Origin: Pectinatus brassicae
GTDB taxonomy: Bacteria; Bacillota; Negativicutes; Selenomonadales; Selenomonadaceae
Reading direction: 5' to 3'
Assembly: GCF_014201835.1 (NCBI RefSeq)
Contig: NZ_JACHFH010000026.1
Span: forward strand, 1-38,535
DNA: 38,535 nucleotides
Shown here piece after piece: positions 1 to 38,535 of this stretch. The stretch's first letter is position 1. Each line of letters starts with the position of its first letter. The notes under the pieces were generated by a model. It saw nothing but the letters and a program-made list of their open reading frames with translations, searched no databases and had not been told where the DNA came from. The translations under genes and the position numbers were made by a program.

Positions 1-120
1 AGCATTTCAAGCAGTATTGGATTGGTCTTTTGCCAATCTCTATATGCATATTTCTATACATACTGACTAGTTTGGTCGCCTAACTCACGACTTAAATCAC
101 GAGTGTGCGGCTCCCATTTA
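1..120 (-). mobile_element. 5' (left) end of an IStron inserted in mtmB, cut by the window edge
   Basis: Bases 1-120 match 7441-7560, the 5' end of the complete element described below, at 116 of 120 positions (differences at 65, 70, 93 and 96). The element reads on the minus strand. Its first base is 120, directly after host TTGAT (minus strand, 125-121), the same junction as in the complete copy. The rest, including any tnpB, lies outside the window. It is the 5' end of a group I intron/IS605-type element, so the host transcript could be restored by splicing. That is inferred from the second copy, because the catalytic core of this copy is not visible. Confidence 0.88.
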
Positions 121-846
121 ATCAATTTTGAGTTCATTTAACTGGGAAACTTCATGACTATCGGTTTTTCTCATGCCACCTGGAAAATCTGCTGCGATTA
201 CTCCAGCTGCTGAGAGGGATGTTTCGTTACCCTACAGGCCCATACCTGAACGGCCGGCTCTATCTTGTGCCGCACGTACCATAATCGCTTCTGATTTTAC
301 AGCTTCGATTTCCCATGGTGTCCCAGGTGTTGGATCCTTTCCTTTTATTGTTTGTAATACACCATCAACAATGGTATCTACGATTGGTTCTTTTGCATAA
401 GATTGATGTATTGCTAAAAAATGTTCTTCGGAACAAGGTGCACCAGTAGGACCGCCTTGAATGATTGGTGAACAAGCATCGGTATGTTTTCTGCATTTAA
501 CTAATCTGCCATGCAATCCAACTTCACCAAACTGGAATTCCTTTGGTGCTTTAGCTAATGCATCCAATACTTCCTGTTCGGTATATTTTATGACACGTTT
601 TGTGTCTATGCAATAAATACCACAAGTTACCAACATTTCCATGCCTGCTTTAAACAAGCGTTTCATCATACCCATATCGGTTGGTATTATTTGATTTTTA
701 TCTAATTTGATATCATATTTTTTCTTCAATTCCGACGCTGTGCGTGGAATCATTTTAAAATCCCATTGTTTTTCGTCTACTTCAGGCCCGGTCTTAGCTC
801 TGTCATAGACATCAAAAACAGTTACTGGCTTTGCTGCTACTGCCAT
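121..846 (-). CDS. mtmB: Monomethylamine methyltransferase MtmB, pyrrolysine (amber) codon, interrupted by IStron
   Basis: MtmB demethylates monomethylamine, passing the methyl group to its corrinoid protein and releasing ammonia. The frame starts at ATG 846 and runs 204 codons to an in-frame TAG at 234-232. It then continues open for 37 more codons to 121. The residues around the TAG are GMGL-TAG-GNETSLSA, followed by TDSHEVSQLNELKID. From memory, Methanosarcina MtmB has GMGV-Pyl-GPETSLSA and then TDSHEVSQLNELKID at about residue 202. TAG is therefore best read as pyrrolysine 205. The N-terminal part also fits (VYDRAKTG, KLFKAGMEMLVTCGIYC-like core, IIQGGPTGAP). After codon 242 the IStron begins, and about 215 C-terminal residues should follow beyond the window. 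mtmC lies 34 bases upstream. The pyl genes are not in this window. Standard gene calling would report a 204-residue truncated protein. Confidence 0.93.
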
Positions 847-880
847 GAGATATCACCCTTTCCATAAATATTTTTATAAT

Positions 881-1543
881 TTATTTTTTGCAGTTGGCAA
901 CTAGTGCTTTGGCTTTTTCAACAGCTTCAGCTGCATTATCAGCATATGCATCAGCGCCAATGCTTTCTACCCATTCAGGCGATACTGGAGCACCGCCAAA
1001 CATACATTTGAATTGGTCACGAATATTTTGTTCTTTCAAAATGTTTATAATATCTCTTTGAGCAGGCATCGTTGTTGTCATAAGTGCTGCCCCAGCAATG
1101 ATATCAACATTATATTCTTTAGCTTTAGCAATTACATCTGTAGTTGCAGCATCACGTCCAATGTCGATTACTTCAAAGCCGCTTGCTGAAAACATAGTTT
1201 TTACGATATTTTTACCGATATCATGAATATCGCTTTCTACTGTAAAAATCAATATTTTCCCCAAGCTGGTTGCATTTTTTTCATCAGCTGACATTTTGCT
1301 CGTTATAATGCTTACTGCATTTTCAAAAATTTCAGATGCCACAACCAGCTGTGGTACAAAAGCTTCCCCTTCATCAAACAAATCACTTTGTACCTGCATC
1401 CCGGCACCCAAGCCCTCATTAATAGCTTCAATCGGATTAATTCCAAGTTCTAAAGCCTCTTTAGCAGCTTCTTCCCCCAAGTCTTCATCTAATTCAGCTA
1501 TTGAGTTCTTTAATTTTTCTAATACTTCTTCTTTTGAACTCAT
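881..1543 (-). CDS. mtmC: Methylamine corrinoid protein (MtmC family)
   Basis: This 220-residue protein is the methyl carrier between MtmB and a downstream methyltransferase. An N-terminal helical cap domain (about residues 1-90) is followed by a B12-binding Rossmann domain. The cobalamin motif is visible as D105-x-H107-D-x-G110, where H107 would be the lower axial cobalt ligand. It is followed by GAALMTTTM (151-159) and the GG at 183-184. Length and layout match MtmC/MtbC/MttC proteins; assignment to monomethylamine rests on the adjacent mtmB. The start is supported by AGGAGGGAAG ahead of ATG 1543. It follows amtB after a 121-base gap that holds a perfect 17-bp inverted repeat. No reactivating protein (RamA type) or MtbA-like partner is in the window. 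Confidence 0.93.
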   Translation of the reverse strand: MSSKEEVLEKLKNSIAELDEDLGEEAAKEALELGINPIEAINEGLGAGMQVQSDLFDEGEAFVPQLVVASEIFENAVSIITSKMSADEKNATSLGKILIFTVESDIHDIGKNIVKTMFSASGFEVIDIGRDAATTDVIAKAKEYNVDIIAGAALMTTTMPAQRDIINILKEQNIRDQFKCMFGGAPVSPEWVESIGADAYADNAAEAVEKAKALVANCKK

Positions 1544-1564
1544 GTACGCTTCCCTCCTAATTTT

Positions 1565-1608
1565 GTAACTAAATCAAATAACGGTATTAACTTATTTGAT
1601 TTAGTTAC
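1565..1608 (-). promoter_or_regulatory. Perfect inverted repeat between amtB and mtmC
   Basis: Arms GTAACTAAATCAAATAA (1565-1581) and TTATTTGATTTAGTTAC (1592-1608) are exact complements around a 10-base loop. There is no T-tract on either side, so it is not a classical terminator. Inside one operon it could protect the 5' end of the mtmCB part of the message or be a processing site. The loop side holds ATAACGGTATT (1578-1588), an 11-mer found again next to the glnK leader hairpin. Confidence 0.7.
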
Positions 1609-1664
1609 ATTATAACATCTATTATATTAATTTCAAGATATTATCAAATATTTTTTTACTTTTA

Positions 1665-2987
1665 TTATAAATGGCAATATGGACTTTCACCATGTTGACT
1701 ATAATCCAAGCCTGCTTTTTCAACACTTTTTGATACACGCAATTTGATAAATATGCCAATCACTTTCAAAAGTATTGTCGTTACAATTGCTGATACACAT
1801 ATGGAAACAACTACACCAATTATCTGAATCAAAACCTGATGCGGATTGCCATATAACAGGCCATTAGCACCAGCCTCATTTACTGCGGTCGTTGAAAATA
1901 CACCAGTAAGAATCGCTCCGCAAATCCCACCTACGCCATGGACACCAAATGCATCTAAAGAATCATCGTACCCCATAGCTTTTTTTACATATGTGACAGA
2001 AATAAAACATACAATACTTACAATAACCCCAATAGCAAGTGCTGCCCATATTTCAACAAAACCAGCAGCTGGTGTAATACCTACCAATCCTGCTAAGGCT
2101 GAAGTAACAACCCCCATTAAAGTACACTTGCCAAAAACAATTTTATCCATAATTGCCCATGTTACTACCGCAGCTGCTGAAGCAACACCAGTATTAGTAA
2201 ACGCCAATACCATCAATTCATTAGCCCCAAGTGCACAGCCAGAATTAAAACCAAACCAGCCAATCCATAATACAGCTCCGCCTAAAAGAACATATGGTAA
2301 ATTATTGGGGACAAAGGAAGCTTGTCCAAAGCCATAGCGTTTTCCGACAATATATGATGCTACAAGTCCTGACACACCAGAAGAAATATGTATAACAGTT
2401 CCTCCCGCAAAATCCAGTGCTCCAAGATTTCTAATTACACCACCAATCCCCCATACCATATGACAAAGCGGATCATAAACAAATGTCGCCCACAAAACAA
2501 TAAAAATTGCATATGCTGAAAAATTCATGCGTTCAGCAATCGAACCACTTATAATTGCTGGTGTGATCACCGCAAACATCATTTGAAATAATGCAAATTC
2601 CATATGTGGGATAGTTGGCGTATAATCGGCAAACGGTGTTAAACCAACACCATTAAAACCAGCCCATTGTAAATTACCTATAATCCCGCTGATATCCGGA
2701 CCAAAGGATAACGAATATCCCCATAAAACCCATTGAACAGCAATAAGACCCGTAGCGATAAATGACATCATAATTGTATTTAACAGATTCTTTTTTCTTA
2801 CCATACCGCCATAAAAAAATCCCAATGCAGGTGTCATAAAAAAGACCATCAAAGCGGCAAATGCTACATAACCTACATCAGCATAATTTATTGTAGATGC
2901 CGGCTGTTCTCCAGCTGCCATTGCAATAGTTGGCATCAACATAATTATTGCTGATAATAATAATATATTCCCAAATTTTTTAAACAT
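1665..2987 (-). CDS. amtB: Ammonium/methylammonium transporter (Amt family)
   Basis: This 440-residue Amt channel passes ammonium, and known family members also pass methylammonium. A cleavable signal peptide is visible (MFKKFGNILLLSAIIM to AMAA, about residues 1-25), followed by 11 predicted membrane segments. Family motifs are SIAERMNF (149-156) and DFAGGTVIH (192-200). The twin pore histidines are H200 and H350 (GVHGVGG). The gene follows glnK by 32 bases, the usual glnK-amtB pair. Unusually, the same operon then carries mtmC and mtmB. This suggests that here the channel also serves methylamine uptake, which is inferred from context only. Confidence 0.95.
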   Translation of the reverse strand: MFKKFGNILLLSAIIMLMPTIAMAAGEQPASTINYADVGYVAFAALMVFFMTPALGFFYGGMVRKKNLLNTIMMSFIATGLIAVQWVLWGYSLSFGPDISGIIGNLQWAGFNGVGLTPFADYTPTIPHMEFALFQMMFAVITPAIISGSIAERMNFSAYAIFIVLWATFVYDPLCHMVWGIGGVIRNLGALDFAGGTVIHISSGVSGLVASYIVGKRYGFGQASFVPNNLPYVLLGGAVLWIGWFGFNSGCALGANELMVLAFTNTGVASAAAVVTWAIMDKIVFGKCTLMGVVTSALAGLVGITPAAGFVEIWAALAIGVIVSIVCFISVTYVKKAMGYDDSLDAFGVHGVGGICGAILTGVFSTTAVNEAGANGLLYGNPHQVLIQIIGVVVSICVSAIVTTILLKVIGIFIKLRVSKSVEKAGLDYSQHGESPYCHL

Positions 2988-3019
2988 AATTTCATTTCCT
3001 CCATATTACTCATAATATT

Positions 3020-3382
3020 TTATTTATTATCAACTATTGCTGCGCCGCCTTCTTCTCCTGTACGTATCTTAACTGCATTATTTATTTCATAGACAAAAAT
3101 TTTGCCATCACCTATTTTCCCGGTATAAAGGATCTCCTTAGCTGCTTTTATAAGTGCTTCAACAGGTGTTTCATAAATAACTATTTCTATTTTTATTTTT
3201 GGATGCAGTGAAATATCTACGATATTTCCGCGGTAACGTTCAATATGCCCCTGTTGCAAACCACAACCATAAACATTGCTTACGGTCATTCCAGTGACAC
3301 CGATTTCATTCATTTTTTCCTTAAAATCTTCTAATTTTTCCGGTCTTGTAATAATATCCACTTTATATAATTTTTCTGCCAT
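3020..3382 (-). CDS. glnK: PII nitrogen regulatory protein (GlnK/GlnB)
   Basis: This 120-residue PII protein binds ATP/ADP and 2-oxoglutarate and gates the neighbouring Amt channel through its T-loop. Seen in the sequence: the start of the T-loop QQGHIERYRG (43-52), the B-loop TGKIGDGKIFV and the C-loop RIRTGEEGG-type segment (IRTGEEGG). Compared with E. coli GlnB, the T-loop is about two residues shorter after YRG, and no tyrosine stands at the Tyr51 position. Uridylylation at that site is therefore unlikely. AGGAGAGG lies just ahead of ATG 3382. It is the first gene of the operon, about 160 bases downstream of a strong promoter with a terminator-like hairpin between. Confidence 0.95.
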   Translation of the reverse strand: MAEKLYKVDIITRPEKLEDFKEKMNEIGVTGMTVSNVYGCGLQQGHIERYRGNIVDISLHPKIKIEIVIYETPVEALIKAAKEILYTGKIGDGKIFVYEINNAVKIRTGEEGGAAIVDNK

Positions 3383-3461
3383 AAAAATCCTCTCCTTTTT
3401 TTAATAAGACTCTCTGTTTTTATCCAGTAATTTCAACGCTTAATATTCTCTACCTCCTTAT

Positions 3462-3514
3462 AAAAAAACAAAGAAGCTTACAGACTTCTACTGAAAAGTC
3501 TATAAGCTTCTTTG
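3462..3514 (-). terminator. Terminator-like hairpin in the glnK leader (candidate attenuator)
   Basis: Read on the minus strand, a roughly 19-bp stem (3514-3496 with 3488-3469, loop of about 7) is followed directly by seven T. The arms include CAAAGAAGCTTA and TAAGCTTCTTTG. It lies about 30 bases downstream of the predicted glnK transcription start and 80 bases upstream of the glnK start codon. It would stop transcription before the operon unless relieved. No clear two-hairpin ANTAR target or leader peptide is visible. Confidence 0.7.
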
Positions 3515-3551
3515 CTTTATAACGGTATTTTTTTTTTTGTTATTATTGCAT

Positions 3552-3580
3552 ATTATAGCATAAGCTTTTTATTATTGCAA
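3552..3580 (-). promoter_or_regulatory. Sigma-A promoter of glnK-amtB-mtmC-mtmB
   Basis: On the minus strand TTGCAA (3580-3575), a 17-base spacer and TATAAT (3557-3552) form a near-consensus promoter. Transcription would start near 3545. It lies downstream of the terminator of the preceding gene, so the operon has its own promoter. Confidence 0.75.
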
Positions 3581-3625
3581 TATTTGCATGATAAATTTAT
3601 TTTTCATAATAAAAAGGTCTGTAAT

Positions 3626-3672
3626 AAAAAAATCAGCATATACTATATCACTGTATCAATATAGTATATGCT
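3626..3672 (-). terminator. Terminator of the GGDEF-EAL gene
   Basis: A 14-bp inverted repeat (AGCATATACTATAT, 3635-3648, with its complement at 3659-3672) is followed on the minus strand by a seven-base T-tract (3632-3626). It begins about 20 bases after the stop codon at 3691. Confidence 0.8.
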
Positions 3673-3690
3673 AAACCAATTTTTTACTGT

Positions 3691-5550
3691 TTAAAAAGAA
3701 AATTTTCCCTGCCTGCTTTCATAAAAATCTAAAATTTTCGTACTTGGCTGCGGACGACTGATAAGATATCCCTGCAAATAATCACAATTTAATTTCTGCA
3801 TGGCTTCAAGCTGTATTTTATTTTCAATACCTTCAGCAACAACTTGAATATGCGTTTGATGGGCTAATTGAATAATTGTACCAATAATAGCTGCCCCGTT
3901 GGCAGTATTATCAATTTCCTGAATAAATGACTTATCTATTTTCAATATATCGATTGGTAAGCTGCTCAAATATCTTAACGAAGAATATCCTGTGCCAAAA
4001 TCGTCTAATGAAATATGGATTCCCATACTTCTAAGTTCTTTAATTTTTTCTATATTCTCTTCTAATGATTCCATTAAAATACTTTCAGTAATCTCAAATT
4101 CCAGAGCATCCGGTGAATAGTTTTCTTCACGCATAATCTTCTTCACTCTTTGTAAAAAATCTTCTTGCATAAGCTGACGCGCTGAAATATTTACTGCTAC
4201 ACGTATCTTTGTTTTAGCCTTCTTCTTTAAAGAATTGCCAAAACGGCAGGCAGCACGCATAATCAATTCACCCAACGGTATAATTAATCCTGTCTCCTCT
4301 GCCAATGGAATAAAATCAAACGGCGGCATCAGGCCCTTGCTAGGATGCTCCCATCGAACTAACGCTTCAAAGCCTGTAATAACTCCTGAAAGGATGTGGA
4401 CCTGCGGCTGATAAAAAGCCACAAGCTGATCAAGCACTAATGCTTGCTGCAATTCATTTTCCAGGCGTAAACGCTTTATTATAGAAAGCTGCATCTCTTC
4501 TTCAAATAGTTTCCATGTCTTTTTACCTTGTTTTTTGGCATGATGAAGCGCTGTAGACGCATTTGCCAAGACTGTATCACCAGATACTGCACTTGCTAAA
4601 CAAACAATCCCCACACTGGTTGATACAATAATTTGGTTTCTACAAGCATAAATAGGTTTACTAAATAATCCCAAAATTTTTTGTGCCCATTTTTCAATTG
4701 ACTGTACTTCTATCTTCCTTAGAAAAAAAGCAAATTCATCACCGCCTACACGTACCACCATACCAAATTCAGCCAAGTTTTCTACTAATCGCTCGGCAAT
4801 GCCTACTAGTAATGCATCCCCACAGGCATAGCCCCAAGTATCATTAACAGCCTTAAAATTATCCACATTTAATAAAAACAGTGCGCCCGATACATCCCTT
4901 TTCCCTATTAAATATTCTTTAAGACTTTCCTGTAATTTTACAGCATTGGGCAAATCGGTCAGTGAATCATGATATGCCATATGGTGTATTCTTTCTTCCT
5001 GCTGCTTGCGTGTTGTTATATCAGAATAAGAACCTATCATTCGCAATGGCAGTCCTTTGGTATCAAAAATAACCTTTCCCCTGGCCAAAAGCCAAATCCA
5101 ACGTCCTGAAGGTACCTGCCAGCGATATTCAATAACATAAACCTCCTTGTTCTGCCCCTCCATATGTTCCTGTAGTTTCTTTTCTCTTCGCACAAAATCT
5201 TCTGGATGGATACGACAATTCCATTTTTCTGATAATCTTTCAATAACGACCAGCGGTTGATCAAAATCTACTGTTGTATTGGGAACCAAACCAAGCTTTT
5301 TAGCCCAAGCCGTAGAAATAGACCATATATCTTTATGAATATCCCAATCCCAAATTGCATCACTAGACACTTCAATGGCAATTCGATAGCGCATTTCACT
5401 TTCTAATAATGATGCCTGAGTTTTTTCCAGCTCAGCAATTCTTTGCTGCAATTCTGGATAATAGCTTTTACGAGCAGATGATTCCCCTAGTCCAATCAAT
5501 AATTCTCTCTCAAAATTAAACCCTTCTTTATCATCAAAAAGCTTGCTCAT
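3691..5550 (-). CDS. PAS-GGDEF-EAL cyclic-di-GMP signalling protein
   Basis: This 619-residue cytoplasmic protein has no membrane segment. A short coiled coil (about 31-52) precedes a PAS domain with PAC motif (about 50-182), a GGDEF domain (about 190-345) and an EAL domain (about 360-610). The diguanylate cyclase signature is intact (GGDEF 269-273), but the RxxD inhibitory site before it is absent. The phosphodiesterase residues are all present: E395 of EAL, N454, E486, D516-D517, K537 and E573. Both activities are therefore possible, with the PAS domain as sensor. The ATG at 5550 overlaps the end of the alcohol dehydrogenase gene by 17 bases, so the two are probably co-transcribed and translationally coupled. 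An IStron upstream could therefore affect its expression. Confidence 0.93.
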   Translation of the reverse strand: MSKLFDDKEGFNFERELLIGLGESSARKSYYPELQQRIAELEKTQASLLESEMRYRIAIEVSSDAIWDWDIHKDIWSISTAWAKKLGLVPNTTVDFDQPLVVIERLSEKWNCRIHPEDFVRREKKLQEHMEGQNKEVYVIEYRWQVPSGRWIWLLARGKVIFDTKGLPLRMIGSYSDITTRKQQEERIHHMAYHDSLTDLPNAVKLQESLKEYLIGKRDVSGALFLLNVDNFKAVNDTWGYACGDALLVGIAERLVENLAEFGMVVRVGGDEFAFFLRKIEVQSIEKWAQKILGLFSKPIYACRNQIIVSTSVGIVCLASAVSGDTVLANASTALHHAKKQGKKTWKLFEEEMQLSIIKRLRLENELQQALVLDQLVAFYQPQVHILSGVITGFEALVRWEHPSKGLMPPFDFIPLAEETGLIIPLGELIMRAACRFGNSLKKKAKTKIRVAVNISARQLMQEDFLQRVKKIMREENYSPDALEFEITESILMESLEENIEKIKELRSMGIHISLDDFGTGYSSLRYLSSLPIDILKIDKSFIQEIDNTANGAAIIGTIIQLAHQTHIQVVAEGIENKIQLEAMQKLNCDYLQGYLISRPQPSTKILDFYESRQGKFSF

Positions 5551-5761
5551 AAACAGCTGTCACATCCTTTACTGTCATCGGTTTTGGATTTGTTGACATA
5601 CAAGCATCTCGTAAAGCATAGTCAACAAGCTGTGGCAAATCGTCATATTTTACGCCTAAATCTCGCAAAGTATTACCAACCCCTATCCCGCGGCGAAAAC
5701 GCTCTACTTCTTCACACAATTTACTGCCTATTAATTCCTTGGCTGTATTTTCAATCTGAAC
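5534..5761 (-). CDS. Iron-containing alcohol dehydrogenase, C-terminal part (3' exon)
   Basis: These 75 codons end at TGA 5536-5534. They read V-QIENTAKELIGSKLCEEVERF and later LGVKYDDLPQLVDYALRDAC and NPKPMTVKD, the typical C-terminus of iron-containing alcohol dehydrogenases. There is no start codon of its own with a good ribosome site; the TTG at 5719 is only an internal codon. Joined to codon 318 of the upstream part (7561) it gives a 393-residue protein of normal family length, reading GID-VQIEN across the junction. The IStron 5762-7560 separates the two parts. Confidence 0.9.
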   Translation of the reverse strand, partial: VQIENTAKELIGSKLCEEVERFRRGIGVGNTLRDLGVKYDDLPQLVDYALRDACMSTNPKPMTVKDVTAVYEQAF

Positions 5762-5874
5762 CTCCCACGGCTAAAGTCGCGGGGTTCCTGCTTCATAGAT
5801 AGTTGCGCAAAAAACACGTCTTACATTATCTCCACAGGCTATCCCCGTAGTTCCTACGGTTCTTATATATGTTA
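5762..5874 (-). ncRNA. Right end of IStron: predicted 3' part of TnpB guide RNA (omega RNA) and 3' splice site
   Basis: This is the 113 bases between the tnpB stop and the host gene. It ends in a hairpin-forming segment (CCCCGCGACTTTAGCC then GTGGGAG), the style of right end seen in TnpB elements, where it forms the scaffold end of the guide RNA. The last base is G, as required for the terminal G of a group I intron. The guide would be the flanking host sequence starting GTTCAGATTG at 5761. The 5' limit of the RNA inside tnpB cannot be set by eye. Confidence 0.65.
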
Positions 5875-6984
5875 TTACACTGCTGTGTTTAAAATTCTTA
5901 ATCCTTCATTGCGAATGTTTATAGCGGCATTTATGTCTCTGTCATGATGTGATTTACATTCAGGACATTCCCATTGTCTTATAGTAAGGTCTTTTATTTC
6001 TTTATTTTGATAACCACAATTATGACAAAGCTGACTTGATGGATAGAATTTATCTATTTGCATTATTTCTTTGCCATACCACTGAGCTTTATATTTTAGC
6101 TGGCGAGTAAATTCTGACCAGCTGGCATCTATAATGCTTTGGGCAAGTTTGTGGTTTTTCAGCATGTTATTTACTTGTAATTCTTCTAAGCAGATAACAT
6201 CGTAGTTTTCTATAAGTTTGAGCGAGAGTTTATGCAGCATATCTTTTCGCTGATTTGCAATACGTGCCTGTAAGTGAGCCACTTTGATTCTTGCTTTATT
6301 TCTGTTTGCGCTGCCCTTTGTTTTTCGGGACAAGCGTCTTTGCAGTTTGGCAAGTTTTTCCAGTGACTGTTTGAGGTATTTATGATGGGGATGTTTGTCG
6401 CCATCGGAGGTAATTGCAAATTCTTTTAAGCCAAGGTCGATACCGACATAGTTGTCAGTTCGCTTAAAAACAGGTTTTTCTACTTCGGTGCAGCATAGAG
6501 ATACAAAGTATTTACCATCAGGCGTTTGTGATATTACAGCGTTTAAGATTCTGCCCTGTGGTATTTGTTTGTCTCTTATTTTTACTTTACCCAGCTTGGG
6601 AAGTTTTATCTTTGTTCCCAAAAATTCAATGTTGCCATTGGTAAAGTTTGTCTTGTAGGATTTATGCCTGTTCTTTTTTGACTTGAATTTAGGAAAACCA
6701 ACATTTTTACGTTTAAAGAAATTCTGATAGGCCATATCGAGGTCTTTTAACGAGTTTTGTAGGGAACATTTATCCGGCTCTCTCAGCCAGATGTTCTCTT
6801 TTTTTAACTGCGTTAAATTTCTTGAACACTTGGAAAATGTAAGTGTTGTTTTATCATCTTGATATGCTTTAATTCGCATAGCGAGATAGTGGTTAAAGAC
6901 ATATCTTACACAGCCAAATGTTTTTTGTATCAGTATTTCCTGTATTTTGTTGGGGTATATCCTAAATTTGAAGGCTTTTTCCAT
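5875..6984 (-). CDS. tnpB: TnpB RNA-guided nuclease of the IStron
   Basis: This 369-residue TnpB, ancestor family of Cas12, cuts DNA next to a target-adjacent motif under guidance of an RNA from its own right end. It begins with the usual TnpB N-terminus ([12 protein letters not shown]). The RuvC active site is complete: D183 in [13 protein letters not shown]267 in CLEELQVNN and D350 in [12 protein letters not shown] zinc ribbon is formed by C320, C323, C340 and C343. It should therefore be catalytically competent. No convincing Shine-Dalgarno site precedes ATG 6984. It is the only ORF of the element. The expected target motif is TTGAT, the sequence flanking both copies; this is inferred from related elements. 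Confidence 0.95.
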
Positions 6985-7560
6985 AACATACTCACTTTTC
7001 TTTGCATCTTTACAAGATTATCACCTGATTACCTTAAAAATAACATGCAGGCTTTAGAAAAGCAAGTTTTTCATAGTAACATATATAAGAATCGTAAGTT
7101 CTTTTTTAGTCGTATTGGGGAGGTGTCGTTCACACAGGTTCGCTACTTCCCATGCGGTTCTCTTATGAACTCCTTTATGTTTCCATAAAGCACAGACTAT
7201 ATCTTATCCTTCGGCATTATCCGTTAAGGTCTGCCCACTTCCGGTCGCTTGACCGTACTTCCCTCAAGAGGAATAGTCGTTGGGGATTCTCCTGTTCGGA
7301 GCTTTCCTGCTGATTGTCCATTTCTTTAGTGTTTAGGGTTTAACCATGCACCATACAGTATATTTTTTCTACTTTCGTCACCGTCACGTTTGAGTTTATT
7401 TCATCTTTGCGTTGTGGCTATACTGTCTTTAGGAGTTTCCAGCATTTCAAGCAGTATTGGATTGGTCTTTTGCCAATCTCTATATGCATATTTCTATACA
7501 TACTAACTACTTTGGTCGCCTAACTCACGACTAAAGTCACGAGTGTGCGGCTCCCATTTA
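6985..7560 (-). ncRNA. Group I intron 5' part and catalytic core of the IStron
   Basis: The region is noncoding but has recognisable group I intron core elements on the minus strand. CAATCAGCAGG (7316-7306) resembles the Q/P4 element. CGACTATT (7279-7272) resembles R, and AAGATATAGTCT (7205-7194) is the conserved S/P7 element. GACTA and TAGTC of the last two can pair as P7. The 5' exon ends in U of UUGAU, which could pair with GTTAG about 35 bases into the intron, giving a U-G pair at the splice site. The intron would end at G 5762. Subgroup and full fold were not computed. Confidence 0.85.
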
Positions 7561-8514
7561 ATCAATTCCCATCATTTTTCCAATAGCCTGAAATTTTTCC
7601 GGACAAGCAGAATAATTATATTGTATAACCGGCCCCAGTAAAATTGCATTACACTCTCCATGGGCTAAATCAAGAAAACCACCTAAACTATGTGCCATTG
7701 CATGTGCAGCTCCAAGAATAGCATTAGAAAAAGCGAGTCCCGCCTGTAAACTTGCCAACATCATTTGCGCACGCCAGCCCACATCATCTGGTTTTTTTAT
7801 AACTTCCGGCAAAGCTTCCCAGACAAGTTTGATTGCTTCTAAAGCATGCAAATCAGTAATCGGCGAACTGGCATTTGATACATATGCTTCAATCGCATGC
7901 GTTAGTGTATCCATGCCACAGCAAGCTGTTAAATAGGGGTTCATTGTCACTGTCACCTCAGGATCAAGTAAAGCCACATCAGGAACAACTGCTTTACTAA
8001 CAATAGCAATTTTGCACTTGCGTTTTTCATCTAAAATTATCGAAAATTGCGATACTTCTGAAGCACTGCCGCTGGTCGTGGGCAAACAAATAAGCAGTGG
8101 CATCGCATGGGGAATTTTATCAACACCTTCAAAGTCAAGAATATTAGAACCATTAGCCGATACAATACCAATACCCTTGGCACAATCCATAACACTGCCG
8201 CCACCAAGGGCTATAAGGCCATTACATTGTTCATCTGCAAATAATCTGGCACCTTCCATAACCTCTTCTGAACGGGGATTTGGCGTGATGCGCAAAAACT
8301 TTACATATGAAATGCCCGCCTTTGTCAAAGATTGTTCAACATCCCTAACCCAATTTGTTTCATCGTCAAGACTTTTATCACTGACTAACAATACTTTATG
8401 TGCACCAAAATTAGCTGCATAACGCCCAACAAGATGCCTTGAATTAAGACCGAATACAAATTCTGGTGCCACAAATTTGCGCAGCTCAAAAAAATATGTA
8501 TGATTCTTGTTCAC
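7561..8514 (-). CDS. Iron-containing alcohol dehydrogenase, N-terminal part (5' exon)
   Basis: These 318 codons run from GTG 8514 to GAT 7563-7561, after which the IStron gives an immediate TAA. The enzyme would oxidise or reduce an alcohol/aldehyde with NAD(P). Visible family features are the nucleotide-binding GGGSVMDCAKGIG, PTTSGSASEVSQFS, and metal-ligand segments GMDTLTHAIEAY and AHAMAHSLGG followed by DLAHGE. The whole metal site is in this part. The missing 75 C-terminal residues are at 5534-5761. Unless the IStron is spliced from the RNA, the product is truncated. A purine-rich GGGGGCAGGG precedes the GTG. The specific substrate cannot be told. Confidence 0.92.
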
Positions 8515-8651
8515 GATAATCCCTGCCCCCTTAATCTATCCAATTTATATTAAGGAACAACTTATATTTTGCTAATATTATATTTAATTATTAATTCGTG
8601 TTCATAGATGATTTCCCTGCCAGTTTTAACAAAGAAACCCACCATAACACT

Positions 8652-8686
8652 AAAAACAGTTTGCTGCTAATTTAATCAGCGAACTG
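8652..8686 (-). terminator. Terminator after the helicase gene
   Basis: On the minus strand CAGTTCGCTG (8686-8677) pairs with CAGCAAACTG (8666-8657) and is followed by five T (8656-8652). It lies about 50 bases after the helicase stop and separates it from the alcohol dehydrogenase gene. Confidence 0.65.
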
Positions 8687-8738
8687 CCTAGTTTAGTGTA
8701 AAACATATTTAGTTTTTCGATATATTTTATATTAATAA

Positions 8739-11345
8739 CTATTTGTTATCTTCAACAACAAATTCTGCAGGAATTGCTTTTATAAACCGACTTATCTTAT
8801 TTAAGCGATTATGCTCACTTATCTTACTCCAGCTTATAAACAATTGTTTTTTTGCGCGTGTTATCGCCACATAAAACAAGCGTTTTTCTTCTTCGATATT
8901 GCCTTCTTTTATTGCTAAATATGCTGGAAATATCCCATCCTGCATTCCCGCTAAAAACACATAATCAAATTCAGTACCCTTGGACTGATGAATTGTTATT
9001 ATCGGAATACGTGGTCTTTTTAAGATTATTCTATCCATCTCACTATTAGATAAAGCCGTTAATTTCAATAAATTTTCCAAGGCATCACGCGAATTCATTT
9101 TATTGTCATCAATATCTTTTGCTATAAGATACAATTCACGTATGCGCTCAATACGCTCAGGCTGCTTTCGATAATATTCCTTTATTCGAGTCACATTCAT
9201 AATTTTAGCAATAAGGTCGTAAGGACGGACGATATGGCTGTTTGCAGCTAATTCCTGCATTTGCACAGCAATCCATCTAAATTGATCAATATAGCGGGCA
9301 ATATATTCTATTCTTTTCTCCGCAGTTGGTTTTATATTGATGTCAATAGCATAAATCAGTAGTGCTGCTGTCGCCAGTACATCATCTAACGCGTTGTGGG
9401 TAGGTTTATCTTCAATAGCAAAATAATCACTTAAATAGCCTAATTTATGATTAAGTAAATTAGGATAAAAACGTCTGAAGATGTCAAGTGTATCATAAAA
9501 AGTTAAAAATGCTATTTTTTTAAGTTTTAAACGATTTAACTGACTGCTCAAAATACTTATATCATAGCCGACATTATGACCAACAATTACCGCATCACGT
9601 GAATATTCCACAAATTCCTGCAAAACAATTTCAGGATTTTCGCCATGTTCGCGTAAATATTCATCAGAAAAACCATGTACCTCGTAAGAACTGCCTACAA
9701 GCTTGTCAGACTGCAATATTCGAACAAATTTATCTTTTACTTTACCGCTTCTATCTATTTTTATAGCTGCAATCTGGATTATCTCATCACGACTGGTATC
9801 AGTCCCCGTACTTTCCACATCAAATACTATTATATTTTCCTTATCAAGTGCCTGTGTCAACACCGCAAAAGGATCTATCGCCTCTTCATAGATTTTATTG
9901 TCAATAAAGTCCGTTAAACTTATCCCAACTTTTCTATATTCATCTGACTCAATAGTCTCGATTGTTCTTGTTCCAATCCCCGCAGCAAATTTTTGCAATA
10001 CACGTTTAAAACTAGCTGCATCATATTTATTTAGCAGCAGGCGTAAAAAAGCAATTACATCTTTTATTTCCTGACGACGAAAAAATTTAAATTCATCAAC
10101 TAAAATGAAATTAAGCTTTTCATCCTCTGGTAAATCACTGTTTATAAGATGAAAGTTTTCACTTAATCTTTGATTGTATTTGTTGCTGCGTGTCAAAATA
10201 CCTATTCTCGATATATCCGCAAGATTAAGTTTCTTTATCTGGTTATATAGCCATTGGGCCTCCTGCATGGCTGCTTTGCTTTCATGCAATATGATTTTAG
10301 TACCATTTTGCTCACTAGCTGCCTTAATCTTATATTTATAAACATCATGAACTTTTTCTCCAAATAGATTATTTAAGCATCCATATGACGCCTCCAATAA
10401 TAATTTTGTTGCCCGATAATTTTCATCAAAAACAACTATTTGCGGCTTATAATCCTGCACATACTTATCTAAAATAGTTGTAGGATTAGAGCCACGCCAT
10501 TCATAAATAGTTTGAAAATAATCACCACATAATAAAATATTATTATTAGCAAATAATTGAGATATGATTTTATACTCCAATTCGCTGGTATCCTGCATCT
10601 CGTCAATATTTAGATACTTATATTTTTTTTGCCAAATATTTAATATTTCGCTGTTGCGAAAAAACTGATAGGCAGTACTGATTAAATCCGTAAAATCAAG
10701 ACCATGCATTTTTTGTAACTGACTGTTATAGTCACAAACAAATTCAGCACCTTCAGCTTTAAGCCATGCCTTCATTTTATTATCAGTGAAATAATGGGCA
10801 TTAACACAGATTTTGTCAATTCGTTTATTTTCTTCTATATATAAACGATAAATAACTTTTTTATAATCATCTAATATATCTTCCGAATAAATATCATAAA
10901 CAGCTCGGTATTCTTTAGCCAAATTAATAAAATTCTGCAGCGATTTAAGCATAAAATTATACTTATTAAGATCACGAACTATATCTATGCAGTCATCTTC
11001 GTCAAAAATTATAAAATCAGTAAATAAATCAGAATGTTTCTTAACTTCGGCCTTAACAATATCATAGCAAAACGCATGAAAGGTCTTAATAGGAATATTG
11101 CTGCCATCATCTCCAAGCATGGCAACGGCTCTTTCCTTTATCTCCTTGCAGGCCTTATTAGTAAAAGTAAGACAAAGTATTTCTTCAGGCAGTGCCCGCT
11201 TATCTTGTATAATTTTTATTATTCGACATAATAAAGTATTTGTTTTACCAGTGCCGGCCGAAGCACTAAGCAAAATATTATTATCTGCTTCATTTACTAT
11301 CTGCAATTGTTTTTTATTTAAATTATTAAATATAGTATTTTCCAT
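8739..11345 (-). CDS. UvrD/PcrA-type helicase with embedded DEDDh exonuclease domain
   Basis: This 868-residue superfamily 1A helicase has motif I SASAGTGKT (27-35), motif II NIDEMQD (246-252), motif III GDYFQTIYEWRG (274-285), motif V TIHQSKGTEFDYVFLAG (784-800) and motif VI FYVAITRAKKQL (824-835). A complete DnaQ/RNase T-like 3'-5' exonuclease (about 504-668) is inserted between motifs IV and V. Its catalytic residues are D509 and E511 (FDVEST), D595 (GHNVGYD), H650 and D655 (HNALDD). Fusion of unwinding and 3' trimming suggests a DNA repair or mobile-DNA role. The only TAG stop codon among the genes read here ends this gene, and an in-frame TAA follows three codons later. Confidence 0.92.
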   Translation of the reverse strand: MENTIFNNLNKKQLQIVNEADNNILLSASAGTGKTNTLLCRIIKIIQDKRALPEEILCLTFTNKACKEIKERAVAMLGDDGSNIPIKTFHAFCYDIVKAEVKKHSDLFTDFIIFDEDDCIDIVRDLNKYNFMLKSLQNFINLAKEYRAVYDIYSEDILDDYKKVIYRLYIEENKRIDKICVNAHYFTDNKMKAWLKAEGAEFVCDYNSQLQKMHGLDFTDLISTAYQFFRNSEILNIWQKKYKYLNIDEMQDTSELEYKIISQLFANNNILLCGDYFQTIYEWRGSNPTTILDKYVQDYKPQIVVFDENYRATKLLLEASYGCLNNLFGEKVHDVYKYKIKAASEQNGTKIILHESKAAMQEAQWLYNQIKKLNLADISRIGILTRSNKYNQRLSENFHLINSDLPEDEKLNFILVDEFKFFRRQEIKDVIAFLRLLLNKYDAASFKRVLQKFAAGIGTRTIETIESDEYRKVGISLTDFIDNKIYEEAIDPFAVLTQALDKENIIVFDVESTGTDTSRDEIIQIAAIKIDRSGKVKDKFVRILQSDKLVGSSYEVHGFSDEYLREHGENPEIVLQEFVEYSRDAVIVGHNVGYDISILSSQLNRLKLKKIAFLTFYDTLDIFRRFYPNLLNHKLGYLSDYFAIEDKPTHNALDDVLATAALLIYAIDINIKPTAEKRIEYIARYIDQFRWIAVQMQELAANSHIVRPYDLIAKIMNVTRIKEYYRKQPERIERIRELYLIAKDIDDNKMNSRDALENLLKLTALSNSEMDRIILKRPRIPIITIHQSKGTEFDYVFLAGMQDGIFPAYLAIKEGNIEEEKRLFYVAITRAKKQLFISWSKISEHNRLNKISRFIKAIPAEFVVEDNK

Positions 11346-11369
11346 GATTTATCCTATCGTATAATATTA

Positions 11370-11494
11370 TTGATAAAAAAATATCGTATGCTATACTAAA
11401 AACATAAAAGGTGCTACCGGTAAACGGTCAGCTTCAAAACGATTAAGCATAAAGTAAGCTGCCTAGTTTTGCAGACGAGGGCGGCTTACTTTTT
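11370..11494 (+). ncRNA. Candidate antitoxin RNA with promoter and terminator (type I toxin-antitoxin)
   Basis: A promoter TTGATA (11370-11375), 16-base spacer and TATACT (11392-11397) is followed about 90 bases later by a 12-bp stem (AAGTAAGCTGCC 11452-11463 with 11480-11491) and a T-run. The RNA would be about 90 nt and has no ORF. It converges on the small toxin gene and shares its terminator, the layout of Fst/par-like type I systems. Its 5' end (AGGTGCTACC...AAACGGT) closely resembles that predicted for the opposing RNA. Confidence 0.6.
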
Positions 11495-11551
11495 TCATAA
11501 AAGTACCACAAGAATAATTAAAAATAACAAAGTTATATTCGTTTTATTCAT
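11495..11551 (-). CDS. 18-residue hydrophobic peptide, candidate type I toxin
   Basis: The ORF MNKTNITLLFLIILVVLL has one membrane-spanning stretch from residue 6 to 18. GGGGTGAT lies 5 bases ahead of the ATG, a strong ribosome site. An extended -10 promoter (TGTTATACT, 11625-11617 on the minus strand) lies upstream. The message would start AGGTGTTACC and run into the shared bidirectional terminator at 11452-11491. A tiny hydrophobic peptide opposed by a short convergent RNA is typical of type I toxin loci (Fst or holin-like toxins). At 18 residues it is shorter than most known ones. Family membership is inferred from layout, not sequence. Confidence 0.55.
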   Translation of the reverse strand: MNKTNITLLFLIILVVLL

Positions 11552-11616
11552 GGGATATCACCCCATTTCTGGAGCAATATTATCCACCTACCGTTTGGTA
11601 ACACCTAAAATTAGTA

Positions 11617-11625
11617 TAACACAAT
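11617..11625 (-). promoter_or_regulatory. Extended -10 promoter of the candidate toxin gene
   Basis: TGTTATACT on the minus strand has the TGn extension and a -10 box one mismatch from TATAAT. No good -35 box is present. The predicted transcript starts near 11610 and would have a 60-base leader before the toxin ATG. Confidence 0.5.
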
Positions 11626-11860
11626 ATAATTGTTGAAAAAAGCTGAATTTACAGGATATATAAAGGATTATGCGATAATTACGGGAAATTGTGCTGGCTT
11701 ATTAGTTTACATTTGTAGAATATAAGTATTATTTTATGAGAATGTTAATAAATTGCTGTAGTTTGTTTTATAAACATTTTAAGAATTATAGTTACTGAAA
11801 AAAGGAAAGTAATACATTATAGCGAATAACATATAGTAATCTATATAAGGAGAATTGCTT

Positions 11861-12874
11861 ATGCCGAAAAAAAACATCTCCAATCATTTTGCTATTACCT
11901 TATTTCCCGAAAGGGACTTTATTGATACTACATCCTTTGTAAAAACTTACAAAAATTTTCTTGTGCGCATAATTGCGCATGGCCATCCATCAGAGGATAC
12001 AAAAACAATGTATTTTTCGCAAATCGATAATTTTCTGCGCTGGTCACAAAAAAATAATAAAGTTGAGCCGTTGCAATGCAAAAAACATCATATTACCACT
12101 TACCGTGATTATCTTTATAATAAAAACCTTAAAGAAGCTACCATTTCCTTTAAACTGACTGCCATAAGAAAATTTTATCAGGCTGCTCAACAGTTAGCCT
12201 TGATATCTTCTAATCCGGCTGATGATATATTTGCTTTAAAAACAGCTAGTGATAAACCTGTTACTGATAAATATTTGACTGAAGCAAGTCTGTTGGAATT
12301 AATTAATATGCTCATTATAAAAGACAGCAATGGCAATTATATTGAAGAAATGCTGCGTGACCGCCTGATTATAGCTTTTATGGGCTTAGAAGGACTGCGT
12401 ACAGTTGAAATTCATGGTATGAATGTGGAAGATATTGGCTGGGAAACAAAAACTATTTTTATCCGTGGTCAAAAACACAGCGATTTTATTTATCCACACG
12501 ATGAAGTCCTATCTTTATTACAACAATATTTACAAATAAAGCAGGGACCTATCCCCCGTGATAAAAGTGGCACTCCTGTATTTACTATTGTAAGCCATAA
12601 TAACCAATTTTCCCGTATATCACGTCAGTCCATTCGAAAGGCCATTAATGCTTTATTAAAAAAAGCTCATATTCGCACAGATAACAAAAAAAATTATTCC
12701 TGTCACTTATTGCGCCATACCTGCGGTTCGTTGATATATAATAAAACCAAAGACTTGCAATTAGTTCAGGAAACAATGCGTCATCGCGATCTGAAAAGTT
12801 CCAGTAAATACGCCAAACGACAAAAAGTATTTTTACAGCATTATGCCAAAAGCCGCCCAGTGAAAATGGATTAA
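11861..12874 (+). CDS. Tyrosine recombinase / phage-type integrase (XerC/D-like)
   Basis: This recombinase has 337 residues from ATG 11861. That start is chosen because AAGGAG lies 8 bases ahead; the in-frame TTG at 11855 is too close to it. An N-terminal SAM-like domain (about 15-105) is followed by the catalytic domain. R180 is in GLRTVEI, and a K follows in RGQKHSDF. H282-LL-R285 is in CHLLRHTCG, H308 is in MRHRDL, and the nucleophile is Y317 in SSKYAKR. It cuts and rejoins DNA through a 3'-phosphotyrosine. It stands alone, with no phage or conjugation genes and no recognisable attachment site. It may be a lone Xer-like enzyme or a relic of an integrated element. A bidirectional terminator follows directly. 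Confidence 0.92.
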   Translation: MPKKNISNHFAITLFPERDFIDTTSFVKTYKNFLVRIIAHGHPSEDTKTMYFSQIDNFLRWSQKNNKVEPLQCKKHHITTYRDYLYNKNLKEATISFKLTAIRKFYQAAQQLALISSNPADDIFALKTASDKPVTDKYLTEASLLELINMLIIKDSNGNYIEEMLRDRLIIAFMGLEGLRTVEIHGMNVEDIGWETKTIFIRGQKHSDFIYPHDEVLSLLQQYLQIKQGPIPRDKSGTPVFTIVSHNNQFSRISRQSIRKAINALLKKAHIRTDNKKNYSCHLLRHTCGSLIYNKTKDLQLVQETMRHRDLKSSSKYAKRQKVFLQHYAKSRPVKMD

Positions 12875-12875
12875 T

Positions 12876-12915
12876 AAAAATAACCATCCAACAAAAAGCT
12901 GGATGGTTATTTTCA
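12876..12915. terminator. Bidirectional terminator between integrase and oxidoreductase genes
   Basis: AATAACCATCCA and TGGATGGTTATT form a 12-bp stem, flanked by A-runs on one side and T-runs on the other. It serves two convergent genes. Confidence 0.85.
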
Positions 12916-15780
12916 TTAATTATGAGCACATTCATCGACTAAATATGCTATAGACTGGTAGCATATGCCACTTTTGGCGGATAGTCCGACTTCGCAGGTA
13001 CGGCTGTTAGAATAGCCATGTGTGCAATCAGTTGGAATTGCTTCATTAAGATGTTCCAATGCTGATTGATTTAATTCTGGATTAGTAAAGCCCTTATCAC
13101 CAGAAAAACCACAGCAATGAACCTTTTCTGGTACAACTACTTTTCGTGCACAAGCTTCTGCTATTGCTTTAAATTTTTCAGCATCACCCATTTTTCTAGA
13201 GCTGCATGTTATATGGAGCATTACAGTTTCATCAGTTTTTTCCAAATGCAGTTTATCGAGCAGACAATCATAAATAAATTCTACAGTATCATATATTTTT
13301 AATTTTTTTGTCATTACTTTCTTCATGCGGTAAACACATGGGCTCGTATCACATAGCACTGGATATTTTCCATTTTCAGTAACTTCCAACAACATTTTTT
13401 CCAAATTGGCACTCATACTGTCCGCTATGGCAAAATATCCTTCACTTTCAAAGGGCATCCCACAGCAGTATTTATCAAGATTTTCCGGTATTATTACTGC
13501 GTAACCCGCTTTTTTGAGCAAGGAAAGCATTACATCATTAAGCTGTCTTTGGTCATAATCTTTTTTAGCCGGCCCCATCATACGCGTTACACAGCTCGGA
13601 TAATAAATTATTTTCGGCTTATCCGCATCGGCTGCCGTAAGCACATTACTTGGTGTATGTCCGCTTTTAGGCATCCACTCTGTCCATTGTGGTATTTTCC
13701 CCTCACTGGACTTATGCAGTTTTTTCGATATATAGTTCATCGCCGCTGTCCCTATTACTGAATGCGCCACATTGGCACCGGTAAGTCCAAGTTTCATCAC
13801 ACTGCTGACTCCGGCAAAATGTTCATCAATAAATTTAGCAGCATGCTGCGATTGTTCCGTTTGGTGATGAAGAGAGCGTTCATATTTGGTAAAATCACCA
13901 GTGTTAATCGAAAGAGGGCATTCCAGCTGACATAAACCATCAACGGCACAAGTTTGTTCTCCCAGATAATTAAATTCATCCTTAAATCGTTCCATCAGCG
14001 CATTATTTTCACCGGTAAGTTCCAACCGTGCTATTTCGCGTTGTGTTGCCGTTCTTTGCCGTGGGCTGAGAGTAAGATTATGTGACGGGCAATGCGCTTC
14101 ACAGTAGCCACATTCAATGCATTTATCAATAATATCATTTGCCTTAGGCATAGCTTTAATGTTTTCTACAAAGAGTTCATAATTATCAGTTATGATTACA
14201 TCAGGATTTAACATTCTCTCCGGATCAAAGGCTTTTTTTATACGCTGCATAATTTTATAAGCTTTTTCACCCCATTCAAATTTTACAAATGGAGCCATAT
14301 TTCTGCCCGTGCCATGCTCTGCTTTTAGTGACCCGTCATATTGTTTAACAACGAATTCACAGATATCTTCAATAAATTTTTTATACTGCAGTCTGTCTTT
14401 TTCTGTTTTAAATGCCTGAGTAAAGACAAAATGCACACTGCCATCCAGCGCATGTCCATAGATGATACCATCACTATAACCATTGTCATCCATACATTTG
14501 CGCAGTGTTGTTACAGCATCTGCTAATTTAGCTTTAGGAAAAGCTACATCTTCTATAATTACAGTTGTTCCTACTTCCCTCATCCCACCAACAGCTGGAA
14601 ATATTCCTGAACGAATTTTCCAAAACACTTCATATTCTTTAGGAACGGCTGTAAATTCTATGGGCCGCAAAGTATGCATATCTTTCAGCACATCTTTGAC
14701 CGCATCGATCTGCTGATATAATGCTTTTTCTTCACTGGTACGTATTTCTACTAATAATGCCGTTGCCTTATCCGGCAAATCTTTTATATAAGAAGGTATG
14801 CCTTCCTTCTCTTCTACTGATTTTAATGAAACTCTGTCTAAAAGTTCAGCCGCAAAAACCAATGGTCTGGATAATTTCATAACAGCCAGGCAGGCTGTTT
14901 TTATATCAGGAAATATCATCAGGGCTGAAGCCTTATATTTATGGTCGATTACTGTTTTATACGTAATTTCAGTAATAACTGCCAAGGTACCTTCCGAGCC
15001 AATAATCAAATGTTTAAGGATATCTATTGGATCATTATAATCGACAAATGAATTTAGAGCATAGCCTGTAGTGTTTTTAATTTTAAATTTATGGGCTATT
15101 AACTGTCCCAATTCACTATCCTTTTTTATTTCATTGCGAATATTTTCTAATTCTTCAATCAATTCTTTATGCGTTTGTTTCCAATTTTGGCAGGAATCTT
15201 TATCTGCTGTATCAAGAACCGATCCGTCCATAAAAACAAGTTTCATATCCACCAATGTATGATAGCTGTTATCTGCTACGCCACAGCACATACCACTGGC
15301 ATTATTAGATGCAATCCCTGCAACTACCGCATGACTGGTTGACGCGGGATCCGGACCGATTTTTCGCGCATACGGCTTTAAATATAGATTAGCTAGTGAT
15401 CCTAATACTCCAGCCTGCAGAGTAATTTTATTGCCATTATCAGTAACTAAATGATTCTGCCAGCCTTCTGTCATAACAACAAGCACCGAATCCGTCAGTG
15501 ACTGTCCACACAGGCTGGTACCTGCACCACGAAAATTAAGTGCTATTTTTTTCTTTCTTGCTTCATTAATTAATTCTATTACTTCTTCAATGTTTCTAGT
15601 CTTAACTACTATCTTGGGGGTCATACGATATAAGCTTGCATCGACACCATATGCATAAGTAAGTACTGGATCTACAACTATTCTTTCCTTCGGGATAACT
15701 TGAGCGATACTATGATAAAACTCCTGATACTGTGTTGGTAAACTATTAATATCCTTGATTATATTTTTTGCTGCTGTCAT
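12916..15780 (-). CDS. FAD- and Fe-S-containing oxidoreductase, D-lactate dehydrogenase type
   Basis: This 954-residue GlcD-GlcF type fusion probably oxidises D-lactate or a related 2-hydroxy acid. The N-terminal FAD-binding_4 domain (about 40-270) has the FRGAGTSLCGQS and GPDPASTSHA segments. The FAD-oxidase C domain (about 275-530) follows, with YGHALDGSVHF and the AEHGTGRN segment. A ferredoxin-like domain has C554, C557, C560 and C564 (CIECGYCEAHC) and C611, C617 and C621. Two CCG domains carry CCGMPFESEG and CCGFSGDKGF. No membrane segment or signal peptide is seen. AAGGTGAAGGTGAT precedes the ATG. In a lactate-fermenting Negativicute it would feed electrons to the fumarate reductase pathway; the substrate is an inference. 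Confidence 0.88.
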   Translation of the reverse strand: MTAAKNIIKDINSLPTQYQEFYHSIAQVIPKERIVVDPVLTYAYGVDASLYRMTPKIVVKTRNIEEVIELINEARKKKIALNFRGAGTSLCGQSLTDSVLVVMTEGWQNHLVTDNGNKITLQAGVLGSLANLYLKPYARKIGPDPASTSHAVVAGIASNNASGMCCGVADNSYHTLVDMKLVFMDGSVLDTADKDSCQNWKQTHKELIEELENIRNEIKKDSELGQLIAHKFKIKNTTGYALNSFVDYNDPIDILKHLIIGSEGTLAVITEITYKTVIDHKYKASALMIFPDIKTACLAVMKLSRPLVFAAELLDRVSLKSVEEKEGIPSYIKDLPDKATALLVEIRTSEEKALYQQIDAVKDVLKDMHTLRPIEFTAVPKEYEVFWKIRSGIFPAVGGMREVGTTVIIEDVAFPKAKLADAVTTLRKCMDDNGYSDGIIYGHALDGSVHFVFTQAFKTEKDRLQYKKFIEDICEFVVKQYDGSLKAEHGTGRNMAPFVKFEWGEKAYKIMQRIKKAFDPERMLNPDVIITDNYELFVENIKAMPKANDIIDKCIECGYCEAHCPSHNLTLSPRQRTATQREIARLELTGENNALMERFKDEFNYLGEQTCAVDGLCQLECPLSINTGDFTKYERSLHHQTEQSQHAAKFIDEHFAGVSSVMKLGLTGANVAHSVIGTAAMNYISKKLHKSSEGKIPQWTEWMPKSGHTPSNVLTAADADKPKIIYYPSCVTRMMGPAKKDYDQRQLNDVMLSLLKKAGYAVIIPENLDKYCCGMPFESEGYFAIADSMSANLEKMLLEVTENGKYPVLCDTSPCVYRMKKVMTKKLKIYDTVEFIYDCLLDKLHLEKTDETVMLHITCSSRKMGDAEKFKAIAEACARKVVVPEKVHCCGFSGDKGFTNPELNQSALEHLNEAIPTDCTHGYSNSRTCEVGLSAKSGICYQSIAYLVDECAHN

Positions 15781-16225
15781 ATAATATCACCTTCACCTTT
15801 ATTTATAATATTAAACCATTTATCTTCTGAAAAATTCGATAAATTATCTAATCTGCAATATGAATACTATAAGTCCATAGAAAAACTTCTCTATACTCAT
15901 ACTATAAATTTATTCTGTGAATAGTCAATATATGGTATCGTTCAACAAAATTGACTTGAAAAATAATTCAATTATCACCCTTTATTTTTTTTACTTCTAC
16001 ACTGCAATAAAACAAAGTATTTATCAAGTAATTGTAAAACATAAAAATATTATAGTATCTTTTATATTTTATACTAAAATAGTTTTTTCAATAAATTGCC
16101 ATATTTTTCAACTTATTTTTTATATTGTATTTAGGCACTTTTCCTGTAATTATCGTCGAGAAAGGTAAATTTCACTTGAATTTATTTGATTTTTCCGATT
16201 CAATTGCTACAATTTGATTCTTTGT
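15781..16225. other. AT-rich intergenic region without recognisable genes
   Basis: This stretch upstream of the oxidoreductase gene holds that gene's ribosome site and presumably its promoter, which I cannot place with confidence. The plus-strand ORF at 15917-16168 is rich in F, I, Y and K codons, has no ribosome site and looks like chance in AT-rich DNA. Confidence 0.5.
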
Positions 16226-16257
16226 AAAAAAAAGCTCCTGCTCTTATCAGCAGAAGT
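16226..16257 (-). terminator. Terminator after the 33-codon ORF
   Basis: On the minus strand CTTCTGCT and AGCAGGAG form an 8-bp stem with one G-U pair and a 6-base loop, followed by eight T. It lies about 45 bases after the small ORF stop, suggesting that ORF is a transcribed unit. Confidence 0.7.
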
Positions 16258-16301
16258 TAAGTTTGTTATCTATAAAATTAATAAATTGCTATTTACATCT
16301 T

Positions 16302-16403
16302 TTAGTCCTGTAATTCTTTCATAACCTGGATTTGATTGGAAATTTCTTCTATTTCCTGCTCCAGTTCTTCAAATTCTCCATAAAGAGTATCTAAATCTGG
16401 CAT
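16302..16403 (-). CDS. 33-residue acidic coiled-coil small protein, unknown function
   Basis: The ORF runs from ATG 16403 to TAA 16304-16302. It begins MPDLDTLYGEFEELEQEIEE and continues with ISNQIQVMKELQD. It is a single amphipathic helix with leucine/isoleucine heptad spacing and many glutamates, so a coiled coil is likely. A purine-rich GGAGAGTGTGAT lies about 10 bases ahead. That matches an extended Shine-Dalgarno region, although the GGAG part alone is far away. Its own terminator follows. I do not recognise a family. It resembles Spo0E-like small proteins only in size and helicity, not in signature residues. Confidence 0.5.
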   Translation of the reverse strand: MPDLDTLYGEFEELEQEIEEISNQIQVMKELQD

Positions 16404-16854
16404 ATTTGTTAAATCACACTCTCCTTTCTCCTAATTTTCAACTCAATCATTGGCTTATTTATAGTTTGTTCTTCCATAAATCTTGCTTATTATAACACAT
16501 AGTTTTTTATTTTACTATCATTTACTAATATTTTTTTCAAAAAGTTTACATAACTGTTTTTTTAAAAATTATTATGTATATTTTTTCATTCTAATCCCCT
16601 TTTTTATTACCTGCTGCGATCGTTTATCTATGTCTTTTTCATTTTTTATGTTTTTGTAACATCTTATATTATACGTATTCTGGAATTTACACATTACACC
16701 TACTAAAGTAAAAAAATTACCACTATTATTCATAGTGGCAAAATGAAAAAGAAATGGATGTTTCTTATTATAAAACTAAAATAGTATAAAATGATTATAT
16801 CTACATTAAAAATATGTTAATTATATTCACATATCAATAATAATTGTTTATTAC
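16404..16854. other. AT-rich intergenic region, one terminator-like hairpin
   Basis: A hairpin CCACTAT-ATAGTGG (16720-16738) followed on the minus strand by an A/T-rich run with seven T may act as a second terminator behind pckA. Otherwise only scattered AT-rich sequence is seen. It includes TATAAT at 16496-16491 on the minus strand, a possible -10 box for the 33-codon ORF, with a poor -35. Confidence 0.4.
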
Positions 16855-16903
16855 AAAGATCCCCTTATAACTTATCATACAGATGAATTATAAGGGGATC
16901 TTT
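16855..16903 (-). terminator. Hairpin after pckA
   Basis: A perfect 16-bp stem AAAGATCCCCTTATAA with its complement (16855-16870 and 16888-16903) starts 25 bases after the pckA stop. The T-tract is poor (CTTTGTAAT), so it may act more as an mRNA end-protecting hairpin than a strong terminator. Confidence 0.7.
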
Positions 16904-16928
16904 AAATATTATACATATTTTTTTAAAA

Positions 16929-18500
16929 TCACATCTTAGGACCAGTACTTAAAATATCATCATCCATTTCACCTTTAAACTTCCGGACATTTTTAGCAAA
17001 TAAATCAACTAATTTTGCCGCTTGGCGCTTATAGGCAGCCTTATCTGCCCAAGTATTTATCGGTTTCAAAATATCAATAGGGACCTCCGGACAAAAATCT
17101 GGTACTTCCACTCTAAATATTGAGTCGGCTACCCAGCCCACATTATCGAGTTTGCCATCTAAAGCCGCACTTAGCATTGCTCTTGTATATTTTAGTTTCA
17201 TACGCGAACCAATGCCGTAAGGACCACCAGTCCAGCCTGTATTTACCAAATACACCTTAGTATTATGTTCCTGAATTTTCTTTTCCAATAGGCGGGCATA
17301 TTTAAGCGGTGAAAGCGGCAGGAACGGTTCACCAAAGCCAATAGAAAATGTTGCCTGTGGTTCAACTATACCGCGTTCCGTACCAGCCACCTTACTGGTA
17401 TAACCTGACAGGAAATGATACATAGCCTGTTTAGGGTTTAGCCGTGAAATCGGTGGGAGCACACCAAAAGCATCCGCCGTTAAAAAGATAATGGCATTAG
17501 GATGTCCAGCCATGCTTGGATGAATTGCATTAGGAATATAACTCAAGGGATAGGCTACTCGTGTATTTTCCGTATAACGTGCATCATCATAATCTTCCTT
17601 GCGGGTTCTTGGATCTAAAACTACATTTTCCAAAACTGAACCATATTTTACAGCCCGATATATTTCCGGTTCAGTATCTTCGGTAAGATGGATACATTTG
17701 GCATAGCAGCCGCCTTCAATATTAAATATACCATTTTCACTCCAGCCGTGTTCATCATCACCAATTAATTCACGATGGGGATCAGCAGATAATGTGGTTT
17801 TCCCTGTACCGCTAAGGCCAAAGAAAATAGCACTCTTCCCATCTTTGCCTACATTAGCCGAACAATGCATCGACAATATCCCTTTTTGCGGTAAAATATA
17901 ATTCATTACCGAAAAAATTGCCTTTTTCATTTCACCGCAGTATTTTGTGCCGCCTATTATTACCATTTTATAGTCAAAATTGATAATTACAAATGCTTCT
18001 GAATGAACTGAATCTTCCAGTGGATCTGCTAAAACACTTGGGCAGCATACTAAAGTAAAATCATGCGGTGTTGTTGGTGGTATTTCTGGATTTATAAATA
18101 ATTCTTTCAGAAACAAATGCTGAGCTGCATATTCCGTTATGCATTTTACCTGCAGCTGATGTTCAGGATCAGCACCAACAAAATTGTCACTAACATACAT
18201 CTTATGGTTTTTAGTAAAATTTCTTATTTTGCAATATAATCGCTTAAAAGTATCCTCTGTACAAGGAGCATTATTAGTCCAGCTTACAATATTATGTACC
18301 GATGGTGTATCAACGATAAACCTATCTTTAGGCGACCGACCTGTATATTTTCCGGTATATATACAGATAGCGCCTCGCTTTGATAACATGCCTTCCCTAT
18401 TTATTATTGCTTCTTCAAATAATTCTGGTACAGTAAGGTCACGTGCAATGGTGCGTGTTACAGATAAAATATCTTCAGCCGAAAAATCCTTGTTATACAT
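16929..18500 (-). CDS. pckA: Phosphoenolpyruvate carboxykinase (ATP)
   Basis: This 523-residue enzyme interconverts oxaloacetate + ATP and PEP + CO2 + ADP. Kinase-1a GLSGTGKTTLS (about 229-239) and kinase-2 LIGDDEHGW are present. So are the substrate-binding segment TGRSPKDRF near residue 53 and the GTKYCGEMKKAIF segment. Length and motifs place it in the ATP-dependent class. In succinate/propionate-forming anaerobes it often runs towards oxaloacetate, which suits the fumarase and fumarate reductase genes in this window. Divergent from alaS. AAGGAAG lies upstream of ATG 18500. It ends in TGA. Confidence 0.97.
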   Translation of the reverse strand: MYNKDFSAEDILSVTRTIARDLTVPELFEEAIINREGMLSKRGAICIYTGKYTGRSPKDRFIVDTPSVHNIVSWTNNAPCTEDTFKRLYCKIRNFTKNHKMYVSDNFVGADPEHQLQVKCITEYAAQHLFLKELFINPEIPPTTPHDFTLVCCPSVLADPLEDSVHSEAFVIINFDYKMVIIGGTKYCGEMKKAIFSVMNYILPQKGILSMHCSANVGKDGKSAIFFGLSGTGKTTLSADPHRELIGDDEHGWSENGIFNIEGGCYAKCIHLTEDTEPEIYRAVKYGSVLENVVLDPRTRKEDYDDARYTENTRVAYPLSYIPNAIHPSMAGHPNAIIFLTADAFGVLPPISRLNPKQAMYHFLSGYTSKVAGTERGIVEPQATFSIGFGEPFLPLSPLKYARLLEKKIQEHNTKVYLVNTGWTGGPYGIGSRMKLKYTRAMLSAALDGKLDNVGWVADSIFRVEVPDFCPEVPIDILKPINTWADKAAYKRQAAKLVDLFAKNVRKFKGEMDDDILSTGPKM

Positions 18501-18684
18501 AATATCAACTTCCTTTACTATTAATCTATAATTTTAACCTTCGACCTTCTATAGTATATATAATTCTCGTTTTTTTATACTTTTCCTGCTGTTTTTTTAA
18601 TAATATAAATATTATAATAATATATCTTTATCGATACACACTGGTAAATTTATAGCAAAGTACTTTAATTTCTTAACAAGAGCC

Positions 18685-18713
18685 TTTACTTTAGATTGTG
18701 ATTTTTATATAAT
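18685..18713 (+). promoter_or_regulatory. Promoter of alaS
   Basis: TTTACT (18685-18690), a 17-base spacer and TATAAT (18708-18713) lie 42 bases ahead of the alaS start. No T-box leader structure fits in the short untranslated region. Confidence 0.6.
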
Positions 18714-18754
18714 TAAATGAATGTGTAATTATACAAATTTGGAGGTAGAATATT

Positions 18755-21373
18755 TTGAAATACATGAGCGGCAATGAATTGCGGGAAAAATTTCTGCAAT
18801 ATTTTGCACAGAAGGGCCATCTGCGTCTGCCCAGTTATTCTTTAATTCCAGACAACGATCCTTCTTTACTGATGATTGGTGCAGGTATGGCACCATTTAA
18901 ACCATTTTTTACAGGCAAGATGAAGCCACCTTGTACTCGTATAACTACCAGTCAACGCTGCGTGCGTACTGGCGATATAGAAAATGTGGGCCGCACTGCC
19001 CGCCATCAGACTTTTTTTGAAATGCTGGGAAATTTTTCTTTCGGTGACTATTTTAAGGAAGAAGTTATTCCTTGGGCTTGGGATTTTCTTACCAAAGAAT
19101 TAGAACTCCCCGCTGATAAATTATGGGTTAGTATTTACCCTAAAGATGATGAAGCTTATAAAATTTGGACAGAAAAAACTTCTGTAAATCCTAAGCAAAT
19201 TGTAAGAATGGATGATAATTTCTGGGAAATTGGTACCGGTCCATGCGGGCCTGACTCCGAAATATATATTGACCTTGGTGAAGATCGCGGCTGTGGCAGC
19301 CCTGATTGTGCTCCTGGCTGTGACTGCGACCGTTATCTGGAAATCTGGAACCTTGTGTTTACCCAATATGATCATACAGAATCCGGTGACTATGAACCAT
19401 TGGAAAAGAAAAACATCGATACCGGTGCTGGTCTTGAACGCCTTGCCTCTGTCATTCAGGGTAAACCTACCAATTTTGAAACTGACTTATTATATCCAAT
19501 CATTGAATATGCCTGCCAGGTATCTAATGTAGAATATAATAAAGACAAACAATCTAATGTATCACTAAAAGTTATCGCTGACCATGCACGCAGTATTGCT
19601 ATCATGGTAATGGACGGTATTTTACCTTCTAATGAAGGACGCGGCTATGTACTTCGCCGTATTTTACGCCGTGCTGTACGCCATGGCCGCATGTTGGGCA
19701 TAGAAAAAGCATTTCTTGCTGATGCCATCGATGTTGTTGCTAAAATTTATGAAGGTGTTTATCCTGAACTTGCAGAAAGAAAAGATTACATCAAAAAAAT
19801 TATCAGCATCGAAGAAGAACGCTTCCATCTTACATTAACTCAGGGAATTTTCTTACTTAACGACGAAATAGAAAAATTAAATGCTGACAACAAAAACGTT
19901 CTTGATGGTCAAGTTGGCTTTAAGCTCTATGATACATATGGTTTTCCTTACGAATTAACAGAAGAAATTCTGCATGAAAATCATCTTTCTTTGGATAAAG
20001 ACAGTTTTGATAAAGCAATGCAGGCTCAGCGTGAACGAGCCAGAGAAGCTCGTCATGATACCGCTAAATTAGACATACCTGATTTACGCGATCTAAATGT
20101 TGAAAATCTTAAAACTGATGATAATGCTAAAACGGCTAAAGTTGTATGCATATGGAAAAATGGTGAGCTTACCGATTCTTTGCAAGACGGTGATGAAGCT
20201 GGTATTATTCTTGATGTTACCCCATTTTATGCTGAAGGCGGCGGACAAGTTGGTGACTGTGGTAAATTTACCAGCGAACTTGGTAAACTGACTATTACTA
20301 ATACCAAAAAACTGCCTAACGGCGTAATTTATCACGTTGCTTATGTAGTTGAAGGCAGCCTCAATGTCGGTGATACGGTAAATATGCAGATAGATCTAGC
20401 TGCTAAAACTGCTTCGGCCCGCAATCATACAGCTACCCATTTACTGCAGGCCGCACTGAAAAAAATTGTCGGCGATCATGTCAACCAGGCTGGATCAGCT
20501 GTAAACACTGAACATTTACGCTTTGATTTTTCCAATTTTGAACCTGTAACTGCCGACCAATTAGCCCAGGTAGAACAAATGGTTAACGCTGAAATATTAA
20601 AAGCACTGCCTGTAGAAATAAATCATATGAAGCAGGATGAAGCTAAAGCTAAAGGTGCTATGGCCTTATTTGGGGAAAAATATGGCGATGTTGTCAGAGT
20701 TGTTTCCGTTGGTGATTTCAGTATGGAATTATGCGGCGGCAGCCATGTACACAATATCGGTCAAATAGGCTTATTTAAGATCATCAGCGAAAGTGGTGTT
20801 GCTGCCGGTGTGCGCCGTATTGAAGCAATTACTAGTGAAAAAGCTTATAGCTATGTTAACAGTCAGATACAGACATTAGCTACTGTTGCTTCTCTCTTAA
20901 AAACTGATAGTGCCGACATTGCTGCTAAAACTCAATCTGTACTCGATGAAAATAAAGAATTAAAGCAGGAAATCCATAAGATGAAAGACCTGCAATTAAA
21001 AGCTGATGCCCAAGAACTGCTTTTAGGCCTAAAAAAATATGATGATATCAATGTTATTGCCGGAAAAGCAAATGCCAATAATATGGATGAATTACGCACC
21101 ATGGCCGACAATACCTGTGATAAAATAGAAAATGGCGTTGTAATTTTGGGAGCTGTAAATGATGATAAGGTTAATTTAATCGTTAAGGTTTCTGATTATG
21201 CTGTAAAAAAAGGAATTCATGCCGGAAAAATTATCAAAGAAGCTGCCCAGGCAGTAGGTGGTAATGGTGGCGGACGTCCTAATATGGCACAAGCTGGCGG
21301 TAAAATCCCGGCAAATCTGCCTGATGCTTTTACTAAAGCAGTTGAAGCATTAAAAACACAGCTCAAAATGTAA
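18755..21373 (+). CDS. alaS: Alanyl-tRNA synthetase
   Basis: This 872-residue enzyme charges tRNA-Ala. The class II catalytic core (about 5-250) includes [27 protein letters not shown]-type motif 2 sequence, here [14 protein letters not shown]. The editing domain has HTATH (about 557-561) and CGGSH (about 660), the zinc/editing residues. The C-Ala domain ends with [12 protein letters not shown]. The TTG at 18755 is preferred because GGAGGT lies 8 bases ahead; the ATG at 18764 would be 17 bases away. It opens the conserved alaS-ireB-ruvX cluster of Firmicutes. Confidence 0.98.
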
Positions 21374-21413
21374 CAATGCATCTTTTCTTTTCCCTGAAAG
21401 GAATGTGATTTTT

Positions 21414-21671
21414 ATGTCCAATATGGAAGAAACAATGATGTTCAAATTTGGCACGGAAGAAAACCGGGCTGCGGTTATACTTAAAGAAGCCTGCACAGCG
21501 ATGCAGGAAAAAGGCTATAATCCAATAAACCAGTTGGTTGGCTATTTATTATCCGGTGATCCTGCCTATATAACCAGTCACGAGGATGCTCGCAGTAAAA
21601 TCCGCAGCATCGAACGCGACGAGCTTTTATCAGAATTAGTTAGATTTTATTTGGACAAAAACAAACCATAA
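21414..21671 (+). CDS. IreB-family regulatory phosphoprotein (UPF0297)
   Basis: This 85-residue protein starts at ATG 21414, with AAAGGAATGTGAT just ahead. The GTG at 21405 lies inside that ribosome site and is rejected. It shows the family hallmark ETMMFKF near the N-terminus and [19 protein letters not shown] in the middle. In Enterococcus, IreB is phosphorylated on threonine by the Ser/Thr kinase IreK; a threonine is present before MMFKF. It lies between alaS and ruvX, its usual position in Firmicutes, 13 bases before ruvX. Confidence 0.95.
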
Positions 21672-21684
21672 GCAGGAGGATACA

Positions 21685-22110
21685 ATGCGTATCATGGGTC
21701 TCGATGTGGGTGATAAAACAGTGGGTGTAGCCATCAGTGATGCGCTTATGCTCACTGCCCAAGGTATAGAAACTGTACGACGACAGTCATGGGAAATTGA
21801 CTTAAAACGCTTAAACGAACTTATTGAGGAATATTCCATTGATAAGATAGTAGTTGGTTTACCACGCAATATGAATGGCACTGAAGGGGAACGCTGCGAT
21901 GTTGTAAGAGATTTTGCTGAACACTTAAAAGAAGTTGTCAGCACACCTGAAATAATATTTTGGGATGAACGTCTTTCAACCGTCGCTGCTGAAAAATACC
22001 TGGTAGCTGCTGATGTCAGCCGCGCCAAACGCCGCAAGATTATTGATAAAATGGCTGCTGTATTTATATTACAGGGATACCTTGACAGTAATCCGCAAAA
22101 ATTATTCTAA
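21685..22110 (+). CDS. ruvX: Holliday junction resolvase-like / pre-16S rRNA nuclease RuvX (YqgF)
   Basis: This 141-residue RNase H-fold protein has GLDVGDKTVGVAISD at the N-terminus (first catalytic Asp), VVGLPRNMNGTEGER, and WDERLSTVAAEK with catalytic Asp/Glu. A final aspartate lies in KIIDKMAAVFILQGYL. In E. coli YqgF processes the 16S rRNA 5' end. AGCAGGAGG precedes the ATG. It ends the three-gene operon and is followed at once by a strong terminator. Confidence 0.97.
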   Translation: MRIMGLDVGDKTVGVAISDALMLTAQGIETVRRQSWEIDLKRLNELIEEYSIDKIVVGLPRNMNGTEGERCDVVRDFAEHLKEVVSTPEIIFWDERLSTVAAEKYLVAADVSRAKRRKIIDKMAAVFILQGYLDSNPQKLF

Positions 22111-22152
22111 AAAAGGCCGTCGTATGTTTTATTAACATGCGACGGCCTTTTT
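22110..22152. terminator. Terminator after ruvX (bidirectional)
   Basis: AAAAGGCCGTCG and CGACGGCCTTTT form a long GC-rich stem extended by ATGTT/AACAT, with A- and T-runs outside. It also faces the end of the convergent AbiEii-like gene. Confidence 0.92.
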
Positions 22153-22179
22153 AGAACAATTTCATATTAAATTATAAAT

Positions 22180-23121
22180 TTATTCACCAATATCTGATAA
22201 AATTTTATCTATCTGCGCAAATACTGCCAAGGCCTCAGAAAAATCCTGTTTTATTGATGTATATAATAAATCTACGTGTAAACTTTCATAGCGTTTTTTT
22301 ATTTCCGCAGCCGAAATAATATTTTGCCATGATCCATATGCAAACTTACCTACGGGATCATAATCTCTTGCTGTAGCACGTTTTTTAATATATTCTATAT
22401 CCGTTTCCTTGGTTAATCGTAGAATTCGCCGTAATTCATCGGTATTTTTAAGAAACTCCTGTATATCTAATCGATCCATAAGTTTTTTTATATCATAAAT
22501 ATGCCGCACCTTATTTTTTAAAGTACCACATAGTGCATGACGTTTTACAGCCAGCAATTTATCAATAAAAGTACGACGAATGTCTAATACATTAACAAAA
22601 ATCTCATGCCATCCATATTCTTTTAAAAGTCGCTGTTCCTCACGTGCTTCTAAAAATTCCTGCAGATATGATTTTATAGGACGCATTTCAAATGGCTCAG
22701 GTCTGACTACTGCACCAATTTCCAGTTTTATGCCAGTATCTTTCAACATATTATTCAGCCATACCTGTGAACTCTTATTTCTATCATTACGCTCAGCATT
22801 AATTGGCTCAAAAAAACACTCTCCAATTAATATTTTTTCTACGATTTTAAGTTCTCTACTGAGTGCCTTCTTTTTTATATTGCCTTTTGGTAAATAAGTC
22901 AAATCAATATCTTCCGAAAATCGTTCAATAGAACCAGGATAACATTTACTTAATGATGTTCCTCCTTTAAATACACAATTTTGTACATATTCTGTTTCAG
23001 CAAGATTTCCTAAAATCTTACATATAAGGTAATCTTTTTGTATTGCCATTTCCGGAATTCCCTTATATATACTAGTCATTTGCACAAGATCCTTAAAATT
23101 TTTCTGCTTATCAAGCTCCAT
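22180..23121 (-). CDS. AbiEii-like nucleotidyltransferase toxin
   Basis: This 313-residue protein starts at ATG 23121; GGGAGAG lies 5 bases ahead, while an upstream in-frame ATG at 23163 lacks a site. It has the nucleotidyltransferase signature of the AbiEii family: FKGGTSLSK followed by FSEDIDLTY (GGTS...DxD). In characterised AbiE systems this subunit inactivates cell components by nucleotidyl transfer, and it halts phage-infected cells. It overlaps the partner gene by 11 bases, implying translational coupling. G+C is low, like the flanks, so there is no compositional evidence of recent transfer. Confidence 0.88.
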   Translation of the reverse strand: MELDKQKNFKDLVQMTSIYKGIPEMAIQKDYLICKILGNLAETEYVQNCVFKGGTSLSKCYPGSIERFSEDIDLTYLPKGNIKKKALSRELKIVEKILIGECFFEPINAERNDRNKSSQVWLNNMLKDTGIKLEIGAVVRPEPFEMRPIKSYLQEFLEAREEQRLLKEYGWHEIFVNVLDIRRTFIDKLLAVKRHALCGTLKNKVRHIYDIKKLMDRLDIQEFLKNTDELRRILRLTKETDIEYIKKRATARDYDPVGKFAYGSWQNIISAAEIKKRYESLHVDLLYTSIKQDFSEALAVFAQIDKILSDIGE

Positions 23122-23803
23122 ACTTACTCTCCCATTGCGGAATATTATATTTCGAAGTTGCATTTAAGTATTGCTTCAATGTGTTCCGTATCCCATAAGC
23201 ATCTAATATTTCCTTTAAAAAAGCAATTGTCCGTTTTTTATATCCCATCTGGTCATAAATTCTCGCAAAAATATTTTCATCAAAATTCTTTACAATTTTA
23301 TTGCAATATGCAATAAAATTTCTCTGATTAAAATCTTCTATTTTTTGATAGTTTTCTAGAATCTCCAATAACTCTATCGTGGGCAACATTTCGGGCTGAT
23401 AAAATGATGTTAGTTTATTCAATCGAATATTCTTTATTTTTCCCTGTGTTACATGACTCTTTTGGGTATAAATTTCTATCTGTTTAGATATTTGTGTTGT
23501 CAACCTATATTTATTATACAGACGATATCCTGTTTCAAAACCATAACGATTATTATCGCCAATAAAATATGCTGTAATTTCATATTCTCCCGCAGGTACC
23601 GCTCCAAACCTTGTTTGCCTTGGTTTACAATATACTCCCCTGCTCAAGCGAATTAATTTTCCCATCTGATTCATCCGTTCCATTGTTTTGAGAAAAGATG
23701 CTTCTGTCATTTCAGAAAATTTTTTCAAATACAATTCCCGCGCAATAAAAATTGTTTTTTCTGGATTTTTTTCAAGATACCTTGAAATTATTTCCATTGA
23801 CAT
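23111..23803 (-). CDS. AbiEi-like antitoxin / transcriptional regulator (DUF6088 type)
   Basis: This 230-residue protein starts at ATG 23803 with GAGGAGG 6 bases ahead. The N-terminal winged-helix region (about 1-60) ends in KLIRLSRGVYCKP, typical of AbiEi/DUF6088 antitoxins. The C-terminal part resembles the AbiEi_3 domain in layout (FGAVPAGEYEITAYFIG). It is first in the operon, as expected for an autoregulating antitoxin. A consensus promoter and an inverted repeat over its -35 box lie just upstream. Confidence 0.85.
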   Translation of the reverse strand: MSMEIISRYLEKNPEKTIFIARELYLKKFSEMTEASFLKTMERMNQMGKLIRLSRGVYCKPRQTRFGAVPAGEYEITAYFIGDNNRYGFETGYRLYNKYRLTTQISKQIEIYTQKSHVTQGKIKNIRLNKLTSFYQPEMLPTIELLEILENYQKIEDFNQRNFIAYCNKIVKNFDENIFARIYDQMGYKKRTIAFLKEILDAYGIRNTLKQYLNATSKYNIPQWESKYGA

Positions 23804-23827
23804 TCAACAACACCTCCTCTTGTTTTA

Positions 23828-23881
23828 ATTATATCTTTATTTTTTTATTTGTGTCAAGTTTTTTTGTTTTTTACTCGACAC
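23828..23881 (-). promoter_or_regulatory. Promoter and candidate operator of the AbiE-like pair
   Basis: On the minus strand TTGACA (23857-23852) and TATAAT (23833-23828) are both perfect, with an 18-base spacer. GTGTCAAG (23851-23858) over the -35 box and CTCGACAC (23874-23881) form an inverted repeat matching at 7 of 8 positions. It is a plausible binding site for the antitoxin, since AbiEi proteins repress by binding inverted repeats. Confidence 0.7.
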
Positions 23882-23962
23882 TATATACAATTTGAATAAC
23901 TTATTAAATTGTATAAAAGATATTTATCACTATAGGAAAAATTACAGGCTCTTTCGCATAAT

Positions 23963-24005
23963 AAAAAAGAGGCTATCACAATCTCATGCGATAGCCTCTT
24001 TTTTA
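23963..24005. terminator. Terminator after the fumarate reductase operon
   Basis: AAAAAAGAGGCTATC and GATAGCCTCTTTTTT make a stem with both an A-run and a T-run. It begins just past the iron-sulfur subunit stop codon. Confidence 0.92.
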
Positions 24006-24011
24006 TCTAAA

Positions 24012-24764
24012 TTATTTATTGAAAATATTTTTCAATGCTTGTTTATTTACATCACGGTTAAGCTGTGCTAAGTAAGTTGTCAATTTAATATCTTTAGGAC
24101 AAACTTCTACGCAGTTTTGGCTGTTACCGCAGCTGGTGATACCGCCTTTTTCCATTAAAGCATTAAGACGTTTTTCTTTGTCAAATTTGCCAAGTGGATT
24201 AAGGTTGAATAAATATGACTGAACAGTAGGAGCAGGTCCGATAAAGTCGGATTGAGGACCTACGTTAGGGCATGCTTCCAAGCAGCAGCCGCAAGTCATG
24301 CAATGAGAAATTTCATAAGCAGTAGCAGCAACATTAGGATCTTGGATAGGTGCTGTATTAACTTCCCAGCTGCCATCTACTTCTACCCAACCCTGAATGC
24401 GTTTAAGGCTTTCAAACATTACAGAACGGTCAATCTGTAAGTCGCGAATTACTGGGAAAGTACGAGCAGGTGCTAAACGAATAGGCTGAGAAATCTGGTC
24501 TACCAATGTAGCACAAGCCTGTCTTGCTTTACCATTAATAACCATCATGCAGGCACCGCAGACTTTTTCCAGGCAATTACATTCCCAAACAACAGGAGTG
24601 GTTTTCTTGCCATCTTTTGTTACAGGTTTTTTCTGGATTTCCATTAAAGCCGCAACAACATTAAGTGCTGGACGATATGGAACAAGAAATTCTTCTGTAT
24701 AAGGTTTACTATCAGGAGTATCCTGACGTTCTATAATAAAATGTACTGTTTTTTGATCTGCCAT
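24012..24764 (-). CDS. sdhB: Fumarate reductase / succinate dehydrogenase iron-sulfur subunit
   Basis: This 250-residue subunit relays electrons between the cytochrome b subunit and the flavoprotein. The N-terminal 2Fe-2S domain has C62, C64, C69, C72 and C84 (ECNCLEKVCGAC). The C-terminal part has CMTCGCCLEACP and CGNSQNCVEVCPK for the 4Fe-4S and 3Fe-4S clusters. Its ribosome site overlaps the end of the flavoprotein gene, and only 5 bases separate them. It is last gene of the C-A-B set, followed by a strong terminator. Confidence 0.97.
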   Translation of the reverse strand: MADQKTVHFIIERQDTPDSKPYTEEFLVPYRPALNVVAALMEIQKKPVTKDGKKTTPVVWECNCLEKVCGACMMVINGKARQACATLVDQISQPIRLAPARTFPVIRDLQIDRSVMFESLKRIQGWVEVDGSWEVNTAPIQDPNVAATAYEISHCMTCGCCLEACPNVGPQSDFIGPAPTVQSYLFNLNPLGKFDKEKRLNALMEKGGITSCGNSQNCVEVCPKDIKLTTYLAQLNRDVNKQALKNIFNK

Positions 24765-24769
24765 CGCTA

Positions 24770-26527
24770 TTATTTACCTCCCTTAGCAACATCGTAACGA
24801 CGTGGACGTGGTTTAATCAAGGAATGATCGAAATCTCTATAGCTGATTTCAGGTTCATTGCTAGTTGGATTATAAGTTGCGATGGTGGTTTTCAAGAATT
24901 TTTCATCATTACGATCAGGGAATTCTGGTTTAAAGTGAGCACCACGGCTTTCGTCACGCATACGAGCAGCTTTACAAATTACCATAGCATAAATAATCAT
25001 GTTGCGAAGCTGACGAACGAACATAGCTTCCTGGTTAGCCCAATGACTCTTATCACTTACACCGATATTATTCCAACGTTCAAGGATTTCATGCAATCCT
25101 TTCATGCATTCGTCAAGTTCTTTATTTACACGAACAATAGTACATGATTTGTTCATTAAATCACCAAGTTCATGATGAAGTTCATGAGCATTTTCAGTAC
25201 CGTTCATGTCGATGATTTTTTCAAATTCATCTACTGCAGCCTGTTTAGCAGCAGCAACTTGTGCATCGGTTAATTCTTCGCCAATTTCATCGCTTTCTGA
25301 CCAACGAATAGCTTCCGGACCAGAAATAGTACCAGAATAAGCAGCTGAAAGAAGTGAATTTGCACCAAGACGATTAGCACCATGATACTGGTAATCACAT
25401 TCGCCTGAAGCTAAAAGTGCTGGAATATTGGTATTGTGTTTTGTATCAACCCAAATACCACCCATGGAATAATGCACAGAAGGATAAATCTGCATTGGTA
25501 CTTTACGAGGATCATCACCAACGAATTCCGAATACATTTCCAAAATACCGCCAAGTTTACGTTCAAGATATTCAGCAGGAATATGGGAAAGATCCAAATA
25601 AACGCGGTTTTCACCATTGATACCAAGTCCCTGATTTACGCAGACATCATAGATAGCACGAGCTGCGATATCACGAGGTACAAGGTTACCATATGCAGGA
25701 TACATAGTTTCGAGGAAATACCAAGGTTTACCATCTCTATATGTCCATACACGTCCACCTTCACCACGGCAAGCTTCTGACATAAGACGATTTTTATCGC
25801 TGCCAGGAATTGCTGTAGGATGAATCTGGATAAATTCACTGTTACCGATTTCAGCGCCCTGCTGATATACAGCGGAAACTGCTGAACCATTACAGATAGT
25901 TGATGCTGTGCAACGACCAAAGATAACACCAGGGCCACCAGTAGCCAAGATAACAGCATCAGCACGGAATGCTTCAATTTCCATTGAATTCATGTTCTGT
26001 GCAACGATACCACGGCAAACGCCTTTGTCATTTTTAATGATATTGGTGAATTCCCAGAATTCATATTTTTTAACAAGGCCTTTTACTTCCCATTTACGAA
26101 CTTGTTCATCAAGTGCATAAAGAAGCTGCTGACCAGTTGTAGAACCAGCAAATACAGTACGTTTATTTTTCTGTCCGCCGAAGTTACGAAGATCTAAAAC
26201 ACCTTCAGCTGTACGAGTGAACGGAACACCCATACGATCAAACATTTTTATAAGTTTAGGTGCTGTTTCGCACATACCTTTAACAGCGGTCTGATCTGCT
26301 AAAAAGTCACCACCATAAACAGTATCATCAAAATGTTCCCATGTTGTATCGTTTTGTCCTTTTGTGTTCATGCACGCGTTAATACCGCCCTGTGCACACA
26401 AAGAATGTGAACGTTTTACAGGACAATACGAAAATAATTTTACTTCGCCGCCTGCTTCGCAAATTTTAATAGTCGCCATAAGACCGGATAAACCGCCGCC
26501 GACAACAATTATATTCTTTTTACTCAC
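24770..26527 (-). CDS. sdhA: Fumarate reductase / succinate dehydrogenase flavoprotein subunit
   Basis: This 585-residue catalytic subunit reduces fumarate or oxidises succinate at the inner face of the membrane. The dinucleotide fold VVGGGLSGL is at 8-16. The covalent FAD histidine is H41 in RSHSLCAQGG. The active-site stretch is SEACRGEGG, with HPTAIPG before it, and a late FAD-binding segment is GANRLGANSLLSA. The start is GTG 26527, with AAGGAGAG ahead. Subunit order C-A-B matches Bacillus/Wolinella type enzymes with a dihaem anchor. In this anaerobic setting fumarate reduction is the more likely direction. Confidence 0.97.
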   Translation of the reverse strand: MSKKNIIVVGGGLSGLMATIKICEAGGEVKLFSYCPVKRSHSLCAQGGINACMNTKGQNDTTWEHFDDTVYGGDFLADQTAVKGMCETAPKLIKMFDRMGVPFTRTAEGVLDLRNFGGQKNKRTVFAGSTTGQQLLYALDEQVRKWEVKGLVKKYEFWEFTNIIKNDKGVCRGIVAQNMNSMEIEAFRADAVILATGGPGVIFGRCTASTICNGSAVSAVYQQGAEIGNSEFIQIHPTAIPGSDKNRLMSEACRGEGGRVWTYRDGKPWYFLETMYPAYGNLVPRDIAARAIYDVCVNQGLGINGENRVYLDLSHIPAEYLERKLGGILEMYSEFVGDDPRKVPMQIYPSVHYSMGGIWVDTKHNTNIPALLASGECDYQYHGANRLGANSLLSAAYSGTISGPEAIRWSESDEIGEELTDAQVAAAKQAAVDEFEKIIDMNGTENAHELHHELGDLMNKSCTIVRVNKELDECMKGLHEILERWNNIGVSDKSHWANQEAMFVRQLRNMIIYAMVICKAARMRDESRGAHFKPEFPDRNDEKFLKTTIATYNPTSNEPEISYRDFDHSLIKPRPRRYDVAKGGK

Positions 26528-26559
26528 GTAGCTCTCTCCTTATTTATAATAAAATCTAA

Positions 26560-27180
26560 TCAGTGCATTTTATATGATATCATAAATGCGATAGTAACGA
26601 GGGATAATAATAGACAAACAAGCATCATTACTCTGCTGATAAATGTTTGAATACGAGGGCCTTTAGCGATACCCCAGGTCATGCATAAGGTTGTTACACC
26701 ATTGCAGAAATGGAATATTGCAGCGATCATACCAACAAGATAGAAAATGAACCACCCTGCATTATTAAACATCTGATCTAATAATTCGTAAGAAATAGGG
26801 GTGCCGCCACCTTTAGTGAAGATACGTAAATCAACTACATGAATTATTAAGAATACAAAAAGAAAAATAGCTGTCCATCTTTGCAAAGCAAACTGCCAAT
26901 TGCGTACATAACCATATTGAGCTGGATTATTTTTAGCCTGTAAAGTGATATATAAACCATAGAGCATATGGAATAAGAATGGAATAGCAAGACCAAAAAT
27001 TTCAATTACCAGCATAATATCATGCGGTATAAGAGCAATTCTGCCAATAGCTTCGTTAAAAGCAGCAGGACCTCCAATAGCCTCCGCATTAGTCAAAATA
27101 TGTTCTAATAGGAACAATCCCATAGGAACAATCCCGCAAATTGAATGCAGTCGACGAATGTAAAATGTTACATTGAACAT
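26560..27180 (-). CDS. sdhC: Succinate dehydrogenase/fumarate reductase cytochrome b558 subunit
   Basis: This 206-residue membrane anchor has five hydrophobic segments. Histidines H27, H71, H114 and H157 lie in the helices at the spacing of the four haem ligands of B. subtilis SdhC and Wolinella FrdC, so two b haems are expected. It would take electrons from menaquinol. AGGAGG lies ahead of ATG 27180. It follows the fumarase beta gene after about 100 bases that contain a hairpin. Confidence 0.95.
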   Translation of the reverse strand: MFNVTFYIRRLHSICGIVPMGLFLLEHILTNAEAIGGPAAFNEAIGRIALIPHDIMLVIEIFGLAIPFLFHMLYGLYITLQAKNNPAQYGYVRNWQFALQRWTAIFLFVFLIIHVVDLRIFTKGGGTPISYELLDQMFNNAGWFIFYLVGMIAAIFHFCNGVTTLCMTWGIAKGPRIQTFISRVMMLVCLLLSLVTIAFMISYKMH

Positions 27181-27234
27181 TATGAACCTCCTAATTATTT
27201 ACTCCCGTGTGGGAAATTTTAAAATAAGAAATCG

Positions 27235-27264
27235 CCAATAGCAAATAATCATATTTGCTATTGG
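27235..27264 (-). promoter_or_regulatory. Hairpin between fumarase and cytochrome b genes
   Basis: CCAATAGCAAAT (27235-27246) and ATTTGCTATTGG (27253-27264) are exact complements around six bases. There is no T-tract on the minus strand, so partial termination or mRNA processing within the operon is more likely than a full stop. Confidence 0.6.
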
Positions 27265-27282
27265 TTTTCCTAATTAACAAAA

Positions 27283-27840
27283 TTAAAGTTTACGATAAGG
27301 TTTTTGACCTATTTCATAAAAATTATTTCCTTCGGAATCGATAACTACGATTGCCGGAAAATCTTCAACAGTAAGTGCAGCAAGTGCTTCTGGACCAAGT
27401 TCAGGATAAGCAATTACTTCATATTTTTTTACAGATTTAGCAATAAATGCTGCAGCACCGCCAACAGCGGCAAAATATGTTACACCATTTTTTTTCATGG
27501 ACTCAATAACTTCAGGTTCACGGGAACCTTTACCAATCATGCCTTTTATACCTTGATCAAGCATCGTAGGTGTATAAGCATCCATACGACCTGCTGTTGT
27601 AGGTCCGCAGGAACCGATTGGATCACCAGGTTTTGCTGGTGTAGGTCCTAAATAATAAACAATTTGATCATGCCAGTCAATCGGAAGTTTTTCTCCTCTT
27701 GCCAAAGCTTCAGTCATAACTTTATGAGCAGCATCACGTGCACTATAAATAACACCGCTTATCAATACACTCTGTCCTACTTTAAGTTTACGGGAATCTT
27801 CTTCAGTAAGAGGTGTCGTAATACGAATTTTTTCAGCCAT
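27283..27840 (-). CDS. Fumarate hydratase class I, beta (C-terminal) subunit
   Basis: This 185-residue subunit starts at ATG 27840; AGGAGG lies 10 bases ahead, and the longer frame up to 27894 overlaps the alpha gene without a site. It carries the swivel domain: GSCGPTTAGRMD binds substrate, and GKGSREPEVIESMKKNG is also typical. With the alpha subunit it interconverts fumarate and malate. Class I enzymes carry an oxygen-sensitive 4Fe-4S cluster, which fits an anaerobe. It is 22 bases downstream of the alpha gene. Confidence 0.95.
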   Translation of the reverse strand: MAEKIRITTPLTEEDSRKLKVGQSVLISGVIYSARDAAHKVMTEALARGEKLPIDWHDQIVYYLGPTPAKPGDPIGSCGPTTAGRMDAYTPTMLDQGIKGMIGKGSREPEVIESMKKNGVTYFAAVGGAAAFIAKSVKKYEVIAYPELGPEALAALTVEDFPAIVVIDSEGNNFYEIGQKPYRKL

Positions 27841-27862
27841 TATTAAGTTTCCTCCTAAAATA

Positions 27863-28705
27863 TTATAATTCACGTTTGCTGTGACGAGTTGCATGACAGC
27901 AAATGGTTACTGCGACAGGTAAGCCGGCAATATGAGTAGGACCCCATTCAACATTTACAGCAAGTGCTGAGGTTGTACCACCAAGCTGTGGTCCGATACC
28001 TGTTTTGTTAATCATTTCTAAAAGGTCTTCTTCAAGCTTTGCATAATCAGGATGTGCATTACGCTGAGTCAATGGACGAAGAAGTGCTCTTTTAGAGTAA
28101 TATGCAGCCTTATCCATTGTGCCGCCGATACCAACACCAACAACCATTGGTGGGCATGGGTTACAACTAGCATGTAAAATAATATCCAGAACAGCTTTTT
28201 TTACACCTTCAACACCATCAGCTGGTACCAGCATTTTGATGTCTGATTTATTTTCACTGCCGAAACCTTTTGGTTCGATTTCAATTTTTAATTTATCACC
28301 AGGAACCATTTCAGTATAAATAATACCTGGAGTATTATTTTGTGTATTCTTTCTGTCGAATAATGGCTCAGCAACTACTGATTTTCTTAAGTAGCCTTCA
28401 GTATAACCTTTGGCAATACCAGCGTTGATAGCATCATTAAGACTGCCGCCTTCAATATGAAGGTCCTGTCCAACTTCAACAAATACAATTGTCATGCCAG
28501 TATCCTGGCAGATAGGGCGATCTTCAGCTTTTGCAATTTCTGCGTTCTTGATTATCTGATCAAGGACATCACGACCAACCGGAGATTCTTCGGTTTCTCT
28601 TCCTTTTTTTAATGCTTGATAAACATCTTCAGGCAAATAATAAGCAGCTTCTTTACACATCTGTGCAACTGCTTCTGTAATTTGTTCTACCTGTATAGTA
28701 CGCAT
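27863..28705 (-). CDS. Fumarate hydratase class I, alpha (N-terminal) subunit
   Basis: This 280-residue Fe-S subunit has cluster cysteines in PICQDTG (C66), HASCNPCPP (C181/C184) and near the end in TICCHATRH (C269/C270). The GVGIGGTMDKAAY segment is also characteristic. L-tartrate dehydratase is the closest alternative, but the adjacent fumarate reductase genes favour fumarase. It is the first gene of a five-gene C4-dicarboxylate operon. AGGAGGG lies ahead of ATG 28705. Confidence 0.95.
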   Translation of the reverse strand: MRTIQVEQITEAVAQMCKEAAYYLPEDVYQALKKGRETEESPVGRDVLDQIIKNAEIAKAEDRPICQDTGMTIVFVEVGQDLHIEGGSLNDAINAGIAKGYTEGYLRKSVVAEPLFDRKNTQNNTPGIIYTEMVPGDKLKIEIEPKGFGSENKSDIKMLVPADGVEGVKKAVLDIILHASCNPCPPMVVGVGIGGTMDKAAYYSKRALLRPLTQRNAHPDYAKLEEDLLEMINKTGIGPQLGGTTSALAVNVEWGPTHIAGLPVAVTICCHATRHSKREL

Positions 28706-28744
28706 ATAAACCCTCCTAGAATATTAATATCCCCAATGAGATAA

Positions 28745-28773
28745 ATGTTATCATATTTTTAAATTGCTTTCAA
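28745..28773 (-). promoter_or_regulatory. Promoter of the fumarase-fumarate reductase operon
   Basis: On the minus strand TTGAAA (28773-28768), a 17-base spacer and TAACAT (28750-28745). The leader is about 35 bases. Confidence 0.6.
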
Positions 28774-28806
28774 GCCTTTAACGACAAGTATTTGCAGATT
28801 TTAAAG

Positions 28807-28821
28807 GTGAAACCGATTCAC
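28807..28821. promoter_or_regulatory. Inverted repeat upstream of the fumarase promoter
   Basis: GTGAA-ACCGA-TTCAC is a 5-5-5 palindrome centred about 40 bases upstream of the -35 box. Position and form suit an activator site. It is close to, but not the same as, the CRP/FNR pattern (one base too wide) or a cre site (only one half fits). Confidence 0.4.
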
Positions 28822-28874
28822 ATTTTTCTTCTATAATATTTATAATAGCTCTAAGGTGCGATAAATATAAAATA

Positions 28875-29360
28875 TCATGTCATTAGATATTTTTTCAGCT
28901 CAATAAAATTTTTATTTTCTGAAATCTCAATAATGGCAAAACTGCCATATTTGCCATCACGTGGCAAGGCCACACTGCCGGGATTCAAAAACAGTTGTGT
29001 ATTTACTCTCTTCTCTGAATAAACATGACTGTGCCCATAAATAATTATATCGGCTTTATTATCAGCAGTCACTTCCCGCAGGATATCAACGCCCCATTTC
29101 ACCTGATACTTATGACCATGTGTCAGCCAAATTTTTTTCCCGGCAGTATATATATATTCATCCTCTGGTATATCAGGACACATCCAGTCACCATTACCAG
29201 CTACCTTTATAACTTTTGTTCCCGTTAAATTTTCAAGCTCTACAGCATCCTGCACATAATCACCGGCATGCAGCCATAAGTCTAATTTGCCGGCCATTTG
29301 AGCTGCCTTTCTTATTGCTCCAATGCTGCCATGGCTGTCACTTACAACACCAATTTTCAT
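28875..29360 (-). CDS. YfcE/MJ0936-type metallophosphoesterase
   Basis: This 161-residue phosphodiesterase of the small calcineurin-like group shows the metal ligands in order: SDSHG at the N-terminus, HAGDYV, AGNGDW (GNGD), THGHKY and YGHSHV. It corresponds to B. subtilis YsnB by size and by position after rph and rdgB. Its ATG overlaps the rdgB stop codon (ATGA). The substrate in vivo is unknown. Confidence 0.92.
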   Translation of the reverse strand: MKIGVVSDSHGSIGAIRKAAQMAGKLDLWLHAGDYVQDAVELENLTGTKVIKVAGNGDWMCPDIPEDEYIYTAGKKIWLTHGHKYQVKWGVDILREVTADNKADIIIYGHSHVYSEKRVNTQLFLNPGSVALPRDGKYGSFAIIEISENKNFIELKKYLMT

Positions 29361-29947
29361 AATAAATACTCCGCCAGTAATACTTTCATTTTTTTTATGG
29401 CCAGTCCTCTGTGACTTACAGCATTTTTTTCTGCCAATGTCATTTGTGCCATAGTTTTATCTTTAATGTAAAAATAAGGGTCATAGCCAAAACCATTTGT
29501 GCCCTGCGCCTGTAATTTTATGCTGCCTTCGCAGCTGCCATCAGCCTGTAGTATCTTGCCATCCACATCATGAAAAACAAGCACACATTTATAACGGGCT
29601 GATGATTCACTTACCTGTTTTTTTCTTATTTCCTCAATCATTTTATTATTATTATCTGCATCGGTTGCCTGCTCGCCGGCAAATCTTGCTGAATATACTC
29701 CCGGCTTTTTATCAAGAATATCAATTTCAAGTCCTGAATCATCAGCAATACAGGCCGCACCTGTTTTTTCACTATAAAACTTTGCTTTTATTAAAGCATT
29801 TTCGGCAAAAGTACTACCGTCTTCTACAGCCTCGGGCAAAGCAGGAAATTCTGCTAAGGATTTTATATTTACTGGCAAATCAGCAAAAGCATCTATTAAT
29901 TCCTTTATTTTCCCTTTATTTTTAGTTGCAATAATTATCGTTTTCAT
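29357..29947 (-). CDS. rdgB: XTP/dITP diphosphatase (RdgB/HAM1)
   Basis: This 196-residue house-cleaning pyrophosphatase removes deaminated purine nucleotides. Motifs seen are ATKNKGKIKE near the N-terminus, the active-site ADDSGLEID, PGVYSARFAG, and the FGYDPYF and AEKNAVSHRG segments. Its ATG lies one base after the rph stop codon, so the two are translated together, as in the rph-ysnA pair of B. subtilis. Confidence 0.97.
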   Translation of the reverse strand: MKTIIIATKNKGKIKELIDAFADLPVNIKSLAEFPALPEAVEDGSTFAENALIKAKFYSEKTGAACIADDSGLEIDILDKKPGVYSARFAGEQATDADNNNKMIEEIRKKQVSESSARYKCVLVFHDVDGKILQADGSCEGSIKLQAQGTNGFGYDPYFYIKDKTMAQMTLAEKNAVSHRGLAIKKMKVLLAEYLL

Positions 29948-29948
29948 A

Positions 29949-30695
29949 TTATGGTTCCCTGCCTATTCTCCAGCCAAGATAATTGCCTAAAATATCTTTT
30001 TGATATGATATCAGCTCGTCAATACCGCTTTCTGCTGTTGCTAAAAGTCCTGTCAGCTGCTTATGGGAAAATGGATGTTCTTCACCAGTTCCCTGAATCT
30101 CAACAAAATCTCCATTACCAGTCATGACAACATTCATATCAACAGCCGCTTTACTATCTTCTTCATAGCATAAATCAAGAATAATCTCATCTTTATCACT
30201 GACACCAACGCTGATTGCCGCTAAAAAGTCTTTAACAGGAAATACTGTCTGCGGATCATAAATCGTTTCTAAAGCATCAACCAATGCAATAAAAGCACCG
30301 GTAATCGATGCTGTTCTGGTTCCACCATCGGCTTGTATTACATCACAGTCAATCATAATGCTTTTTTCGCCCAATGCCTTTAAATCCATTACACTGCGCA
30401 AGCTTCGCCCAATCAGACGCTGTATTTCCTGGGTACGGCCACTTACCTTACCGCGTGTTACTTCACGAGCTACACGAGTCTCAGTTGCTCCCGGCAGCAA
30501 TGAATACTCTGCTGCCAGCCAGCCTGAGCCAGTCCCGCGTAAAAACTTTGGTACCTTCGGCTGGATTGTTGCCGTACAAATTACTTTTGTATCGCCAAAC
30601 TCCACTAAAACCGAGCCTGCCGGATGTTTTAAATAATGTCTTGTTATATTTACCTTACGCAGTTCATCATTGCTGCGTCCATCTAATCTTGCCAT
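29949..30695 (-). CDS. rph: Ribonuclease PH
   Basis: This 248-residue phosphorolytic 3'-5' exoribonuclease trims tRNA 3' ends. It has the family N-terminus [11 protein letters not shown], then [18 protein letters not shown], the phosphate site region [14 protein letters not shown], and [27 protein letters not shown] lies ahead of ATG 30695. It starts the rph-rdgB-yfcE block; a repeat-filled gap separates it from the upstream genes. Confidence 0.97.
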
Positions 30696-30994
30696 AGAAT
30701 CCCCCTAAATGTCACTGTTCTTATGTTTTAATAACTTACTATATGCTTTACTTAATGTCGTGTATATCATATGCAAAACATTGAAAAACCTAACCCTTCC
30801 GACTTGACTTCGTCAAGCCACCTTCCCTATGCTGTAGTTCTTAGTGCTTTAGCACTTTAGAAATACAGTACACACCGTGCAGGGACGGCTTTAAACCAAT
30901 TGCTTAACTAATAGGCTCCCCTCTAGGGTAGCTGGCGGCAAAGCCGACTGAGGGGTTAAACGTCAAATATATTATTAACCTACTCAATAATACA
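30696..30994. repeat. Intergenic palindromic repeat locus 1
   Basis: Module A (30790-30892) begins ACCCTTCCGACTTGAC-TTCGTCAAG and contains an inner hairpin with TGCTTTAGCA-type arms (30832-30870). Module B (30914-30957) is GGCTCCCCT...GCTGGCGGCAAAGCCGAC...AGGGG. Both modules recur at 37611-37852. CTTGACGAAGTCAAG-like and CGGCAAAGCCG-like arms make each a palindrome. Such repeats are found scattered in intergenic DNA of many Firmicutes. There is no ORF. Confidence 0.85.
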
Positions 30995-32137
30995 TCATAC
31001 TATTATAAATAAAGTTATCTCGGGTGGGCAGCCCAATCTGAATGGGAACCAGCTGCCAGCGCCAGTACTCACATAACCATATTTATCATTATCTTTGAAC
31101 ATTCCCCGCACATATTTAAACCCCGGAAAAACGGGCTGTCCCAATATTCCAATCTGCCCGCCATGAGTATGACCAGTAAGTGTTAAATCAATATTATTGG
31201 CAAATCCATTATCGATAAAATCGGAATGATGAGCTAGTAATATTTTAATGGAATTTTCTGGTACTTGCTGCATAGCAGTGTCCATATATTGCTTAGCCTG
31301 TTGGCTAAAAATCCGTCTGTCGTGCGGATAGTCAACTCCCAGCAAACAGAGCTCACTATTTTTCTTATGTATAACAATATTATCATTTTGCAATAATCTA
31401 ATTGAAGTTTTTGCTAAATTCGCTCTTATCGCTGTGATATCGCGAAAATATTCATGATTACCCCAGCAATAATAAATACCATAGGTAAATTTATCATTAT
31501 AGCTGTCTACAATAGAAATTGCCTGTTTATTAAGCCTGTCATCATCAAATATATCACCGGTTATTGCCAAAACATCAGCGTGCATTCCAGCCAGTCGTTC
31601 CAAGGTCTCGCGCAGCTTGTCCATAGTAAAATAACTGCCAATATGTACATCCGTCAAATGAGCGATTTTCAGTCCGGCAAAATCCCCAGCCTGTTTTATT
31701 TTTACTGTATGATTTTTAACAACAATGTCACTGCTTTCCAGCACGCTGCCATACAGGACAGCCCCTTCTACCGGCAGAAGCAAGGTCTGTGCCAAAAACT
31801 TGCGTCTTGATATGTCCACTGGTTTAGCCGCATGAGTTCTTGTCCATAAATCTAACAAATAAAAAAACACTTTAGCTAAAACATAAAACGCTGATAAAAA
31901 TATTTCTGATACAAAGCAAATAATTATCAGTCGCTGGCTTAATGACAATAATGGAAATTGCAATGGTAAAAATTTTGTTACGTATAAAAAAACCAGTAAT
32001 AGTGCATTAACAGCAAATATTTTTAAATATATATTTCTCCTTATCAAGCGCGGATTAATTGTTCTGAGCAATCGCGCAAATAATAGAGAGAATACTATAA
32101 ATGTCGTTATTACACTCATTATAAATATATAAAACAT
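30995..32137 (-). CDS. Membrane-anchored metallophosphoesterase (YkuE-like)
   Basis: In this 380-residue protein, three hydrophobic segments (about 1-24, 40-60 and 70-95) are followed by RRKFLAQ (a weak twin-arginine look). The calcineurin-like domain (about 155-375) has ligands in HLTDVHIG, ITGDIFDD, WGNHEYF, LAHHSDF and TGHTHGGQIG. It probably acts on a phospho-substrate at the outer face of the membrane, as in YkuE-like enzymes; the substrate is unknown. GGGGGAAA precedes ATG 32137. Confidence 0.88.
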   Translation of the reverse strand: MFYIFIMSVITTFIVFSLLFARLLRTINPRLIRRNIYLKIFAVNALLLVFLYVTKFLPLQFPLLSLSQRLIIICFVSEIFLSAFYVLAKVFFYLLDLWTRTHAAKPVDISRRKFLAQTLLLPVEGAVLYGSVLESSDIVVKNHTVKIKQAGDFAGLKIAHLTDVHIGSYFTMDKLRETLERLAGMHADVLAITGDIFDDDRLNKQAISIVDSYNDKFTYGIYYCWGNHEYFRDITAIRANLAKTSIRLLQNDNIVIHKKNSELCLLGVDYPHDRRIFSQQAKQYMDTAMQQVPENSIKILLAHHSDFIDNGFANNIDLTLTGHTHGGQIGILGQPVFPGFKYVRGMFKDNDKYGYVSTGAGSWFPFRLGCPPEITLFIIV

Positions 32138-32218
32138 TTGATTTCCCCCTATATAATTATAACAAAATAATAAAATAGTGCCAGACAGATGCCGGCACCA
32201 TTTATATAATATATATTT

Positions 32219-32875
32219 TTATTTACTTTGCTGATACTGTTTAAAATTCTTAATTATAACAATAGGTGTCTTTTGTGAAGCATTGCCAAAAGGATTATCG
32301 AGCAGTAATTTGGCAACTGTGTCGCCATCAGTCCCATCAGTAATACCTACTATACGGGAACGCTTTAAATCATTGACATCAGCAATAACTGCTCCAAAAC
32401 AGCGCAAACGCTGTTTCAGCTTATTTACAACTTCCTGCGGATTTTGTGGCCCGTAGACAATACATTTATCAAAAGGCGGCATCGTCCCTGTTACATCATC
32501 GATAAGTGCGGCCTGTTCGCCACCCCATTTATAAAAGAGTCCGTTTTGTCCGATAAGCTTACCTAAAAATCCCAAAAACAGGGCAAATGCCACACGCCAT
32601 TTCCCTTCTACATCCATCAGTGACTGCATGCCATGTGGACTGGCAAGACTGCCATAATCAGGAATAAAGCGACAGCAGAACAAGGCCAGCTTGGAAATCT
32701 TTAAATCTTCCGGACGAACAAAGCGTTTCTGCGTAATAGCAACAACACTTTCTGCCACTGATATTATATCATTTTCCGTAATTTTATCCTTGGTGTACTT
32801 TTCGATTGTATCAACAATATTATCTTTTTCGGTTAATATTCTTGTGGGTACTGGAATTATTTCAACTTCATGCAT
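32219..32875 (-). CDS. CofE-like protein (F420-0:gamma-glutamyl ligase family)
   Basis: This 218-residue protein resembles the ligase that adds glutamate to coenzyme F420. Family features are the N-terminal [35 protein letters not shown] and [18 protein letters not shown]-type segment (DVNDLKR). No F420 synthesis gene is nearby, and most Firmicutes lack F420, so the substrate is probably something else. GAAGGTGA precedes ATG 32875. It lies between a conserved unknown and the phosphoesterase in a tight minus-strand series. Confidence 0.8.
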
Positions 32876-32892
32876 ATTTTCACCTTCTTTAT

Positions 32893-33429
32893 TTAATCTG
32901 CAAGTTCTACGTTCATAAGTTTAGCAATTTTAGCTGCCGGCAATACAAGTCTGTGCTTAGATAATGAAGCTTCATGGCGGGCTGTATGCTGATAAACAAC
33001 ATCAACCGGCACATCAACTATATGTGGAATAATTCCATTTAGCATTTCATTATGACGCGCTGTTAATTCTATCTTTACCATGATTTTTATTTTTTCGAAT
33101 TTTTGGATGAGTACTGCTTCAAAATAATCATCTTCACGCGGACTGCCTAAAAGCTCTGCCTTAGCGCGAACTTCTACTTTATCGAACTGTTCATAAGGAA
33201 GCTGTGAGCGAACAAAACAATCCATTATCGTTGCACATTGCTTGCCTTCATTGGCTATTTCAATCTCCGTCGTAAATACAGCCTTATTGTCAGTACTGCT
33301 TTCTAATACAAACGGTGTATGTTTGTCAATTTTGAATTTTATATCAGCATCGCCAATTTTTTCCCAGGCCAAATACACCAGGCCGGCAATTACCAATAAG
33401 ACAATAACTATTATGCCTAATATTTCCAT
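32893..33429 (-). CDS. Unknown single-pass membrane protein
   Basis: This 178-residue protein has one N-terminal membrane helix ([20 protein letters not shown], 1-20) followed by a probable beta-rich domain of about 150 residues outside or at the membrane. It has alternating charged and hydrophobic residues and no cysteine motif or catalytic signature. GGGGGTAG lies ahead of ATG 33429, and the murI stop is 14 bases upstream. It is probably co-transcribed with murI and the CofE-like gene. I do not recognise a family. Confidence 0.75.
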
Positions 33430-33443
33430 TAAACTACCCCCAA

Positions 33444-34253
33444 TTAACTAAAATCTTCCAAATTTATTTTATTTACAACAGGATGCTGTACTTTCACAAC
33501 AGTTTCAACCATATCTTTAGCATGATCTAGTGATGATGAGAAGAAAAATTCCAGTTCCCCTGTCGCTGCTTTAGGCTGCAATAAATCCATCTGCTTTAAA
33601 ACCTGTTTAGTATTTTTTGCTGTATTAACTGCTGGATCAATCAAAGTAACCGCATCACCTAAATACTTACTGATTTCCTGTTTTATTATTGGGTAATGGG
33701 TACAACCCAATATAAGTGATTCAATATTTTTGCCAGAAAAAACCTGCATATAACTTTTTATTTTTTCATCAATGATGTTATCATCAATATGACCAGCTTC
33801 AATAAGCGGCACAAAATCTGAGCAGGCCAATGTTGTTAATGATATATTTTTTTCTATAGTTGCTGCTACTTCGCGGTGAAAATTCTTTTTTATGGTTGCT
33901 TCCGTAGCAATTACGCCAATATTTTTATGGGGTGCATATTTCAAAGCCTCTGCTACAGCTGTATCCATTGGTATAACTGGATAAGGCAGCTTGTCTTTAA
34001 TAAGCTCATACCCCCATGAAGTCATGGTATTACAAGCAAATACTGCCATTTTTACTTTTTGGGCTGTGAAAAAATTTAGGAATTGCTTCATAAATCCTAT
34101 TATCTGCTCTGGACGCCTTGGACCATAAGGCATTCTTTTTAAGTCACCAACATAAATAATATTTTCATTTGGCAAAAGATCATGCAACTGCTTTACAACT
34201 GTAAGTCCGCCCGAACCTGAATCAAAAACACCAATAGGTGCATCTATCTGCAT
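33444..34253 (-). CDS. murI: Glutamate racemase
   Basis: This 269-residue enzyme starts at ATG 34253; GGAGAG lies 7 bases ahead, against 4 for the TTG at 34256. It makes D-glutamate for peptidoglycan. The GVFDSGSGGLTV segment holds the first catalytic region, VFACNTMTSWG has one catalytic cysteine and LGCTHYP the other. In B. subtilis racE heads the cluster that includes rph, ysnA and ysnB; the same set occurs here with extra genes inserted. Confidence 0.96.
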   Translation of the reverse strand: MQIDAPIGVFDSGSGGLTVVKQLHDLLPNENIIYVGDLKRMPYGPRRPEQIIGFMKQFLNFFTAQKVKMAVFACNTMTSWGYELIKDKLPYPVIPMDTAVAEALKYAPHKNIGVIATEATIKKNFHREVAATIEKNISLTTLACSDFVPLIEAGHIDDNIIDEKIKSYMQVFSGKNIESLILGCTHYPIIKQEISKYLGDAVTLIDPAVNTAKNTKQVLKQMDLLQPKAATGELEFFFSSSLDHAKDMVETVVKVQHPVVNKINLEDFS

Positions 34254-34277
34254 CAATTTCTCTCCATTCAGTATTAT

Positions 34278-34685
34278 TTACTTTAACGCCTGCTGTAATT
34301 TACTGTAATATTTTTCCGGTAACCGAGTTATTTTCCCCGTATCTTTATGCGTAAAGACATTTTGCGTATAGCCCCTTACCAATAAAACATTATCTGATTG
34401 ACGGTAGATTTCATAATTAAAAGCCATCTTAGCTTTTGTCAATGCTACTGGTATTGTTCTTATCACCAGCACTTCATCATAATGCCCGGAAGAAATATAT
34501 TTCACCTGAACATCTACTATCGGGAAAACATAATTATCATCCATCATTTCCGTCAATGTAATTTGAGCCTTACGCAGAAAATCAACCCGGCCAATCTCAA
34601 ACCAGCGTATATAGTTAGCATGATGTACTACGGCCATTGCATCGGTATCGAAAAAGTTTACTCTGTGTGTTATTTCTGTTATCAT
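34278..34685 (-). CDS. YbgC/FadM-type acyl-CoA thioesterase (hotdog fold)
   Basis: This 135-residue protein starts at ATG 34685, where GGAGGTG lies 5 bases ahead. A frame open up to 34796 adds 37 residues but lacks a ribosome site and family similarity. The active-site loop is FFDTDAMAVVHHANYIRWFEIGR with the catalytic Asp, here DTDAMAVVHHANY. The probable product is a thioesterase acting on acyl-CoA. It ends 25 bases before the murI start, so the two are likely co-transcribed. Confidence 0.92.
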   Translation of the reverse strand: MITEITHRVNFFDTDAMAVVHHANYIRWFEIGRVDFLRKAQITLTEMMDDNYVFPIVDVQVKYISSGHYDEVLVIRTIPVALTKAKMAFNYEIYRQSDNVLLVRGYTQNVFTHKDTGKITRLPEKYYSKLQQALK

Positions 34686-34883
34686 TGCTGCACCTCCAAC
34701 ATCTGCTCTGATATCATCCGTAAGTGATGATAAAACAACTTTGCCACCACTATTAATAATATTATTCGCAATTATTATTAATAACAAAACAAACATATTT
34801 CAATATATCACATACCAATAAAAAAATAAAGTATAATATTCATCGATTATATATAATACTTATAAAATAAAATCCTGCACACA

Positions 34884-34925
34884 AAAAAGGACTGTGCACA
34901 TTTTTCGCATGTGACAGCCCCTGTT
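34884..34925 (-). terminator. Terminator after pfkA
   Basis: On the minus strand GGCTGTCACAT pairs imperfectly with ATGTGCACAGTCC and is followed by TTTTTT. It starts 12 bases past the pfkA stop codon and separates pfkA from the thioesterase gene. Confidence 0.85.
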
Positions 34926-34936
34926 TATATTTTTAC

Positions 34937-35899
34937 TTATGCCAAAACGCGTGCTAAACGGACTAATTCTGGATCAAGTGTTTTCGTATTATTTATTGAA
35001 TCAAATAAATCGATACTTACAACTTTTCCTGAATTAAAGCCAAACACCACATTAGACACACCGGAAATTACAGCAAGTGCTGCTCTTTCACCAAGAATAC
35101 TTGCTTTTAATCTGTCTTCTACGCTTGGTGAGCCGCCTCTTTGGATATGTCCCAAAACTGATACACGAGTATCAATTCCTGTTTTTTCGCCAATTTTTTT
35201 GCCGATATCAATACCGCTGCCAGCCCCTTCAGCCACTACAACAATACTATAACGGCGCCCATCAGTATAAGAATTTTTGAGTTCATCACAAATCTGATCT
35301 AAATCAAATTTAGCTTCCGGCACAAGAATATATTCTGCGCCACCAGCAATACCAGCCATCATTGCCAACCAGCCTGATTTACGTCCCATAACTTCAATTA
35401 CAATTATACGGCGATGTGAAGATGCTGTATCGCGCAATTTATTTATGGCATCAAGAATGGTATTTACCGCAGTATCGGCACCAATAGTATATTCTGTTCC
35501 CCAAACATCATTATCAATTGTTCCTGGCAGACCAACAATTGGCATCCCCCCCAGTTTGCTCAAAAGCGAACCACCAGTTAAACTACCATCACCACCGATA
35601 ATTACAAGACCTTCTATACCATGGCTCTGTAAATTAGCTAATGCTTTTTTACGGCCTTCTTCTGTTCTAAATTCATCACTGCGGGCAGTGCCAAGGAATG
35701 TACCACCACGCTGAATAATATCACTTACACTGCGTGAGGTAAGTTCATGGATATCATCATCAATCATGCCCTGATAACCATTATAAACGCCCCAGACCTT
35801 TACCCCTTCAAATATTGCGGTACGAACAACTGCACGCGTAGCCGCGTTCATCCCTGGGCTATCACCGCCACTAGTTAATACTGCAATGGATTTTAACAT
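34937..35899 (-). CDS. pfkA: 6-phosphofructokinase (ATP)
   Basis: This 320-residue glycolytic enzyme has the ATP-binding TSGGDSPGMNAATRA, GGDGSLTGG, catalytic GTIDNDVWGTEYTIG, the MGRKSGWLA segment, and the late GHIQRGGSPS. Gly-Asp-Gly (GGDGS) at the nucleotide site indicates the ATP, not pyrophosphate, type. AAGGGAGAG precedes ATG 35899. It is a single-gene unit with its own promoter and terminator. Confidence 0.98.
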   Translation of the reverse strand: MLKSIAVLTSGGDSPGMNAATRAVVRTAIFEGVKVWGVYNGYQGMIDDDIHELTSRSVSDIIQRGGTFLGTARSDEFRTEEGRKKALANLQSHGIEGLVIIGGDGSLTGGSLLSKLGGMPIVGLPGTIDNDVWGTEYTIGADTAVNTILDAINKLRDTASSHRRIIVIEVMGRKSGWLAMMAGIAGGAEYILVPEAKFDLDQICDELKNSYTDGRRYSIVVVAEGAGSGIDIGKKIGEKTGIDTRVSVLGHIQRGGSPSVEDRLKASILGERAALAVISGVSNVVFGFNSGKVVSIDLFDSINNTKTLDPELVRLARVLA

Positions 35900-35957
35900 C
35901 TTGCCACTCTCCCTTATTCACTGTCAATAAATATTTATAATACAAAACATAATATTT

Positions 35958-35986
35958 ATTTTAGTTAATTAAATTCAAATTGTAAA
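35958..35986 (-). promoter_or_regulatory. Promoter of pfkA
   Basis: On the minus strand TTTACA (35986-35981), a 17-base spacer and TAAAAT (35963-35958), each one mismatch from consensus. It leaves a leader of about 50 bases. Confidence 0.6.
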
Positions 35987-36126
35987 GTATTTTCGTAAAA
36001 ACCATTATTTGGCAAAATTCGCACAATAGGCATATTTTGCCTTTAATATATATTTTTGTTATAAACAAAGATAATATGATTTCGTACATAATAAAATTTC
36101 CTACAGAGTAAAATCAATATGAAAAT

Positions 36127-36195
36127 TTTTATTCATTAATAAATTATATTTATTAATGAATAAAAATAGGACAGCACAATCAGCTGCCCTATTTT
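36127..36195 (-). terminator. Terminator after the CNNM/CorC gene plus an AT-rich palindrome
   Basis: AAATAGG-CAGC and GCTG-CCTATTT (about 36165-36195) form the terminator stem. A long AT palindrome (TTTTTATTCATTAATAAAT and its complement, about 36127-36168) overlaps it, so the two hairpins are mutually exclusive at the shared edge. The rest of the 35900-36198 gap holds only the pfkA promoter. Confidence 0.65.
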
Positions 36196-36198
36196 ACG

Positions 36199-37530
36199 TT
36201 ATTTAACTAATTCATTGAGTTCTTCATTAGGTTCTAAATTAGTCTTTATTAAAACACGCATTATACGCACATTTTCTATTTCTTCAACAAAAAAAGCATT
36301 CATCTCAAAAGTTGTTTTCTGTCCCACCTGTGGTGGTGTATCAACTTTATTAGCCAGCCAGCCGCCCACCGTATCAACGTTATCAGCTGTTATCTTTATT
36401 CCTAATATATTTTTTAGTTCAGATAAAAGCATTCTACCATCAACCGAATATAAACATTCGTCTTTTTTTTCAATGAAAGGTCGTTCCTCATCAAATTCAT
36501 CCTGAATTTCACCGACAATTTCCTCGATGATATCCTCGATCGTTACCATACCAGCAGTGCCGCCATATTCATCAACAACAATGGCCAGCTGCACACGATG
36601 CTGCTGCATAGTATGCAATAAATTGCTGATAGGCATTGTTTCGGGTACAAATGGTACTGAACGAATAAATGAAAGTAAATCTGGTTTTTTGCCAACATAC
36701 AACGAACGCAATAAATCCTTTATATGCAAAAAGCCAACAATATTATCCTTATCTTCACGACAAATAGGATAACGGGTAAGATGTTCCTGCAAGGCTAATT
36801 TTATATTTTCATCAGAAGAGTCTTCCAGATACAGACAAACCATATCCGTCCGCGGTATCATGATCTCACGTACATTTCTGTCAGAAAAATTAAAAACATT
36901 ATCGACAAATTTTAATTCAGTTTTATCAATATAACCATGCTTATGGCTTTCTTCCATTAATATACGTATTTCGTCTTCAGTATGTGCAGCCTCTTCGTCA
37001 GCAGCCGGTTCAAAACCTAATCGCTTTATTACCCAGTTTGCCACATGATTTAAAAACCATACAGCCGGATACATAAGTCTGTGAAACACCATCATTGGCA
37101 GGGCTATTCCCAACACTACCGGTTCAACCTTTTGTATTGCCATTGATTTTGGTGCCAGCTCACCTAACACGATATGCAGCGATGTTATTATCGAAAACCC
37201 CACAATGAGTGATATTGTATGATTAAGTGATGGATCAATATTCCAGCTTTTCAATAACGGCTCAATAACTTCTGAAACCGCTGGCTCACCAATCCAGCCT
37301 AAGCCTAATGACGCCAGTGTTATCCCCAGCTGCGTAACCGATAATGACGCATCCATATGATCCGTAAGCATTTTTGCATATTTAGCCCGTTTATTGCCTT
37401 TTTGGATAAGTACATCTAACCTTGTAACCCTGATTTTAACTATCGCAAATTCTGCCGCAACAAAAAAACCATTCATAAATACTAAGAATAATACTAATAT
37501 AAATTTAAAAAGAATAGAAAAAATATCCAA
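36199..37530 (-). CDS. CNNM/CorC-type membrane protein (hemolysin C family)
   Basis: This 443-residue protein has an N-terminal DUF21/CNNM domain (about 5-195) with membrane segments such as FILVLFLVFMNGFFVAAEFAI and LGITLASLGLGWIGEPAV. Two CBS domains follow (about 215-335), with MIPRTDMVCL and VVDEYGGTAGMVTIEDIIEEIVGEIQDE. The CorC_HlyC domain (about 350-430) has VDGRMLL. It probably affects magnesium or other divalent metal export. The TTG start at 37530 has a weak ribosome site; no better in-frame start is visible nearby. Confidence 0.92.
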   Translation of the reverse strand: MDIFSILFKFILVLFLVFMNGFFVAAEFAIVKIRVTRLDVLIQKGNKRAKYAKMLTDHMDASLSVTQLGITLASLGLGWIGEPAVSEVIEPLLKSWNIDPSLNHTISLIVGFSIITSLHIVLGELAPKSMAIQKVEPVVLGIALPMMVFHRLMYPAVWFLNHVANWVIKRLGFEPAADEEAAHTEDEIRILMEESHKHGYIDKTELKFVDNVFNFSDRNVREIMIPRTDMVCLYLEDSSDENIKLALQEHLTRYPICREDKDNIVGFLHIKDLLRSLYVGKKPDLLSFIRSVPFVPETMPISNLLHTMQQHRVQLAIVVDEYGGTAGMVTIEDIIEEIVGEIQDEFDEERPFIEKKDECLYSVDGRMLLSELKNILGIKITADNVDTVGGWLANKVDTPPQVGQKTTFEMNAFFVEEIENVRIMRVLIKTNLEPNEELNELVK

Positions 37531-37610
37531 TAATTAAATTACCTGCAAGGCAGGTATTCACCTCCACATATAAGTTTTGCATTGCACTAGTTGAATTTCA
37601 GATGCCTGAA

Positions 37611-37852
37611 AGGCTCCCCTATATGCTATAGTTCTTTGCGCTTTAGCGCTTAGAAATATAGTACACACAGTGTGCGGAGCTGGCAGCAAAGCTGCCTGAG
37701 GGGTTAACCCTTCCGGCTTAACTTCGTCAAGCCACCTTCCCTATGCTGTAGCTCTTAATGCTTTAGCATTCTATGCTACAGTTCTTTGCACTTTAGTGCT
37801 TAGAAATGTAGTAGGCAAAGCAGAGATACAGTACACACAGTGCAGGGACGGC
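37611..37852. repeat. Intergenic nested palindromic repeat locus 2
   Basis: Module B (37611-37703) has outer arms GGCTCCCCT and AGGGG, with GCTGGCAGCAAAGCTGCC near its end. Inside it sits a small hairpin TTGCGCTTTAGCGCTTAGAAA. Module A (37706-37852) starts CCCTTCCGGCTTAACTTCG and contains two further copies of the small hairpin unit, one shortened. The same modules at 30790-30957 are in the other order. The gap between the CNNM/CorC gene (37530) and the TnpB element (37930) holds little else. Confidence 0.85.
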
Positions 37853-37929
37853 ATTAAAGGTCACACTAGTTTATTATTTAGCACAGCACAAATAAGTTCA
37901 ATATTTTAATAAAGTTTTATTGTGACATA

Positions 37930-38535
37930 CTCCCACCACTTAATGCCTATGGCATTTGAAGTGGGGGCTTCTTGTTCGATACGACTAATGTCGTAAGCAT
38001 AAGCAAGCTAACCCCGTGTGCCCCACGGTTTATATAATTAGGCAGACAATATTCTTCTGCCTTCTTCACGAATGTTTATGGCGGCATTTATATCTCTGTC
38101 ATGATGCGATTTGCATTCAGGACATTCCCACTGTCTTATAGTTAAGTCTTTTGTGTCACTATTTTTATATCCACATATGTGACAAATCTGGGAACTTGGA
38201 TAAAATTTATCAATCTTAACTAATTTCTTTCCACGTTCTTCTAATTTGTATTTCAACATACTTACGAACATTCCCCATCCATTGTCAGCAACAGATTTGC
38301 CGAAGTTTAATGACTTTGACATGCTCTGCATATTTAAGTCCTCTATGCAAACAGCATCATAACTATCAGCTAACTGACATGAACTTTTATGTTGAAAGTC
38401 TTTTCTTTGATTTGCTATTTTTTCATGTAGCAAAGCTACTCGTTTTCTTTGTTTTTGTCGATTATTGCTACCTTTTTTACACAATGATAACTTTCGTTGC
38501 TCTTTAGCTAATTTCTGTAGTGATTGACGATAAAA
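37930..38535 (-). mobile_element. 3' part of a second IS605-family tnpB element, cut by the window edge
   Basis: On the minus strand the element ends at 37930 with GTGGTGGGAG, preceded by a strong hairpin (CCCCCACTTCAAATGCC...GGCATTAAGTGGTGGG). The last part (GAAGCCCCC...GTGGGAG) resembles the right end of the IStron at 5762. The flank TATGTCACAA would be the guide. The left end is outside, so whether this is also an IStron cannot be seen. Confidence 0.82.
38038..38535 (-). CDS. tnpB: TnpB nuclease, C-terminal part (partial at window end)
   Basis: The frame is open to the window edge, with the last base of the gene at 38038. The visible part has the second RuvC residue in AVCIEDLNMQ, a zinc ribbon CHICGYKN...CPECKSHH, and the last aspartate in [11 protein letters not shown], so the C-terminal half looks intact. 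It matches the IStron TnpB almost exactly around [19 protein letters not shown] but differs widely elsewhere, so it is a related but separate subfamily. Confidence 0.9.
   Translation of the reverse strand, partial: FYRQSLQKLAKEQRKLSLCKKGSNNRQKQRKRVALLHEKIANQRKDFQHKSSCQLADSYDAVCIEDLNMQSMSKSLNFGKSVADNGWGMFVSMLKYKLEERGKKLVKIDKFYPSSQICHICGYKNSDTKDLTIRQWECPECKSHHDRDINAAINIREEGRRILSA

Follow-up and report, generated by a model that had tools for sequence, protein, structure and literature searches.

A UAG-recoded monomethylamine methyltransferase gene probably split by a group A IStron in Pectinatus brassicae

Introduction

Group A IStrons, such as CdISt1 of Clostridioides difficile and MfISt1 of Megamonas funiformis, target TTGAT, ATTAT or TTTAT. 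They combine a group I intron with an IS200/IS605-type TnpB, end in TCAG at their 3′ side and produce no target duplication (Tourasse 2014, PMC4227781). Insertion takes place inside genes, ORF A is often missing, and splicing was confirmed in all tested CdISt1 variants with truncated IS parts (PMC4227781). Bacterial mtmB-pyl operons, as found in Sporomusa, Desulfosporosinus and Acetobacterium, form the second closely related system.

The stretch of DNA analysed here (the window) comprises 38,535 nucleotides of Pectinatus brassicae, contig NZ_JACHFH010000026.1 (hereafter C26) of assembly GCF_014201835.1. A sequence-only reading of the window had proposed that a recoded (UAG) mtmB gene is broken after codon 242 by an IStron, and this was borne out by the PF05369 match, the UAG at codon 205, the PYLIS_1 element and the IStron start, which all agree. 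As in the described mtmB-pyl operons, the UAG occupies the same codon, mtmC lies upstream and an activase gene lies downstream, whereas the IStron insert and a cobT-like gene are missing from the related loci compared. The insert resembles CdISt1 and MfISt1 in its target, its 3′ end and its lack of a duplication, with the intron core and TnpB seen in sister copies; it differs in that its host gene is UAG-recoded, the word pyrrolysine being absent from PMC4227781. Wherever it could be tested, the IStron fits ordinary group A, and nothing unusual was seen in the element itself. As with group I introns that start with a stop codon, a point treated in PMC4227781, translation of unspliced RNA would halt at the junction, where the intron opens with UAA; mtmB differs in carrying a second, decodable stop 37 codons upstream in the exon. 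Among the titles and abstract openings listed for open-licence PMC papers, we found no precedent for a pyrrolysine gene with an intron or mobile element, and those on IStrons, on group I introns with TnpB or with selenoproteins, and on transposon-encoded introns gave no case of a recoded stop plus an intron. UAG recoding and an IStron in one gene appear to be a new combination, each ingredient being well known alone.

Results and Discussion

The 5′ exon of mtmB and its surroundings

The following features were located at the left end of the window.

121-846 (-): mtmB exon 1, codons 1-242, monomethylamine methyltransferase (PF05369; open reading frame with TAG read through)
232-234 (-): in-frame UAG, codon 205, the pyrrolysine position of mtmB (from the sequence)
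135-234 (-): PYLIS_1 RNA element, 3′ of the mtmB UAG (Rfam RF01982, 75.3 bits, E 2.6e-15)
121-125 (-): TTGAT, target of the insertion in mtmB, which also supplies the exon side of P1 (from the sequence)
118-120 (-): UAA, first intron codon, ending the unspliced mtmB frame (from the sequence)
1-120 (-): IStron 5′ end inside mtmB, running off the contig (116/120 identical to the complete copy)
881-1543 (-): mtmC, encoding the methylamine corrinoid protein, immediately upstream of mtmB (PF02310, PF02607)
1665-2987 (-): amtB-type ammonium transporter (open reading frame, named from sequence)
3020-3382 (-): glnK-type PII protein (open reading frame, named from sequence and neighbourhood)

The 242-residue mtmB frame matches positions 1-233 of the 450 of the PF05369 profile with an E value of 2.6e-99 (hmmscan). 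Its UAG stands in the motif MGL-UAG-GNE at the place conserved for MtmB, as expected of a pyrrolysine-encoded gene, and the PYLIS_1 match scores above the gathering score of 70. The locus had been placed correctly by the sequence-only reading, but the exon comprises 121-846, since 118-120 is the intron's own UAA. The IStron begins with TAAATGGGAG at base 120 and heads left off the contig.

The 3′ half and the junction

A profile search of all 89 contigs revealed two MtmB pieces in the genome, one in the window (profile 1-236) and the other on contig C54 (profile 230-450; 235-450 by hmmscan). The first 145 nt of C54 are an IStron 3′ end terminating in GGTTCAG, and mtmB exon 2 follows from base 146; 143 of the 145 positions are identical to the complete copy in the window. 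The right end of the element and the 3′ part of the gene, which had been sought to the left of base 1, are thus both on C54. As assembled, the mtmB copy consists of a 120 nt 5′ end (C26) and presumably this 145 nt 3′ end (C54), with the 3′ TCAG and the lack of target duplication typical of group A IStrons.

Joining the exons turns TTGAT and GTC into neighbours, so that KID is continued by VSALTF and codon 242 by codon 243. The expected spliced junction reads AAAATTGAT followed directly by GTCAGTGCA. A frame mismatch had been considered at the right junction, which is in frame and free of gaps, and the joined halves can be read as one frame of 470 residues, interrupted by no stop other than the UAG. 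The KIDVSAL motif across the junction is invariant in the five MtmB sequences compared. By pattern search, a TAA directly behind the mtmB junction site occurs in this genome only (1/189 genomes of the family), few of which are likely to have mtmB, because MtmB with UAG was present in 4 of 36 other genomes sampled from the same genus or family. Another 4 of these 36 have a weaker match lacking the UAG. These weaker MtmB-family matches (L054-L057, in genomes G009, G032, G006 and G023) score 227-241 bits with no stop in the matched frame, and may represent a pyrrolysine-free MtmB branch in relatives that lack the UAG form.

Phase and orientation of the insertions

The sequence-only reading had stressed that the break falls exactly between codons. 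The frame is indeed restored, but the position carries little weight: across 25 window open reading frames TTGAT ends a codon in 73/89 coding occurrences (a count that takes in the occupied alcohol dehydrogenase site), does not in 16, and is never in phase 1. One of the three phases is unreadable because TTGAT contains TGA, and a between-codon break of mtmB is expected because TTGAT mostly ends a codon. Precise insertion with no target duplication always restores the frame. Phase was accordingly rejected as evidence of splicing, 15/19 sense insertions being in phase 0 against the background of 73/89 (P 0.75). For TTGAT-targeting IStrons the target alone would give an in-frame majority, which bears on the published view (PMC4227781) that selection favours in-frame IStron insertions.

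By a crude ORF-length rule, 19/23 left ends are in sense orientation, compared with 89/151 TTGAT sites in the window (P 0.015), and the same rule gives 19/26 for right ends. This sense bias is weak evidence of splicing. Two of the four left ends scored as antisense look sense by their right halves, a judgement made post hoc (L011, phosphoglucose isomerase; L018, read as tsaB).

The IStron and its sister copies

A complete IStron in the window provides the comparison for the truncated ends in mtmB.

5756-7560 (-): complete sister IStron inside an iron alcohol dehydrogenase gene (1805 bp)
7173-7507 (-): group I intron core of the sister IStron (Rfam RF00028, 70.3 bits, E 5.1e-16)
5875-6984 (-): tnpB of the sister IStron (PF01385, PF07282; phmmer)
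7561-8514 (-): alcohol dehydrogenase exon 1, comparison case (PF25137 profile 1-122)
5537-5755 (-): alcohol dehydrogenase exon 2, comparison case (PF25137 profile 131-194)
63-67 (-): internal guide GUCAG of the mtmB copy, pairing with exon UUGAU to form P1, with U-G at the splice site (predicted pairing)

This element had been noted earlier at 7560, where it is present, though its full extent is 5756-7560 (-), or 1805 bp. That the mtmB insert shares its 5′ end was also correct (116/120 positions identical). Taking the sister IStron out leaves a single 398-codon alcohol dehydrogenase frame, and its tnpB product matches the solved TnpB 8bf8 with an E value of 1.1e-109 (phmmer). The window's right edge (38038-38535, -) resembles by eye the C-terminal part of another TnpB.

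In the 89-contig draft, three of seven intron core matches are whole (on C24, C26 and C42; 97-100% identical), and these three sister copies score 70.3, 69.2 and 67.8 bits against RF00028, the last one (L031) having surfaced with laxer filters. Genome-wide, 23 left and 26 right IStron ends were found. TTGAT precedes all 23 left ends, of which 20 were found without requiring it and the other 3 by a pattern that requires it. From the sister copies, an intact group I core is assumed in the mtmB copy as well.

Folding indicated GUCAG or GUUAG at intron position 54-58 as the P1 guide. At mtmB, the inner four pairs of P1 have probabilities of 0.88-1.0 with 20 nt of exon and 0.79-0.9 with 115 nt, and the outermost pair 0.2. 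The three pairs adjacent to the splice site reach at least 0.5 in 21/22 copies with 20 nt of exon (the exception, L015, has 0.26), and fall to 0.1-0.4 in 5/22 with 115 nt (L003, L007, L008, L009, L018); the 23rd copy, L060, was too short for this tally. A pairing of UUGAU with an upstream GUUAG at intron position 37-41 was dropped as P1, its probability being 0 in every measurable copy. No P10 was seen by eye.

Comparison with related loci

Thirty-nine mtmB loci from the genome collection (Sporomusa, Desulfosporosinus, Acetobacterium and others) were compared; L064-L067, which by their equal lengths are probably the same contigs as L079, L099, L080 and L078, were left out of the counts. By tblastn, the gap between the MtmB halves is zero in 38/38 loci holding both, and none of these has an insert at the junction site; the 39th (L115) holds part of the mtmB 3′ half only. 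TAG stands at the same place in 38/38 loci holding the site, of the 39, and TTGAT at the junction in 9/37 where the junction motif was located. An empty site, TTGAT plus an identical 20 nt, is present in 3/39 relatives (L078, L080, L108), and L079 has the same 20 nt behind TTGAC instead of TTGAT.

In 33/38 relatives an mtmC homologue is located no more than 700 nt upstream of mtmB, and in 21/38 an activase gene no more than 800 nt downstream. In L066 the order is amtB, mtmC, mtmB, activase, methyltransferase-like gene, pylSc, pylB, pylC, pylD; L080, probably the same contig, matches it as far as it reaches, and the order amtB-mtmC-mtmB is found in L080 and L078 too. Here, C26 carries glnK, amtB, mtmC and mtmB exon 1, and C54 carries mtmB exon 2, the cobT-like gene, an activase gene, a methyltransferase-like gene, pylSc, pylB, pylC and pylD. 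The activase is AcsV/RamA-like, with a score under the curated cut-offs of both models. The gene order is not identical to that of the relatives, because their 39 loci all lack a match to the cobT-like gene. A terminator-like hairpin (20 pairs counted) at 853-895 of C54 (L049) lies just behind mtmB and before the cobT-like gene; the pyl genes may therefore form a separate transcript. From these sequences, we infer that the C26 and C54 ends are joined by one IStron copy.

Pyrrolysine machinery

The genome contains the full set of pylT, pylSn, pylSc, pylB, pylC and pylD. The last four are on C54, all above NCBIfam cut-offs, and pylSn is on C11, about 20 bases behind a pylT (L063:5458-5529). The second pylT is on C54 (L049:9669-9740), between an IS630 remnant and a methyltransferase gene, and is identical to the first at 70/72 positions. 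Both were detected by a hand-written cloverleaf scan with a pylT anticodon-loop motif, and neither was reported by ARAGORN. A search of the genome for the MTTB and Dimeth_Pyl families gave no gene, so that mtmB is the only recognised pyrrolysine target among the three known pyrrolysine methyltransferase families. Rarity of UAG stops was rejected as a mark of recoding, with 2/46 genes ending in UAG here and 0/23 in the loci of G004, a genome of the same genus with no MtmB match.

Other genes split by the IStron

Pfam was run on the flanking frames of 23/23 left and 23/26 right ends (3 were too short); 7/23 left and 8/23 right frames gave no match. Besides mtmB, complementary halves of one family were recovered for an aminotransferase (9-140 and 175-403), the alcohol dehydrogenase (1-122 and 131-194), UppS (1-62 and 65-219 in this Pfam run), a LacI-type regulator (4-111 and 114-166), a nitroreductase (2-96 and 100-166) and a pair of ABC type that was read as UvrA (1-32 and 84-137). 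Other pairs, matched by eye, are MotA, an ABC exporter, an ABC-F protein, RecN, TsaB and another LacI. The pairs read by eye include L018 with L041 (tsaB), L012 with L025 (uvrA) and L013 with L034 (recN). The split phosphoglucose isomerase gene (L011 and L028) lies entirely on C24. Three pairs lie on one contig and were joined with no guessing, namely alcohol dehydrogenase, aminotransferase and phosphoglucose isomerase.

The genome's only uppS is also in two halves, which adjoin IStron ends: profile 1-65 (C38:81-275, L118) and 64-219 (C36:26435-26908, L117), split around profile position 62-65 in phase 2. Since uppS is essential in bacteria where tested, the split gene is a natural essential-gene test of splicing. 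In the two-contig genome G004, where 11 of 30 candidates were scored, ten places hold complete IStrons of 802-2199 bp and no right end was found at the eleventh. Eight of the ten lie in open frames that their removal restores exactly, and two lie outside an obvious frame.

Expression of mtmB and alternative explanations

Both mtmB exons, the target, the exact frame, the IStron ends at both breaks and the pyrrolysine machinery are directly established. Very probably, a group A IStron sits precisely behind TTGAT in mtmB, and splicing together with UAG decoding yields MtmB. The transcript would pass through the IStron, whose group I intron would fold and cut behind UUGAU; guided by the pairing of UUGAU with GUCAG in P1 and by the UCAG at the intron's 3′ end, GAU would be ligated to GUC, codon 242 to codon 243. 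In the spliced mRNA, UAG 205 would be decoded as pyrrolysine to give MtmB of 470 residues. On unspliced RNA, ribosomes past the UAG would halt 37 codons on at the intron UAA and leave a 242-residue fragment. Splicing of the mtmB intron is a well-supported inference from sequence, because other genes, the only uppS among them, are split by the same IStron and the mtmB copy keeps a predicted P1.

Intact exons would also fit a non-splicing insertion of very recent date, in which case mtmB would be a knocked-out gene whose exons have simply had no time to decay. The ends of the mtmB copy are almost identical to those of the sister copy, and thus young, and MtmB was not matched in any of four further genomes of the genus that were searched, and is hence dispensable. 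We nevertheless consider a knock-out unlikely, as the two exons and such pyl genes as were found have open frames, the prediction at the mtmB site gives an intact P1, and the same IStron splits the only uppS and other genes. It is very unlikely that the mtmB halves have ceased to be neighbours through recombination between IStron copies or wrong assembly. C26 and C54 both end inside an IStron, the assembly does not give the pairing of the 23 left with the 26 right ends, and the cobT-like gene behind mtmB is absent from the relatives' loci; against this, the two MtmB pieces are complementary and unique, and mtmC before them with the activase and pyl genes after them agrees with the order in relatives such as L080 and L066.

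Production of the protein after excision of the element from DNA by TnpA, rather than by RNA splicing, strikes us as extremely improbable. IS200-type TnpA genes do exist on C29, C66 and C36, the one on C29 beside an IStron-like right end; yet the contigs of the three whole IStrons (C24, C26, C42) have no TnpA match, and DNA excision would hardly serve the essential uppS while the element remains in place. We give almost no credence to two cooperating polypeptides, the 242-residue N-terminal part and a C-terminal part started at an internal ATG (C54:197). This in-frame ATG opens a 211-codon frame, but the initial 17 residues of exon 2, partly invariant in five sequences, would be missing from its product, and the halves are fused in all 38 relatives with both.

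Against splicing by the element stands at least one apparently antisense copy. At L015 and L038, paired by eye, the IStron seems to lie antisense to a gene, the opposite strand having open frames of 146 and 290 codons, and there it could not splice from that gene's mRNA.

If mtmB is expressed by splicing and UAG decoding, its product would need two non-standard serial steps, RNA self-splicing and stop-codon recoding, and a genome annotation blind to both exceptions would lose the gene twice over. The gene also offers a clean test of interference between ribosome traffic and intron splicing in bacteria, because a splice site that opens with a stop codon follows a decodable stop at a distance of 37 codons. 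Unwinding of P1 by ribosomes would depend on whether they halt at UAG 205 or continue to the intron UAA. A coupling of decoding and splicing, in which pyrrolysine supply tunes splicing and the balance between spliced mRNA and TnpB guide RNA, is conceivable on these grounds, though we regard it as unlikely.

TnpB, TnpA and the IStrons

By the guide logic of TnpB, the guide expected from the mtmB copy would correspond to the start of exon 2, with TTGAT as the adjoining motif, and the 20 bases of this expected guide occur with no mismatch behind TTGAT in 3/39 relatives (L078, L080, L108). With this guide, TnpB could in principle cleave mtmB alleles that have no insert, and so favour the IStron.

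The IS200-type tnpA on C29 (L068) has an end that resembles an IStron right end (CTTTAGTCGTGGGCGGTTCAG), and could act on IStrons in trans. In the aminotransferase gene on C42, the 892 bp IStron L031 lacks open reading frames and has kept its group I intron; its 3′-end region gives weak Rfam matches to Ref70 (32.1 bits, cut-off 115) and RAGATH-18 (24.9 bits, cut-off 44.9), which are perhaps related IS605-type RNAs. The 2199 bp IStron L131 of G004 carries both an IS200-type TnpA and a TnpB, and possibly represents an autonomous form of the element.
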